From the IMG/VR virus record IMGVR_UViG_3300006805_000069, positions 1 through 37,844 of that record: a stretch of 37,844 bases of DNA, one strand, 5' to 3'. The stretch comes from a virus. Shown in pieces: positions 1 to 37,844 of the stretch. The number at the start of each line of letters is the position of its first letter. Position 1 is the stretch's first letter. Under the pieces are notes generated by a model. It did not search any database, had not been told where the DNA came from, and saw nothing but the letters and a program-made list of their open reading frames with translations. A program made the translations under genes and the position numbers.

Positions 1-1563
1 ACAAACGCCGGTTCCATCTTCAAGTGAGGGGTAGAAAAACCAAACTTCCGAAAACAACGAATTTGCCCATGCCCAGCACTTATATGAGTTCGTCGTATCC
101 AAATCTTGGAACACCACATCCCACACCGAACATGGCAAAATCGACGGCCCACCACCGCCCATCACATAGAAGTTCTGCAACGACATCCAATAGACAGTTC
201 CACGCAGGATGCACCGGGCATGCTTGGCGATCAGGCCACACCCCGTCCCCACTTCGTTGACGCCAAACACCAGCGGCTGACCCGTGTACTGCATGGTCCA
301 AACCGCTAAGTCGGTCCAGATCAGCCCTTGGTTTGGCGCTTGCATCGCTCCAATAATTGCCGATCCGCGGGGAAGCCGGACAGATCCGACTTGGTTCGTC
401 GTGTCAATCGACCAATTCGTGTAATCATCTTGGTCCGACCAGCGAATCAGAAGCGGATCTTGATAGACCCCAAGGCTGCCAGTGCTCGATTGTGTCGTGG
501 TCCCGTAGGCGACAAGGATGCGCGCCGGCATCGCGACGAACATGCCGGTCGAGAACAATGGAGCGTTTTCCGTCGCGACAAGCTGCGCATTCGAAAACCC
601 ACCGTTCGGGTCCCATGCATAAATGCCGCCATTTTCTGGCGACGCGATGAGGGTTTGACCCCAATTATCAATTGACCAGTCGCGCGATGTGATCGCCGTT
701 CCGGTCTGCTGCGCTGGTACAGATCCAGACCCGTACCCGCCCGAGCCATAGGCCCCAAGCCCATATCCAGAACCAGACGGCGCCGGCCCAAGATTGATGT
801 AGTAAAGGATCTCAGCAAGCCCGCCATTCATCGACACAGTCGCTGCCGACGTGGCCGCGTTGTTCACGGTGATTGTGACGGAGTTGGCCGTTGGCACCGT
901 GATGACTGGGTATGACCCACCCACTACAATACCGCCGACCGTTGTATCCAGCGGGAAGTTGACGGAACCCCCAACGACGAGCGTATGCGCGGTTATGTTA
1001 ACTGTGACCGTCGACGAACCGGACGTCGTTGTAAACGACACGAGCGTCCCAACGTTCGAAACCGTCGTAGCCGCGTTTGTTGGCGCCGTGATTTGATACG
1101 ATGTGGCGCCTGTGACCAGCGAGATCGCATAGGCCCCTGCCAGGGTCAGCCCACCAACTGTCAGAGGCGTATTAAAGTAAATCGAGTCAAACGTCGTGAC
1201 GTTGGAAATGTTTGGATCAACGATGGTAACGATTGGGCTTCCTGCGGTCGTCGAGAAATTTGGCGTGAAATCTGACGTAAAAATTTGCGGCGTGATGGTT
1301 TCCGATCCACCCCCGGTTATGACCGAAAGAGACCGTGCCGCCCCAACGGCCAAATGATTGGTTGCGTTGATATCCTGCCATGCGTGCATGTTCTGAATGG
1401 CAGAGCCGATCGAGAACCCGTAAAACTTAATCCATCCCCCGAGCTTTTGAACAAGCCCATCTTTCCAGCGAATCAGATTGGATGCCGAGTAGCCGCCTTC
1501 GTTCAGTGTTGGGGTGTAATCTGCGTTGATCCCAGGGCGAAGGCGAACGCTGTTGAGAGGCAT
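1..1563 (-). CDS. P22 gp10-like tail nozzle / DNA-stabilisation protein (3' end outside window)
   Basis: The frame is open from the ATG at 1563 down to base 1, giving at least 521 residues, so the C-terminus lies outside the window. The N-terminus (MPLNSVRLRPGINADYTPTL, then SASNLIRWKDGLVQKLGGW) and a late segment containing EVWFFYPSLEDGTGVC resemble the P22 gp10 family, which forms the nozzle under the portal and adaptor and retains packaged DNA. The middle (about residues 95-240) is rich in Thr, Val and Gly, as in beta-rich tail proteins. The start lies three bases after the stop of the upstream connector-like gene, which fits a shared transcript. Family assignment is by eye. A generic tail protein is the alternative. 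Confidence 0.7.
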   Translation of the reverse strand, partial: MPLNSVRLRPGINADYTPTLNEGGYSASNLIRWKDGLVQKLGGWIKFYGFSIGSAIQNMHAWQDINATNHLAVGAARSLSVITGGGSETITPQIFTSDFTPNFSTTAGSPIVTIVDPNISNVTTFDSIYFNTPLTVGGLTLAGAYAISLVTGATSYQITAPTNAATTVSNVGTLVSFTTTSGSSTVTVNITAHTLVVGGSVNFPLDTTVGGIVVGGSYPVITVPTANSVTITVNNAATSAATVSMNGGLAEILYYINLGPAPSGSGYGLGAYGSGGYGSGSVPAQQTGTAITSRDWSIDNWGQTLIASPENGGIYAWDPNGGFSNAQLVATENAPLFSTGMFVAMPARILVAYGTTTQSSTGSLGVYQDPLLIRWSDQDDYTNWSIDTTNQVGSVRLPRGSAIIGAMQAPNQGLIWTDLAVWTMQYTGQPLVFGVNEVGTGCGLIAKHARCILRGTVYWMSLQNFYVMGGGGPSILPCSVWDVVFQDLDTTNSYKCWAWANSLFSEVWFFYPSLEDGTGVC

Positions 1564-1566
1564 CCG

Positions 1567-2271
1567 TTACCCTCTCTGCGGTTGGGCTGTTGGCTCAAGA
1601 CGCTTCGACGTCCACGAGGCTCCTGCGAATTTTTTGCGCGCTTCTTCGCCGTCGGCAGATGCTTTGAGCAATTGATATTGCGACTCCCAAGACGCAGCCA
1701 TCTTTGGATCGTCCGCCTGCGCCCCGAAGTTTTTCTGATACCCCGCAGCAAAGATCATCGACGCAGCGAGGAACAAATCGGGCAAATACGATGTCAAGAA
1801 CGTCGTCTGGTTAGAACTGGACAACGGCGCCGGACGGATCGTTCCAATGACCTCGACACCAAGCGCGCTACCGGGCGGAGGGCCGACAGCCATCGTCTGA
1901 TCGGTGATCATGGCGAAATAGCGTGGCACGGTCGATACTGAGGCAGCGGTTTCCGACGGCCACGATGCGTCGAGATAATCCAAACTCGCTGGATCAAGTT
2001 GAGCGACGCGAACACCAGCGCTCAATAGGTTCACGCCCGACACAACGACAAAACGACCATTGGTCGTTGGAAGGGTGAAGTTGCGGCTGTTGGCTGTAAG
2101 AACGCCGGACGTATCGCGCACAACTGTACTGATCAGATCCAGTTCGCGATAGATTCTTTGCTCGGCGTAATCAATAATAGACGGCAACACCGTTACGTAA
2201 TCAGGATCGGTCGCAGACCCAGCCATCATCGAAACCAACGTGTTTCCGTAAGTAGCGTAGGTCAAAGACAT
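1567..2271 (-). CDS. Head-tail connector/adaptor-like protein
   Basis: 234 residues. The N-terminal helical segment (YATYGNTLVSMMAG, then DYVTVLPSIIDYAEQRIYREL) matches the usual start of short-tail phage adaptor proteins, which sit between portal and nozzle. The body is beta-rich and the C-terminal third is helical (LASSMIFAAGYQ-like, then a Lys/Ala-rich end). The ATG at 2271 has AGGAAG about 12 bases upstream. It lies directly before the gp10-like gene, the normal order for neck genes. A second, different connector-like gene is at 7017-7706, so which of the two is the true portal-binding adaptor is not settled by sequence alone. Confidence 0.6.
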   Translation of the reverse strand: MSLTYATYGNTLVSMMAGSATDPDYVTVLPSIIDYAEQRIYRELDLISTVVRDTSGVLTANSRNFTLPTTNGRFVVVSGVNLLSAGVRVAQLDPASLDYLDASWPSETAASVSTVPRYFAMITDQTMAVGPPPGSALGVEVIGTIRPAPLSSSNQTTFLTSYLPDLFLAASMIFAAGYQKNFGAQADDPKMAASWESQYQLLKASADGEEARKKFAGASWTSKRLEPTAQPQRG

Positions 2272-2289
2272 GGGTGAGATTGCTTCCTG

Positions 2290-2877
2290 TTATGACCAAT
2301 AGGCGTCGGACGCGAAGTCGGATGGGATCGGAGCCATGGCCAACAGCGCGAAACTCTTCATCCACAACGGCGACCGGAACGCTGTTGCGCCCATCGTGAT
2401 TTTTGCCCAGTCGATCGGCGTGATCAAAACCGGACCCGTATTCGTATCAATCGGAAATTCCACACCTGAAAAGCCAAGCGTCATCATGGCATTTACAGAC
2501 TTGTCGACGTCGTCCCACCCCTTCATATCGGCCTGCGTTGTGCCAAACCGGTGGACCCCCCGAGCATCTTGAAAATCGTAATCAAACCCAAGGGCCATGC
2601 GGCGTTCGCGCTCGGCAATCACATGATCTTGAGACACCAAACGGGTCACAACAACCCGCTCACCATCGAATTCGACTTTGGATGATCCACCAAACGATAG
2701 ATAGCGAGGAACCAGCCGCCATACATCACCCACCATGCCGATCGCCGGACTATGAACATGATCTCCATTGGGCAGCACAATACTTGACGGTGAGCCTTCA
2801 CATTGCCGTTCGGTATCGCCCCAGCACATCACTTCGTTGCCATTCAAATCGACCAAGGAATACCCAATCTGATCCAT
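2290..2877 (-). CDS. Tail-associated protein, DUF4376-like C-terminal half
   Basis: 195 residues. The first half carries a small beta-rich section (WRLVPRYLSFGGSSKVEFDG). The second half, roughly residues 90-175, has the pattern RRMALGFDYDFQDARGVHRF, then GWDDVDKSVNAMMTLG, then ITPIDWAKITMGATAF. That resembles DUF4376 domains found at the ends of tail-fibre operons. The ATG at 2877 follows the stop of the upstream glycine-rich gene by two bases, so translation is probably coupled. A role as fibre chaperone or virion component is inference from position. No enzyme motif was seen. Confidence 0.5.
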   Translation of the reverse strand: MDQIGYSLVDLNGNEVMCWGDTERQCEGSPSSIVLPNGDHVHSPAIGMVGDVWRLVPRYLSFGGSSKVEFDGERVVVTRLVSQDHVIAERERRMALGFDYDFQDARGVHRFGTTQADMKGWDDVDKSVNAMMTLGFSGVEFPIDTNTGPVLITPIDWAKITMGATAFRSPLWMKSFALLAMAPIPSDFASDAYWS

Positions 2878-2879
2878 CG

Positions 2880-3698
2880 TTACATTCCCAGCATTGGATT
2901 GTTGAACCCGCGCGCTGCAACCAACGGCGTGTACGTAATGATAATAAGACCTTGGCTACCGTTCGTGCCGGATACACCGCCACCCGCGCCACCCGCGCCA
3001 CCCGCGCCATAAGCACCCGCCGATCCAGCCCCCGTGTTGGAGTTGCTTGTGTCAAGCGACGTTCCACCACCACCGGACCCGCAACCATGAGTGGCGTCAA
3101 ATTCCGTTCCACTTTGACCGTTGCCGCTTGGTCCTGCACCTGTACCCGCACCAGCGCCGCCCGTTAGAGCGCCGTTGTTGGATGTGCCGCCCGTGTCCGA
3201 GTTGGCCCCGGTTGTGTTGCCACCCCAGCCAGCGGGACCACCCGCCCCACCACCGCCGCCACCACGCCGCGAGTTCGGGTTGGTCGAGTTGCCGCCAAGG
3301 TTTTTTGTCGTTCCAACGCCGCCCGTATTGCCTGACTGCTCACCCCCAACGCCACCGGTCCCGTTACCGCCGCCCGTGCCGCCCTTGGCTCCACATGACG
3401 ATGCCGCCAAGTTGGCGCCGTTGAACCACGTATCCCCGCCTGTTGTCCCATCGGCCCCAGCGGAACTTGTGCCCGCGGCCCCGACCGAATAACTCGCACT
3501 TCCGCCGGGCGTGAGCGTCAAGTTTGAAATCTTTGAATAGGCACCGCCGCCGCCGCCGCGCCGTGATGTTGGACCGGCCGTACCACCGCCACCACCGCCG
3601 CCACCGCCGATCGTTTCGATCGTATTGACAGAGCTGTTCCAATCGCTCGGAACGGTCCATGTCCCAGCGCCCGTGGTTGCCAAGAAAACAGTCGTCAT
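2880..3698 (-). CDS. Glycine-rich tail-tip / receptor-binding protein
   Basis: 272 residues. After an N-terminal beta segment (TWTVPSDWNSSVNTIETIGG) there are long glycine tracts (residues about 32-55, 140-155 and 205-240) separated by variable Asn/Ser/Thr loops, closing with GLIIITYTP. This layout fits phage polyglycine tip proteins such as the T-even gp38-type adhesins, where glycine-rich strands pack as polyglycine II and the loops touch the receptor. The start overlaps the upstream stop as ATGA (3695-3698). The short GGC/GGT repeats make it prone to slippage and recombination. Confidence 0.65.
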   Translation of the reverse strand: MTTVFLATTGAGTWTVPSDWNSSVNTIETIGGGGGGGGGTAGPTSRRGGGGGAYSKISNLTLTPGGSASYSVGAAGTSSAGADGTTGGDTWFNGANLAASSCGAKGGTGGGNGTGGVGGEQSGNTGGVGTTKNLGGNSTNPNSRRGGGGGGAGGPAGWGGNTTGANSDTGGTSNNGALTGGAGAGTGAGPSGNGQSGTEFDATHGCGSGGGGTSLDTSNSNTGAGSAGAYGAGGAGGAGGGVSGTNGSQGLIIITYTPLVAARGFNNPMLGM

Positions 3699-4444
3699 TG
3701 CAGTGCCTTGATCAAATAGGTGGAGACACTATTGATGCGGCGAATGGAGATTATGAACTTGTTCGTGTTGGTCGTCGTCAACGCATCGCCCGTACTCGAC
3801 GAGACCGTGAAACCGGAAAACGTAATCGCACCCGCGCTCGCCCCGTTGGTGATCAGAATATCTATGGCGCTATCGGAGGCAGGCGCCGCCAGCGTGTGCG
3901 CCCCGTTGTTGGTGTAATACTGATAGTTTCCGTTTGCCGCATCTGGCGTGGTCGTGCCGCTCGACACCGTGCCGATGTTGTTCGGCGTGACATAGTAACC
4001 CTTGGTAATTGTCGCATTGTTGCCGGTCGTCAAAATGTTGCTAGATACAGCCGGGAACGTGAAGGTCTGACTATCCGTGCCTGCCAACGTCAGGATATTG
4101 TTGACCGTTAACGCTTTGCCGACTGCGATGTTCGGCAGATCCTCCGCAGCCGACGTGATAAAAACTTGAGCGCTGCCTGATAGGTTGATCGCCGTGTTTG
4201 AATTGGTCGACTTCAGAACAGTTCTCGTCAGTGTCGTGCCGGCCGCCGTATATGTGCCTCGTCCGATTTCTGAGGCATTCGTATCGGCAATCGCATACGT
4301 GACCACATCACCGTCGGCCACGCCCGCACCCGAAAATGAGAGGAACGTGACACCGCCAGACGTCGCCGCCGCCCCGAGCGTAATCGTCCCCGTCCCCGTC
4401 GTCGCCGTTGTCATGCGCGCGAGATTTGCTAGAACCTTTGCCAT
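3695..4444 (-). CDS. Tail fibre-like structural protein
   Basis: 249 residues. The N-terminus (MAKVLANLARMTTATTGTGT) and the segment GRGTYTAAGTTLTRTVLKST followed by NLSGSAQVFITS form a domain that I recognise from many alphaproteobacterial phage tail operons. The rest is Thr/Ser/Asn-rich and beta-predicted, without enzymatic motifs. It is followed with an ATGA overlap by the glycine-rich protein, suggesting a fibre plus tip pair. Its start codon at 4444 lies 4-5 bp from the -10 box of the divergent HNH gene, so the two transcription signals are nested. Confidence 0.6.
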   Translation of the reverse strand: MAKVLANLARMTTATTGTGTITLGAAATSGGVTFLSFSGAGVADGDVVTYAIADTNASEIGRGTYTAAGTTLTRTVLKSTNSNTAINLSGSAQVFITSAAEDLPNIAVGKALTVNNILTLAGTDSQTFTFPAVSSNILTTGNNATITKGYYVTPNNIGTVSSGTTTPDAANGNYQYYTNNGAHTLAAPASDSAIDILITNGASAGAITFSGFTVSSSTGDALTTTNTNKFIISIRRINSVSTYLIKALQ

Positions 4445-4454
4445 CGTATATAAT
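4426..4454 (+). promoter_or_regulatory. Sigma70-type promoter for the HNH gene
   Basis: A -35-like TTGCTA (4426-4431), a 17-base spacer and a perfect TATAAT -10 (4449-4454) precede the plus-strand HNH ORF at 4487 by about 30 bases. The -35 lies inside the start of the opposite-strand fibre gene. Confidence 0.6.
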
Positions 4455-4486
4455 GGACCCTACTGTTGATTTTCTAAGAGAACAAC

Positions 4487-5050
4487 ATGGCTAAATGCAT
4501 CATTGATGGGTGTATTGGACTATCGCGGACCCAAGGGTTGTGTAATCGACACGCATTAAGGCGTCGAAGATACGGAACACCTTACGGCGGAGGCCCAGCG
4601 TATGGCATCAGAAACCAAATTTGTTCTCAGCCTGAATGCAAAGCCAAGGCAAAAGCTCACGGTTTATGCAACGCGCATTACAAACGTTTGCTATCTCATG
4701 GAGATGCCAACGTTTTAAAGAAGCGCATGAGCCCTCGCGGAGCGCCTTTGTCCTATTTACTGGAACATATGAACGATCAGTGTTGCTACCCGTGGCCATT
4801 TGCGCGAGGCAAAAACGGGTACGCGTATGTTGTAGTTGATGGAAAGATAAAATTAGCACACAGGCATGTTTGCGAAGTGGCACACGGCCCATCAACGCCA
4901 GAAAAGCCACACGCTTTACATAAGTGCGGTCAAGGGAACGCTGCATGCTTTAGTGCCTCATGCCTTTACTGGGGAACGCCTGCCGACAACGGGCGTGACA
5001 CCATCCAGCACAATATCATTCGAAAAAATCGGCGACATCTTATTGAATGA
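4487..5050 (+). CDS. HNH homing endonuclease
   Basis: 187 residues on the strand opposite to all neighbours. Two tandem zinc-finger-like modules come first: C4/C9...GLCNRH (residues 4-22) and C46/C51...GLCNAH (46-64). An HNH nuclease domain follows (about 100-170) with H125-R-H127, HALHKCG around 142-148 and the closing SASCLYWGTPADNGRD. This matches HNH_3-type free-standing homing endonucleases, which cut homologous loci lacking the insertion. An own promoter (TATAAT at 4449) and AAGAG upstream of the ATG support independent expression. Its 3' end overlaps the convergent gene at 5040 by 11 bases, so the insertion may have altered that gene's tail. Confidence 0.85.
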   Translation: MAKCIIDGCIGLSRTQGLCNRHALRRRRYGTPYGGGPAYGIRNQICSQPECKAKAKAHGLCNAHYKRLLSHGDANVLKKRMSPRGAPLSYLLEHMNDQCCYPWPFARGKNGYAYVVVDGKIKLAHRHVCEVAHGPSTPEKPHALHKCGQGNAACFSASCLYWGTPADNGRDTIQHNIIRKNRRHLIE

Positions 5051-5531
5051 TGTAGCCGCGGTGACGTGGGTGCGGAACCGGGATATACGAACGCAAAATT
5101 GTAATGACTGTCGAACAACTCACGCGCACGGTTGTTGTGATGGATTTGATCACCGATACGGCACCAACGCATGGCGCAACGACAGTCTTGGACATCGACC
5201 GCCGCACGGTCACGGCGCCAGCGCACGACGCGGCCACGATCTTTTGAACGCTACGGCGCAAGGCCGTCGATGACGCGCACGTGGCAGAAATCAAAACAAG
5301 AAACGCACGCTGCGCTGTGACGGTCGCCGACGACGCACATGAAGCCAAAACAATTTTAGCCACCGACTTCAAAACCGTCGTCGATGACGCACACGATGCT
5401 GTCACATTGCGCGTAGCCGACTTGATCACCGACGTTGACGTGACCGACGCAACCGATACCGTCTTTGCGTTGAGAACAAACGTCGTTCCCTGCCCAAGAG
5501 CGGCTTGGCCAAGCGCGTTGAACCCCATCAT
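5040..5531 (-). CDS. Degenerate-repeat phage protein with periodic cysteines
   Basis: 163 residues, starting MMGFNALGQAALGQ. It consists of about six degenerate repeats of roughly 19-21 residues of the form K/R-S-x-x-K-x-V-x-A-S-C-A-S-S-x-T-V, each with one cysteine. I recognise similar repeat proteins in tail regions of uncultured phages but know no function. The last residues (VPHPRHRGYIIQ) break the pattern and lie where the HNH gene overlaps, which suggests the original C-terminus was replaced when the HNH gene inserted. Confidence 0.55.
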   Translation of the reverse strand: MMGFNALGQAALGQGTTFVLNAKTVSVASVTSTSVIKSATRNVTASCASSTTVLKSVAKIVLASCASSATVTAQRAFLVLISATCASSTALRRSVQKIVAASCAGAVTVRRSMSKTVVAPCVGAVSVIKSITTTVRVSCSTVITILRSYIPVPHPRHRGYIIQ

Positions 5532-5558
5532 GGCGTGATCATTCCTCGCCCGTCGTCA

Positions 5559-5945
5559 TCAGGTGAACGCGACTTTGACGGTGAACGCGATAGCGTCGCC
5601 CGTCGACAGGTTGATCACAGAGAAGTCCCCATAAATTCCCATGTTCCCGCCAGTTGGCGGAGATCCAGACCCCGCCGCATCGAAAACCCCGACCTCAGTA
5701 ATGGCGCGAGTGCCGGCCGCGGTAATCGTGCCAACGACCTGATACGTGTCGTTCGTCTGTGTCGTCGTGACTTGGCTTGCCGTACCTGTCGCACGCGCTT
5801 CCGTCGTGGTCGTCGTCGTCACCACGTTGGCAGAGGCAGCCGCACCCGTGCCGGTTCCCCATTGCAGATATTTCGGCAGGGACGTATAGGCCACCCATGC
5901 TGACGTGATGTTGGCAAGTCCATTGTTCTGCACTCGGCTTACCAT
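5559..5945 (-). CDS. Small beta-rich virion protein
   Basis: 128 residues. The order KYLQWGTGTGAAAS, a Thr-rich stretch, EARATGTASQVTTTQTNDTYQ, GTRAITEVGVFDA and SVINLSTGDAIAFTVKVAFT matches a small structural protein that is common in alphaproteobacterial phage tail clusters. The start codon overlaps the upstream 57-residue gene by seven bases, consistent with coupled translation. Its exact place in the virion is unknown. Confidence 0.55.
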   Translation of the reverse strand: MVSRVQNNGLANITSAWVAYTSLPKYLQWGTGTGAAASANVVTTTTTTEARATGTASQVTTTQTNDTYQVVGTITAAGTRAITEVGVFDAAGSGSPPTGGNMGIYGDFSVINLSTGDAIAFTVKVAFT

Positions 5946-6112
5946 GTCTTATACCCCCTGATCCATGCCAACGCGCGCCATGCGAAGCGTTTGAATGGGT
6001 TGCTGCTATAGTAGGCGATCACACCAAGATTTTCCCGCTTTCCGTTCGCGCGGATAATCACGGCCTCAATCGTAGCCTGTCTGACAGGCTGCGAAATTGC
6101 TAATGTTCCCAT
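5939..6112 (-). CDS. Small basic protein, 57 residues
   Basis: A short ORF filling the gap between two tail genes: MGTLAISQPVRQATIEAVII, then a basic segment with KRENLGVIAYY and a Trp/Arg-rich end (KRFAWRALAWIRGYKTW). It overlaps the next start (ATGGTAA at 5939-5945). Function unknown; the tight packing and overlap are the evidence that it is real. Confidence 0.5.
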   Translation of the reverse strand: MGTLAISQPVRQATIEAVIIRANGKRENLGVIAYYSSNPFKRFAWRALAWIRGYKTW

Positions 6113-6121
6113 TGCTATCCC

Positions 6122-6661
6122 TTATGTCACCGTTCGAGACGCTTTCAGCGCGATGGTGATTCGCGTGAAACTTGAATTGCTATTGATCACGAAGGCCAGC
6201 ACATCGTTTTCGGAGAACGTTGTGGTCCAGAGCGCCAACGTCGTATCCTGATATTTCGTGCCAGATGTTATCGTCGGATAATTGCCGCCCACGATGCTAT
6301 TTGATGCCGTCGGGGCTGTGATGCCGCCATCAAACTCGCTATACGTGCACTTCCAAATATCGGCCACAACGGACCCCGTTGTGTCCCCGAGCAGCGCGAC
6401 ACTGGTAAATATCCCGGCAAATGGAACTTTCAGGTAGCCCTTGCTTCCAGCGGTAATTGCAAGCCCGCCATCATCAATCACGTACTCAATCGCCGCAGGA
6501 AGCTCGTTGGCAAACTGATTGGCGATCTGTTGGACTTGCACCCGCTTTGACACGTAGACCGCAGGCAAGCCAACGTCCGCCACGTTCTGCGCGACTTCAA
6601 GATATGGCGTGCCGTCGATGGCCACAGCCACCGGCAAAGACGTTATGGGGACGTTTGCCAT
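6122..6661 (-). CDS. Tail/fibre structural protein
   Basis: 179 residues. An N-terminal part (MANVPITSLPVAVAIDGTPY, KRVQVQQIANQFANEL) precedes a beta-rich domain of about 120 residues. That domain has YVIDDGGLAITAGSKGYLKV, VALLGDTTGSVVADIWK, a TIT/DTT-rich middle and FTRITIALKAS at the end. I recognise it as a recurrent phage fibre-associated domain. The start overlaps the previous stop as TGATG. No enzymatic residues are apparent. Confidence 0.55.
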   Translation of the reverse strand: MANVPITSLPVAVAIDGTPYLEVAQNVADVGLPAVYVSKRVQVQQIANQFANELPAAIEYVIDDGGLAITAGSKGYLKVPFAGIFTSVALLGDTTGSVVADIWKCTYSEFDGGITAPTASNSIVGGNYPTITSGTKYQDTTLALWTTTFSENDVLAFVINSNSSFTRITIALKASRTVT

Positions 6662-7020
6662 CAGTATGCATTCTCATCATCTGTGCTGGTTCGAACGCGG
6701 GGAGAATCGTCTTCGGTGACACGCTCTTGGCCGCCTTCCGTCACGCGGTAGTCTGTTTCATCCAACGAGTAGGCTTCAGGACGCGCATTGTAGACGGGAG
6801 GTGGATCGGCGGGGAGCGTGATGGTGCGAAGCTGTTCGGTCGGGGCATCCAGGCATTTACCGCAAACGAGCAAGCGCAGATTGATCATCGTGGGGCCTGC
6901 CCACTGCATTTGCCATGTCAGGTCGACCAAGTTCCTAAGCCCACCGCACCTGTCACAGCATGCGAAACTTTGAGGCCACAGAGTATCAACGCGCGCTTTC
7001 CCATGCGGGCGCCAACTCAT
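6661..7020 (-). CDS. Zinc-ribbon phage protein
   Basis: 119 residues if translation starts at 7020 (MSWRPHGKARV), where ATGA joins it to the upstream connector-like gene. Longer in-frame alternatives are less likely because they would run deep into that gene. Two cysteine pairs (ACCDRCGG and VCGKC) fit a zinc ribbon. The segment RTITLPADPPPVYNARPE, followed by a DETDYRVT-type acidic tail, is typical of small conserved phage neck-region proteins. A role in neck assembly is inferred only from position. Confidence 0.6.
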   Translation of the reverse strand: MSWRPHGKARVDTLWPQSFACCDRCGGLRNLVDLTWQMQWAGPTMINLRLLVCGKCLDAPTEQLRTITLPADPPPVYNARPEAYSLDETDYRVTEGGQERVTEDDSPRVRTSTDDENAY

Positions 7021-7706
7021 CGGAAATACCCGCTCGTTGCCGGTGAAATGTAGAACGGAACCTGCTCGACATCTTTGCCCGATGCCTTTTCCCATGCCTT
7101 ATCGGCATCCATCCCGCGCTTGTCTTCAAACGAAGGTGCGTAGATCCGAGCCAACCGATGCGAGAGGCCAGCCGTGAAAGCATCATAAAACCGATAGGGA
7201 ATCTCAACACCGGTTCCGTTCGGCATCGACGCGTCTTGGACTTGCCGGACGCCGCGGATCTTAAGCGTATAGGTTGCCGCACCATCGGGCACCGGCCACA
7301 TCGTAATTTGCGGCGTGATCTGCCGGTCGAACCAATAAGAAGTGGGTGGACCTTGTGTGGTTTTGTTGGGCTGCGAGAAGTATTCGACCGTGCTCATGGC
7401 ACCAAGTGGACGATCATAGGCCGATCCACCCGAGGATTGAGCCACGTAGGCAACCTGAATAGCCACAAATTCAGATGGCAGCGTGTAAGTTGCCGTTCCC
7501 TGGACGAGCGCAACCGAGATCAATTCCGACAGCCACAGGTTTGGTTGATCCGATGACCATGCACATAGCAGCAAGTTGGATTCGACTTCGGCATCTTTCA
7601 TGTGCTCGGCAACGATTTGCGGGCCTCGAATGCCGATCCGGCCATAGGCTTGCTTCACAAGCAGCGAGAGAGCGGGCGAAAAAGAATAGGTGCCGGATGT
7701 GGACAT
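7017..7706 (-). CDS. Head-tail connector / tail-tube-like protein
   Basis: 229 residues. It begins with a helical segment (SPALSLLVKQAYGRIGIRGP, HMKDAEVESNLLLCAW). A beta-rich middle follows (YTLPSEFVAIQVAYV, PPTSYWFDRQITPQITMWPV, YTLKIRGVRQVQD) and then a helical end (YDAFTAGLSHRLARIY). This is the usual layout of short-tail adaptor or gp11-type connector proteins. An AAGGGGT ribosome-binding site lies about seven bases before the ATG. It differs from the connector-like protein at 1567-2271, so the neck may use two stacked connector rings. Confidence 0.6.
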   Translation of the reverse strand: MSTSGTYSFSPALSLLVKQAYGRIGIRGPQIVAEHMKDAEVESNLLLCAWSSDQPNLWLSELISVALVQGTATYTLPSEFVAIQVAYVAQSSGGSAYDRPLGAMSTVEYFSQPNKTTQGPPTSYWFDRQITPQITMWPVPDGAATYTLKIRGVRQVQDASMPNGTGVEIPYRFYDAFTAGLSHRLARIYAPSFEDKRGMDADKAWEKASGKDVEQVPFYISPATSGYFR

Positions 7707-7717
7707 GAAATTACCCC

Positions 7718-8608
7718 TTACGGCGTTGGATAGCGAATAATCACGATACCTGATCCGCCAGCACCAGACGGGACATTACCAGCGCCTATATTATCACGGC
7801 ACCCGCCGCCCCCGCCGCCTGTATTGACCGTTCCAGCCGTTGCCGCGTTCTGACTGATTGACCCCGCGCCGCCGCCGCCCGTGCCGCCAACCCCCGCGCC
7901 GGTAAACCCGCCGCCGCCACCGCCGCCACCATAGACAACAGACGACCCACTATAAGCATTTGATACCCCTGGACCGCCATTGCCGCCAGTCGTAACCGCA
8001 GCGACGCCCACGCCACCAGCGCCACCGCCCCCGCCGCCATTAGCAAGTGAGTTGTTTGTTCCACTCCCCCCCGCCGAACCTTGGCCTGCCGTTCCGCTTG
8101 CACCCGCGACCCCGCTACTAGGTGTCGACCCGCCCCCGCCCCCGGACCCACCCGTTGTCGGCGCCAAGTTGTCAAACGCCCCGCCACCGCCACCGCCGAC
8201 CGCCGTCGTTAATCCAAGCCCACTGACAGAACTATCTTGGCCTCGATTTCCAACGACGCCAAACCCGACGACTGATGCCCCACCGTTCCCAACCGTAACG
8301 GTGTAGGCGCCAGAGGAAAGCGCAACTGAAGGTGTGGCCACAACGCCGCCGCCACCACCACCGCCGCCCACCAGAGACCCGCCAGCGCCGCCGCCAGCAA
8401 CCGTGAGAACATCCCCAAGAACAGACCCAGACGAGACGACAAATGAACCGCTGGTTGTGAATGTGTGGATCGTAAATCCACCCGATTGCGTGATGGTGCC
8501 GCCCGACGCGCTGAACGCCGAGACTTGAAGCGTTGCCGTTCCAATTTTGGGTTGGAATTGCAAACCAGACCCAAACCTCAATCCCGTCGATATGGTCAAC
8601 CCTGACAT
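7718..8608 (-). CDS. Glycine-rich receptor-binding-like protein (second copy type)
   Basis: 296 residues. A non-glycine N-terminus (residues 1-70, with FTIHTFTTSGSFVVSSGS) leads into a body with at least eight glycine tracts of four to nine residues, ending GGSGIVIIRYPTP. The pattern 'hTFtTSGsF.v...vLtVAGGGaGG ... GIVIIRYP' is characteristic of glycine-rich phage tail proteins. A strong AAGGGGT ribosome-binding site precedes the ATG. Together with 2880-3698 the phage has two such proteins, which could provide two receptor specificities. Confidence 0.6.
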   Translation of the reverse strand: MSGLTISTGLRFGSGLQFQPKIGTATLQVSAFSASGGTITQSGGFTIHTFTTSGSFVVSSGSVLGDVLTVAGGGAGGSLVGGGGGGGGVVATPSVALSSGAYTVTVGNGGASVVGFGVVGNRGQDSSVSGLGLTTAVGGGGGGAFDNLAPTTGGSGGGGGSTPSSGVAGASGTAGQGSAGGSGTNNSLANGGGGGGAGGVGVAAVTTGGNGGPGVSNAYSGSSVVYGGGGGGGGFTGAGVGGTGGGGAGSISQNAATAGTVNTGGGGGGCRDNIGAGNVPSGAGGSGIVIIRYPTP

Positions 8609-8617
8609 AGCGACCCC

Positions 8618-9604
8618 TTAGTATCGGATGTTGCCGGATTGGATGACCGTGTATGTCAACGTGCCGGTTCCAGAGTTCAGAACGATACGCGTGAGTTGGG
8701 GTTGATACGCATAGTTGCCCTGGACCGTCCCCGTTGCGGCAACGAGCGCCGAGTCAGGATGGTTGACCCACGCAACGCTTGAAAGACCAACGCGATTGGG
8801 ATCATCCAACGTTTGCTGGACGGTATAGTTGACGGTTCCGCTCACCGTCACTTGCAGCGCCGTCGGCGAAAGACCCATTTGATCCAGGCCGATCGGCCGA
8901 GATCCTGCGACGCCATTGGTCCCAACCGTGACAGTCGATGCCGCAGCGGCAGAGGCTTTGATGCCAGCAACTGTCGCATAATCAAGCAGCGAGGCAACCG
9001 CTGCCGTGTTCCCGCCCGTTAGGACTTCCGAGATCGGCGCGTTGTTCCAATCCGTGCCAGTGATCGTCCACGTGATGCCACTATCGTTGCCTGCCGACGT
9101 GATCAGCACGCGGCGCGGCTTGTCCAGCGTCGCGACATACCCGTTGGTTCCGGCCGACACGTTGCCGGCCGCTGCGCCCGACGATGTGATGGAGAAAATA
9201 CGACGGAACAATTTCGTGGTCGACACCGTGGAAGCGTTGGCACCCGTGACCGTTTCAGTTTCGGAACTTTCGCCGTCGACGCCGATCCCCGCCACAGCGA
9301 ACGTGATGCCCGAGTCGTTGCCAACGCTTGTGATCGTGACACGCGCCGCAGGGTCAAGATACGCCGCCCGTGGCGTCGTCAATCCGTTGATGTTCGTAGA
9401 TCCTGCGACCGCAAGCGATCCATTGAGAGTGAGCGTCGTCGCGCTGCCGACGGCTTGAGCCGTCGCAATGTTCGTCGCTGAAAATCCAGACCCAAGCGTC
9501 CCGTTGAGCGTCAAATTAAACGCCCCGCCCATCTTCTGAGACGTGGCAATGTTATTGGCACTAGCCGAAGCGAGTGGGCCGACCGTGACGACGATTGGAT
9601 TCAT
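8618..9604 (-). CDS. Head decoration/fibre protein with repeated Ig-like modules
   Basis: 328 residues from the ATG at 9604, which has AGGGTGGG about nine bases upstream; a GTG at 9616 is possible but less well placed. Two tandem modules of about 65 residues each carry the signature R-V-x-I-T-S-x-G-N-D-S-G-I-T. They start near RVTITSVGNDSGITFAVAG and RVLITSAGNDSGITWTITG and end with TVTVGTNG-like strands. The same module occurs once more in the protein at 10003-10923. The rest is Ala/Thr-rich and beta-predicted. A virion surface role is inferred from the composition and position. Confidence 0.55.
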   Translation of the reverse strand: MNPIVVTVGPLASASANNIATSQKMGGAFNLTLNGTLGSGFSATNIATAQAVGSATTLTLNGSLAVAGSTNINGLTTPRAAYLDPAARVTITSVGNDSGITFAVAGIGVDGESSETETVTGANASTVSTTKLFRRIFSITSSGAAAGNVSAGTNGYVATLDKPRRVLITSAGNDSGITWTITGTDWNNAPISEVLTGGNTAAVASLLDYATVAGIKASAAAASTVTVGTNGVAGSRPIGLDQMGLSPTALQVTVSGTVNYTVQQTLDDPNRVGLSSVAWVNHPDSALVAATGTVQGNYAYQPQLTRIVLNSGTGTLTYTVIQSGNIRY

Positions 9605-9629
9605 TCGAGTGCCCACCCTATGGCGTTTG

Positions 9630-9664
9630 AAAAAGAAAAAGGCGGGACCGTGAAGGCCCCGCCT
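9630..9664 (-). terminator. Rho-independent terminator (leftward)
   Basis: On the minus strand a perfect 7-bp stem AGGCGGG/CCCGCCT (9664-9658 with 9646-9640) is followed directly by TTTTCTTTTT. It lies between the genes ending at 9689 and starting at 9604, so it separates the head transcript from the tail genes, or attenuates it. Confidence 0.75.
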
Positions 9665-9688
9665 GATTTAGTCTGCCGATGTTTTAGA

Positions 9689-9976
9689 TCAGCACTTACC
9701 CGCCGAGGTAAACGGCGAGGTCGACGACTTGTCCGACATCGGCGACTTATCCGATCCAGACCCGCCAACCCGGCCACCCGACTTGCGGCACGGACGATCC
9801 ATGCGCGACTTTGCAGCCTCGCCGTCGACCGGACCACCCGCAGCGCGCTTTTTCGCTTCGGCCTTGACCTTGGGGTTGCCACCGGCATCCATTTCAGGAC
9901 CGTCTTCTTTGTCGTTGCCCACGTTCGGGATCACCGAACCGGGCTCAGCTTTCTTCTTCGCCATACGTGCCGCCAT
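9689..9976 (-). CDS. Basic low-complexity head-region protein
   Basis: 95 residues from the ATG at 9976, chosen because AAAGG lies nine bases upstream of it but directly abuts the alternative ATG at 9985. It is rich in Lys, Ala, Gly and Ser. It contains GGPVDGEAAKSRMDRPCRKS (residues about 48-67), nearly the same motif as in the 171-residue protein at 15046-15561. The Ser/Lys tail ends in Cys. No fold is recognised; it probably is a disordered virion or assembly protein. Confidence 0.55.
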   Translation of the reverse strand: MAARMAKKKAEPGSVIPNVGNDKEDGPEMDAGGNPKVKAEAKKRAAGGPVDGEAAKSRMDRPCRKSGGRVGGSGSDKSPMSDKSSTSPFTSAGKC

Positions 9977-10002
9977 AGCGTGCATCCTTTTACGAGTTGA
10001 GG

Positions 10003-10923
10003 TTAAACCTGCGTCACGCCATACGGGCCAGTGAACGTCGACGAGTTGGTCGTATTGATCATCACAGCCGGGGACGGAATGATGAACACTTGGATACGCT
10101 TCGTCCCGTCAGACGCAGACTGCAACGCATAGGTGCCGCGAACGTCACCCGTCGTCGTTGTCGCCGGGCTGGTCGTTACAGCACCGGTGAATCCCGTCGA
10201 TGCAATAATGACCGTGTTGTTGTACGTGATGCCCGTGTACGCGAAGAAATCAGCGCGGATAGGAAAGCCGATGATGTCGGCCGTCCCAACCTTCACTGTT
10301 CCCGCCGCAGCACCGCTCGGCGTGATCGACTGAATGTACTTGAACGCTTTCTTGCCCGTTGCGATACCAGCGTTTGCCCCGGTGATGGTTTCGGTCATGC
10401 GGTATCCGTAAAGATCGTAACCTACGACCAAGAACGTGATGCCGCTGTCGTTGCCGCCCGACGTGATACGCACAGCCCGAGAAATCGCCTTGGTCGGATC
10501 GTAAATGTTGATCGTACCAGCCGTCCCGGATGCGAGCGCACCAAACGCACCGTCAATGGCCAGAAGACCAGTGACTTGAGCATTCGACGTTGGCGAGTAG
10601 ACAGACACGCCAACCGTGATCCCCGCCGCCGTTGTCGAAACAAGCGTTAGGGCCGCAGCGGCCGGGGATTGGCTGGCTGCAATGTTGTTGTCCGCGATAG
10701 CCGATGGCACTTGGTCGATAGCGCAGTAGCTACCGCCCAAGAAACCATAGCACTTGACCTGTTCGCCAGCGCCTTCAAGATAGGTGAATGGCGTGCGGAA
10801 GTCCAAGAGCCCGAGCCCAGCATCGAACATGCTGGGACCAGATTGCGGATTGGAACCGGGAGCCGTCCCGGTTGGATTTTCTCGAACGGCCAAAATCGGC
10901 CCAGTGAGAGCACTGATCGTCAT
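10003..10923 (-). CDS. Capsid-associated structural protein
   Basis: 306 residues starting MTISALTGPILAVREN at 10923, preceded by TAGGAGGG. The open frame extends further upstream, but that part is antisense-like to the capsid gene. It contains one copy of the GNDSGITF module (about residues 150-215: VRITSGGNDSGITFLVVGYD, then ETITGANAG, then GTVKVGTAD) that also occurs twice in 8618-9604. It lies immediately after the major capsid gene, which fits a decoration or head-fibre protein. Confidence 0.6.
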   Translation of the reverse strand: MTISALTGPILAVRENPTGTAPGSNPQSGPSMFDAGLGLLDFRTPFTYLEGAGEQVKCYGFLGGSYCAIDQVPSAIADNNIAASQSPAAAALTLVSTTAAGITVGVSVYSPTSNAQVTGLLAIDGAFGALASGTAGTINIYDPTKAISRAVRITSGGNDSGITFLVVGYDLYGYRMTETITGANAGIATGKKAFKYIQSITPSGAAAGTVKVGTADIIGFPIRADFFAYTGITYNNTVIIASTGFTGAVTTSPATTTTGDVRGTYALQSASDGTKRIQVFIIPSPAVMINTTNSSTFTGPYGVTQV

Positions 10924-10940
10924 GAATTGCCCTCCTAGGG

Positions 10941-11852
10941 TTACGAGCTGGGAATCGCGCCGTAGAGAGCGCGCGGGTCGTTGTAGAAGAACCCAAAGCG
11001 CTCGTAGCCTTTGACGAGCAGGTTGTCGGTGACGAAGTCGACCTGCATGTCGGTTTCGTAGGGAACGCGTTCGAGGTGAATGAACCCGTCGATCGACGTC
11101 TTGAGATACCAAGCGCGCTGGTTCGTGAGGTAATCCCAAGCGATGAACTTGGTGATACCGCCCGATAGCGACTGGATCGCATTAACGTCGTTGTTCGCCG
11201 TGCCAGGACGCAGTTCGCTCTTGAGCAGGCGGATAGCCACCTTTTCAAGCTGCAACGGAACGACGAGGGTTTCAGCACGGGCATAGATCTTCAACCCGGC
11301 TTCGTCGACGAAGTTCTGACGAACAGCCGTCATGCCATCCAACAGTGACCCTTCGTTAAGGTCGAGGTCGACAGAAGGACGATTGCCCCAGACGCCACCA
11401 TCGTAGGGATGCGAGGTTGAGAGCAGAGCCACGCCGTCGCCACCAAGGTTGGTATCGTAGGTCGTCGCGTTGTTGAAGATCGCGGCGGCCTGACGTTCCT
11501 TGAACTGGTTGAACGCCTTCGAAAGACCCAGAGCCGTCGGCTTGAACTGAGTCTTGTAGATGTTGTCGTCGATCGCCTTGCGGGTGATCGCGTAACCGCG
11601 GCCAACTTCCAGCGGTTCCATGCTCCACTTGAAGCGTTCGCCAGAGTTGTTGTCGAACGAGGTGGCGCCGCCTTCCGTCTTCAGATCGGGGAGGGACTGG
11701 TAGCGAACGCTAACCGTCTTTTCGATCTGGAGATTGGACTTGTGCTTTTTAAACACCTGTCCGTAGAAATTGGGGAGATCCTTATACTCTCCCGTAACGT
11801 CCATGAGTCCCGGCAACAGGAGGTCACGGATTTGACCGAGTGCAATAGCCAT
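10941..11852 (-). CDS. Major capsid protein
   Basis: 303 residues. The sequence has the pattern of HK97-fold major head subunits: an N-terminal helix (GQIRDLLLPGLMDVTGEYKD), then FKWSMEPLEVGRGYAITRKA, the spine-helix-like FKPTALGLSKAFNQFKERQA, then LLSTSHPYDGG. The C-terminal part reads AWYLKTSIDGFIHLERVPYE followed by VKGYERFGFFYNDPRALYG. It follows the scaffold and decoration genes, as expected for the coat gene. A GGAG ribosome-binding site is 10 bases upstream of the ATG. No protease or covalent cross-link residues can be assigned by eye. Confidence 0.8.
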   Translation of the reverse strand: MAIALGQIRDLLLPGLMDVTGEYKDLPNFYGQVFKKHKSNLQIEKTVSVRYQSLPDLKTEGGATSFDNNSGERFKWSMEPLEVGRGYAITRKAIDDNIYKTQFKPTALGLSKAFNQFKERQAAAIFNNATTYDTNLGGDGVALLSTSHPYDGGVWGNRPSVDLDLNEGSLLDGMTAVRQNFVDEAGLKIYARAETLVVPLQLEKVAIRLLKSELRPGTANNDVNAIQSLSGGITKFIAWDYLTNQRAWYLKTSIDGFIHLERVPYETDMQVDFVTDNLLVKGYERFGFFYNDPRALYGAIPSS

Positions 11853-11874
11853 GTGGTTAGTCTCCTACCTGTTG

Positions 11875-12474
11875 TTAGATGCCGGTCACGCCGTTGACGT
11901 TGGCCTTCACGAGAACGATATTGTTGACAGCGGTATTGTCGGTGCCATTCACGCCAGAAGGCAGGATGTCCGAGCCGAGACCAACAATGACGAAAGGCAA
12001 CGTTGCCGTAGCGCCGAGCGTGGCAAAGTCGACGGTGGCGCCAGATCGACCGCTAAGTGTATTGCCGGTGCCGAGTGCAACGTCGATGTTCTGCCCGATA
12101 TCGGCGAAAGCGATCTGGGTCGAACCAGAGACCTGGACCTTAAAGGCAGGAGCCGGCGAAAGCAGGCAAGGCGCGAGGTAAACGGTGACATCACCGGAGG
12201 CATCAGCACCCGGCCAGAAGTTGTTGTTCACAACCTGACCCTGAGAGACGCTGAAGTATTTGCAGGAGACGAAGATCCCTGCGAGCTGCGACACAGCCGT
12301 CGATGCCGTCCACTGAGCCACATAGCCCGTCGACAGACGCTTGACCGGATCGCCGTTGAAGATCTTCGTGGTGTTGTTGGATGCAACTTTCGCGACGATC
12401 ATGCCGTAGGTTGGCGGAGCGCCGTCAGCACCGCTGTAGTTATCGAACCCAAAGGGCGCGAGGGTATTAGCCAT
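11875..12474 (-). CDS. Head decoration protein
   Basis: 199 residues starting MANTLAPFGFDNYSGADGAP, preceded by AAGGAAAG. The pattern 'APFGF ... YGMIVAKVASNNTTKIFNGD ... GIFVSCKYFSVSQGQVVNN ... WPGADASGDVTVYLA' belongs to a small capsid-associated family that usually sits directly upstream of the major capsid gene, as it does here. It probably sits on the capsid surface. It begins just after an intergenic region with three hairpins (12540-12651). Confidence 0.65.
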   Translation of the reverse strand: MANTLAPFGFDNYSGADGAPPTYGMIVAKVASNNTTKIFNGDPVKRLSTGYVAQWTASTAVSQLAGIFVSCKYFSVSQGQVVNNNFWPGADASGDVTVYLAPCLLSPAPAFKVQVSGSTQIAFADIGQNIDVALGTGNTLSGRSGATVDFATLGATATLPFVIVGLGSDILPSGVNGTDNTAVNNIVLVKANVNGVTGI

Positions 12475-12539
12475 GTGGCTTTCCTTCTATTTGGAGAGGA
12501 TGGCTGCCCCGAACGCGTGCCGGATCGCCGTGAGATATT

Positions 12540-12651
12540 CGCCGACCGCGCGTCGGCGAAATGGAAACGGCAATCAGGCCGGGTTGCCCCAGCCTGATTG
12601 CAAATTGAGTAATCTTATCAACCTTATGAATTTTCCGATAAGGTTGATAAG
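12540..12651 (-). promoter_or_regulatory. Three consecutive hairpins before the capsid genes
   Basis: The 183-base gap 12475-12657 holds three perfect inverted repeats. They are a 14-bp stem (12614-12627 with 12638-12651, 10-base loop), a 9-bp stem (12571-12579 with 12592-12600) and a 7-bp GC-rich stem (12540-12546 with 12552-12558). None is followed by a clear leftward T tract. Possible roles are partial termination, RNA processing or mRNA stabilisation ahead of highly expressed capsid genes. Confidence 0.65.
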
Positions 12652-12657
12652 GTTGGT

Positions 12658-13272
12658 TTATTCGTCCAGCGAGTAAGACCGCGACGGACGCAGCGACGAA
12701 TCGGTGACTTCAGGCGCACCGCGACGGGTAAACTGAACCTTGCGGGCATTGTCGGCACGATCGTCGAACCCGCCCGGCAGATTCAGCGGAGCTTCCTTGC
12801 CCTTGAGTTCCTGTCTGGCAATCGACCGCTCATAGTCCTGAGACGCCTTCACGAACTGTTCGGGACATTCCATGAGAACAAGCCCGTCCAATTCGCACGA
12901 CCGATCAGGATGACGATCGGCCGGCACCTTGCGCCAACCGTTGCGCTCAAGCGCAAGGATGTTTGCCTTGTCTTCTTGGCCATAGACACTGGCACGCTTC
13001 CATTCGTAGATCATGCCTTGCGGCCAAAGATGCCGGGGAATGTCGTAGGGCGACGCATTCGACGTGACGACATCACGCGTCAGGATTTCACCCGTCAGAG
13101 GATGACGCACTTCCAGCATGCCCGAACGCTTACGGGCAACAGGAGCGGCATCGCCTTCGTCGTCTTCATCGGCCACGGGACGAGCCTCACGAACGGCTTC
13201 ACGGGCAGGCGCACGAGCCGGGGTGCGGCCAGCTTTCACCCGAGCGGCAGGAACTTCAGTTGTTTCGGTCAT
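12658..13272 (-). CDS. Conserved head-module protein of unknown function
   Basis: 204 residues. The N-terminal 50 are disordered, Ala/Arg/Glu-rich. A compact domain (about residues 78-150) follows with MIYEWKRASVYGQEDKANIL, ERNGWRKVPADRHPD and ELDGLVLMECPEQ. The tail is charged. The domain matches that of the protein at 25308-25739 (YNWVRTSLLGVPDIENLQ, NNGWTFVAP, MGLVLMQCP), so they are paralogues. It lies between scaffold and decoration genes, pointing to a head assembly role. AAAGGTAA precedes the ATG. Confidence 0.6.
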   Translation of the reverse strand: MTETTEVPAARVKAGRTPARAPAREAVREARPVADEDDEGDAAPVARKRSGMLEVRHPLTGEILTRDVVTSNASPYDIPRHLWPQGMIYEWKRASVYGQEDKANILALERNGWRKVPADRHPDRSCELDGLVLMECPEQFVKASQDYERSIARQELKGKEAPLNLPGGFDDRADNARKVQFTRRGAPEVTDSSLRPSRSYSLDE

Positions 13273-13278
13273 GGGTGA

Positions 13279-14337
13279 TTACCTTTGCATATTTGCTGTG
13301 AAGACCGGACCAGCGCCCGTCTTTTCATTGGACTTGATGCGAACGAGTTGCTTGGCGTAGGCCGTCGGCGACATGCCAAGATCAATCGCAAATTGCTTCT
13401 GTTCAGCCGTCAGGCGGACTTGATACTTGCCGTCCTCTTGCCGCGTCACGACGTTCGTATCCCGGCTGACCGGTGCCGCGACTTTCTTGGCCGGTTGAGC
13501 TGCGACCGGCTTTGGTTTGGCCGTATCAACGACGACTTCATCTTCACCCACGTTCGATTCCTCATGAGTTGGATCGTCGTTTTCGTCGTCCGTTTCTGCT
13601 TCGGTCTTGGCGTCGTAGCCCATCGTCTTGTCGAGGAACGCGAAATACTCGTCGGTTCCCGGTTTGATCTTCTGTTCCACCGCTTCGTCGTGTGCCCACA
13701 GCACCTTTTTGTTGAGGCGCGGCGTGTTCACGGCTTCAGGATGAGCACGAAGCCATTCCTGTTCACGAGGGCCGAACTGCGACACGTACTTTTCAAACGG
13801 GTCGGCGACTTCTGTCGGCTTGGCTTCTGCAGCAGACTTGGCTTTGTCGCGGGTTTCGCGCTGGCGTTCGGCAAGAGCCTGCTTACCTTCGTTCAGATCA
13901 CGCAGGGCAATCGACGTATCGGTCATTGCCTGCATGGCAGCGGTTGCCGCTTCGTAATCGCCAGATTCAAGCGCCGCCTTGTGTGCGGCCTTTGCTTGTT
14001 CAGCGTCGGCTTTGGCCTTGGCAAGAGCGCCGTCGACCAATGCCGCTTGATTGTCGACGATGTGAACATCCGCATGGGCGAGTCGCGCGTTGTTCGTGAC
14101 GACCGTGTTTTCAAGCGCCAGCCGCTTGCTGCGTTCTTCGGCCGCTTTGGCTTCAGCCGCCCGGAGACGTTCGCGCAACGATGCGCTTTCGTCGACCTTG
14201 GCAGGCTTTTCGGTGCGTTCGGCACGGGGTTTGGCTTCCCGCTTGACCGGAAGCGGTTCACGCATCGAGGATTCGATGGCCGACGTCATGGCTTCGGCAT
14301 CGTCTGCCGATAGCTCAACTACAAAATCTTCATCCAT
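13279..14337 (-). CDS. Scaffolding protein
   Basis: 352 residues from the ATG at 14337; GTG codons at 14346 and 14349 are alternatives. It is strongly charged and helical: an Ala/Glu/Lys/Arg coiled-coil region (about 50-175), an acidic patch (DDENDDPTHEESN, about 255-270) and a basic C-terminal helix (LTAEQKQFAIDLGMSPTAYA, then KQLVRIKSNEK). Length, composition and position between portal and coat genes fit P22-type scaffolds, which drive procapsid assembly and bind coat protein through the C-terminus. Composition-based rather than motif-based, but the context is strong. Confidence 0.75.
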   Translation of the reverse strand: MDEDFVVELSADDAEAMTSAIESSMREPLPVKREAKPRAERTEKPAKVDESASLRERLRAAEAKAAEERSKRLALENTVVTNNARLAHADVHIVDNQAALVDGALAKAKADAEQAKAAHKAALESGDYEAATAAMQAMTDTSIALRDLNEGKQALAERQRETRDKAKSAAEAKPTEVADPFEKYVSQFGPREQEWLRAHPEAVNTPRLNKKVLWAHDEAVEQKIKPGTDEYFAFLDKTMGYDAKTEAETDDENDDPTHEESNVGEDEVVVDTAKPKPVAAQPAKKVAAPVSRDTNVVTRQEDGKYQVRLTAEQKQFAIDLGMSPTAYAKQLVRIKSNEKTGAGPVFTANMQR

Positions 14338-14342
14338 CGCGC

Positions 14343-14759
14343 TCACCACATCACAGAAGGATCAGCGACGATGCCGCGGATCTGGTTGGCACGAACGATC
14401 CGGCAGGAAACGCCTTTCAAGCCGACTTCCCACGCATCCGAGAACCGAAGCACGGCCCACTGGCCGACTTCCGGTTTCTTGCCTTCAAATGCGTATTCTT
14501 GCGAGCGATTGTACTTGAATGCCGTTGGACCCATCTTGAGGATCAGCCCGCATTTGCCCTGGAAGCGGTTTTCCTCCTGGGACTTGCCAGGAATGATGAT
14601 GGAGCCGATCTTGGCCGGGGGCACGTAAGTTGCCACCAGCAAATCGTCTTCAAACAGGTCGTAGTTGTCGATCGTGTCTTGACCAATTGCGTCCAGCAGG
14701 GCCGCTTTTGGATCAACCGAATTTGCGATGATTTCACGCTTGATAGCGAGAGACGTCAT
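14343..14759 (-). CDS. GroES/Cpn10-like protein
   Basis: 138 residues from the ATG at 14759, which has CGAGG eight bases upstream; an ATG at 14777 lacks such a site. The core (about residues 35-130) follows the co-chaperonin beta-barrel order: LVATYVPPAKIGSIIIPG, then FQGKCGLILKMGPTAF, then VGQWAVLRFSDAWEVGLKGV, then CRIVRANQIRGIVADP. A mobile-loop-like stretch (GSIIIPGKSQEENR) is present. Its place between portal and scaffold genes suggests assisted folding of the coat protein with host GroEL. A barrel without chaperone function is the alternative. Confidence 0.6.
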   Translation of the reverse strand: MTSLAIKREIIANSVDPKAALLDAIGQDTIDNYDLFEDDLLVATYVPPAKIGSIIIPGKSQEENRFQGKCGLILKMGPTAFKYNRSQEYAFEGKKPEVGQWAVLRFSDAWEVGLKGVSCRIVRANQIRGIVADPSVMW

Positions 14760-14845
14760 AGAAACCTCGTTTTTCATAGGTTATATCCCCACATCCGGCG
14801 CGGATGAGAGGTACACACGATCACGAAATTTGAATTGGTTTGGAC

Positions 14846-15046
14846 TTAGCCGGACTCGTCGAGAGCCTTCCGAATATCCTCAGTCCAGCCCATTACATCC
14901 CGTAACGCCTGCACATACCCACACTGAGACCGATAGCTAGCGAGGTCTGAACAGGCCCCGCTAGCGATCTCGTCGACGCGGGCTTGTTCCTGCTCAATCA
15001 ACTGCTTCATCAGGAGCTTTTGAAACCGCAGATCAAGCGCGTGCAT
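14846..15046 (-). CDS. Small helical protein
   Basis: 66 residues, mostly helical: LRFQKLLMKQLIEQEQARVD, then SGACSDLASYRSQCGYVQAL and RDVMGWTEDIRKAL. I recognise the type (a small protein between portal and scaffold in many uncultured phages) but not a function. The start overlaps the upstream stop as TAATG at 15044-15048. Confidence 0.5.
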   Translation of the reverse strand: MHALDLRFQKLLMKQLIEQEQARVDEIASGACSDLASYRSQCGYVQALRDVMGWTEDIRKALDESG

Positions 15047-15561
15047 TACTTCTTGTCGATCTTTTCAAGCCGACCTTCACCCGAACCGGCGCCCGCCGTC
15101 ATCCGACCACCCGAGGCCCGAGCCGCAACCCGTCCGCCCTTGGCGTGCATCATCGGGGGACCACCTGCCATCGGCGGAGCGCCAGGGGGTGCCATCATCG
15201 GAGGCTTGGGAGGTGCAGGGGGTGGCATCGGAGGACCAGCCATTGGCATCGGGACTGGCATCGGTGCCGACTTCTCGCCATCATGGGGAGCGATAACCAC
15301 GTTGACGACGGTCTTACCGCCTTTTCCCTTCGATTTCCCGTTCACCTGACCGCCAGACGCCCGAGCAGGGCGATCCATCCGGGACTTAGCCGCTTCGCCG
15401 TCTACGGCCCCGCCAGATGCTCGCATCGGCATCATGGAACCTTCGTCTCCGTCCATATCCGACGGCTTGGAGCCGACAACGGCGCCGGGAGAGACGTTGC
15501 TGCCATACTTCGCAATCTTCGCCGCACGCATCTTCGCGGCTTGAGCCTTCATGTCTTTCAT
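15046..15561 (-). CDS. Proline/methionine/glycine-rich low-complexity protein
   Basis: 171 residues from the ATG at 15561, two bases after the portal stop; an in-frame TTG at 15567 overlaps that stop. It is basic at the N-terminus. It contains GGAVDGEAAKSRMDRPARAS (about 51-70, shared with 9689-9976), then GKSKGKGGKTVVNVVIAP, a Pro/Met-rich stretch (about 103-140), and a C-terminal GGRVAARASGGRMTAGAGSG. It looks largely disordered; the Val-rich stretch may form a strand. Probably a portal-associated or internal virion protein, by position only. Confidence 0.5.
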   Translation of the reverse strand: MKDMKAQAAKMRAAKIAKYGSNVSPGAVVGSKPSDMDGDEGSMMPMRASGGAVDGEAAKSRMDRPARASGGQVNGKSKGKGGKTVVNVVIAPHDGEKSAPMPVPMPMAGPPMPPPAPPKPPMMAPPGAPPMAGGPPMMHAKGGRVAARASGGRMTAGAGSGEGRLEKIDKK

Positions 15562-15563
15562 CG

Positions 15564-17678
15564 TCAATGCACTCCAGGGCCAGGGGGAAGACCAGTTTGC
15601 GGCTGGCCTAGGGGAATTCCAAGGGTATCGGACACAATGCCCTGGCTGGTCGGATGCACCGCGAGGTTTCCAGCCAGCTTGAGCTTTTCAATTAGGAGCT
15701 TCGATTCACGATCCGCCGCCTTGTCTTTCGACGTCGTGATGATCTTCATCTTTTCGGTTTCAGTCTTGGCCGCGATGATCGCCATGTTCGGATCGATCGG
15801 AGTTTCAGCCGGTGCCTGCGGAGGCGCGAAGAACTGTGCCGGGTTGTCAAAGCCCATCATCTCAAGCGCCGCGGTATCGACGGCCTTAGCATCGTACAGT
15901 TGCGGGTTTGCACCCTGCAACGTCTTAAGGCCCTGGAGCTTCATGAGACGATGCATGTGGGATGGAGTGTTGGGATCGGCGCATGGAACCAAGTCATGAT
16001 CTTCAAGCGCTTGGCGAAGTTTGGCTTCGTCCCACTGCCCCGTCAGCTTCTTGTTGTAACGCCACAGCGATTCAGGATCTTCGGAGAACAGGTCTTTGAA
16101 GAGGCGCAGTTCTTCTGACTGCGATTGATGCAGACCCTTGTGAACCGAGCCTTCGACTTTGGTTGCCTGTTCGATCAGGGCAAGCGTGGTCCCGACCGGC
16201 GCGTTCTGCTTACCTTCGCCTACGCCGACTTCAGCCGTTCCACCCACGCGTTGACCAACTTCCCGGAGCGAGGCCACGAGCTGTTGCATTGCAGGGCCAG
16301 CCTCCTTGTAAGGAAGCGCCATGATCTGATCTTGCAGCTTTTGTTGCGAGTTGCCTTGGAACGCCGCGCCGCCACCGGCAGGAACGCGGAAGTTGTTCGT
16401 CATCTGCTTACCGCCAGCGGTTTGCAAATAGATGAAGCCGGGAAAGTTCGCGAGCATCCCAGCGTCCAGCATCTCACGAATACCAGCCGTGATCGCCGTT
16501 GCCATGTTGCCGAGGATGTGGAGCAGGCCAATCCCGTAAAACCCAAAGCCTTCGATGTAGCCGTACTTTACGAAGACCTTTTTCGCGACCGGGAATTCAT
16601 CGTCTTCTTCAGACCAATTGCGCGTGATCTCAAGCACCTGCATCGATGACTTTTCGATCGTCACGCGGTAGGGGAGCGGCAAGCCTGTCGGATCGCCTTT
16701 CTTGTCCGAGTGCTCAAGCCCTTCGATGTCGAGTTCGCAATAGCACTCGTAAATCTCATAGTCGTTGTCTTCTGGCCGATCTGCATTCTCGCGAACGCCG
16801 GTCACGTCGCTCATCTTCTGGTCGACGACGCTTTTAGTTGGCGTTGGGGTGTGAAGGTCGATATTGCGGTACACCCCGAGGATTTGCATGCGCTTGAGCA
16901 CGCTCTTGCGCATGCGCAGTTGATGCGTGACGCGCGAGGCCGATGCGAGGTCAATCGCGTTGTTCGAGACGATCAGATCCTTAGCGTCGATGGCAACCGA
17001 GACCGGGCGGTTCTTGATCGGGTCGTGGTAGACTTTCTTGAACCCAGAGCCGCCGAACCCGGTCATCAACAGCATGCGCTTCGTGTCGGGATAGTAGCTG
17101 CTTTCCGTCGTGGTCAGATACGCGTTCATGTCCCGTTCAAGCGTCTCTGCTAGTTTGTCAGCATCGGTCGATTCACCACCATCGTTGCGCACCTTGACGG
17201 GACCGGCAGCAGGCAGGAGTTCAGCCGATGCGTTCGCCATGAAACGAATGCAGGCTTCCAACAAAATAGGATCGCGGACCTTTGACATGACGAGCCCGCC
17301 GCCGTCGGCCGAAACATCGGACGAAGGGCGTTCGAGCTTGAGCCCAAGCAGATCAATCCCCCGAGCGCGATCTTCAAGCCATTGAGACCGGCTTTCATCG
17401 TCCGATTGGATCGCCTGAATCAACTCCATCCCTATGCGGGAGAGTTCCATCGGATCAATCTTGTCGACGAGGTTGGAGCCGAAGTTGCCGTCTTCTTTCG
17501 CTTGGAACCGTTGCGGGTTGAAGTCGATGACCACGCCGCCGTCATCCGTCTCGATTTCAAGCGTGCCTTCGTCTGTGATCTTCGACGCCGTGATTTCGTT
17601 ATCGTTGTCGGTTTCACGTGGATCAATCACGATCACGTCTGAGGTGGGAGGCTTCTTGAACGGGAGCATTTGCGCCAT
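15564..17678 (-). CDS. Portal protein (P22-like)
   Basis: 704 residues, the size of P22-type portals. After an acidic N-terminus (about 1-75) comes VRDPILLEACIRFMANASAE (about 135-154). Then follow MLLMTGFGGSGFKKVYHDPI with the DLIVSNNAIDLASASRVTHQ segment, a long core and GYIEGFGFYGIGLLHILGNM (about 376-395). Next is a crown-like helical region (VEGSVHKGLHQSQSEELRLF), then a Pro-rich barrel end. It forms the dodecameric DNA gate at one vertex. The start overlaps the previous stop (TAATG at 17676-17680). A 14/16 match to the parS consensus lies in its 5' part at 17610-17625. Confidence 0.85.
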   Translation of the reverse strand: MAQMLPFKKPPTSDVIVIDPRETDNDNEITASKITDEGTLEIETDDGGVVIDFNPQRFQAKEDGNFGSNLVDKIDPMELSRIGMELIQAIQSDDESRSQWLEDRARGIDLLGLKLERPSSDVSADGGGLVMSKVRDPILLEACIRFMANASAELLPAAGPVKVRNDGGESTDADKLAETLERDMNAYLTTTESSYYPDTKRMLLMTGFGGSGFKKVYHDPIKNRPVSVAIDAKDLIVSNNAIDLASASRVTHQLRMRKSVLKRMQILGVYRNIDLHTPTPTKSVVDQKMSDVTGVRENADRPEDNDYEIYECYCELDIEGLEHSDKKGDPTGLPLPYRVTIEKSSMQVLEITRNWSEEDDEFPVAKKVFVKYGYIEGFGFYGIGLLHILGNMATAITAGIREMLDAGMLANFPGFIYLQTAGGKQMTNNFRVPAGGGAAFQGNSQQKLQDQIMALPYKEAGPAMQQLVASLREVGQRVGGTAEVGVGEGKQNAPVGTTLALIEQATKVEGSVHKGLHQSQSEELRLFKDLFSEDPESLWRYNKKLTGQWDEAKLRQALEDHDLVPCADPNTPSHMHRLMKLQGLKTLQGANPQLYDAKAVDTAALEMMGFDNPAQFFAPPQAPAETPIDPNMAIIAAKTETEKMKIITTSKDKAADRESKLLIEKLKLAGNLAVHPTSQGIVSDTLGIPLGQPQTGLPPGPGVH

Positions 17679-17836
17679 TACAGCCGACCCTTTGCGTAAT
17701 AGTAATCAGTCATCACGTCACGCAATTCAAACCAGAACCACAAATGAAGGCGATGATTGACGATCGCATCGCGGGGCACCGCGCGTCCAAGCATGCACCG
17801 GGCTTTCCAGCGGCGAAGTGAATCGCGCTTGCGCAT
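17678..17836 (-). CDS. Small basic protein upstream of portal
   Basis: 52 residues from the ATG at 17836, four bases after the preceding stop; a TTG at 17866 would add ten residues but lacks a clear ribosome-binding site. It is rich in Arg and aromatic residues (RRWKARCMLGRAVPRDAIV, HLHLWFWFEL-like). Unknown function; tight packing on both sides supports it. Confidence 0.45.
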   Translation of the reverse strand: MRKRDSLRRWKARCMLGRAVPRDAIVNHRLHLWFWFELRDVMTDYYYAKGRL

Positions 17837-17840
17837 CTGG

Positions 17841-18062
17841 TCAACCTGCTGCTGGATATTCGACAAGGATATTTGCCGTCATGCCGTCGACCGTCACCCT
17901 GAACGCATCGAAGTCAGCCGAGCTAGAAACTGCATCGACAAACTGCTTAAGCGATATGCCGCTTTCTTCCATCCAGTGCGTCGTGATGGCGAACCCAAGA
18001 TTTGGACCAGCCGCCCGCAAATCTTTCAGATTTTGAACCAAGCCATCAAGAGTCGGAGTCAT
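17841..18062 (-). CDS. Small acidic protein, unknown function
   Basis: 73 residues from the ATG at 18062, which overlaps the upstream stop as ATGA and has GAAGAGG six bases upstream. Helix-rich first half (TLDGLVQNLKDLRAAGPNLG), beta end (FDAFRVTVDGMTANILVEYP). No recognised domain. Confidence 0.5.
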   Translation of the reverse strand: MTPTLDGLVQNLKDLRAAGPNLGFAITTHWMEESGISLKQFVDAVSSSADFDAFRVTVDGMTANILVEYPAAG

Positions 18063-18589
18063 GTCAGCCTCTTCGTTGTATCGCCAGACTTCAGCCACTT
18101 CTTAAACTGCTCAACCGTCATCTGCATCACGCCGCCGATACGAGCATGACCCTTGCCGTCCGAGAACGCTTTTTCGTAAGTGTCGATGGCCGATGCTGCG
18201 TTATCAAATCCCAGCATGGCCTTGTGCTCATCAAAGCGTTGCGACTTGTGATCAACTTGATCAACCACAAACACAAGGTGCGAGAGCGGGTGCGGACCCA
18301 TGTAGATGTCAACGTGGTCGCCATCGGCGCCAGTTGACCGCTTGATGTAGCCGTAGTGCGCGGGCATCTGGACCTTCCAAGGTTTGCCCTTTGGATCAAC
18401 CCCAGACCGCGCGGACCCCTTGGGGTTTTCGAGCGTGATGTCTAATCCTCTCCAGACCAGATGCCCTTTCGTGTAGTTGCCTGCGAGCTTCGCGGCATCT
18501 GAAGGATTACGATCAACGTCACCGGCCGCCATGTCGATATGCTGCCGAGCAATTTTGAGAGCGCGCGTCACAACGTCAGGACCGCTCAT
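18059..18589 (-). CDS. Phage inorganic-pyrophosphatase-like (InPase) domain protein
   Basis: 176 residues from the ATG at 18589; the open frame extends upstream but overlaps the preceding gene. The order GNYTKGHLVWRGLDITLENP, PWKVQMPAHYGYIKRSTGAD, GDHVDIYMGP, LVFVVDQVDHKSQRFDEHKA, MLGFDNAASAIDTYEKAFSD matches the phage 'Inorganic Pyrophosphatase' domain (PF18823 type). It is known mostly as part of polyvalent proteins. Acidic residues of the DGDHVDIY core are kept. Actual pyrophosphatase activity is unproven for the family. Here the domain stands alone between packaging and portal genes. Confidence 0.6.
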   Translation of the reverse strand: MSGPDVVTRALKIARQHIDMAAGDVDRNPSDAAKLAGNYTKGHLVWRGLDITLENPKGSARSGVDPKGKPWKVQMPAHYGYIKRSTGADGDHVDIYMGPHPLSHLVFVVDQVDHKSQRFDEHKAMLGFDNAASAIDTYEKAFSDGKGHARIGGVMQMTVEQFKKWLKSGDTTKRLT

Positions 18590-18590
18590 C

Positions 18591-18773
18591 TCAACACCCC
18601 GAGTATTTCGAACGATCCCGCACGATCTCCCGCCGCCACGCTGGCGTCTCATCCGCCCGCATCGCTAGCGCCTCTTCGATTAGGATAACGGCTTGCTCTT
18701 GAACTGGACGATCTGTCGAGGCTTTGATCTTTTCGACGATTGGAGCAGGGATCTCGAAAAGTTCATTGCTCAT
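18591..18773 (-). CDS. Small charged protein
   Basis: 60 residues: MSNELFEIPAPIVEKIKAST, a helix (EQAVILIEEALAMRA), then a basic end (RREIVRDRSKYSGC). Starts with an ATGA overlap on the gene above and ends two bases into the next start region. No domain recognised. Confidence 0.5.
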   Translation of the reverse strand: MSNELFEIPAPIVEKIKASTDRPVQEQAVILIEEALAMRADETPAWRREIVRDRSKYSGC

Positions 18774-19027
18774 GCTGCGGCCACGTCTGACAATGCAGCC
18801 ATAAGACGTTCGCTAGCTATTTTCGAAATGCTAGGCCCTATTTCTTCATTCTTTGCTAGCAGAAAAACATGCCCATTTTTGAAAAGATCAAGGCGACCAT
18901 TAACCCAATCAATTACAAATTTAGCCTCTTTATTTGTCTCGTGCGTCCACTGTAATACCCCAGGCATCAACATATCACGAATCATACCAAGATTTAACTT
19001 CTGCGTGTCAACATCTTCAGCGTCCAT
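18770..19027 (-). CDS. Small protein, paralogue B of the gene after terL
   Basis: 85 residues from the ATG at 19027, with GAGGTG six bases upstream. Segments FVIDWVNGRLDLFKNGHVFL and a helical Ala-rich C-terminus (SERLMAALSDVAAA) parallel NVDYVNGTLTLVKN and GRLNSTMKIAA in the 87-residue protein at 19427-19690. The pair are divergent paralogues. Function unknown. Confidence 0.5.
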   Translation of the reverse strand: MDAEDVDTQKLNLGMIRDMLMPGVLQWTHETNKEAKFVIDWVNGRLDLFKNGHVFLLAKNEEIGPSISKIASERLMAALSDVAAA

Positions 19028-19049
19028 CACTACACCTCGCAAGATGCGA

Positions 19050-19376
19050 TCAATCCGTCACAACTCGGAGTGCAGGCTTTTCCGCTTTCGCTGCATCAAG
19101 TTCTTGCCGCCAACGCTTCGACTCTTCTTCGTTCAAAGAGCGCCTGCCGAGCCGTAGATCGTTTACCAGCGTGAACAACCATTTGAACGTGTAGTCAGGC
19201 AGCGTCGGAATAGCTTCAAGAACGATAGCGTCGAATTCAGCGTTTACTTCTGGTGGCGATGGATCAGCGAACAACAGCGACTTGAGTTTCGCGTTATCTT
19301 CGCCACTTAGAAATTCGCTTGTGCGCCGCCGCCAATTCGACTTGTCGTTGATGAAACGTGGGTCAACATCCATCAT
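19050..19376 (-). CDS. Uncharacterised protein downstream of terminase
   Basis: 108 residues, charged and helical: DPRFINDKSNWRRRTSEFLS, LPDYTFKWLFTLVNDLRLGR, NEEESKRWRQELDAAKAEKP. The ATG at 19376 shares its A with the stop of a relic of the terL 3' end (19376-19417), an arrangement (TAATG) typical of coupling to terL. This is why the first of the two adjacent ATGs was chosen. The relic indicates that this gene once directly followed terL. Confidence 0.55.
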   Translation of the reverse strand: MMDVDPRFINDKSNWRRRTSEFLSGEDNAKLKSLLFADPSPPEVNAEFDAIVLEAIPTLPDYTFKWLFTLVNDLRLGRRSLNEEESKRWRQELDAAKAEKPALRVVTD

Positions 19377-19417
19377 TAAACCTCATAAAGTGGATCGAGC
19401 CTCGTCGTGCCGTAATG
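19376..19417 (-). pseudogene. Relic of a terL 3' end
   Basis: Minus-strand codons read HYGTTRLDPLYEV and stop, against HGTTRLDPLYEV and stop at the true TerL C-terminus (19719-19757). Eleven residues are identical, yet nine of the eleven codons differ, all synonymously. An in-frame TAA lies two codons upstream, so it is not translated as part of TerL. It is best explained as the end of a related terL left by recombination. Confidence 0.75.
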
Positions 19418-19426
19418 GGCTTACGG

Positions 19427-19690
19427 TTACGCCGCAATCTTCATGGTAGAATTTAACCGCCCAACAACGAGAGCCGTGATTTCATCGTCAGACATCCCCA
19501 AAATCTCATGAGATGCCGCCAAAAGAGTAGATTCAGGCTCTTTTTTTTCATCCCGCTTATAGTTTTTGACAAGTGTCAAAGTTCCGTTCACATAATCAAC
19601 GTTGAGATCAACTTCATGGCAGTTGTGAGCAAGGCGAGCGCAGACTACTGGAATGATTTTTTCTTTTGCATCAATCAGCTTTGAAATCAT
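19427..19690 (-). CDS. Small protein inserted after terL, paralogue A
   Basis: 87 residues, with GGAGA nine bases before the ATG. KEKIIPVVCARLAHNCHEVD, NVDYVNGTLTLVKNYKRD, then a helical acidic/hydrophobic end (SDDEITALVVGRLNST, MKIAA). Resembles the 85-residue protein at 18770-19027. It sits between the real TerL stop and the terL relic, so it appears to be part of the inserted segment (a moron-like addition). Confidence 0.5.
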   Translation of the reverse strand: MISKLIDAKEKIIPVVCARLAHNCHEVDLNVDYVNGTLTLVKNYKRDEKKEPESTLLAASHEILGMSDDEITALVVGRLNSTMKIAA

Positions 19691-19718
19691 CGACTGTCTC
19701 CATCAATCAGATTGCGAA

Positions 19719-22685
19719 TCATACTTCATACAGCGGGTCTAGTCGTGTCGTTCCGTGCTGCGCTTGGATGGCGCGAACTTGGTCTCTTTCGTCCCGGCGA
19801 ATGGCAAACCCGACTTGACGCAAGTGCTTGAGCGCTTGCGTCGTCGAGTCCGTCAAATCCTTGAAGCGACCATTCGGGAACATCGCGGTTTCGTCAATGA
19901 CGAGCTGTGCCCAATCACGAGGAATCAACTCACTTTCCCGATCTTTCGGGTTTCGGTGGCTGACCGGAACCCCAACCATACCGTCTGCGAACAAGTGGAT
20001 CTGCGCAACGGCACGCGCGTACTTGTCGCCGCCTTTTGGATCGATGAGTTCAACGCCCCAGCCTTCGTTAGCGTACAGCCGACGCATCTCGTTGCCAACG
20101 TCGATCCCCGAGGCTTTCGCTTCGATCAGGAGCATATCGACGTGGTGACGTTTGCACTCATGCGCCACCCACTCAACTAGGCCCCACTCTTTCTTGGCGC
20201 GGGCTTTGTAATCTAGTTCGTGTTCGCCGGGCTCCCGCTCGACATCGGCGCCGTGGATCTCCAAATGCTTGCGCCAAGCGCCGAGCATCATGATCTTTGG
20301 GTTGTCCCGCTCATCAACGTAAGCGCCCCACACCGTGAAGCCTGAAGGATCGTTGCGTTCGTTCTTCGTGTAAGCAGAGTCCAACGAAGCAACCACATAC
20401 TCCATCGGCGGAGGTGGAGCCCCGATCGGCACATGGATATACTGCCACCAGTCGCGTTTAAACAACCCGCCACCACGAGGCTCAGGCGTTTGTTGATACT
20501 GACCAGCCCACATGAAGGCGTTGCGCCGGAAGCGCTGTAGAACGTTCTCCCCGTAGCGCTCAGGCCATGCCAGCTCGCCAATCTCTGTTCGAGGATCTTC
20601 CCAAATGATCTTGCGACCATTTTTGTCTCGCCCGAGGCACGTTTGGCAAACGCGGCCGTCAAATTCCATCGGAATTAAAAGGTGTACATAGTCGTCTTCG
20701 TTTTCGATGACGTGGCCAGACACATCACAGTTATGGGCAGTTATGAGGCCACATACAAAATCGTGACACGGAGTTTCAAGGTCATAAACCTTACCTGCGT
20801 ATGTTGATCTCTCGATGTTAGATATGCGAACAAAAAGCTGTTTTCCATCAGCAGACAATCTATTCGCCTTGTATCGCGGACGAACACCAGGCTCATCACA
20901 CAACCAAGGGGCAGACCAGAAGTCGAACCTAAGTTCATAGGCTTGGTTCGTTGATAATTTAACCTCACGCCCCTGTTGTGGGCCACTTGCAATTACGCAA
21001 ATCCCACCTTTGCCAGTTTGCCCTTTTAAGACGCCAGCAACAATGCCCATGCGCAGCATAGCTCTCTGAAGGCTTGAGAGCAGAGCAAGTGATACAGACC
21101 CAATACGAGCTGTGTTACCAATAGTAGACCCGTCACCGCGCCAGTATCCTATAACAAGCTCACGTAAAAATTCTGGGTCCAGCCTAACTGCCCAATCAGG
21201 CAAGCACTTATTGAGCGCCCCCGTCCCGAAATTGTTCAAAAATTTCGCAACTTGGTATGACGTGATGAAAACGTTGGCTGTGCTAAATTTACTGAAACTT
21301 AAATGAACAGGTATTCCATAGTCTGCGAACAAGTCTCTGATGTCTTGAACATAATCAAGTTCATCCTTGTGAAACGTAAGCACGATGCGACTAAGGCGTG
21401 TTCGACCTTCACCGATGCACCCCTCAGCCAACCAGTAACCCACGAAACGCCAGAACCTAGGATCAGCAAGTATTGCCTCGTCGATTGACCGGCATTTCTT
21501 TTTGGCAATCCCAAATGCTACCAAATATTGGTCAACCTGCTGGCGGTACTTCAAGCCAACAATTTCGGCTATCTCGCGGCTGCTATGGCCAGCATCCACA
21601 AGCGGCTGAAAAATCTCTTTCGAAAGATGAGTTCGGGTTCCTGTTGTTGTCCCCCTGAAAGTCGCAGGGACATCCTCGTCTTCCTTCGGCCATATAGCTT
21701 GCAACTCAGCAGTCGTTGTCTGACGCTGATCAACTGAAATTATAAGCTGATGGCTTCTCGTTAACTTTCCAGCCTCCACCCATCCATCCGATGTCAAAAT
21801 AGGATGGTTTGACGTGACACGCAAAGGCTCGCAATAACCAGATGCTCGAATACTTATTGTCTCTCCTACGTAGTCGCGGCTTGCGACAGCAACGACCTTT
21901 TGAATTCCTTGGCTGGTGACAACTGGATCACCTGCCCGAATTTCATCTGCTCTAATGATTGACATGTCGGACAGAATACCAGAGTCCGGCAATAAACACT
22001 CATTAACTCTTTGCATAATAACAATAATCGCAGACTTTTGAAGGTCGTTTAGACGGTTCGACATTGCCTCATCAAACCATCTTACAGTCTTAACGCGAAT
22101 AACGTCGCTTTCCCCATCCGCAAGGTTGTGGGGGTCGTCACATAGGACGCGATCAGCGCGCTCGCCCGTACCTACTCCGCCCACGGATGAAGCAAACTTC
22201 CACCCAGTTTTATCGTTCGACACCTTGACGACACCAACGCCCGTCGTCTTGAACTTGTCGCCCCAAAGCTCTTGGAACTTCTTCGACTGGATGATGTCTC
22301 TGAATTTGCCGTTGTCACGTTCCGTCAGATGAGAGCCATACGAAAACGCGATGTACCGCATAGAAGTGAGACCCATCGGCCCCCACTCCCAAGCAGGAAA
22401 AAAAACGTTACAGATCAACGATTTACTGAAGCCCGGCGGAACGTTGATCAGAAGGCGCGTTATGTCTCCACGAGTGACAGCTTCAAGGTGAGCGCAAATC
22501 GCCCTAATCGCCCACCCATCAACGAACTTCGTCTTAGGCTCTAAGATTGGCCAGAAGTATTTGACGAACTCGTAAAGCCCACCGGGAGCCTGTTGTTTTG
22601 CCCGGTTCTTACGGCGCAACAACTCTTTCTTGATCTCAATGCGTTTTAATAAAAGCTCGCGGCGCTTAGCCTTGAGAGACGACAC
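19719..22685 (-). CDS. terL: Terminase large subunit with intein
   Basis: 988 residues as encoded; removal of the intein (residues 230-652) leaves 565, normal for TerL. ATPase: Walker A-like NVPPGFSKS (81-89), Walker B VLCDDP (180-185), coupling motif IIVIMQRVNE (220-229). Nuclease: YVVASLDSA with D769, LLIEAKASG with E855, and FKDLTDSTTQA around 941-951. The protein pumps DNA into the prohead through the portal and cuts the concatemer. It lies next to terS and upstream of portal, as usual. Splicing is required for activity because the intein separates the ATPase motifs from the rest. Confidence 0.92.
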   Translation of the reverse strand: MSSLKAKRRELLLKRIEIKKELLRRKNRAKQQAPGGLYEFVKYFWPILEPKTKFVDGWAIRAICAHLEAVTRGDITRLLINVPPGFSKSLICNVFFPAWEWGPMGLTSMRYIAFSYGSHLTERDNGKFRDIIQSKKFQELWGDKFKTTGVGVVKVSNDKTGWKFASSVGGVGTGERADRVLCDDPHNLADGESDVIRVKTVRWFDEAMSNRLNDLQKSAIIVIMQRVNECLLPDSGILSDMSIIRADEIRAGDPVVTSQGIQKVVAVASRDYVGETISIRASGYCEPLRVTSNHPILTSDGWVEAGKLTRSHQLIISVDQRQTTTAELQAIWPKEDEDVPATFRGTTTGTRTHLSKEIFQPLVDAGHSSREIAEIVGLKYRQQVDQYLVAFGIAKKKCRSIDEAILADPRFWRFVGYWLAEGCIGEGRTRLSRIVLTFHKDELDYVQDIRDLFADYGIPVHLSFSKFSTANVFITSYQVAKFLNNFGTGALNKCLPDWAVRLDPEFLRELVIGYWRGDGSTIGNTARIGSVSLALLSSLQRAMLRMGIVAGVLKGQTGKGGICVIASGPQQGREVKLSTNQAYELRFDFWSAPWLCDEPGVRPRYKANRLSADGKQLFVRISNIERSTYAGKVYDLETPCHDFVCGLITAHNCDVSGHVIENEDDYVHLLIPMEFDGRVCQTCLGRDKNGRKIIWEDPRTEIGELAWPERYGENVLQRFRRNAFMWAGQYQQTPEPRGGGLFKRDWWQYIHVPIGAPPPPMEYVVASLDSAYTKNERNDPSGFTVWGAYVDERDNPKIMMLGAWRKHLEIHGADVEREPGEHELDYKARAKKEWGLVEWVAHECKRHHVDMLLIEAKASGIDVGNEMRRLYANEGWGVELIDPKGGDKYARAVAQIHLFADGMVGVPVSHRNPKDRESELIPRDWAQLVIDETAMFPNGRFKDLTDSTTQALKHLRQVGFAIRRDERDQVRAIQAQHGTTRLDPLYEV
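20730..21998 (-). mobile_element. Intein with LAGLIDADG homing endonuclease in TerL
   Basis: 423 codons in frame. The N-terminal residue is Cys230 (block A CLLPDSGIL). Block B is RVTSNHPIL with T291 and H294. LAGLIDADG motifs are FVGYWLAEGC (E421) and LVIGYWRGDGS (D518). Block F is KVYDLETPCHDFVCG (632-646). Block G ends His651-Asn652, followed by Cys653 as the +1 extein residue. A HTH-like stretch at 367-397 (SSREIAEIVGLKYRQQ) may aid DNA binding. All splicing and nuclease residues that I can recognise are intact. Splicing joins MQRVNE to CDVSGH, restoring a usual TerL sequence. Confidence 0.9.
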
Positions 22686-22686
22686 G

Positions 22687-23310
22687 TTAGTTCACCGTTT
22701 CGTTGCCGTCGTGCACAACAGCGTCTTCGATTTCGCCAGCAAGTTGCTCGTCGAGATCCAACAACTCGTCTTCGGACATATCCGAGAAGTCGCCGGGACC
22801 ACCGTGCTCAATCTTCTGGATGAACATGCCGATGTGCTTGCCCATGTCGACCAGCGCGCCCTTTTTATCCATCAACTTGAACTTGATGCGCTTGACCGGT
22901 TTAGCGTCGTCGCCCTCGCCTTCCATGTATGTTTCGGTCGTTACCTCTTGGATGCACGCCGCTTTGTCACGATCCAGCTTCGACAGATCAACGTGGGCAT
23001 CGCCGTTATCGGCGATCGTGACGTAATCCATCATGTTCGCAAAGCCAATTTTAGCCAGCTCCGCTAAAATCCGTTCCTTGGTTATCGCAAGCTTTTCAAC
23101 GGCTTTCGTGGTCGCGCGGTTTTCAATCTCGTCAATTTTAGTCAAAAGCTCAGTCACACGTGCTTGAATGTGCTGTTTTCTCGCTAATCCGGCTGCATTT
23201 GACCGATGCTCGTTATAACCTGCAATCGTGTAAGCCTTATTCGACGGCACGCCGCGAGCAATAGCACGAGCGAATGCCTCATGCTTGGCGTTCTTGAGAG
23301 GACCAGCCAT
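22687..23310 (-). CDS. terS: Terminase small subunit
   Basis: 207 residues from the ATG at 23310, four bases after the previous stop. The N-terminal HTH-type region (KNAKHEAFARAIARGVPSNK, AYTIAGYNEHRSNAAGLARK) and the following helical oligomerisation part (ITKERILAELAKIGFANMMD) follow the Terminase_2 family. The C-terminal third is acidic. It recognises the packaging site and recruits TerL, which starts two bases after its stop. Confidence 0.85.
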   Translation of the reverse strand: MAGPLKNAKHEAFARAIARGVPSNKAYTIAGYNEHRSNAAGLARKQHIQARVTELLTKIDEIENRATTKAVEKLAITKERILAELAKIGFANMMDYVTIADNGDAHVDLSKLDRDKAACIQEVTTETYMEGEGDDAKPVKRIKFKLMDKKGALVDMGKHIGMFIQKIEHGGPGDFSDMSEDELLDLDEQLAGEIEDAVVHDGNETVN

Positions 23311-23314
23311 GGGC

Positions 23315-23746
23315 TTAGCTCTGCAATTTCTGAGTAAGTAGCTGCTCTGCCTTGGATCTTGCGGCTTCAATTACCGATTCTTGTCGGGTTAAACCCCGTG
23401 TTTTGCCATCAAGCAAAGCCTTACCAAATTGGTCATCGTTAAATACTACAGTCCGTAGTGACCCGTTGCCATAAAAAGATACTGACTGCTTGATCCAATC
23501 AACTTTGACCTCGTCGTCGACTTTCAAAAAGTCGCGATAAGCAACGGCTGCGGAAATAATATCTTCGCATGGGATATCTGCTGCACCGTTCCGGGTTGCC
23601 AACCGCAACGCATCAACAGAGGCACTCACGTTCTCAGGGTCAATGAATTCGAAATACGCCGCCGCCCGAGCCACAGCATTGCTTGACGATGCGCCCCCAA
23701 CGCTGGCCAACTTCAGGCATTCAAACTTTTGATCTCTGGCATTCAT
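23315..23746 (-). CDS. Uncharacterised protein before terS
   Basis: 143 residues if started at the ATG at 23746 (MNARDQKFECLKLASVGGAS); a start at 23824 would overlap the XRE gene by 35 bases. Helical, with LRLATRNGAADIPCEDIISA and a basic C-terminal half (KTRGLTRQESVIEAARSKAE). No domain recognised; position suggests packaging or late control. Confidence 0.5.
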   Translation of the reverse strand: MNARDQKFECLKLASVGGASSSNAVARAAAYFEFIDPENVSASVDALRLATRNGAADIPCEDIISAAVAYRDFLKVDDEVKVDWIKQSVSFYGNGSLRTVVFNDDQFGKALLDGKTRGLTRQESVIEAARSKAEQLLTQKLQS

Positions 23747-23789
23747 GGCAGCGTGCCCTTGTGTTTGCCGACCAGCGCGGCCAGCGAAT

Positions 23790-24065
23790 TTATCTAACTC
23801 TCTTCGACGGGATACTGTCGGCACTTAGCCCGTGTCCTGCCCACATATGGGAGAACTTCAAAGCCTCGTGCGCCACGCTCATCAACAGTGCGACGCTGCC
23901 AGGGATTGGCGTTTCGTCGTTCATCCAGCGCCAGACTGTCTTGCGATCTACGTCCAGCCGTTCAGCTAGAACTTCTTGCGTCAACCCCAGTTCGTCCATG
24001 ACGACACCAAGGCTACCAGACGACATTGAGTTGCTGAATTCAGGAAAAAGAGACATTTTGAACAT
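23790..24065 (-). CDS. XRE/Cro-type HTH regulator
   Basis: 91 residues from the ATG at 24065, which has GAGGG six bases upstream. The HTH is clear: VVMDELGLTQEVLAERLDVD (about 22-41), then RKTVWRWMNDETPIPGSVAL. Only the DNA-binding domain and a short tail are present, so it is Cro-like rather than CI-like. It sits just upstream of the packaging genes and may control the late transcript. Confidence 0.75.
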   Translation of the reverse strand: MFKMSLFPEFSNSMSSGSLGVVMDELGLTQEVLAERLDVDRKTVWRWMNDETPIPGSVALLMSVAHEALKFSHMWAGHGLSADSIPSKRVR

Positions 24066-24127
24066 GAAACCCTCGCATAAGTGGAACTTCATGGGACATA
24101 ATGCCCGAGTTCCGCGCTGGTTTCAAT

Positions 24128-24340
24128 CTACTTGAGCGCCTTTGGCTGTTGATACTTCCCCTTGAGATGAGCGTGATGGTACTTGCCGGCCGATTCAGCA
24201 CTCAGCAACCCGTCGACAACCTTTTGAGGTACGCCGTCGTAGCTGTATGCCTTGCCGGACTTGAAATGCAGGACGAGCAGCATCTTTGCGGGATCGTAGG
24301 TTGCCGTGTCGATCACGGAGGACTTGAGCTTATGCAGCAT
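24128..24340 (-). CDS. KTSC-domain protein
   Basis: 70 residues covering essentially the whole domain: SSVIDTATYDPAKMLLVLHF, KSGKAYSYDGVPQKVVDGLL, then SAESAGKYHHAHLKGKY. KTSC domains are small, occur often in phages and are named after a lysyl-tRNA synthetase C-terminal similarity; their role is not established. It overlaps the preceding gene by 11 bases. Confidence 0.75.
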   Translation of the reverse strand: MLHKLKSSVIDTATYDPAKMLLVLHFKSGKAYSYDGVPQKVVDGLLSAESAGKYHHAHLKGKYQQPKALK

Positions 24341-24761
24341 GTGCGATCGCCTTGGAGATCGACAGCCGCATGTAAACGCCGACAGCGACCCAGTTCTTAT
24401 CCATCACGCAGCGACGACCAGTCCACGGGCATTTGTCTGGTCCATCGTCACGGAATTCGATAATGTTCTCGAATGGGATGACGTTGATTTCAGGGCGCAC
24501 TCGCCACTGAATCGTGCCGCGAAATGGCTTGTCGGCCAAATACTGGTTCAGCTTAAACAGAGCCTCGCGACACACGATTGATTCAATCTGCCTCACGTCG
24601 TCAGGACGTGCGATCCCTTTGGCGCAGAACTCATCGTAGAACGTTCCTTCCACGTCAACGGGGCCAATTGCGCCGTCAATCTGATGAAACGGGAGTTTGC
24701 CGACCCATTCATGCAGTTGGTCGAACGTGAGTATCGTTTCTGGGGTGAGGTCCTTAGTCAT
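24330..24761 (-). CDS. Uncharacterised protein
   Basis: 143 residues from the ATG at 24761. The helical first half (TPETILTFDQLHEWVGKLPF) is followed by a basic beta part (FRGTIQWRVRPEINVIPFEN, DKCPWTGRRCVMDKNW). No recognised family. GTATAC lies five bases upstream of the start, a hexamer seen before several other genes here. Confidence 0.45.
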   Translation of the reverse strand: MTKDLTPETILTFDQLHEWVGKLPFHQIDGAIGPVDVEGTFYDEFCAKGIARPDDVRQIESIVCREALFKLNQYLADKPFRGTIQWRVRPEINVIPFENIIEFRDDGPDKCPWTGRRCVMDKNWVAVGVYMRLSISKAIAHAA

Positions 24762-24826
24762 TGTCGTATACCATCCTAATTTGACATAGGCCGCTTGCAA
24801 AATCTACCATCCCATCGCACATGATG

Positions 24827-24916
24827 TTACCATCCGATTGAGTTCTTGAGCCGGTAAAGTAGCTCGCAAATGATGAGCGCGCCGACACCGGTCACGATTA
24901 AAGTTGGGAGGTCCAT
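24827..24916 (-). CDS. Putative 29-residue membrane peptide
   Basis: MDLPTLIVTGVGALIICELL then YRLKNSIGW: one hydrophobic span of about 17 residues followed by a basic end. It overlaps the end of the 52-residue gene above in another frame. No clear ribosome-binding site, so this call rests on composition and on small coupled membrane ORFs elsewhere in this phage. Confidence 0.3.
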   Translation of the reverse strand: MDLPTLIVTGVGALIICELLYRLKNSIGW

Positions 24917-25056
24917 TTGGTGTGGTACTCCGCTAGAATTCTGTCGATTCGCCGTTCGCGTTCGATCTCAGCACGGCCACGAGCGTCGTGTTCGATCCGT
25001 TTGGCGTTGTCTTTGTCTTGGAGACGCTGGACGAGAGCACTGAGAGTTTCAGCCAT
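24898..25056 (-). CDS. Short charged helical protein
   Basis: 52 residues with a very strong ribosome-binding site (GGAGGA, seven bases before the ATG). Sequence is almost entirely Arg/Glu/Asp/Lys helix (RLQDKDNAKRIEHDARGRAE, IERERRIDRILAEY), likely a coiled coil. Function unknown. Confidence 0.5.
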   Translation of the reverse strand: MAETLSALVQRLQDKDNAKRIEHDARGRAEIERERRIDRILAEYHTKWTSQL

Positions 25057-25129
25057 AGCAAGTCCTCCAAATGAACTAGGGCCAGCCCTTACAAGCCAGC
25101 CCTTGTCCTATTTCAGCCGTGTTGGAGCG

Positions 25130-25279
25130 TTATAAACTTGGATCAGCGGGGCGAATGCGGTGCTCTAGGTCGTCAATTTGGCAGATCGCATCCAGCAAAA
25201 CGGCGCCCGAGCCGGTTCCGTTGGCGTCGATCTCAGTTGCCAGTTCGAGAAGGAGCATTTTGAGGATTGTGCTGTCCAT
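25130..25279 (-). CDS. Short helical protein, 49 residues
   Basis: From the ATG at 25279 with AGGA nine bases upstream: MDSTILKMLLLELATEIDAN, GSGAVLLDAICQIDDLEHRI. The longer open frame upstream overlaps another gene and has no support. Unknown function. Confidence 0.4.
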   Translation of the reverse strand: MDSTILKMLLLELATEIDANGTGSGAVLLDAICQIDDLEHRIRPADPSL

Positions 25280-25307
25280 CAATGTAATCCTGTGTTGCTG
25301 GGGGTCG

Positions 25308-25739
25308 TTACGCGACAGCCTTGACGTTCCGCAGTTTCGTGCGAGCAACGTGATCTTGCCAGTCTTGTGGCTGTTGAGCGAGCCATGCCGCTTCTTCAGC
25401 TTCCCGGCGCTTGTCGACTTCCACTGTCGGGCACTGCATAAGAACGAGGCCCATCCGATCAATCGCGTTTGTGGCTTCTGTGTGCGGTAATTCAGGATGA
25501 ATGGCAGGCGCGACAAACGTCCAGCCGTTATTCAGCCGATCTTGAAGGTTTTCAATGTCGGGAACGCCAAGAAGTGACGTGCGAACCCAGTTGTAGGTAA
25601 TGCCGTCAGGAACCTTGACGTCGAAAGTCGCAATCTTGCCGATGACTTGCGTTTCGGCAATGACTGTAGGCAGTGCAGCGATAACCGAGACGCCAAACAG
25701 ACCTTGGAGAAAGCCGCGGCGAGAGAATTGAACTGTCAT
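25308..25739 (-). CDS. Tat-signal-like protein, paralogue of the 12658-13272 head protein
   Basis: 143 residues from the ATG at 25739, joined to the upstream gene by ATGA. The N-terminus is a good twin-arginine signal: FSRRGFLQG (residues 5-13), hydrophobic LFGVSVIAALPTV, then a possible cleavage after VIA. The rest (about 45-110) matches the domain of the protein at 12658-13272: GITYNWVRTSLLGVPDIENL, NNGWTFVAP, MGLVLMQCPTVEV. The function of that domain is unknown. If exported, it would act in the periplasm or at the membrane. Confidence 0.65.
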   Translation of the reverse strand: MTVQFSRRGFLQGLFGVSVIAALPTVIAETQVIGKIATFDVKVPDGITYNWVRTSLLGVPDIENLQDRLNNGWTFVAPAIHPELPHTEATNAIDRMGLVLMQCPTVEVDKRREAEEAAWLAQQPQDWQDHVARTKLRNVKAVA

Positions 25740-25951
25740 GCTTTGCGAATCCACTCGGAGCAGACGGACAGATCTTGCGTGATAATCTGGACGAGCGAAT
25801 GTAATCCAGATTGAGAATCAGCCGCTTTATGGGCACATAGACCACGGCCTGGATAGATTTCGCTTGCATGCCAAGAGTTGCAGTTACCGCACTTCATGTT
25901 GCGGTCGTCGAGTTTAGCCTTCAGAAATGCGCGATCGTCTTCAACGCCCAT
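25736..25951 (-). CDS. Small cysteine-rich (zinc-knuckle-like) protein
   Basis: 71 residues. Cysteines at MKCGNCNSW, GLCAHKA and SVCSEW (C21, C24, C39 and C64 by count) could bind one zinc ion. The spacing, with the last ligand near the C-terminus, matches small CxxC...C...C proteins frequent in alphaproteobacterial phages. Followed with an ATGA overlap by the Tat-signal protein. Confidence 0.55.
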   Translation of the reverse strand: MGVEDDRAFLKAKLDDRNMKCGNCNSWHASEIYPGRGLCAHKAADSQSGLHSLVQIITQDLSVCSEWIRKA

Positions 25952-25954
25952 GGT

Positions 25955-26323
25955 TTATTCCACCATGGGCTCGTCAGCTTCAACCAATTTCGGCTTGCCA
26001 CCGCGCTTCTTAGGAGCCGGTGCCACTTCGGTCTCGTCGCTGGCAGGGGGTGCCACTTCGCCAGGAACAAACTCTGTCAGAGCCTTGTGAGCAACGATGA
26101 AGTTGAAAGCCGTTTCCTGCCACCCACTGGCATCCGATCCAGCTTCGTGCCAGTGAGCGTCAGCCAGGGCTTGAGCCACTGCCGCGACTTCGGCCGCAAC
26201 GCCGAGACGTTCGTATTTGGTCATGGGCTCATCCTGATCGTTAGCTGCAAGGCGAATTTTACGGGCAGACGCATAGAACGCGCACACGAGCGCTTCGTTC
26301 ACAGCGTCGGGCGAAAACATCAT
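25955..26323 (-). CDS. Uncharacterised helical protein
   Basis: 122 residues: a helical part (VNEALVCAFYASARKIRLAA, RLGVAAEVAAVAQALADAHW, then NFIVAHKALTEFVPG) and a Pro/Lys/Glu-rich tail from about residue 92. A terminator-like hairpin (26336-26372) lies directly upstream, so it probably has its own promoter or is reached by readthrough. No family recognised. Confidence 0.5.
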   Translation of the reverse strand: MMFSPDAVNEALVCAFYASARKIRLAANDQDEPMTKYERLGVAAEVAAVAQALADAHWHEAGSDASGWQETAFNFIVAHKALTEFVPGEVAPPASDETEVAPAPKKRGGKPKLVEADEPMVE

Positions 26324-26335
26324 GGGGTAATTTGA

Positions 26336-26372
26336 TCATAAAAATACCGCCAGGAAGCGTTTGCTTTGGCGG
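26336..26372 (-). terminator. Terminator-like hairpin (leftward)
   Basis: On the minus strand CCGCCA (26372-26367 side) pairs with TGGCGG (26352-26347), with an inner AAGC/GCTT stem, followed by TATTTTTAT. It lies between the winged-helix gene and the gene starting at 26323. Confidence 0.6.
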
Positions 26373-26473
26373 TTTGTTCCGGTGATTTACTTAGTGCCAC
26401 CGTACAGAAACCATGCCTGATTTGCATGGACGTGGCAAGCGGGAAAAGTTTGAGCGCATGGACGTGGCCGTGT

Positions 26474-26722
26474 TTATTGGGTTTTGATGGCCACCCACCG
26501 CTCCGGGTAATACAGCGAGCGCCCGACGGATCGAACAGCGCCCTTTGCCCTCAGAACGTACAGACAGTCCCGAACGGCATGGTAGCCTTTCCACCCGATC
26601 ACGTCTGCAATCTTACGGTAGTTCTGGGGCTCAGCCGCCATGTCCCCGCCGAACTGGTCGCGAACGATGGTGTAGACTTGCTGCTGGCGATGCGAGATTG
26701 GAACGTCCTCAATTCGCATCAT
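26474..26722 (-). CDS. Winged-helix DNA-binding protein
   Basis: 82 residues (ATG at 26722 or 26719). RQQQVYTIVRDQFGGDMAAE, NYRKIADVIGWKGYHAVRDC, LYVLRAKGAVRSVGRSLYYP matches a LexA-N-terminal-type winged helix in which the recognition helix is WKGYHAVRDCLYVL and the wing SVGRSLYYP. A role as phage repressor or operon regulator is likely. No catalytic or dimerisation domain is attached. Confidence 0.65.
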   Translation of the reverse strand: MMRIEDVPISHRQQQVYTIVRDQFGGDMAAEPQNYRKIADVIGWKGYHAVRDCLYVLRAKGAVRSVGRSLYYPERWVAIKTQ

Positions 26723-26728
26723 GGTCGA

Positions 26729-27670
26729 TCACCGCAATCCGTAATGGTTAGCTAGACGGTCCAAGCTCATCATCACGAGGACCGCGCCGGCCGCCGCCGC
26801 CTGCTTAGGGCACTTGCACCCAAGGTACGCTTTCCCAGCGTCAAGAAGCGTCGGGGTCTTTTCTTCGGCAACAAGGTAATCTTCGCAGATCAGCTTAAGC
26901 ATCCATTGCAGCGCGCGGCCGGGGCGAGGCGCATTCGTCACCGGATCTTGATAGACCCCGATCGCGTGGCAAGCCCTGATCCATTTGGTGTGATGATCAG
27001 CGCGGCGTTCGTCTGGTCCCATAACCTCGAACTGATCGCCGTTCTTGTCTGTGTAGTATTTGACTTGCTGTTGGCTGATCGGGGTGCCGCCCTTGCCGCT
27101 CTGCTCGCCGTAGCGAGCCGTCAAGCCGCCTTGGCGATGGCCCATCACAAAGTCTTTGTAAAACCGTTGTGCACTTTCGAGGAAATCTTGCGCGTCGTCC
27201 TTGTCGATTTGGCCGCGGCGGATCATGGCCTCAACAATCGGAATTGAACGCCAGGCTTCCGCGCTCTTGTCGCGACCGGTAACGTTTGCAACCTTGAACG
27301 TTTCAAATTCACCACGGCCAGCCGCACGTTCTGCCGTTGGCGCGTTGGTTTCCGGTTCCTCGTTTGAGTTGCCGTCACCATCCATCAAGCCGAGTGGATC
27401 GGCAGCCCGTGCCAACTTGAACCGGGCAAGTTCAGCCCGTTCAATTCCAGAGCACAGCGCTTCAATGGCATCGGCAAAGGCAACGCGCAATTCAGGCTCT
27501 AGTTCGCCGGTTGCGGCAAGGCCAATTTCATCACGGTCGAAAGCGGCGATCATCTCGGATTTTGTCGGGGGACGCGCGAGAGCAAAAAAGTCCGCGTAGT
27601 CGCCGTCGGCATGAGCAGTGAAATGCTCAGCGCTTTCTGGTCGTTCCAGCAATGTAACGTCATCGTTCAT
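26729..27670 (-). CDS. Uncharacterised protein, C-terminal HTH-like
   Basis: 313 residues from the ATG at 27670 with GGGG upstream. The first 110 residues are acidic and helical. The centre has WRSIPIVEAMIRRGQIDKDD, SAQRFYKDFVMGHRQGGLTA and PISQQQVKYYTDKNGDQFEV. The end has KTPTLLDAGKAYLGCKCPKQ, AAAAGAVLVMMSLDRLANHY. The layout (RRGQI...aa..f..dF, then DRLA.HYGL) recalls DUF6456-type proteins of Rhizobiales and their phages. I am not certain. It begins after a 220-base AT-rich gap that may carry its promoter. Confidence 0.5.
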   Translation of the reverse strand: MNDDVTLLERPESAEHFTAHADGDYADFFALARPPTKSEMIAAFDRDEIGLAATGELEPELRVAFADAIEALCSGIERAELARFKLARAADPLGLMDGDGNSNEEPETNAPTAERAAGRGEFETFKVANVTGRDKSAEAWRSIPIVEAMIRRGQIDKDDAQDFLESAQRFYKDFVMGHRQGGLTARYGEQSGKGGTPISQQQVKYYTDKNGDQFEVMGPDERRADHHTKWIRACHAIGVYQDPVTNAPRPGRALQWMLKLICEDYLVAEEKTPTLLDAGKAYLGCKCPKQAAAAGAVLVMMSLDRLANHYGLR

Positions 27671-27825
27671 CGCCAACCCCTGTTTTCAAAACACAAAAAT
27701 CCGCCCCTTGGCAACATCGCGGTCCTTTTGGACTATTCGCGGGTGCGCAATACACGGATCAACTTGTGAATGATTGCCACGATACTAGCGGCACAAAGGT
27801 TACACTATTTGATTTGCAGTTGATT

Positions 27826-27856
27826 CGCAAGAAAATTTGTCAAGAAAAATCTTGCG
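27826..27856 (-). promoter_or_regulatory. Inverted repeat with TTGACA in AT-rich gap
   Basis: Within the gap 27671-27890, arms CGCAAGA (27826-27832) and TCTTGCG (27850-27856) flank a minus-strand TTGACA (27843-27838). The local sequence is AT-rich compared with its surroundings. It may be a promoter/operator for the leftward gene starting at 27670. No convincing -10 at standard spacing was found, so the call is tentative. Confidence 0.35.
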
Positions 27857-27890
27857 TTCGTTCAGAATTATTTTTGGAATGGCTGGAATG

Positions 27891-28142
27891 TCATAGGGTT
27901 AGGCAATTTTCTTGTTGTATGGCCTCAAATGAAGGACATGCCGACCGTCTATTTTCACTCCATATACCGTCGTAGTCCATCCGCGCTACGATATGATCAA
28001 TGACCACAAGCCCCATCTCGTGCATTACCGACCGACGATAAGCGTCCGAGACGGATACAAGTGTTCGCAAATGGTCGTCTCGTGCTTTTATGGCAGCGTA
28101 AAAACCTGTTGCCGGGGCGCTACAGTCGCGAGAGTTGGGCAT
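27891..28142 (-). CDS. Uncharacterised small protein
   Basis: 83 residues from the ATG at 28142, just after the stop of the 392-residue gene. It contains a helical stretch GFYAAIKARDDHLRTLVSVS, DAYRRSVMHEMGLVVIDHIV. Codon use becomes AT-rich towards its 3' end. No domain recognised. Confidence 0.45.
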   Translation of the reverse strand: MPNSRDCSAPATGFYAAIKARDDHLRTLVSVSDAYRRSVMHEMGLVVIDHIVARMDYDGIWSENRRSACPSFEAIQQENCLTL

Positions 28143-28143
28143 A

Positions 28144-29322
28144 TCAGACAACACTCCACATCCGGCCCAGAACAAAAATGCCGAGCGTCTCCACCCACAT
28201 CGGCTTCGTGTCCAACCAATACGCCTCGTTCTTTTCTGCGCGTTCGTCGCGTGGACGCCACGGACGTTCCATATGCGCGCGGCCCCGTTCGGCGATAAGC
28301 GGATGGGCCAAACCTAAGTCCGTAACGCGGGATAAATTCGCTGTGTGAATAATATCCGATTCCTCGCCCGATTGCATCGCCAAAGCCAACGCAGTGAGTT
28401 GATCCAAGGCTGGCGTTTTTTCATGGTAGACGCACAAACTGGCCAGCCGCTTTCGAGTTCTCAAATCAACCGCCGTCACCGACAGACCGGCATGGCCGAG
28501 ACTCGCGCATGACCCAACGCGCGCCACTTCCAACGCCAACGTCTCCCCGTCAAGCATCACCGAACGGCCTGCAACGAAATCCGAGAGCATTCCGTGCGGC
28601 AAGATGCTTTTTGCACAGATCGTGGCGCGATTGATGATGCGACGGCGCTTGCGTGTGGCTGCCCGGTCCAACTTTTGGCCGCATGTCGCAAAGGCATGGA
28701 TCGCCCGTTCGTTATGCCGTCGAAATCCTTCATGCTGAGCTTCGATGGCCATCGTGATCTCGTTTGCCGCGGCGCGAACGTCTGCAATCTCAATCCCCGC
28801 CAAACGGCCGCATGCCATAAACCCCTTCTTCCGCAGTGAACGCGAATCGTCGTTGGTTTTGACGTAGTGCCGGACCCAATTCGGGCCGTACAGCCGGCGA
28901 TGCTGTTTCGGGCTCAGTTCATACCGTGCGCCAAATCTCGTCCATCGGCGATGTAACGGTTTCAAGCACCCGCCTTTGATCTCATCCTCAATCGCCCATG
29001 TCGCCATGCACCACGCCAACGATTGGACCTCACCCTTGATGTGCTGGAGTCCAGCCAATGCGATCGCCCCACGCTTCGCCGGAGAAAGCCGGTCAATAAT
29101 TCTTCCGGCATAGGCCGTCAGATCCCCGCAAATAGATAGCCGTGGGGCTATACTCGGCTGGCCATCATGTTTGTAGTCTCGATCCACGATCCGCATGAGA
29201 TCGCCACGTGGGGCATAGAGATTCAGCGCCACATGCGAACCCGCGTCTAGTTCGCCGTGTTCAAGTGCTGAATCTAGGAAATATGCCACGTCTGGCGGCA
29301 TGGGATACATCACGATATCCAT
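28144..29322 (-). CDS. Uncharacterised 392-residue protein
   Basis: A full-length single ORF, the largest in this block. Segments: APRLSICGDLTAYAGRIIDR, LAWCMATWAIEDEIKGGCLK, a basic stretch (LDRAATRKRRRIINRATICA, about 215-240) and CVYHEKTPALDQLTALALAM. I do not recognise the family and see no nucleotide-binding or metal-binding motif. The basic middle could bind nucleic acid. It ends two bases before the next start and follows its neighbour by three bases, so it is part of the leftward operon. Confidence 0.55.
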   Translation of the reverse strand: MDIVMYPMPPDVAYFLDSALEHGELDAGSHVALNLYAPRGDLMRIVDRDYKHDGQPSIAPRLSICGDLTAYAGRIIDRLSPAKRGAIALAGLQHIKGEVQSLAWCMATWAIEDEIKGGCLKPLHRRWTRFGARYELSPKQHRRLYGPNWVRHYVKTNDDSRSLRKKGFMACGRLAGIEIADVRAAANEITMAIEAQHEGFRRHNERAIHAFATCGQKLDRAATRKRRRIINRATICAKSILPHGMLSDFVAGRSVMLDGETLALEVARVGSCASLGHAGLSVTAVDLRTRKRLASLCVYHEKTPALDQLTALALAMQSGEESDIIHTANLSRVTDLGLAHPLIAERGRAHMERPWRPRDERAEKNEAYWLDTKPMWVETLGIFVLGRMWSVV

Positions 29323-29325
29323 GGC

Positions 29326-29718
29326 TTAGCCTCCCCGGCGGGGGGCGACGCCGACGCTTTGAGCGCTGGCCACCTCCTTAGCCGTCTTGGCGCGGCGCAC
29401 GGTCTTCACGGGCTTGTCGGGTGTTTTGACCACCGCAGCCGACTGATCATCACTATCAACCTCAGAATCGCCGACAAACTTGGCGAGGTCCGCGTCGGGA
29501 ACCGCCAGCATTCGGTACCGGTTCGCGTCCCGCGCATCCGTCAGCCGTTCGCGTGTTCCAAACCTCGGTTCGATAATATAGAATGCGCAACCGGCTTCCA
29601 TCTTTTTTTTGATGATGGACTCCATGGATGCGTCACGATCCGAGGTCCAGACAATCGTAGTGTCACCACTCTCGTTCAGCATCGTTAATGCACGATATTC
29701 ATGATTGAATTCGCTCAT
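29326..29718 (-). CDS. Conserved phage protein with basic tail
   Basis: 130 residues from the ATG at 29718 (ATGA overlap). The first 70 residues (GDTTIVWTSDRDASMESIIK, KKMEAGCAFYIIEPRFGTRE) form a compact domain that I have seen in alphaproteobacterial phages without a function. The end is Lys/Arg/Ala-rich (KTVRRAKTAKEVASAQS) and probably disordered or DNA-binding. Confidence 0.5.
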   Translation of the reverse strand: MSEFNHEYRALTMLNESGDTTIVWTSDRDASMESIIKKKMEAGCAFYIIEPRFGTRERLTDARDANRYRMLAVPDADLAKFVGDSEVDSDDQSAAVVKTPDKPVKTVRRAKTAKEVASAQSVGVAPRRGG

Positions 29719-29957
29719 GGCGCCCACCTTCCGTCCTCAAGATGAAAACTCCATCCCGGCCCAAGATAGTCCGCCCCACATATCGCGCATGGCGACACGT
29801 CCTTGCGAAGTTGGCCAGTGACTAATGGCGCTTGCGTCCAGTTTCCGAAGCAGTCGCCCCATGTCCCGACATTCATCCCGACAACAAGGGGACTTATGAC
29901 CTCGCAAATAACGTGGCCGTTCGTGCATGTGACCTTCGTTCCGACTTCGATTTTCAT
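29715..29957 (-). CDS. Small zinc-binding-like protein
   Basis: 80 residues. MKIEVGTKVTCTNGHVICEV carries an SH3-like strand start, and cysteines occur as C11/C18 and C57/C60 (PCAICGADYLGPGW). It could bind one zinc. Coupled to the next gene by ATGA. Function unknown. Confidence 0.5.
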   Translation of the reverse strand: MKIEVGTKVTCTNGHVICEVISPLVVGMNVGTWGDCFGNWTQAPLVTGQLRKDVSPCAICGADYLGPGWSFHLEDGRWAP

Positions 29958-29965
29958 GTACGCGC

Positions 29966-30220
29966 CTATTTTCTGTTTAACTTATCCAACTCGCGATGTA
30001 GAGCATCATGCCCGTCGAAAAATTCCACAGTGCGGAGCCGATCAATCAAATCAATGGGCCAACCCGCTTCGTCTGTTGGGCTCAATCCGAGATAATTCGC
30101 CATCCGAGAACGTGCAGGACGTTGGGCGTCTTGCATTTTTTTGTTTTGCATCTTTGCACGCTCGAAATCAGCTTCATTTTGCCGACGAACTTGCTCTGTG
30201 AAGTACCAATTATCGGGCAT
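29966..30220 (-). CDS. Small charged protein
   Basis: 84 residues, highly charged helix (FTEQVRRQNEADFERAKMQN, KKMQDAQRPARSRMANYLGL) then an acidic end. No domain recognised. Confidence 0.45.
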   Translation of the reverse strand: MPDNWYFTEQVRRQNEADFERAKMQNKKMQDAQRPARSRMANYLGLSPTDEAGWPIDLIDRLRTVEFFDGHDALHRELDKLNRK

Positions 30221-30256
30221 CTATCGTCTCCCGCTTCAAAACACTTCCCGCGCGCA

Positions 30257-30442
30257 TTACTTTCTGTAATGAACGATTTTAGCGATTTCTTGCATGGCTT
30301 CTTGATCACTAAACAGGCCGGATTTCCAATCAGCTTCAATCTCAGAAACGAGACGAAACCTATCAGCCAACCCACGCATCATGACAACGTCGGCCGCACC
30401 ACTCACATAGAGCCAGAGTATGATTGCCCATTCAAAGGTCAT
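30257..30442 (-). CDS. Small membrane-associated protein
   Basis: 61 residues with a hydrophobic N-terminus (MTFEWAIILWLYVSGAADVV) and a charged helical remainder. Starts with an ATGA overlap on the Tat-signal protein gene upstream, so the two envelope-directed products are made together. Confidence 0.45.
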   Translation of the reverse strand: MTFEWAIILWLYVSGAADVVMMRGLADRFRLVSEIEADWKSGLFSDQEAMQEIAKIVHYRK

Positions 30443-31053
30443 GACGATCCACCCATGGCGCCAGATTGCGCCGCTTCATAGGCTTCAAATTCTTCGTCCG
30501 TCATTGCTTCGATGCGGGCATCTTCGCGCAACTCAGCAGCGTGCTTTGGATTGACCACATCCCATTCCCCGAGCGTCATGCACTCATTGCACACGGGGGA
30601 GCCTTCTACGGCCTCCCAATCACCGCCCATCGGTTCACCGCCGCACCGGTTGCAGACCATGCCCCATCCGGCAGACCTATAATCGTCCATTGTGATTTCG
30701 CCGCGCGATGCAGCCGCGTCTAAACGTGGTTCACGCTCGACACTAGACAGGCCGCAGTCTGTGCAGTTGCAATCCTCAATGGTGCATTCGTCTTCGATGC
30801 CCAATGTACGGCGCGGGCAGTCATCTCCAAGATAACCATCAAAGTGCTCAGCGATCATTCTCGCGTGTGCTTCCTCTTTGGTTGCGGCAATCACCGTATC
30901 GCGATAGTCGCCGTACCGGATGTCAAACGCCCAAGCGAGCATTGGTGCCACCGGCCTTGCGACCGGTACGGATACGGCAACGGCTGCCACTGGCACAGCC
31001 GCAGCAAGCGGAACCGCAGCAATCCCCTTCAACGCCTCGCGTCTCGTCAGCAT
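30439..31053 (-). CDS. Twin-arginine-signal-like protein with zinc ribbons
   Basis: 204 residues from the ATG at 31053, where GGAG lies seven bases upstream. The N-terminus is Tat-like: LTRREALKG then a long Ala/Val/Pro hydrophobic stretch to about residue 40. The remainder has a segment RDTVIAATKEEAHARMIAEH. Two cysteine clusters follow: CTIEDCNCTDCG, and CNRCGGEP with a matching VCNECM, the second looking like a zinc ribbon. The tail is acidic. A periplasmic or envelope role is suggested but not shown; the N-terminal stretch could instead be a plain membrane anchor. Confidence 0.55.
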   Translation of the reverse strand: MLTRREALKGIAAVPLAAAVPVAAVAVSVPVARPVAPMLAWAFDIRYGDYRDTVIAATKEEAHARMIAEHFDGYLGDDCPRRTLGIEDECTIEDCNCTDCGLSSVEREPRLDAAASRGEITMDDYRSAGWGMVCNRCGGEPMGGDWEAVEGSPVCNECMTLGEWDVVNPKHAAELREDARIEAMTDEEFEAYEAAQSGAMGGSS

Positions 31054-31096
31054 CCCTGACTCCATACGGGTCGGGAATAGATACCAGAAACACCGC

Positions 31097-31267
31097 TCAT
31101 TTTTTGATCCTTTTGACTTGCGCGTGCCGCTCAGCAACGAGCGACTTGATGCATGCCGTTCGATCAAGCATTGGCCTCTGAGAACTGCGGATGTCGTCGA
31201 CCATTTCGATGAAATCATCATCAACGCGCATATTGAAGAACCTGTCTTTGGTTGCGACATCTGTACT
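31097..31267 (-). CDS. Ribbon-helix-helix regulator
   Basis: 56 residues from the ATG at 31267 (AGGTGA upstream); a TTG at 31291 with AGGAG upstream would add eight residues. RFFNMRVDDDFIEMVDDIRS is an RHH strand plus first helix, followed by MLDRTACIKSLVAERHAQVK as the second helix. Such Arc/CopG-type dimers bind direct or inverted repeats. The adjacent divergent region 31292-31504 contains a dyad and repeated octamers that may be its operator. Confidence 0.65.
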   Translation of the reverse strand, partial: STDVATKDRFFNMRVDDDFIEMVDDIRSSQRPMLDRTACIKSLVAERHAQVKRIKK

Positions 31268-31308
31268 CATCAGCTTCACCTGCTTGGCCAAGATTTAATC
31301 TCCTAAAC

Positions 31309-31394
31309 GTATACACAGTGAGCACAGCCGTCAATGTGTCTGTTGTGACACAGTAGAAAAGAAACATCAAGATGGCTCATGTTTTTGTATACAC
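31309..31394. promoter_or_regulatory. Divergent control region: repeats and dyad
   Basis: Between the leftward RHH gene and the rightward genes lie GTATACAC at 31309-31316 and 31387-31394, and a dyad TGTGTC-N6-GACACA at 31335-31352. Outside the range are ATGGCTCAT twice (31372-31380, 31448-31456) and CCGAGG-N7-CCTCGG (31459-31477). These look like regulator-binding sites and possibly a leader hairpin. No pair of -35/-10 boxes was convincing. Confidence 0.45.
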
Positions 31395-31504
31395 GCGCTT
31401 TACAAGCGTTACGCAATTTGCTATGGCTAAATCAGATGACGCCAGACATGGCTCATCCCCGAGGCCCTAACCCTCGGACGACCAAAACCTAGCGGAGACC
31501 TATC

Positions 31505-31594
31505 ATGATTGAAGCAGCATTCGCCGCGTTCTGCGTCTGTGGACTTGTACTGTCCGCAATTCATCTCGTCGTGTGTCTGTGCGGCGAGGTTTAG
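31505..31594 (+). CDS. 29-residue membrane peptide
   Basis: MIEAAFAAFCVCGLVLSAIH then LVVCLCGEV: nearly the whole chain is one transmembrane span with four cysteines. GGAG lies seven bases before the ATG. It precedes the membrane HTH gene on the same strand, so the two probably share a transcript. Confidence 0.5.
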   Translation: MIEAAFAAFCVCGLVLSAIHLVVCLCGEV

Positions 31595-31641
31595 CGCCAG
31601 CCTCACGCCAAGTTTCCCGAGCGTCTCTAACGAGGCTGGCG
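31595..31641 (+). repeat. 10-bp inverted repeat in leader
   Basis: CGCCAGCCTC (31595-31604) pairs perfectly with GAGGCTGGCG (31632-31641) across a 27-base loop, right after the stop of the 29-residue ORF and ahead of the membrane HTH gene. No T tract follows; an RNA-structural role is possible. Confidence 0.5.
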
Positions 31642-31672
31642 ACCCTAGACGGGTTGTAGCAGCCTAAACAAA

Positions 31673-31704
31673 AGCCCCGGCCCTCGCAAGAGGCAACCGG
31701 GGCT
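31673..31704 (-). terminator. GC-rich hairpin, leftward terminator-like
   Basis: AGCCCCGG/CCGGGGCT (31673-31680 with 31697-31704) with an inner CCTC/GAGG stem. Only on the minus strand is it followed by TTTTGTTT, so it would stop leftward (antisense) transcription. On the plus strand it forms a leader hairpin before the gene at 31775. Confidence 0.55.
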
Positions 31705-31774
31705 GAGCCGTCGAAAGGTGTGTGTTTCGAGCACAACGCCTTTCATTTTTCATCCCCACAGGAAGGCAACCCAC

Positions 31775-32845
31775 ATGAAGACGAGCATCACCAGTACCAC
31801 GGAAGGACGGTTTTTGGCAATATCAGCCGGAATCGTTTTTGTCCTTGGAACCCTCGGAATTCTTTTCGAGGACGTTTTGACAAAGGGGGCACCCGTTGCC
31901 CTCAAGCACGGACTGACGATCGTGATCTTGGCCGGAACGATCATGACCGGGCACCTTGCCAATCGAGCTTGGCGCCGAGTGCGGACGTGGCCGAGCGCGA
32001 TCGGGTTTACGATGGTGTTTATCTGCGGAACGGCTCTGGTTGTTTATTCAAGTGTCGGCCGGCAGGTTGATGCGTCGGTTCAAACATCCGGCCAGATCGA
32101 AGCCACCAACGAGCACCGCTCTGACATCAAGCGTCTGCGGGTGAAAGCCCAAGCGATGCTTGATGAAAGCCTGAACAACTACTACAAGGAATGCCGTTCG
32201 GGCGACGGCAAGCAATGCAAGGGCATCAAGTCCAGCATCGACGTCTACACCGCAGCCGTCAAAGGCCACGATGCAGACCTTGAAAAGCTGGGGGCACCCA
32301 AGCCGGTCGCTCCCGAGGCCGAACAACTTGCCGAAGTCGCGCATGTGATCTTCGGCGTGGACAAGGCGCGGACCAAAGCCGCGGCCGTTCTTGGCGCCCC
32401 CTTCCTGATTACGCTGTTTCTTGAATTTGGAAGCATCGTATCACTGGGGTACGCCTTTAGCTCCCGTCAACTCTCGCTGGCACCCCCTGCCAGCGAGAAG
32501 GTTATTCCACTCACAGTCGTTGCCGCGGCTCAAATCGAACCACCCGAGCCGGTGGCAGTGCCCGTGACAGCCGATGTCGAGAAGCTAGAGCCTGTTGCCA
32601 CCCCTAAGCCAATGGCACCTAAGCGTCCAAGGATCAAACTTCGCAAGACGTACTCGCAGTCGATGGCTCTTGCGGACTTGCTGACGATGACGGCAATGAA
32701 CAAAACCATCGAAAGCCAAGATTGGTTGGCTGCAAAATGGGGCGTTCCCAAGGGCACCGTTAGCCGCTGGCTGGCGAAGTGGGAGAACAAAGATCTTGTG
32801 TCTCGCACGCGCGTCGGCCAGTTCAAGATGACGGAAGCAGCCTAA
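31775..32845 (+). CDS. Membrane-anchored helix-turn-helix protein
   Basis: 356 residues from the ATG at 31775 (AGGAAGG upstream). Predicted transmembrane spans: about 12-31, 43-62, 74-92 and 203-228. Between spans 3 and 4 lies a charged helical segment with a C140...C148 pair. After a Pro/Ala/Val linker (about 240-295) comes a DNA-binding domain with ESQDWLAAKWGVPKGTVSRW (313-332), then LAKWENKDLVSRTRVGQF. I associate the N-terminal part (EGRFLAISAGIVFVLGTLGI, VVYSSVGRQVDAS) with rhizobial phages. The topology would place the HTH in the cytoplasm, as in ToxR-like membrane regulators or a DNA tether. It is opposite in strand to nearly all other genes. Confidence 0.7.
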   Translation: MKTSITSTTEGRFLAISAGIVFVLGTLGILFEDVLTKGAPVALKHGLTIVILAGTIMTGHLANRAWRRVRTWPSAIGFTMVFICGTALVVYSSVGRQVDASVQTSGQIEATNEHRSDIKRLRVKAQAMLDESLNNYYKECRSGDGKQCKGIKSSIDVYTAAVKGHDADLEKLGAPKPVAPEAEQLAEVAHVIFGVDKARTKAAAVLGAPFLITLFLEFGSIVSLGYAFSSRQLSLAPPASEKVIPLTVVAAAQIEPPEPVAVPVTADVEKLEPVATPKPMAPKRPRIKLRKTYSQSMALADLLTMTAMNKTIESQDWLAAKWGVPKGTVSRWLAKWENKDLVSRTRVGQFKMTEAA

Positions 32846-32863
32846 GAACGCCTAAGACCAACG

Positions 32864-32902
32864 AAGCCCGCTACGGCAATTTGCCATGGCGGGCTTTTTT
32901 TT
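32864..32902 (+). terminator. Rho-independent terminator
   Basis: AAGCCCGC (32864-32871) pairs with GCGGGCTT (32889-32896), with an inner GGCAA/TTGCC stem, followed by eight T. It ends the plus-strand transcript of the membrane HTH gene. An A-run before the stem gives it partial function in the leftward direction too. Confidence 0.85.
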
Positions 32903-32961
32903 GAACTTTTTCATGTCGTGCGCCGTTGTTCTGACACGCTGGCATCGTACCCCGTCAGTGA

Positions 32962-33003
32962 CGCCCCGGTTCCTTGAAGGCTGTGCGTAATCGAACCGGG
33001 GCG
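32962..33003 (-). repeat. 11-bp perfect inverted repeat
   Basis: CGCCCCGGTTC (32962-32972) and GAACCGGGGCG (32993-33003) with a 20-base loop, four bases beyond the stop of the leftward gene at 33008. No T tract follows leftwards. It may protect or end the leftward mRNA. Confidence 0.55.
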
Positions 33004-33007
33004 ACCA

Positions 33008-33226
33008 TCATATCAGCCGCTTTTGAAACGCCATATTTTTTCGCCACGCGGCGCGCTCTGCATTTACCCGGTCGACGTGTTCCCGCGATCGAGCCCCAAG
33101 CACATCAGATCGCACGTAAACCCCACGATCTGGCTGGAACCAGTACAGTCTATTGAACCGTTGGAGATACGGTGGCGTTGCTTCCCCTTTAGGCAGTCGA
33201 ATTTCTTCTGGCGCATCATCGCTCAT
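33008..33226 (-). CDS. Small basic protein
   Basis: 72 residues with an ATGA overlap on the ASCH gene. ATPPYLQRFNRLYWFQPDRG, VYVRSDVLGARSREHVDRVN. Last gene of the leftward run ending at the hairpin 32962-33003. No domain recognised. Confidence 0.45.
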   Translation of the reverse strand: MSDDAPEEIRLPKGEATPPYLQRFNRLYWFQPDRGVYVRSDVLGARSREHVDRVNAERAAWRKNMAFQKRLI

Positions 33227-33630
33227 GCCGCCTCCCTCACCACCTCGTCTGGCACATCAAAAAGACCTAGCGCCCCTTTATAGGGAATAAACGGAATCGG
33301 CTCGACATCGGCAAGCACGAAGCCATACCGGCCCATGAACCATGGATCGGTCGACGCCCCAATGCAATCGACGATCCGCGCCCGGCCGACGATGCCGCCG
33401 CGTTGTAGATCGGCCATGAGCGGGCACTTCGGGTAGGTCGCCAGCGGACGACGCTTGAAATGGTACTCCCACCAAAACACGAACTCGGCGTATTCGGCTT
33501 TGGTCAAACCCTTGGCCGCGTGAATCAGGATTGGCCCGCGGCATTTCGTTGGCCACTCGCGGTTTTCAATCCGCTTGCCGGCCGACATGATTGCCCAGAC
33601 CCAAGGTTGCCGGATTGAAAGTGCTTTCAT
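33223..33630 (-). CDS. ASCH-domain protein
   Basis: 135 residues from the ATG at 33630, which overlaps the previous stop as ATGA. MKALSIRQPWVWAIMSAGKR, IENREWPTKCRGPILIHAAK is the typical start of the ASCH fold, with the GAK/ENR pattern and the RGPILIHA strand. GRARIVDCIGAS and then GRYGFVLADVEPIPFIPYKG complete it. ASCH domains bind RNA or modified nucleosides; some act as amidohydrolases or ribonucleases. Phage copies with the SIRQPW motif are common but their role is not settled. Confidence 0.75.
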   Translation of the reverse strand: MKALSIRQPWVWAIMSAGKRIENREWPTKCRGPILIHAAKGLTKAEYAEFVFWWEYHFKRRPLATYPKCPLMADLQRGGIVGRARIVDCIGASTDPWFMGRYGFVLADVEPIPFIPYKGALGLFDVPDEVVREAA

Positions 33631-33812
33631 TTCATCACCGCTTTCCATTTGGCCTTCTCACTGGCCTTCCAACGGTCAGATCCTTCCGGCATCTCGCTTT
33701 GCAGGCATGGCTCATCGGCGGCATAATCCCAAACGTGAACCACCGTTTTGCCATCGGCACTAGTCGCCTTGATTGAGCCGTACAGTTTGCAGATGCTGCG
33801 AAGACCAGCCAT
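33627..33812 (-). CDS. Small conserved phage protein
   Basis: 61 residues from the ATG at 33812, after GGGAG. MAGLRSICKLYGSIKATSAD, GKTVVHVWDYAADEPCLQSE, then a Lys-rich end. I have seen this type next to ASCH genes but know no function. The longer open frame upstream runs antisense-like through its neighbour. Confidence 0.5.
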   Translation of the reverse strand: MAGLRSICKLYGSIKATSADGKTVVHVWDYAADEPCLQSEMPEGSDRWKASEKAKWKAVMK

Positions 33813-33826
33813 GAACCCTACTCCCT

Positions 33827-34096
33827 TTAGCTCTTTCTCACCTTTGCGTAACGCCGCGTTTGAGCCGTTGATCTGTTGTTGCGACGGGCGCGAAACTCTA
33901 CCCGATAGCGCTCCACATCTAACCGTTTCGCCTGCCACCCCCCGCCAGGAAGGTTTTTGCTCTTGCGCAGCACATAGAACTGCATGTCGTGGACCAACCC
34001 ACAGTCGCAGCACGCCATTCTATAGCCAATCATGATTGGCGCCACCCAATCGCTCCAACCGTTGTCGCGCTCAATCAATTTTTTTATTCGTGGCAT
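33827..34096 (-). CDS. Small basic protein with CxxC
   Basis: 89 residues. IMIGYRMACCDCGLVHDMQF, YVLRKSKNLPGGGWQAKRLD, then an Arg-rich C-terminus (YRVEFRARRNNRSTAQTRRY). Likely metal- or nucleic-acid-binding. Its upstream region is the 123-base gap containing the parS site. Confidence 0.5.
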   Translation of the reverse strand: MPRIKKLIERDNGWSDWVAPIMIGYRMACCDCGLVHDMQFYVLRKSKNLPGGGWQAKRLDVERYRVEFRARRNNRSTAQTRRYAKVRKS

Positions 34097-34200
34097 TCAT
34101 CCTCACAGCGTATACTTGCAAGGCCACCCCTTGGCAGCCACGTAAAACCACTGTCAGCACCCCTTGCCACAGCCACACAAGCCCGTGCCACCGTGAAAAA

Positions 34201-34216
34201 TGTTTCACGTGGAACA
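34201..34216. promoter_or_regulatory. parS: parS site (ParB/Spo0J binding consensus)
   Basis: TGTTTCACGTGGAACA, identical to the reverse complement of the Bacillus subtilis parS consensus TGTTCCACGTGAAACA and close to the Caulobacter site. It is the centromere sequence on which ParB loads and spreads as a CTP-dependent clamp. It sits in the intergenic region 34097-34219, three bases from the end of the gene at 34220. No parA or parB gene is visible in the window. Confidence 0.8.
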
Positions 34217-34219
34217 CAG

Positions 34220-34480
34220 TCACCCATGCCAACAAAGGCTGTCAGCCAATAGATCCGCCTCGGTACACCGTCCGCCAGGAAGCGAACCCCGTGGCAGGCT
34301 GCTCAAGACTTCGATTTGCTCGACATCGCGAAGCTCTCTCAACTTCCCGTCCGAGCACGCCCATTGATGTCGCGCGCCATACGTTCCCCAAAAGCCTTTA
34401 AGCTCAGTCCCACATACAAGTTTGATGCGGCAATGGTTGATGCGTCCAGTATCCATCAAACGCGTTGCGTACCACGTCAT
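34220..34480 (-). CDS. Small protein, unknown function
   Basis: 86 residues. MTWYATRLMDTGRINHCRIK, LVCGTELKGFWGTYGARHQW, then a segment RELRDVEQIEVLSSLPRG. Begins with an ATGA overlap and ends next to the parS site. No domain recognised. Confidence 0.45.
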   Translation of the reverse strand: MTWYATRLMDTGRINHCRIKLVCGTELKGFWGTYGARHQWACSDGKLRELRDVEQIEVLSSLPRGSLPGGRCTEADLLADSLCWHG

Positions 34481-34731
34481 TCGGCGGCCTCTTGATATAC
34501 GGCGATTGCCTTACGACCGGTTGGAATGCTATCTAGATGCTCGACTTCTGAAACATGGTCCGGCACGTCGATGACGATAGATACAGCCCCGGCTTTCATC
34601 GTGACCGGCTCGCGGTCGAAAAAATCGTACCCGTCTGCCGTCTTGATGATTTCCAGTGCCATCCGAGTTGCACCTTCCAGCGGTTCCCCGGCCGGACCCG
34701 TCAAACCATGTGCATCGCGATTATTGGTCAT
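34477..34731 (-). CDS. Small acidic protein
   Basis: 84 residues from the ATG at 34731 with GGGG upstream and an ATGA overlap. MALEIIKTADGYDFFDREPV, TMKAGAVSIVIDVPDHVSEV. Beta-rich; no family recognised. Confidence 0.5.
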   Translation of the reverse strand: MTNNRDAHGLTGPAGEPLEGATRMALEIIKTADGYDFFDREPVTMKAGAVSIVIDVPDHVSEVEHLDSIPTGRKAIAVYQEAAE

Positions 34732-34850
34732 CGTTCGTCCCCCATGTGGAAATTCATCGCATCGTTCACGCCACGAACCGCGAAAACAATCAAAGCCAAC
34801 ACCGCAAACCCTAGAAAGGTCTCTGCAACTTCGATCCAATTCAACGTCAT
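34728..34850 (-). CDS. 40-residue membrane protein
   Basis: MTLNWIEVAETFLGFAVLAL then IVFAVRGVNDAMNFHMGDER: one transmembrane span with a short charged tail. ATGA overlaps at both ends (34847-34850 and 34728-34731) show that it belongs to a coupled series of small genes. Confidence 0.6.
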   Translation of the reverse strand: MTLNWIEVAETFLGFAVLALIVFAVRGVNDAMNFHMGDER

Positions 34851-35029
34851 GATCCGAGATCCTTCGCGTTCGCCAACGCGGCAAGCGCATCGCTCATTTT
34901 TCTCGATAGTTCCATGCTCAAAACAGACCGAACAACCAAGCCTTCAATCAACGGGCACGTCGCAACGAACGCATCGCCTTGATGCTCTATTTTGACGGGT
35001 AGATTGACGGTGATGGTGTTGACGGTCAT
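34847..35029 (-). CDS. HicB-like / DUF1902-like small protein
   Basis: 60 residues. ITVNLPVKIEHQGDAFVATC, PLIEGLVVRSVLSMELSRKM has the strand-turn-strand then helix layout of HicB N-terminal domains ('i.veke.dgyvA.cPelpG'). There is no DNA-binding tail and no hicA beside it, so it is not a standard toxin-antitoxin pair. Coupled by ATGA to its neighbours on both sides. Confidence 0.55.
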   Translation of the reverse strand: MTVNTITVNLPVKIEHQGDAFVATCPLIEGLVVRSVLSMELSRKMSDALAALANAKDLGS

Positions 35030-35322
35030 TCGACGTTTTCCATCTCTCGCGATGATGCATAGTCGCTAAGCGGCGTACCAGCCATACCAAGCGCATGCAG
35101 GTAGACGTCGACGATTGATTCTTCTTCTTCGCGTTCGATCTTTGATTTTTTGCGCATTCGAACGATGGTGCGTATCGCCTTGACGTCGAAGCCCAACCCC
35201 TTCGCAAATATGTACTTATCCGAAATATCGTCACAGAGAGCTTTCTTCTCGGCTTCCAAAGTTTCGATCTGTTCCACGATTTGGCGAAGTTGATCTTGAG
35301 CGCTGGCAGGGAGGATTGTCAT
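35026..35322 (-). CDS. GapR-like (DUF2312) DNA-binding protein
   Basis: 98 residues. LRQIVEQIETLEAEKKALCD, DISDKYIFAKGLGFDVKAIR, TIVRMRKKSKIEREEEESIV and DVYLHALGM match the DUF2312/GapR family almost throughout. Caulobacter GapR is a nucleoid protein that clamps overtwisted DNA ahead of replication and transcription and stimulates topoisomerases. The phage copy could take part in replication of its DNA or disturb host GapR. Coupled by ATGA to the methyltransferase gene. Confidence 0.85.
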   Translation of the reverse strand: MTILPASAQDQLRQIVEQIETLEAEKKALCDDISDKYIFAKGLGFDVKAIRTIVRMRKKSKIEREEEESIVDVYLHALGMAGTPLSDYASSREMENVE

Positions 35323-36977
35323 CGCAGTGTCTCCAAAATTGCTTGTCCGATCATTTCCGGGATTTGCGGGAGGATGGTGTTGCCGGTGGCCTTAACTCGG
35401 TCCATCCAGTCGGGTAGCCCATCATCCACTCCCGAAAGCGCGGGTTCATCCGGCCAGACCGATTGCCAGCCATCTTGACCAGCGTTTCGTTGAGCGGCCT
35501 GGAGTTCTTCGAATGCGTCTCGTCCGAGGCCATCCCGGAACGCCAATCGCGAGCCGTAGGGGTCGGCAAGGTGCCAGCGTGCGCGCTCTCGTATCCGCGC
35601 AAAACTGTCAGGAGGTCGCCGCGTCCGCCCTTGTCGGCATCCGTCGCGCGTGGTGTGGGGATCAGGCCGTTGGCCTTCCAGGCTTCGATCGATCCGTGGC
35701 TGTCCGGCAAGCCCCACTTGTTGGCTCGCAACGTCGGCAGCATTTCCGGCAGCTTGCGGTGGTGCAGCGTGTCGTTCAAGTTCGACATGCCGTGCCCCTG
35801 TGCCTTCTTGGCGGCAATGTAGTCCAGACTGTGCGGCGGGAAGTAATCGCGTGCTTGCGGTGTCGGCAGCAGATCCGGTAGACCGAAGTGCGTCAGATAC
35901 GCCCCCATGCTCCATCCGTGTTTGCCTGCAATCTGGCTTGGAGTCGCCTTGGTCTGACGGTTCTCGTTCGGACTGGCCCTTGGCGTGGGCAACAATGTAG
36001 ACCCGGTCGCGCTGGTGAGGGGCGCCGATGGCGCACGCCGGTACGCAATCCCATTCAAGATCAAACCCGCTCTCGGCCATGTCCCCGAGAACGGTTCCCA
36101 TCCCGTCTGATCGATGAGTGATCGTTGCCACGTCCGCCAAACGCCGCCCACATGATGGACAGGCTGAACATTCGGCCCCTTGGCGTTCAAAAGATGAATT
36201 TTCGCTTTGATCTGCGCTGCTTGCGCCAACGCTTCCGACGTCCAAATTCGTCCCAACTTGTTCGGGGTCATCGGCATCGTCGATACGATTTCCGACAACA
36301 AAATAAGGAGTGACGCTTGTTCCTTCTTTAGAACCAGATGTGCTCCGACTTGACGAAGTAGGCTTGCAGAGCTTGGCCCCTGCAAACTCCACTTGGTTGC
36401 TGCTTCCCAATGTGCTGTCTTCTCCCGAACCGAATGAAGGGACCCTCCAAATTGGTCCTTCAACATAGTCAACAGTTCGATTGCCTTTATCGACATCCCG
36501 ACGTCTATACGTGGAGATATGCTGCGCTTGTTCGTGGACTGCACCACAGTCAAACACCCTTCTCCATCCAATAGGCCAGCCACATAGGCATCGCTCAGCG
36601 GGCCTTGTTTCCTCTCCTCTGGATGACAGAAGTGCTGCCACGTTCTCGACGATTGCGTGGCGCGGTCGTACCACGCGAAGGGCTCGCACCAGTTCCCGGT
36701 ATAGTCCTGAACGCTCCCCGGCAAGTCCGGCGCGGCGTCCGGCGAGCGACACGTCTTGACAGGGGAAGCCTCCGACAACGACATCGGCCATTCCTTCGGT
36801 AAATTCTGCGGTCGTCACGTCGTCGAGGAGCGGCACGTGCGGCCAGTGCTTGGCCAGCACGCGCTGACAGAATTCGTTCTGTTCACAGAAAGCGACAGTT
36901 TCAAATCCCCCAGTCCTTTCAAGACCGAGGGAGAAACCACCTATGCCACTGAACAAATCAAGCACCCGCAGTTTCAT
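35319..36977 (-). CDS. C5-cytosine DNA methyltransferase with internal insertion
   Basis: 552 residues. Motif I DLFSGIGGFSLGLERTGGF (7-25), motif IV GGFPCQDVSLAG (69-80, catalytic Cys73), motif VI ENV (111-113), motif VIII GAPHQRDRVYIVA (318-330) and motif X VKATGNTILPQIPEMIGQAI (528-547) are present. Between VI and VIII about 170 residues (114-283) have no match to the family; they are the frame-0 reading of the LAGLIDADG insert. The enzyme would methylate cytosine, probably to protect phage DNA from host restriction. Whether it folds with the insert is doubtful unless the insert is removed at RNA or protein level. A second long ORF overlaps it in the +1 frame. Confidence 0.8.
   Translation of the reverse strand: MKLRVLDLFSGIGGFSLGLERTGGFETVAFCEQNEFCQRVLAKHWPHVPLLDDVTTAEFTEGMADVVVGGFPCQDVSLAGRRAGLAGERSGLYRELVRALRVVRPRHAIVENVAALLSSRGEETRPAERCLCGWPIGWRRVFDCGAVHEQAQHISTYRRRDVDKGNRTVDYVEGPIWRVPSFGSGEDSTLGSSNQVEFAGAKLCKPTSSSRSTSGSKEGTSVTPYFVVGNRIDDADDPEQVGTNLDVGSVGASSADQSENSSFERQGAECSACPSCGRRLADVATITHRSDGMGTVLGDMAESGFDLEWDCVPACAIGAPHQRDRVYIVAHAKGQSEREPSDQGDSKPDCRQTRMEHGGVSDALRSTGSAADTASTRLLPAAQSGLHCRQEGTGARHVELERHAAPPQAAGNAADVASQQVGLAGQPRIDRSLEGQRPDPHTTRDGCRQGRTRRPPDSFARIRERARWHLADPYGSRLAFRDGLGRDAFEELQAAQRNAGQDGWQSVWPDEPALSGVDDGLPDWMDRVKATGNTILPQIPEMIGQAILETLR
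35351..36784 (-). CDS. Overlapping +1-frame ORF with LAGLIDADG domain
   Basis: 477 residues, starting at 36784 with AAGGA upstream. Residues 33-50 (CEPFAWYDRATQSSRTWQ) are interrupted; then comes a LAGLIDADG-type domain (YVAGLLDGEGCL at 67-78, then SISPRIDVGMSIKAIELLTM, LKDQFGGSLHSV, LRQVGAHLVLKKEQASLLIL). WRTWQRSLI then resumes (216-224), followed by GWEPFSGTWPRAGLILNGIA and repeats of LPTPxARD (for example LPTPTARDWRSGM) and the end NPRFREWMMGYPTGWTELRP. I recognise this pattern in deposited phage proteins, often annotated as methyltransferase. Whether it is translated here is inferred from conserved features, not shown. Confidence 0.5.
   Translation of the reverse strand: MSLSEASPVKTCRSPDAAPDLPGSVQDYTGNWCEPFAWYDRATQSSRTWQHFCHPEERKQGPLSDAYVAGLLDGEGCLTVVQSTNKRSISPRIDVGMSIKAIELLTMLKDQFGGSLHSVREKTAHWEAATKWSLQGPSSASLLRQVGAHLVLKKEQASLLILLSEIVSTMPMTPNKLGRIWTSEALAQAAQIKAKIHLLNAKGPNVQPVHHVGGVWRTWQRSLIDQTGWEPFSGTWPRAGLILNGIAYRRAPSAPLTSATGSTLLPTPRASPNENRQTKATPSQIAGKHGWSMGAYLTHFGLPDLLPTPQARDYFPPHSLDYIAAKKAQGHGMSNLNDTLHHRKLPEMLPTLRANKWGLPDSHGSIEAWKANGLIPTPRATDADKGGRGDLLTVLRGYESAHAGTLPTPTARDWRSGMASDETHSKNSRPLNETLVKMAGNRSGRMNPRFREWMMGYPTGWTELRPPATPSSRKSRK
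36126..36643 (-). mobile_element. 510-bp LAGLIDADG insertion in methyltransferase gene
   Basis: The 8-bp ACGTGGCA (minus strand) occurs at 36643-36636 and again at 36133-36126, exactly 510 bases (170 codons) apart. The conserved ENVAALL of the methyltransferase reappears as ADVATIT, and RTWQ of the second frame is duplicated. Between them the second frame encodes a single-motif LAGLIDADG domain. The length keeps both frames open. No canonical intein ends or group I intron core were recognised. Confidence 0.65.
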
Positions 36978-37083
36978 TCCTCATCACCATCGTCTTTCAC
37001 GACTGGTGCCAGCCAATAGGCCATCTTCTCACCATCGCAGATAAGAAAACCATCTGGTTTCCTGTCAGTATTGTCATTATCGT

Positions 37084-37087
<4 letters not shown>
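36974..37087 (-). CDS. 37-residue acidic protein
   Basis: MNDNDNTDRKPDGFLICDGE then KMAYWLAPVVKDDGDEE. It overlaps the upstream gene (37084-37087) and the methyltransferase start (36974-36977) as ATGA at both ends, so it is part of the coupled set. Function unknown. Confidence 0.55.

Positions 37088-37844
<757 letters not shown>

Follow-up and report, generated by a model that had tools for sequence, protein, structure and literature searches.

Phage genomes are mosaics, and in the passages of PMC3945230 that treat recombination this mosaicism is ascribed to relaxed homologous or illegitimate exchange, with homology-driven exchange favoured. The locus described here is like that mosaicism in that related phages swap gene blocks and the cargo differs between relatives, but it is unlike what those passages describe in that the replaced gene end can still be read behind the cargo, at a joint that appears to lack homology. 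A second comparison is with the start-associated sequences of cluster K mycobacteriophages, which the relevant part of PMC3203893 presents as one conserved motif standing before many genes; both cases have a short repeated sequence directly before phage start codons, whereas here it is a single diverged coding tail before one gene. Thirdly, homing endonuclease islands beside terL (PMC10448857) and TerL inteins (PMC5050341) appear in the sections of these papers concerned with such elements, and our locus likewise combines a terL that carries an intein, adjoining cargo and a possible exchange boundary at terL. It differs from the systems in those sections because the inserted frame is not a recognised nuclease and the joint is some 1 kb away from the intein. 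Judged by titles and abstracts, the literature searches made gave no description of a terL end in duplicate.

Two copies of the TerL tail

The window (the whole stretch of viral DNA that was analysed, 37,844 nucleotides) carries its packaging genes on the minus strand, in the following order.

23370-22687, minus strand: terS, first in minus-strand order, then terL
19719..22685, minus strand: terL, encoding the large subunit of the terminase, 988 aa including the intein (matches phrog_38 at 2.4e-67 and further terminase families)
20730..21998, minus strand: intein within TerL, 423 aa, LAGLIDADG type (PF14528; PF14890; borders CLLPDS...AHN)
19719..19763, minus strand: present TerL tail, AQHGTTRLDPLYEV-TGA (sequence and alignment)
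19427..19690, minus strand: cargo gene of 87 residues (matches no family; GC 42.0%; weak similarity to the 90-residue gene)
19421..19429, minus strand: junction TAA CCG TAA, at which the 87-residue gene stops and another stop follows in frame (sequence)
19376..19420, minus strand: relic of an apparently older terL end, AHYGTTRLDPLYEV-TAA (sequence, alignment, pattern search)
19381..19384, minus strand: GAGG, Shine-Dalgarno-like, inside the relic (duplex energy -6.8 kcal/mol)
19050..19376, minus strand: 108-residue gene (no relative detected; its start overlaps the stop of the relic, TAATG)
18770..19042, minus strand: 90-residue gene (GC 42.9%; its product is a weak homologue of the 87-residue protein)
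between the 90-residue gene and the pyrophosphatase-domain gene, minus strand: 60-residue gene
18059..18652, minus strand: inorganic pyrophosphatase-domain gene (PF18823, 8.6e-52), the next landmark in common with the nearest relative, L013
17678-15564, minus strand: portal, beyond the pyrophosphatase-domain gene

Alignment and a pattern search both confirmed the first-pass annotation in its central reading, namely that the present TerL end and the relic read GTTRLDPLYEV-stop with 9 of 11 codons different; all 11 residues are identical and every codon change is synonymous. The relic is a partial second copy of the neighbouring gene, 45 bases long (14 codons and a stop) and lacking a start of its own, and the similarity of the two tails spans 14 codons with 12 identical residues, or perhaps 15 codons if the upstream TAA was once CAA. 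A degenerate DNA pattern for GTTRLDPLYEV has exactly two matches in the window, only one of which directly precedes a start, and its backward control has none. That the exact residue pattern occurs twice in the window and never in the control argues against a chance resemblance. As for an artefact of assembly, this DNA is known only from metagenome contigs, but a second contig, with 1 mismatch in 11,882 bases relative to the window, has the same relic arrangement, even if both may come from one study; artefact and chance together we hold to be extremely improbable.

The differences between the tails are of one kind only. Over the last 12 codons including the stop, 11 of 36 bases differ and 11 of those 11 differences are synonymous; only 31 of the 108 possible single changes in this stretch are synonymous, and when 11 base changes were placed at random, none of 200,000 such sets was synonymous throughout. 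Codon divergence is moreover at saturation, for two independent draws from the window's codon use differ at a mean of 7.9 of 11 codons and at 9 or more in 34% of cases. Purely synonymous differences at codon saturation imply that divergence took place while each copy was being translated as a TerL end. The two have thus long been separate, with selection acting on the peptide in each, and the relic has altered very little since it lost that role. The earlier proposal that the relic stems from a diverged terL held under protein selection is thereby borne out, with that selection lasting until recently, and a recent local copy, which that proposal also rejected, is excluded.

Natural TerL pairs provide a yardstick for this divergence. 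Among 4,322 aligned pairs from 229 loci (pairs sharing at least 20% of their 3-residue words), 139 have identical last 11 residues, and the largest number of changed codons in any of these is 6, reached by TerLs about 76-77% identical. The window pair, with 9 changed codons, is more extreme than any natural pair seen, which weighs against the simple reading of the relic as a displaced terL end; carrying the comparison over to terLs about 70-78% identical is an extrapolation. It may be added that in any such comparison only a recognisable relic could have been noticed.

Duplicated gene ends elsewhere, and translation of the relic

A scan for duplicated gene ends took the final 13 positions (12 residues plus the stop) of each open frame of at least 80 codons and covered 3 kb on either side of each frame, in 8,686 frames from 176 sources and 2,458 from 64 more, or 11,144 frames from 240 sources, with a score cut-off below which degraded relics would be missed. 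The first set omits nine repeat loci (L001, L002, L004, L005, L093, L094, L014, L183 and L095) and the second omits L185 and L194. The two top duplicated protein ends are both terL ends, one in L037 (IMG/VR contig 3300020122_000201; score 70 of 70) and the other in the window (61 of 67), and the 64 later sources contain no terL-end duplication. The L037 repeat takes in the final 59 bases of terL plus 2 bases beyond them (2710-2770) and recurs at 2901-2961, 191 bp downstream, behind a small frame. This frame begins MLERRRFLGLLAAIAAIPPACS, and its resemblance to a twin-arginine signal stays below the cut-off of the model. The two loci are thus alike in having the terL tail repeated behind a small frame, in the order tail, small frame, tail; unlike the relic of the window, the L037 copy is exact over 61 bp and is fused in frame to the small frame with no intervening stop. 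L037 is represented by a single contig, and an exact 61-bp repeat can be an assembly product.

L037 lends some substance to an old local duplication, in which the tail of the phage's own terL would have been copied behind the small gene, fused to it and translated, and would have diverged synonymously before two stops arose. L037 displays just such a state, with a small frame that runs without a stop into an exact repeat of the contig's terL tail; in the window, the relic and the 87-residue gene share a reading frame, and 9 changed codons in 11 exceed every natural TerL pair with 11 identical residues. Such a history would nevertheless require that a small protein unrelated to TerL be selected for a long time to keep an identical TerL tail, and that two stops then be gained, and no diverged, still open fusion was seen among the 240 sources; we therefore take an old local duplication to be unlikely.

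A related question is whether the relic is translated today. Its frame contains no ATG, GTG or TTG codon, which means that it is not an open gene, and it is preceded by the two in-frame stops of TAA CCG TAA. Between 18500 and 21000 no Rfam match reaches its gathering score, so that no intron or recoding element is recognised there. Taken together, the missing in-frame start, the double stop and the Rfam result make direct translation of the relic unlikely. On that same Rfam result a separate candidate was set aside, namely a group I intron or some other RNA element in the surroundings of the relic.

Readthrough of TAA CCG TAA would give the 87-residue protein the TerL tail, and the relic might then be a working peptide, acting as a decoy or tether at a TerL partner such as the portal. 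The relic's position in frame and its preserved residues are compatible with this, as is the open fusion in L037, and a C-terminal L/I/V-Y motif ends most TerLs of the group: 93 of 175 TerL loci, remote prophage terminases included, a count that understates the group proper because the TerL end is miscalled for some remote loci (e.g., L007) and in which several loci are near-copies of each other, and, with M also allowed, 40 of 62 loci in a later set. Two TAA stops in a row stand in the way, and neither a recoding signal nor an RNA family was found, so that a working peptide seems highly improbable.

The slot behind terL and the start of the 108-residue gene

The genes behind terL have the look of cargo. 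The 87- and 90-residue genes have a GC content of 42.0% and 42.9%, against 55.3% for the window, and their proteins share a weak similarity of 25% across 65 positions (E 8e-06 in a pairwise comparison). Searches of phages gave no relative of the 87-residue protein, and viral contigs gave none beyond the near-identical one; the 90-residue protein has none in phages and 17 virus records; and the 108-residue protein has none in phages, plasmids, 17 virus records and 2 and then 297 bacterial genomes, with the near-identical contig as its only match in viral contigs. Structure models of the 87- and 108-residue proteins reached a mean pLDDT of 56.7 and 57.0, too poor for a structure search.

The nearest TerL relative, L013, is 65% identical in the C-terminal part of TerL, where L014 and L183 match L013 at 100%. 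It has a homologue of the pyrophosphatase (61.7% identical), the match beginning about 166 bp behind terL, and it has none of the 87-, 108-, 90- and 60-residue genes, while other relatives have different small frames behind terL. A DNA pattern for RLDPLYEV-stop occurs, among other viral contigs, only in the near-identical one.

The intein offers another route by which such cargo might have arrived. Its domains are LAGLIDADG_3 (PF14528), at 9.5e-10, and Intein_splicing (PF14890), which falls below its curated cut-off, and no other fetched locus matches it at E 1e-4. If an intein-free terL had been cut and then repaired from an intein-bearing donor, the 3' half of terL and the 87-residue gene could have been co-converted, with an irregular second joint at the old tail. 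A LAGLIDADG intein in this TerL that is not shared, at that threshold, by the other fetched loci fits such homing, and the relevant sections of PMC10448857 and PMC5050341 document for phages both co-conversion by homing nucleases and terL as a home of inteins. The distance of about 1 kb between joint and intein speaks against it, and nothing shows the intein to be active. Identity to L013 is 67.4% on each side of the intein, and since the flanking parts are equally distant from L013, no mosaic boundary is visible inside terL; comparison of TerL with L013, L003, L037 and L006 likewise gave no clear one. On balance we consider intein homing distinctly unlikely.

The relic is also joined to the gene that follows it. 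One base belongs both to its stop and to the ATG behind it, giving TAATG at the start of the 108-residue gene, an overlap that the first-pass annotation had correctly read, and the sequence directly before this start, GAGGTTTAATG, falls inside the relic, with GAGG lying 4 nt ahead of the gene's first ATG and 7 nt ahead of its second. Predicted pairing with the 16S end is -6.8 kcal/mol at this start, the second strongest among 14 starts tested, and -0.4 kcal/mol for the present TerL tail (GAAGTATGA). The relic is thus the better match of the two tails, in evidence that is weak because 37% of random synonymous tails do equally well. The relic supplies the best candidate ribosome-binding site for the 108-residue gene, which may explain why the relic survived.

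Relatives show related arrangements. In L016-L021, L084, L092, L098 and L099 the last codons contain CAGGT or CGGTG, and the next start follows terL at a distance of 0-4 bases; in L003, L059, L067 and L104 there is GAGGT with no start nearby. Four other gene-end repeats from the scan (L043, L068, L077 and L181) comprise one gene's end and the next small gene's start, and L085 has a repeat of a gene start. These repeats fit a common reason, namely that a joint persists together with the start signal for the gene behind it.

Origin of the relic

We regard it as probable, with considerable room for doubt, that recombination left the relic as a scar in a slot of variable cargo behind terL and that it was kept as a translation start. 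The relic would be the 3' end of an earlier terL of the same lineage, and a related phage would have donated the present terL end together with the 87-residue gene. The donor would have had terL followed by the 87-residue gene and the recipient terL followed by the 108-residue gene, and recombination between them would have involved one joint anywhere upstream, in homologous DNA, and another between the region behind the 87-residue gene and the last 14-15 codons of the resident terL. The resident tail would thereby have been left behind the cargo, where it may have survived because it held the ribosome-binding site and the overlapping start (GAGGTTTAATG) of the 108-residue gene. Because the tails share at most 5 exact in-register bases, the second joint was probably not homologous; that AAGC at the border aided it is a guess.

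For this scar origin speak the purely synonymous, codon-saturated divergence of the tails, the relic's missing start and its position behind two in-frame stops, the predicted Shine-Dalgarno pairing, the duplication in L037, with its same order of tail, small frame and tail, the gene-end repeats of L043, L068, L077 and L181, the GC content of the 87-residue gene (42.0% against 55.3%) and the absence of the cargo block from L013. Against it, neither terL directly before the 108-residue gene nor a donor was found in the collections searched, 9 changed codons exceed those of every natural TerL pair compared, no mosaic boundary is visible inside terL, and the relic's place in the frame of the 87-residue gene, a 1 in 3 event by chance, has no account in a scar. 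The search for the ancestral order had little power and is empty rather than negative because the 108-residue protein has no detectable relative. It had been proposed that the 87-residue gene was inserted by recombination at the conserved terL tail: the foreign-looking composition of the cargo agrees with an insertion, but a crossover through homology at the tail is unlikely, with 5 bases as the longest in-register match.

Some integrases restore gene ends on integration, and a tail repeated on both sides of a short insert could suggest a site-specific element that restored the 3' end of terL in this way. The insert holds no integrase, only one 87-residue frame without a family match, and the tails, with 5 or fewer in-register bases alike, have no identical core in common; disfavoured by the missing core, a site-specific element is barely credible here. 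A broader proposal is that the terL end serves as a portable junction module, a putative docking peptide (LYxV-stop) overlapping a ribosome-binding site, which would be copied behind small cargo genes during gene capture and sometimes, as in L037, translated as a fusion. We think this very unlikely; if it were true, captured proteins may carry TerL's tail.

Overall, the terL-tail scar is a well-preserved, clear case of phage mosaicism and not a new kind of system. What it adds is that the history of an exchange can be read from it, since the synonymous-only divergence marks the older copy as a working TerL end until shortly before the event. The plausible reason for its survival, a candidate ribosome site of the next gene inside the relic, hints at a reason why newly acquired phage cargo may start precisely where a gene ends.

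Copies and possible exchange of the terL end

In a relative of the window, the IMG/VR contig L037 (3300020122_000201), the end of terL, the terminase large-subunit gene, is present as a repeat, and the copy is joined in frame to the small frame behind terL:
L037 2710-2961, terL end and its exact 61-bp copy

A common tail, RGGSSQPLYQV, closes terL in eight loci (L016-L019, L021, L191, L195 and L196). Among L016-L019 and L021, with terL identities of 74-100%, at most 2 of the 11 tail codons differ, which suggests exchange reaching the end of the gene.

Short repeats also lie at gene junctions in other relatives, comprising a gene end, a ribosome-site-like stretch and the start of the next small gene (in L085, a gene start):
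L077 921 and 1142, short gene-junction repeat
L181 787 and 1009, short gene-junction repeat
L043 2232 and 2483, short gene-junction repeat
L068 near 1967, minus strand, short gene-junction repeat
L085 5589, short gene-junction repeat

Small proteins beside terL

The 90-residue (18770-19042) and 87-residue (19427-19690) proteins of the window are weakly similar, and both genes are AT-rich; possibly they are one small family that arrived twice.

The intein and C-terminus of TerL

The window TerL carries an intein, which tblastn (E 1e-4) matched in no other fetched locus:
20730-21998, minus strand, LAGLIDADG intein of 423 residues, inserted after MQRVNE

Most close TerLs among the fetched relatives end in LYxV, LYxI or LYxA, and the residues preceding this motif vary freely. 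The short C-terminal motif may be a docking motif.

Follow-up and report, generated by a model that had tools for sequence, protein, structure and literature searches.

A parS-Type Site in a Phage Record without a ParB Match

ParB is loaded at parS sites, and its occupancy extends over ~10 kb around them (PMC8367383). The locus described here raises the question of why a phage would carry an exact chromosomal parS motif next to genes of its own without any recognizable ParB to read it. The stretch analyzed, henceforth the window, corresponds to one entire IMG/VR record (37,844 bp). An exact scan of the window identified TGTTTCACGTGGAACA at positions 34201-34216, a 16/16 match to the chromosomal parS consensus as reported in the initial annotation. 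This 16-mer is one accepted form of parS and is one position apart from the perfect palindrome TGTTTCACGTGAAACA. The features referred to below are as follows.

15564-17678, minus strand: SU10-type portal protein, the clade marker (PF23899; phrog_1216)
19719-22685, minus strand: terminase large subunit with an intein (phrog_38; LAGLIDADG and intein-splicing domains)
33827-34096, minus strand: 89-aa protein of unknown function, downstream neighbor of the site, without Pfam or PHROG family
34097-34219, strand not applicable: 123-bp intergenic gap containing the site, crossed by no minus-strand ORF of at least 60 aa
34188-34213, minus strand: weak imperfect hairpin over most of the site (z -2.1)
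34201-34216, plus strand: parS-type site TGTTTCACGTGGAACA, exact match, 2e-5 copies expected in the window
34220-34480, minus strand: 86-aa protein of unknown function, upstream neighbor of the site, without family
35026-35322, minus strand: GapR-like DNA-binding protein (PF10073, E 1e-26)
35319-36977, minus strand: C5 DNA methyltransferase (PF00145, E 6e-35; phrog_363)

The clear genes flanking the site are on the minus strand, and the site follows the stop codon of ORF 34220-34480 by 3 bp and precedes the start of ORF 33827-34096 by 104 bp, in agreement with the intergenic placement originally proposed; two plus-strand ORFs cross the gap opposite to the gene direction. We detected no promoter-like site within the gap. 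The hairpin has no T-tract, is absent from the list of terminators and has no Rfam match, and we rejected an intrinsic terminator or a known structured RNA at this position on the basis of these absences and of its modest stability.

Under an order-2 Markov model, 2e-5 copies of TGTTTCACGTGGAACA are expected in the window on both strands; the figure rises to 4.5e-5 when any of four parS forms is accepted and to 0.002 if one mismatch is allowed. These values bear out the claim that such a match is not expected by chance in a window of ~38 kb. The sole other near match in the window (17610-17625), which has two mismatches and lies in the portal gene, is no better than chance expectation; the window thus has one copy of the site in 37.8 kb and not several per genome as in phi29. 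Because a low expectation alone is not decisive in a scan of many windows, we undertook a comparison with other phages.

The record encodes small and large terminase subunits, an SU10-type portal, a major head protein, and adaptors. The main group of portal relatives is 52-65 kb long, and the record is therefore probably a fragment of a tailed phage of ~60 kb, covering about 60% of the genome. A tandem array with a 12-bp unit, GACCTGAGACCA, in ~10 copies occupies the very end of the record (37723-37841) and may be the place where the assembly stopped. Isolate portal relatives include phages of Caulobacter, Roseobacter, and Pelagibacter. The genes near the site also encode an ASCH-domain protein and a DUF6745 protein, and the gene for the GapR-like nucleoid protein lies 0.8 kb from the site, with homologs in three relatives (L148, L229, and L230). 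GapR is an alphaproteobacterial nucleoid protein, and the presence of this gene makes an alphaproteobacterial host likely; a GapR-based search for the host in genomes found nothing.

The window contains no match to ParB_N, HTH_ParB, or AAA_31 (ParA type), so that the absence of parA and parB noted at the outset holds and a phage-plasmid with its own ParABS is not what the window presents. The initial annotation also allowed for a ParB encoded outside the window. This option is weakened by three complete relatives (57.6, 50.1, and 61.2 kb), of which two carry parS and none has ParB_N or AAA_31, and by the parS-bearing viral records that were searched whole: HTH_ParB exceeded the cut-off in none of 47, with no match at all in 46 and a single match below the cut-off in the remaining one.

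Recurrence of the Site in Unrelated Phages

An exact scan found TGTTTCACGTGGAACA in at least 120 IMG/VR stretches. The reversed 16-mer occurs in one stretch and, because the reversed sequence might be atypical, we added a second control that keeps the same CACGTG core with rearranged flanks, which occurs in three; both controls agree. In a collection of isolate phages, searched with the 16-mer padded with N so that only exact 16-base matches count, TGTTTCACGTGGAACA is present at 213 places in 147 records and the two controls at 0 and 0, whereas the perfect palindrome occurs at 824 strand-counted places (~412 sites) in 286 records, all of these counts coming from isolate records that are redundant. 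The parS-bearing isolates span phages of Pseudomonas, Arthrobacter, Bacillus, Listeria, Stenotrophomonas, Lactobacillus, Enterococcus, Microbacterium, Gordonia, and Vibrio, and also include Microviridae and inoviruses. No phages of Escherichia, Salmonella, or Klebsiella are among the matches listed for the isolate collection; to our knowledge, these three genera have no chromosomal ParABS.

Among the 120 IMG/VR stretches listed, 28% of the sites fall outside ORFs compared with 8.9% of random positions. Those inside genes fall in unrelated proteins and in three different frames (e.g., NVSRGT, DVPRET, and MFHVKH), which rules out one conserved peptide as the cause and indicates that the DNA rather than a peptide is under selection. 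Several records have distinctive arrangements. Inovirus L312 (PQ006149, 5,910 bp) carries six copies of TGTTTCACGTGAAACA, most of them directly 3' of gene ends. Another stretch (L050:8906-13878) has eleven 16-mers in the same orientation within ~5 kb; the IMG/VR record concerned is 117 kb long and has no HTH_ParB, and this array could be either host DNA or a phage array. The direct terminal repeats contain parS in two unrelated groups, the phiPsa374-like phages of Pseudomonas and Vibrio phage phi 3.

Recurrence of the Site in the Portal Clade

The same portal type is encoded by ~19 of the 120 IMG/VR stretches listed, all of which were fetched by the 16-mer alone, and further stretches among them encode a terminase or a capsid protein. 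We built a portal alignment, with the window as its first row, from phages not picked for parS, which avoids circularity, and used it to fetch 80 viral loci and 80 loci from genome assemblies, the latter mostly MAG bins, for which host labels cannot be relied on; these 160 loci comprise 1.75 Mb. Ten of the 160 loci contain the core GTTYCACGTGRAAC, with 15 occurrences in total compared with about 0.01 for permuted palindromes. Of the 149 permuted palindromes free of overlap with parS, two have a single occurrence each and the others none, and the reversed control pattern occurs in no clade record searched. The motif is thus enriched over its controls in relatives of the window as well. Host contamination was considered as the sole cause of the IMG/VR enrichment and is excluded for this clade, where the sites lie beside portal, terminase, and capsid genes.

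The parS-bearing relatives include L159 (portal identity 48%), L163 (46%, two core sites), phage HTVC027P, which has a site with one mismatch, and Alcaligenes phage QDWS535, which has an exact variant. L156 (portal identity 50%) carries five identical copies of TGTTTCACGTGAAACA with unrelated flanks within 0.9 kb (638-1565), just upstream of its terminase large subunit gene. The nearest relatives, MW202675 (52%) and L143 (53%), have no parS, which counts against a reading through host ParB and suggests that sites are gained and lost and that the trait is patchy. A further relative (L233, portal identity 45%) lies at 676-698 kb of an 881-kb bacterial contig of Acidisoma cellulosilyticum, and some clade members may therefore integrate as prophages. 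This Acidisoma genome has no exact copy of these parS forms; it consequently lends no support to the host-ParB reading, and the absence counts against it.

Because the 16-mer is enriched both in unrelated phages and in the clade of the window, the sequence comparison provides good support for a genuine parS over a chance match. A separate matter is whether the particular copy in the window arose by chance, from passing host DNA, or as a by-product of an RNA hairpin and has no function. We searched for relatives of both flanking ORFs and found a homolog only of the 89-aa protein (55%, in L127), in another setting and without parS; none was found for the 86-aa protein. The search thus yielded no conserved orthologous site and no relative sharing these flanks, which leaves some weight to a chance or relic origin, as do the modest hairpin directly after a stop codon and the nearest relatives that have no site. 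We nevertheless regard such an origin as rather unlikely given the expected count in the window, the strong enrichment across the clade, the missing T-tract for a terminator, and the absence of host genes adjoining the site.

The phages with multiple copies, phi29 with four places, L156 with five, and the inovirus with six, bring up a different use, in which the phage would act as a decoy that pulls ParB, or SMC loading, off the host origin and so disturbs segregation or the cell cycle. Replication of phage DNA would multiply the sites. The window phage has only one, however, and ParB is abundant, so that one site per genome makes a weak sponge; the phages with the highest copy numbers, moreover, are filamentous ones, which leave the host alive. 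We consider a decoy function very improbable for the window.

Position of the Site Relative to the Terminase Gene

In 14 of 31 terminase-anchored clade loci, parS precedes the terminase gene by no more than 1 kb, whereas 3.3 such loci are expected; the terminase starts of two loci (L010 and L070) were roughly estimated, and neither is among these upstream matches. This terminase-proximal bias is significant overall (p < 5e-5) and in the ten loci that were not picked for parS (p = 0.006). In the window, parS is also upstream of the terminase large subunit gene but at a distance of 11.5 kb from its start, and the positional pattern of the clade is thus not directly applicable to it.

Two explanations draw on this bias. 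The first is gene control, in which host ParB would spread from the site and repress or time neighboring phage genes. In many clade members the site lies just before the terminase gene, where the late genes begin, and in the window it lies upstream of ORF 33827-34096; in P. aeruginosa, ParB represses promoters beside parS3 and parS4 (PMC5521831). The same source describes ParB silencing near parS as limited and as not observed in B. subtilis (PMC5521831), and the distance to the terminase gene in the window and the lack of a promoter-like site in the gap likewise argue against this explanation, which we consider unlikely. The second links the site to genome ends or packaging: parS would mark DNA close to where packaging begins or to the end that enters first, and ParB or SMC would act on it at entry or before packaging. 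Besides the terminase-proximal bias, the sites in the terminal repeats of the phiPsa374-like phages and Vibrio phage phi 3 are consistent with such a link. For the window, where the site is far from the terminase gene, we judge it improbable.

A Candidate Loading Site for Host ParB

An exact motif without ParB, in varied positions and with varied flanks, is the pattern that would be expected from selection for binding of a host factor. Among the options listed in the initial annotation, use of host ParB is the best, and it stays at the level of an inference, whereas the identification of the motif as a real parS has held. We regard it as likely that the site in the window is functional and bound by host ParB, and we see an even balance for and against positioning or partition as its main benefit. 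The complete proposal, that the site was selected for loading of host chromosomal ParB and serves to position or partition the phage DNA, is one that we favor slightly. Against a host-ParB reading, the record of this phage is a lone fragment with only one site, and no relative found shares its flanks.

By analogy with chromosomal parS, host ParB would load at the site once the phage DNA is inside the cell. ParB with CTP would then close around the DNA and slide several kb to both sides, and phage DNA coated in this way might be treated like the chromosomal origin region, so that host ParA, and possibly SMC, would position it on the nucleoid. Partition of this kind could help daughter cells to receive a phage copy during a latent, slow, or episomal state; alternatively, the placement could be favorable for replication. 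No integrase or replication gene was recognized in the record, which counts against the proposal and makes an episomal or latent phase hypothetical.

Comparison with Known Systems

A host-type parS carried by a phage is already known from phi29. The breadth of the phenomenon, its recurrence in the portal clade, the terminase bias, and the presence of the site in filamentous and micro-phages are undescribed in the literature searched, which included few subscription journals and no bioRxiv. Whether host parS without ParB is a widespread strategy of tailed, micro-, and filamentous phages, with several groups placing their sites near the terminase gene or genome ends and with the window as one instance, probably from a non-sporulating host, is a proposition to which we give equal weight on either side. 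If host ParB does load at these sites, phages would commonly target or exploit the most conserved chromosome-segregation module of bacteria; phage positioning, inheritance, or packaging would be tied to ParB, its CTP clamp, and perhaps SMC loading; and the motif would serve as a simple marker by which phages dependent on host segregation could be recognized from sequence.

Phages P1 and N15 and the parABS-carrying actinobacteriophages resemble the proposed system in that phage DNA is partitioned via a parS-ParB complex, but they have their own ParA, ParB, and sites, and no such genes were found in the window. Genomes of alphaproteobacterial phages also contain intergenic sites for another host cell-cycle protein, CtrA (PMC9437464), which is a transcription factor and not a partition protein. 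A closer parallel in mechanism is SGI1, a mobile element without its own parABS that borrows a plasmid ParB in trans via parS mimics and is stabilized thereby (PMC10954446); SGI1, however, is an integrative element and not a phage, and it relies on the ParB of an IncC plasmid and on plasmid-type sites rather than on the chromosomal consensus. According to the account in PMC9437464 of Meijer et al. (2005), phi29 becomes entrapped in spores through host Spo0J. The host of the window phage is probably not a spore former, phi29 has at least four copies of the 16-mer compared with one in the sequenced part of the window phage, and binding is demonstrated for phi29 whereas the site in the window is a candidate from sequence. 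The likeness to phi29 consists in a lytic-type genome that carries a host-consensus parS without a ParB of its own, and in the very same 16-mer.

Follow-up and report, generated by a model that had tools for sequence, protein, structure and literature searches.

The locus and its two reading frames

The window, the whole stretch of DNA that was analysed, comprises 37,844 nucleotides (positions 1 to 37,844 of the IMG/VR virus record IMGVR_UViG_3300006805_000069). The locus of interest consists of a C5-cytosine DNA methyltransferase frame, referred to as frame 0 and encoding a catalytic chain, alpha, and of a long open reading frame (ORF) nested within it in the +1 frame, whose product is referred to as beta. 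Their features are as follows.

35319..36977, minus strand: frame 0, C5-cytosine DNA methyltransferase catalytic chain (alpha), 552 aa, identified by its motifs and by Pfam and PHROG matches
35351..36784, minus strand: +1 nested ORF (beta), 477 aa, from the ORF list and its constraint
36786..36977, minus strand: frame-0-only zone with motifs I to III, a control without +1 constraint
36792..36796, minus strand: AAGGA, Shine-Dalgarno-like site 7 nt upstream of the +1 ATG (36784)
36753..36773, minus strand: motif IV, GGFPCQD, in frame 0; the start of the nested protein is read here in +1
36102..36617, minus strand: 172-codon (516 nt) insertion after frame-0 ENVAALL
36176..36616, minus strand: LAGLIDADG homing endonuclease domain in +1, with AYVAGLLDGEG at 36557-36589
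36003..36026, minus strand: motif VIII, GAPHQRDR, in frame 0
35546..35992, minus strand: five LPTP-type repeats in +1, a putative target-recognition region, of which frame 0 is the shadow
35969-35992, 35846-35869, 35720-35740, 35639-35662 and 35546-35569, minus strand: the individual LPTP-type repeats in +1
35393..35449, minus strand: motif IX-like MNPRFREWMMGYPTGWTEL in +1
35346..35384, minus strand: motif X, GNTILPQIPEMIG, in frame 0, overlapping the final codons of the +1 ORF

Frame 0 matches the Pfam family DNA_methylase (PF00145) with an E-value of 6.4e-35 and 121.6 bits (curated cut-off 22) and phrog_363 with an E-value of 1.6e-68. It contains motifs I to VIII and X, including IV (PCQ), VI (ENV) and VIII, and lacks motif IX. 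The nested ORF is made up of an N-terminal part lying over motifs IV to VI, the LAGLIDADG insertion, the LPTP repeats and the motif IX-like end; no Pfam family was found for nested chains in the three that were tested. The two ORFs lie just where a preliminary description of this DNA had placed them, and the GTWPRAG sequence, the LPTP-type repeats and MNPRFREWMMGYPTGWTEL that it reported for the +1 frame are all present. Parts of the +1 protein are mechanical images of conserved frame-0 motifs, MSxSEASPVRT being the image of GGFPCQD and NGIAYRR that of EWDCVPA.

The ribosome-binding site that the same description considered plausible for the +1 ORF is the AAGGA sequence that precedes the ATG at 36784. 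Sites of this kind are enriched in relatives: a Shine-Dalgarno match of at least 5 stands before the +1 ATG in 55 of 147 loci, compared to 8.6 +/- 2.8 in synonymous shuffles. Counting against the explanation favoured below, the +1 frame lacks an ATG near motif IV in 26 of 156 loci, and in 3 it lacks ATG, GTG and TTG alike.

The LAGLIDADG insertion had been overlooked in the preliminary description. It is missing from three relatives (L068, L070, L075), and degenerate copies of GAGAACGTGGCAGC are found at both of its flanks. The nuclease forms the middle of the +1 ORF (about residues 57-203) and continues in frame into the nested ORF at either end. It matches phrog_5046 with an E-value of 2.3e-22, is 43% identical to the nested endonuclease annotated in Gordonia phage Inspectinfecti, and scores 20.8 bits against LAGLIDADG_1 (PF00961), for which the curated cut-off is 23.1. 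A search with the +1 translation of the insertion returned one relative, a stand-alone double-LAGLIDADG ORF (L145). Through the nuclease, frame 0 contains 0 stops compared to an expected 5.07, and none of 2000 shuffles was free of stops.

Openness and constraint of the +1 frame in relatives

The +1 frame is open past motif VIII in 155 of 160 viral relatives sampled by frame-0 similarity alone; these loci form two samples (the best-scoring 80 of 393 and 80 of at least 600), which are not random draws and which have contigs in common (L103 and L146, for example). Stops were counted in 57 of 80 loci picked by frame-0 similarity only, namely those that are complete, at least 200 aa long and non-redundant, and the counts were compared to synonymous-codon shuffles, which preserve the frame-0 protein and the codon usage. 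In the overlap zone 19 +1 stops are observed, compared to 229 +/- 10.6 in the shuffles, and 46 of the 57 loci have none, compared to at most 6 such loci in the shuffles. The same 57 genes show no depletion of stops in frame +2 (515 vs 505) or in the +1 frame upstream of the overlap (118 vs 114). Loci of low GC content (38-43%: L107, L109, L121, L124, L131) have 0-2 +1 stops where 6-9 are expected. The openness of the +1 frame is thus far beyond chance, and the dual-frame arrangement is common in related phages. A plasmid search with a class B query returned thousands of distant C5 methyltransferases; in a single negative control, the dcm gene of a Shigella small plasmid, there is no nested ORF, the +1 frame having 28 stops and a longest open stretch of 39 aa.

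The substitution classes divide the gene into three zones: one in which frame 0 only is constrained, one (motifs IV-VIII) in which both frames are constrained, and one after motif VIII in which the +1 frame is constrained and frame 0 is merely free of stops. In 49 disjoint pairs, the comparison of motifs IV-VIII with the frame-0-only zone gives an SN rate ratio of 0.43 (95% 0.36-0.52), an NN/NS ratio of 0.17 (0.06-0.39) and an SN/SS ratio of 0.13 (0.04-0.28). The class-wide substitution counts include only loci with an open +1 frame (143), so that their complete lack of changes to a +1 stop is a matter of construction. Among 13 relatives of the window taken from the top of the match list, substitutions that are silent in frame 0 and change the +1 protein fall from 0.107 per opportunity in the frame-0-only part to 0.051 in the overlap, and those that are silent in +1 and change frame 0 go from 1/1900 to 47/2758; third-base identity at fourfold sites in this clade (1653/2429 vs 418/1234) was counted as support for constraint in two frames.

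After motif VIII the dominant coding frame is +1. Here the counts are 7/2288 for SN and 116/2187 for NS, and +1-silent changes that would make a frame-0 stop number 0/235, compared to 7/111 where frame 0 has already ended. These counts cover the loci classed as having motif IX in +1 or a truncated alpha, with 31 viral loci classed as neither and 3 with motif IX in frame 0 excluded; they were made on DNA alignments to which no filter on +1 amino-acid identity was applied, and a filtered version, which favours the +1 frame, gives the same result. In the preliminary description the +1 ORF was taken as a case of true dual coding or as an overprinted ORF that is widespread, and this is borne out by the openness and the substitution classes alike: purifying selection is not confined to the methyltransferase frame, and the +1 ORF is not broken in close relatives. 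The description had also related the LPTPxARD repeats to ADPYGSRLA repeats in frame 0; the correspondence holds, but the substitution counts reverse its direction, ADPYGSRLA being the shadow of LPTPxARD.

Probable division of the enzyme between the frames

In three single-frame relatives (L001, L002, L005) the LPTP-IX region is in frame with motif X, and in two of the three it is in frame throughout with motifs I-VIII; hhalign aligns the LPTP-IX region of the +1 frame to these single-frame relatives with a probability of 97 and an E-value of 1.2e-10. The mycobacteriophages Stasia and Backyardigan have a separate annotated +1 gene with LPTP, IX and X, called “DNA methyltransferase” in the former and “hypothetical protein” in the latter, and in L243 and L281 alpha stops after motif VIII, with IX and X both in +1. 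The +1 product is, on these alignments and motifs, probably part of the same enzyme as frame 0. Motif classes were assigned at 149 of 160 viral loci and 72 of 80 genome loci.

The AlphaFold2 (AF2) model of alpha is consistent with such a division. In it, block-mean pLDDT is 73-98 for residues 1-120, 76-94 for residues 291-330 and 82-95 for the last 22 residues; the remaining residues are mostly below 50, and the insertion and the LPTP shadow are precisely the parts predicted with low confidence. The model superimposes on M.HhaI with a Z score of 24.0 (rmsd 2.5, 212 aligned), and alpha is accordingly predicted to have the fold of the M.HhaI large domain. Counting against the division, a nested chain modelled alone (L185, 54 rows) is poorly predicted, with a mean pLDDT of 57, and a nested-chain profile has no match among solved structures (best E-value 0.36).

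We consider it probable, at roughly 0.8, that a C5-cytosine methyltransferase made of two polypeptides is specified here by a single stretch of DNA. Alpha would consist of the catalytic large domain with motifs I-VIII, a long linker that is stop-free and otherwise unconstrained, and motif X, which would pack back onto the large domain. Beta would start independently, at the internal ATG near motif IV and from the ribosome-binding site that precedes it, and would supply the small domain that is missing from alpha, in the form of motif IX and of the LPTP repeats, whose role in target recognition is putative. Alpha and beta would presumably assemble into the active enzyme. A LAGLIDADG homing endonuclease gene has inserted after ENV, presumably by homing, and is read in the frame of beta and not in that of alpha; with a length divisible by three and no alpha-frame stop, it would leave alpha with a floppy 172-residue loop and beta with a fused nuclease. 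Such a loop might impair the window's own enzyme.

The alternatives are taken in descending order of probability. The nested protein could be real without being the small domain of the enzyme, having instead a separate overprinted function such as that of a regulator or a nuclease subunit. Canonical methyltransferases of class C (such as L137, L262 and L289) lend this some weight, since they have motif IX in frame 0 and keep a +1 ORF that lacks IX and ends in YFLSPNAATGILRRADRMGRNLFPPLRSALEIL, so that the nested chain is not always present to supply IX. In the window's class, however, motif IX is in +1 and not in frame 0, the LPTP-IX region is in frame with the enzyme in the single-frame relatives, and in L309, where +1 is closed, a YFLSPNAATGILRRADRMGRNLFPPLRSALEIL-type domain is fused to the methyltransferase C-terminus, a link between the enzyme and the domain found in class C as well. 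We therefore regard a separate function as unlikely.

It is also rather improbable that a programmed shift out of frame 0 into +1 close to motif VIII, with a return before motif X, yields one chain with I-VIII, LPTP, IX and, if required, X. In L243 and L281 the enzyme would be completed by just one +1 shift, and the methylase of Gordonia phage Ailee is given in RefSeq as a join of two pieces, but two opposite shifts would be required in the window's class, two genes are annotated in the records of Stasia and Backyardigan, and the open, conserved +1 frame with its Shine-Dalgarno site and ATG about 100 codons upstream of motif VIII would be left unexplained. Self-splicing introns and inteins are generally known to bear LAGLIDADG nucleases, and the insertion could be one of these instead of a free, out-of-frame homing endonuclease gene; this is very unlikely, given that Rfam finds no intron family over 34500-37844 at E<=5 (the sole match is a weak snoRNA outside the insertion), Pfam finds no intein domain in either frame, 516 nt minus the nuclease leaves little space for a ribozyme, and frame 0 is open across the nuclease. 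That frame 0 is the sole gene, its conserved, GC-rich sequence forcing the +1 frame to be open and conserved, accounts for the mechanical images noted above but is refuted by the shuffles, including those of the low-GC loci, and by the substitution classes, in which +1 and not frame 0 is conserved after motif VIII.

Beyond the two-chain enzyme of the window, we lean towards a joint reading in which phage C5 methyltransferases form a large, old and hardly recognised dual-coded class, with the parts of the enzyme split across two frames and boundaries that shift by lineage. The arrangements would be (a) all parts in frame 0; (b) LPTP beginning in +1 and both IX and X in frame 0; (c) LPTP together with IX in +1, and X in frame 0; and (d) LPTP, IX and X all in +1. 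The window would add a nuclease that invades, and is tolerated by, both frames, so that the catalytic chain, the recognition chain and the selfish nuclease would all be coded in the same stretch.

Relation to known systems

The bacterial two-polypeptide C5 methyltransferase M.EcoHK31I resembles the window, going by descriptions of it, in that motif IX is off the large chain and on a second one. The gene of its small subunit reportedly lies inside that of the large one, in another frame. Its large subunit is said to hold a predicted target recognition domain, whereas in the window the LPTP region belongs to the nested chain, the corresponding frame-0 stretch being unconstrained except for stops and of low confidence in AF2. 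One bacterial two-part enzyme was already known; in the window the putative recognition region lies in the nested chain as well.

In M.AquI, as described in PMC3404938, motifs I-VIII and the distal part are on separate polypeptides. Stasia, Backyardigan, L243 and L281 are similar in having IX and X together in a second chain, whereas in the window alpha carries motif X and the second gene lies wholly within the first. The gp62/gp63 pair of Paenibacillus phage Lily belongs by sequence to the same class as the window, but without the endonuclease insertion; both are tabulated as DNA-cytosine methyltransferases in PMC6070908, and the GenBank record calls gp63 “g62 internal gene”, a DNA methyltransferase. 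A literature search for earlier accounts of nested phage methyltransferase genes, which covered few subscription papers and is weak evidence of absence, turned up no more than mentions of M.EcoHK31I, the table on P. larvae phages and the study of ShiLan.

To our knowledge, long same-strand overlaps with constraint in two frames are rare outside small viruses. The present family offers well over 100 alignable examples and built-in controls (a frame-0-only zone, a +1-only zone, and single-frame and split relatives), and this lays questions about overprinting, and about the spread of a single enzyme over two frames, open to direct test. The name “DNA methyltransferase” in many phage annotations would refer to half an enzyme, and recognition specificity would have to be looked for in the unannotated nested ORF.

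The ShiLan domain and a lone LAGLIDADG are known in actinobacteriophage methylases, and in ShiLan, as in the window, a homing endonuclease lies out of frame in a phage methylase whose own frame is stop-free, with no intron or intein found; the ShiLan nuclease is an HNH with its own stop, whereas that of the window is a LAGLIDADG that reads on into the beta ORF of a dual-coding host gene (accessible text of PMC11855218, which mentions no nested methyltransferase subunit). Methylases of Gordonia and Mycobacterium phages (L001, L002, L315, L316) have a nuclease of the window's family at the same site after ENV, in the +1 frame, with frame 0 open. They differ from the window in having a stop at the end of the nuclease ORF and, as read in L001 and L002, motif IX in frame 0.

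The nested reading frame and its predicted product

Two open reading frames share the methyltransferase gene:

35319-36977, minus strand: frame-0 ORF, 552 aa, the C5-cytosine methyltransferase frame (ORF reading)
35351-36784, minus strand: +1 ORF nested in frame 0, 477 aa (ORF reading)

The frame-0 product is identified as a C5-cytosine methyltransferase by matches to PF00145 (E 6.4e-35) and phrog_363 (E 1.6e-68), and the +1 ORF matches phrog_5046 in its middle (E 2.3e-22) and phrog_1008, labelled 'DNA methyltransferase', in its later part (E 6.9e-28). The 477-codon +1 ORF claimed in the preliminary description is present, as is the plausible ribosome-binding site claimed for it (AAGGA, 7 nt 5' of the +1 ATG).

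The +1 product ends in (L/M)NPxWVEWLMGFPxGWT, which is similar to motif IX of the C5 enzymes, a motif that frame 0 of the window's class lacks. Relatives were collected in two samples, the best 80 of 393 loci with the frame-0 N-terminus only as query and the best 80 of at least 600 with the frame-0 chain of a distant relative as query; among these 160 loci the IX-like motif lies in +1 in 119 and in frame 0 in 6. In DotProduct and xhp1 the LPTP repeats (LPTPxARD type), motif IX and motif X share a frame with motifs I-VIII, as they do for the C-terminal part only in Inspectinfecti, and a profile of 54 nested chains matches the LPTP-IX-X region of single-frame relatives (hhalign probability 97, E 1.2e-10). 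The catalytic gene of the mycobacteriophages Stasia and Backyardigan stops after motif VIII, and a second, +1 gene that starts 26 or 23 nt before its end, respectively, holds LPTP, IX and X; both Stasia genes are annotated 'DNA methyltransferase', and the second gene of Backyardigan 'hypothetical protein'. Frame 0 is likewise over after motif VIII in two further loci (L243, L281), with LPTP, IX and X all in +1, and three actinobacterial loci (L279, L285, L304) have an LPTP-like start in +1 and IX and X in frame 0. Given these arrangements the predicted +1 product is probably part of the enzyme, and the boundary between the frames must move between lineages. Since the LPTP repeats are placed between motifs VIII and IX, they are a putative target-recognition region.

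Selection on the two frames

Whether the +1 ORF is broken in close relatives was looked at in the same two samples, and it stays open in 155 of the 160 loci, from around motif IV until past motif VIII; it is closed in three loci flagged as having motif IX in frame 0 (L172, L190, L199). When synonymous codons were shuffled within each of 57 non-redundant complete genes, 229 +/- 10.6 stops arose in +1 from codon 60 to L-30, compared to 19 observed, and 46 of the 57 genes are free of them (in shuffles, a mean of 1.9 and at most 6 such genes). The controls gave 515 observed stops versus 505 shuffled in the +2 frame, and 118 versus 114 in +1 before codon 60. Five loci of 38-43% GC (L107, L109, L121, L124, L131) have 0-2 +1 stops versus 6-9 expected. 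Shine-Dalgarno matches of at least 5 precede a +1 ATG in 55 of 147 loci, versus 8.6 +/- 2.8 in shuffles; per ATG, they occur at 72 of 253 +1 ATGs versus 13 of 486 control ATGs. A +1 ATG near motif IV is absent in 26 of 156 loci.

Single-base differences were classed by their effect in frame 0 and then in +1 (S silent, N not silent, X stop) and expressed per opportunity. Over 49 disjoint pairs SN drops from a rate of 0.096 in the frame-0-only zone, the part of the gene before the nested ORF, to one of 0.042 across motifs IV-VIII (ratio 0.43, 95% 0.36-0.52), where NN/NS is 0.17 of the control (0.06-0.39) and SN/SS is 0.13 of the control (0.04-0.28); a count over 695 non-independent pairs agrees. 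Between the window and 13 relatives, SN goes from 0.107 in the frame-0-only part to 0.051 in the overlap, NS from 1/1900 to 47/2758 and NN from 1/3192 to 13/4560, and over all 91 pairs of the window's clade the third bases of fourfold sites agree at 1653 of 2429 sites in the overlap versus 418 of 1234 before it. These substitution rates therefore indicate purifying selection on both frames over motifs IV-VIII, the window's own clade included, and the dual coding that had been suggested, subject to a test for constraint in both frames, is supported there.

In DNA alignments of the window's class (23 disjoint pairs) the pattern of constraint is reversed after motif VIII, with SN at 7/2288, NS at 116/2187 and NN at 11/4034. 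Changes that are silent in +1 and create a frame-0 stop number 0 of 235 in this region, versus about 12 expected at the NS rate, and 7 of 111 in the two pairs in which frame 0 had already ended after VIII (Fisher p 3e-4). The protein-coding frame of this region is probably +1, frame 0 just being kept open for ribosomes to reach motif X. The AlphaFold2 model of the window's frame-0 chain agrees with this: its confidence is high over residues 1-120 and 291-330 and over the C-terminal 22 residues, which hold motif X and what follows it, and lies mostly at 25-50 in the frame-0 shadow of the LPTP repeats and in the insertion. Compared with M.HhaI, the model gives Z 24.0 and an rmsd of 2.5 over 212 residues.

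The nuclease insertion

The stretch between ENVAALL and MGTVLGD of frame 0 is 172 codons longer in the window than in three relatives (L068, L070, L075), and degenerate copies of the ENV sequence lie to either side of this insertion. Read in +1, the insertion encodes a LAGLIDADG domain that is joined in frame to the nested ORF at both ends; the LAGLIDADG motif AYVAGLLDGEG stands in the middle of the +1 ORF, and Pfam LAGLIDADG_1 scores 20.8 bits, slightly below the cut-off. Frame 0 has no stops across the nuclease region (shuffle mean 5.07; zero stops in 0 of 2000 shuffles). The nuclease shares 43% identity with its nested counterpart in Gordonia phage Inspectinfecti, which has the same place and frame and across which frame 0 is open too; in six phage loci the open frame 0 is by itself unremarkable (P of zero stops 0.04-0.44). 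Rfam (34500-37844) and Pfam domain searches for an intron or intein found none. Phage methylases that contain an HNH nuclease out of frame, the host frame being open, are described by Arsenault, Gosselin and Gogarten (2025), who also mention a lone LAGLIDADG in those genes (PMC11855218); the window's insertion is of the same kind as the nucleases described there.

In frame 0 the insertion reads CLCG near its start (36579-36590) and CPSCG near its end (36147-36161), and the Gordonia and Mycobacterium phage insertions of Inspectinfecti, DotProduct, Ailee and Sitar read CLCG and CPDCG in those positions, with a different +1 reading at the second; these would represent either a zinc-knuckle closure of the loop or a coincidence. 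The family phrog_5046 is labelled 'HNH endonuclease' and matches a LAGLIDADG protein. Annotators have been uncertain of the nested endonuclease: gene 5 of Sitar bears the note 'delete', and the Ailee methylase is joined from two pieces.

Precedents and other nested classes

One precedent is M.EcoHK31I, whose small gene we take to be nested in the large one. Its two polypeptides are described as a large one with motifs I-VIII, X and the predicted recognition domain and a small one with IX (PMC3404938). In phage Lily, gp62 and gp63 are both tabulated as cytosine methyltransferases (PMC6070908), and the GenBank record names gp63 'g62 internal gene'. This kind of two-part enzyme was therefore already known; as far as the literature was searched, what is new is the breadth of the arrangement and the codon-level evidence for it, the putative recognition region in the nested chain of the window's class, and the presence of a presumed homing element within a gene pair of this sort.

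In six other loci (L251, L256, L270, L274, L283, L291) a textbook-like motif IX, RRLxPSECEKLQGFPxGWTE, stands at the end of the +1 ORF, and frame 0 between VIII and X is a different region; this class is closer than the window to the published M.EcoHK31I motif partition. Class C comprises the canonical enzymes with their own IX in frame 0; all 3 of its viral loci and 10 of its 11 genome loci are free of +1 stops between IV and VIII. In such enzymes (L137, L262, L268, L271, L273, L277, L280, L289 and L307) the +1 ORF spans about 155 codons (+1 codons about 54-210) and ends in YFLSPNAATGILRRADRMGRNLFPPLRSALEIL. The +1 domain of class C is matched by phrog_16143 ('DNA methyltransferase'), which like phrog_1008 is a PHROG label that falls on nested +1 chains. 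A Bacteroidia record (L309) has this domain fused to the methyltransferase at its frame-0 C-terminus, with a closed +1. Given this fusion and the retention of the class C +1 ORF beside a frame-0 IX, nested chains may have further roles.

Elsewhere in the window, a virus record of 37,844 bases, matches to a major head protein, a portal and a terminase (10941-11852, 15564-17678 and 19719-22685) identify it as a tailed-phage genome or fragment; a search for tRNA genes in the window found none. At the contig end (37723-37841), about 10 tandem copies of the 12-bp repeat GACCTGAGACCA fall within a 5'-open ORF on the minus strand.
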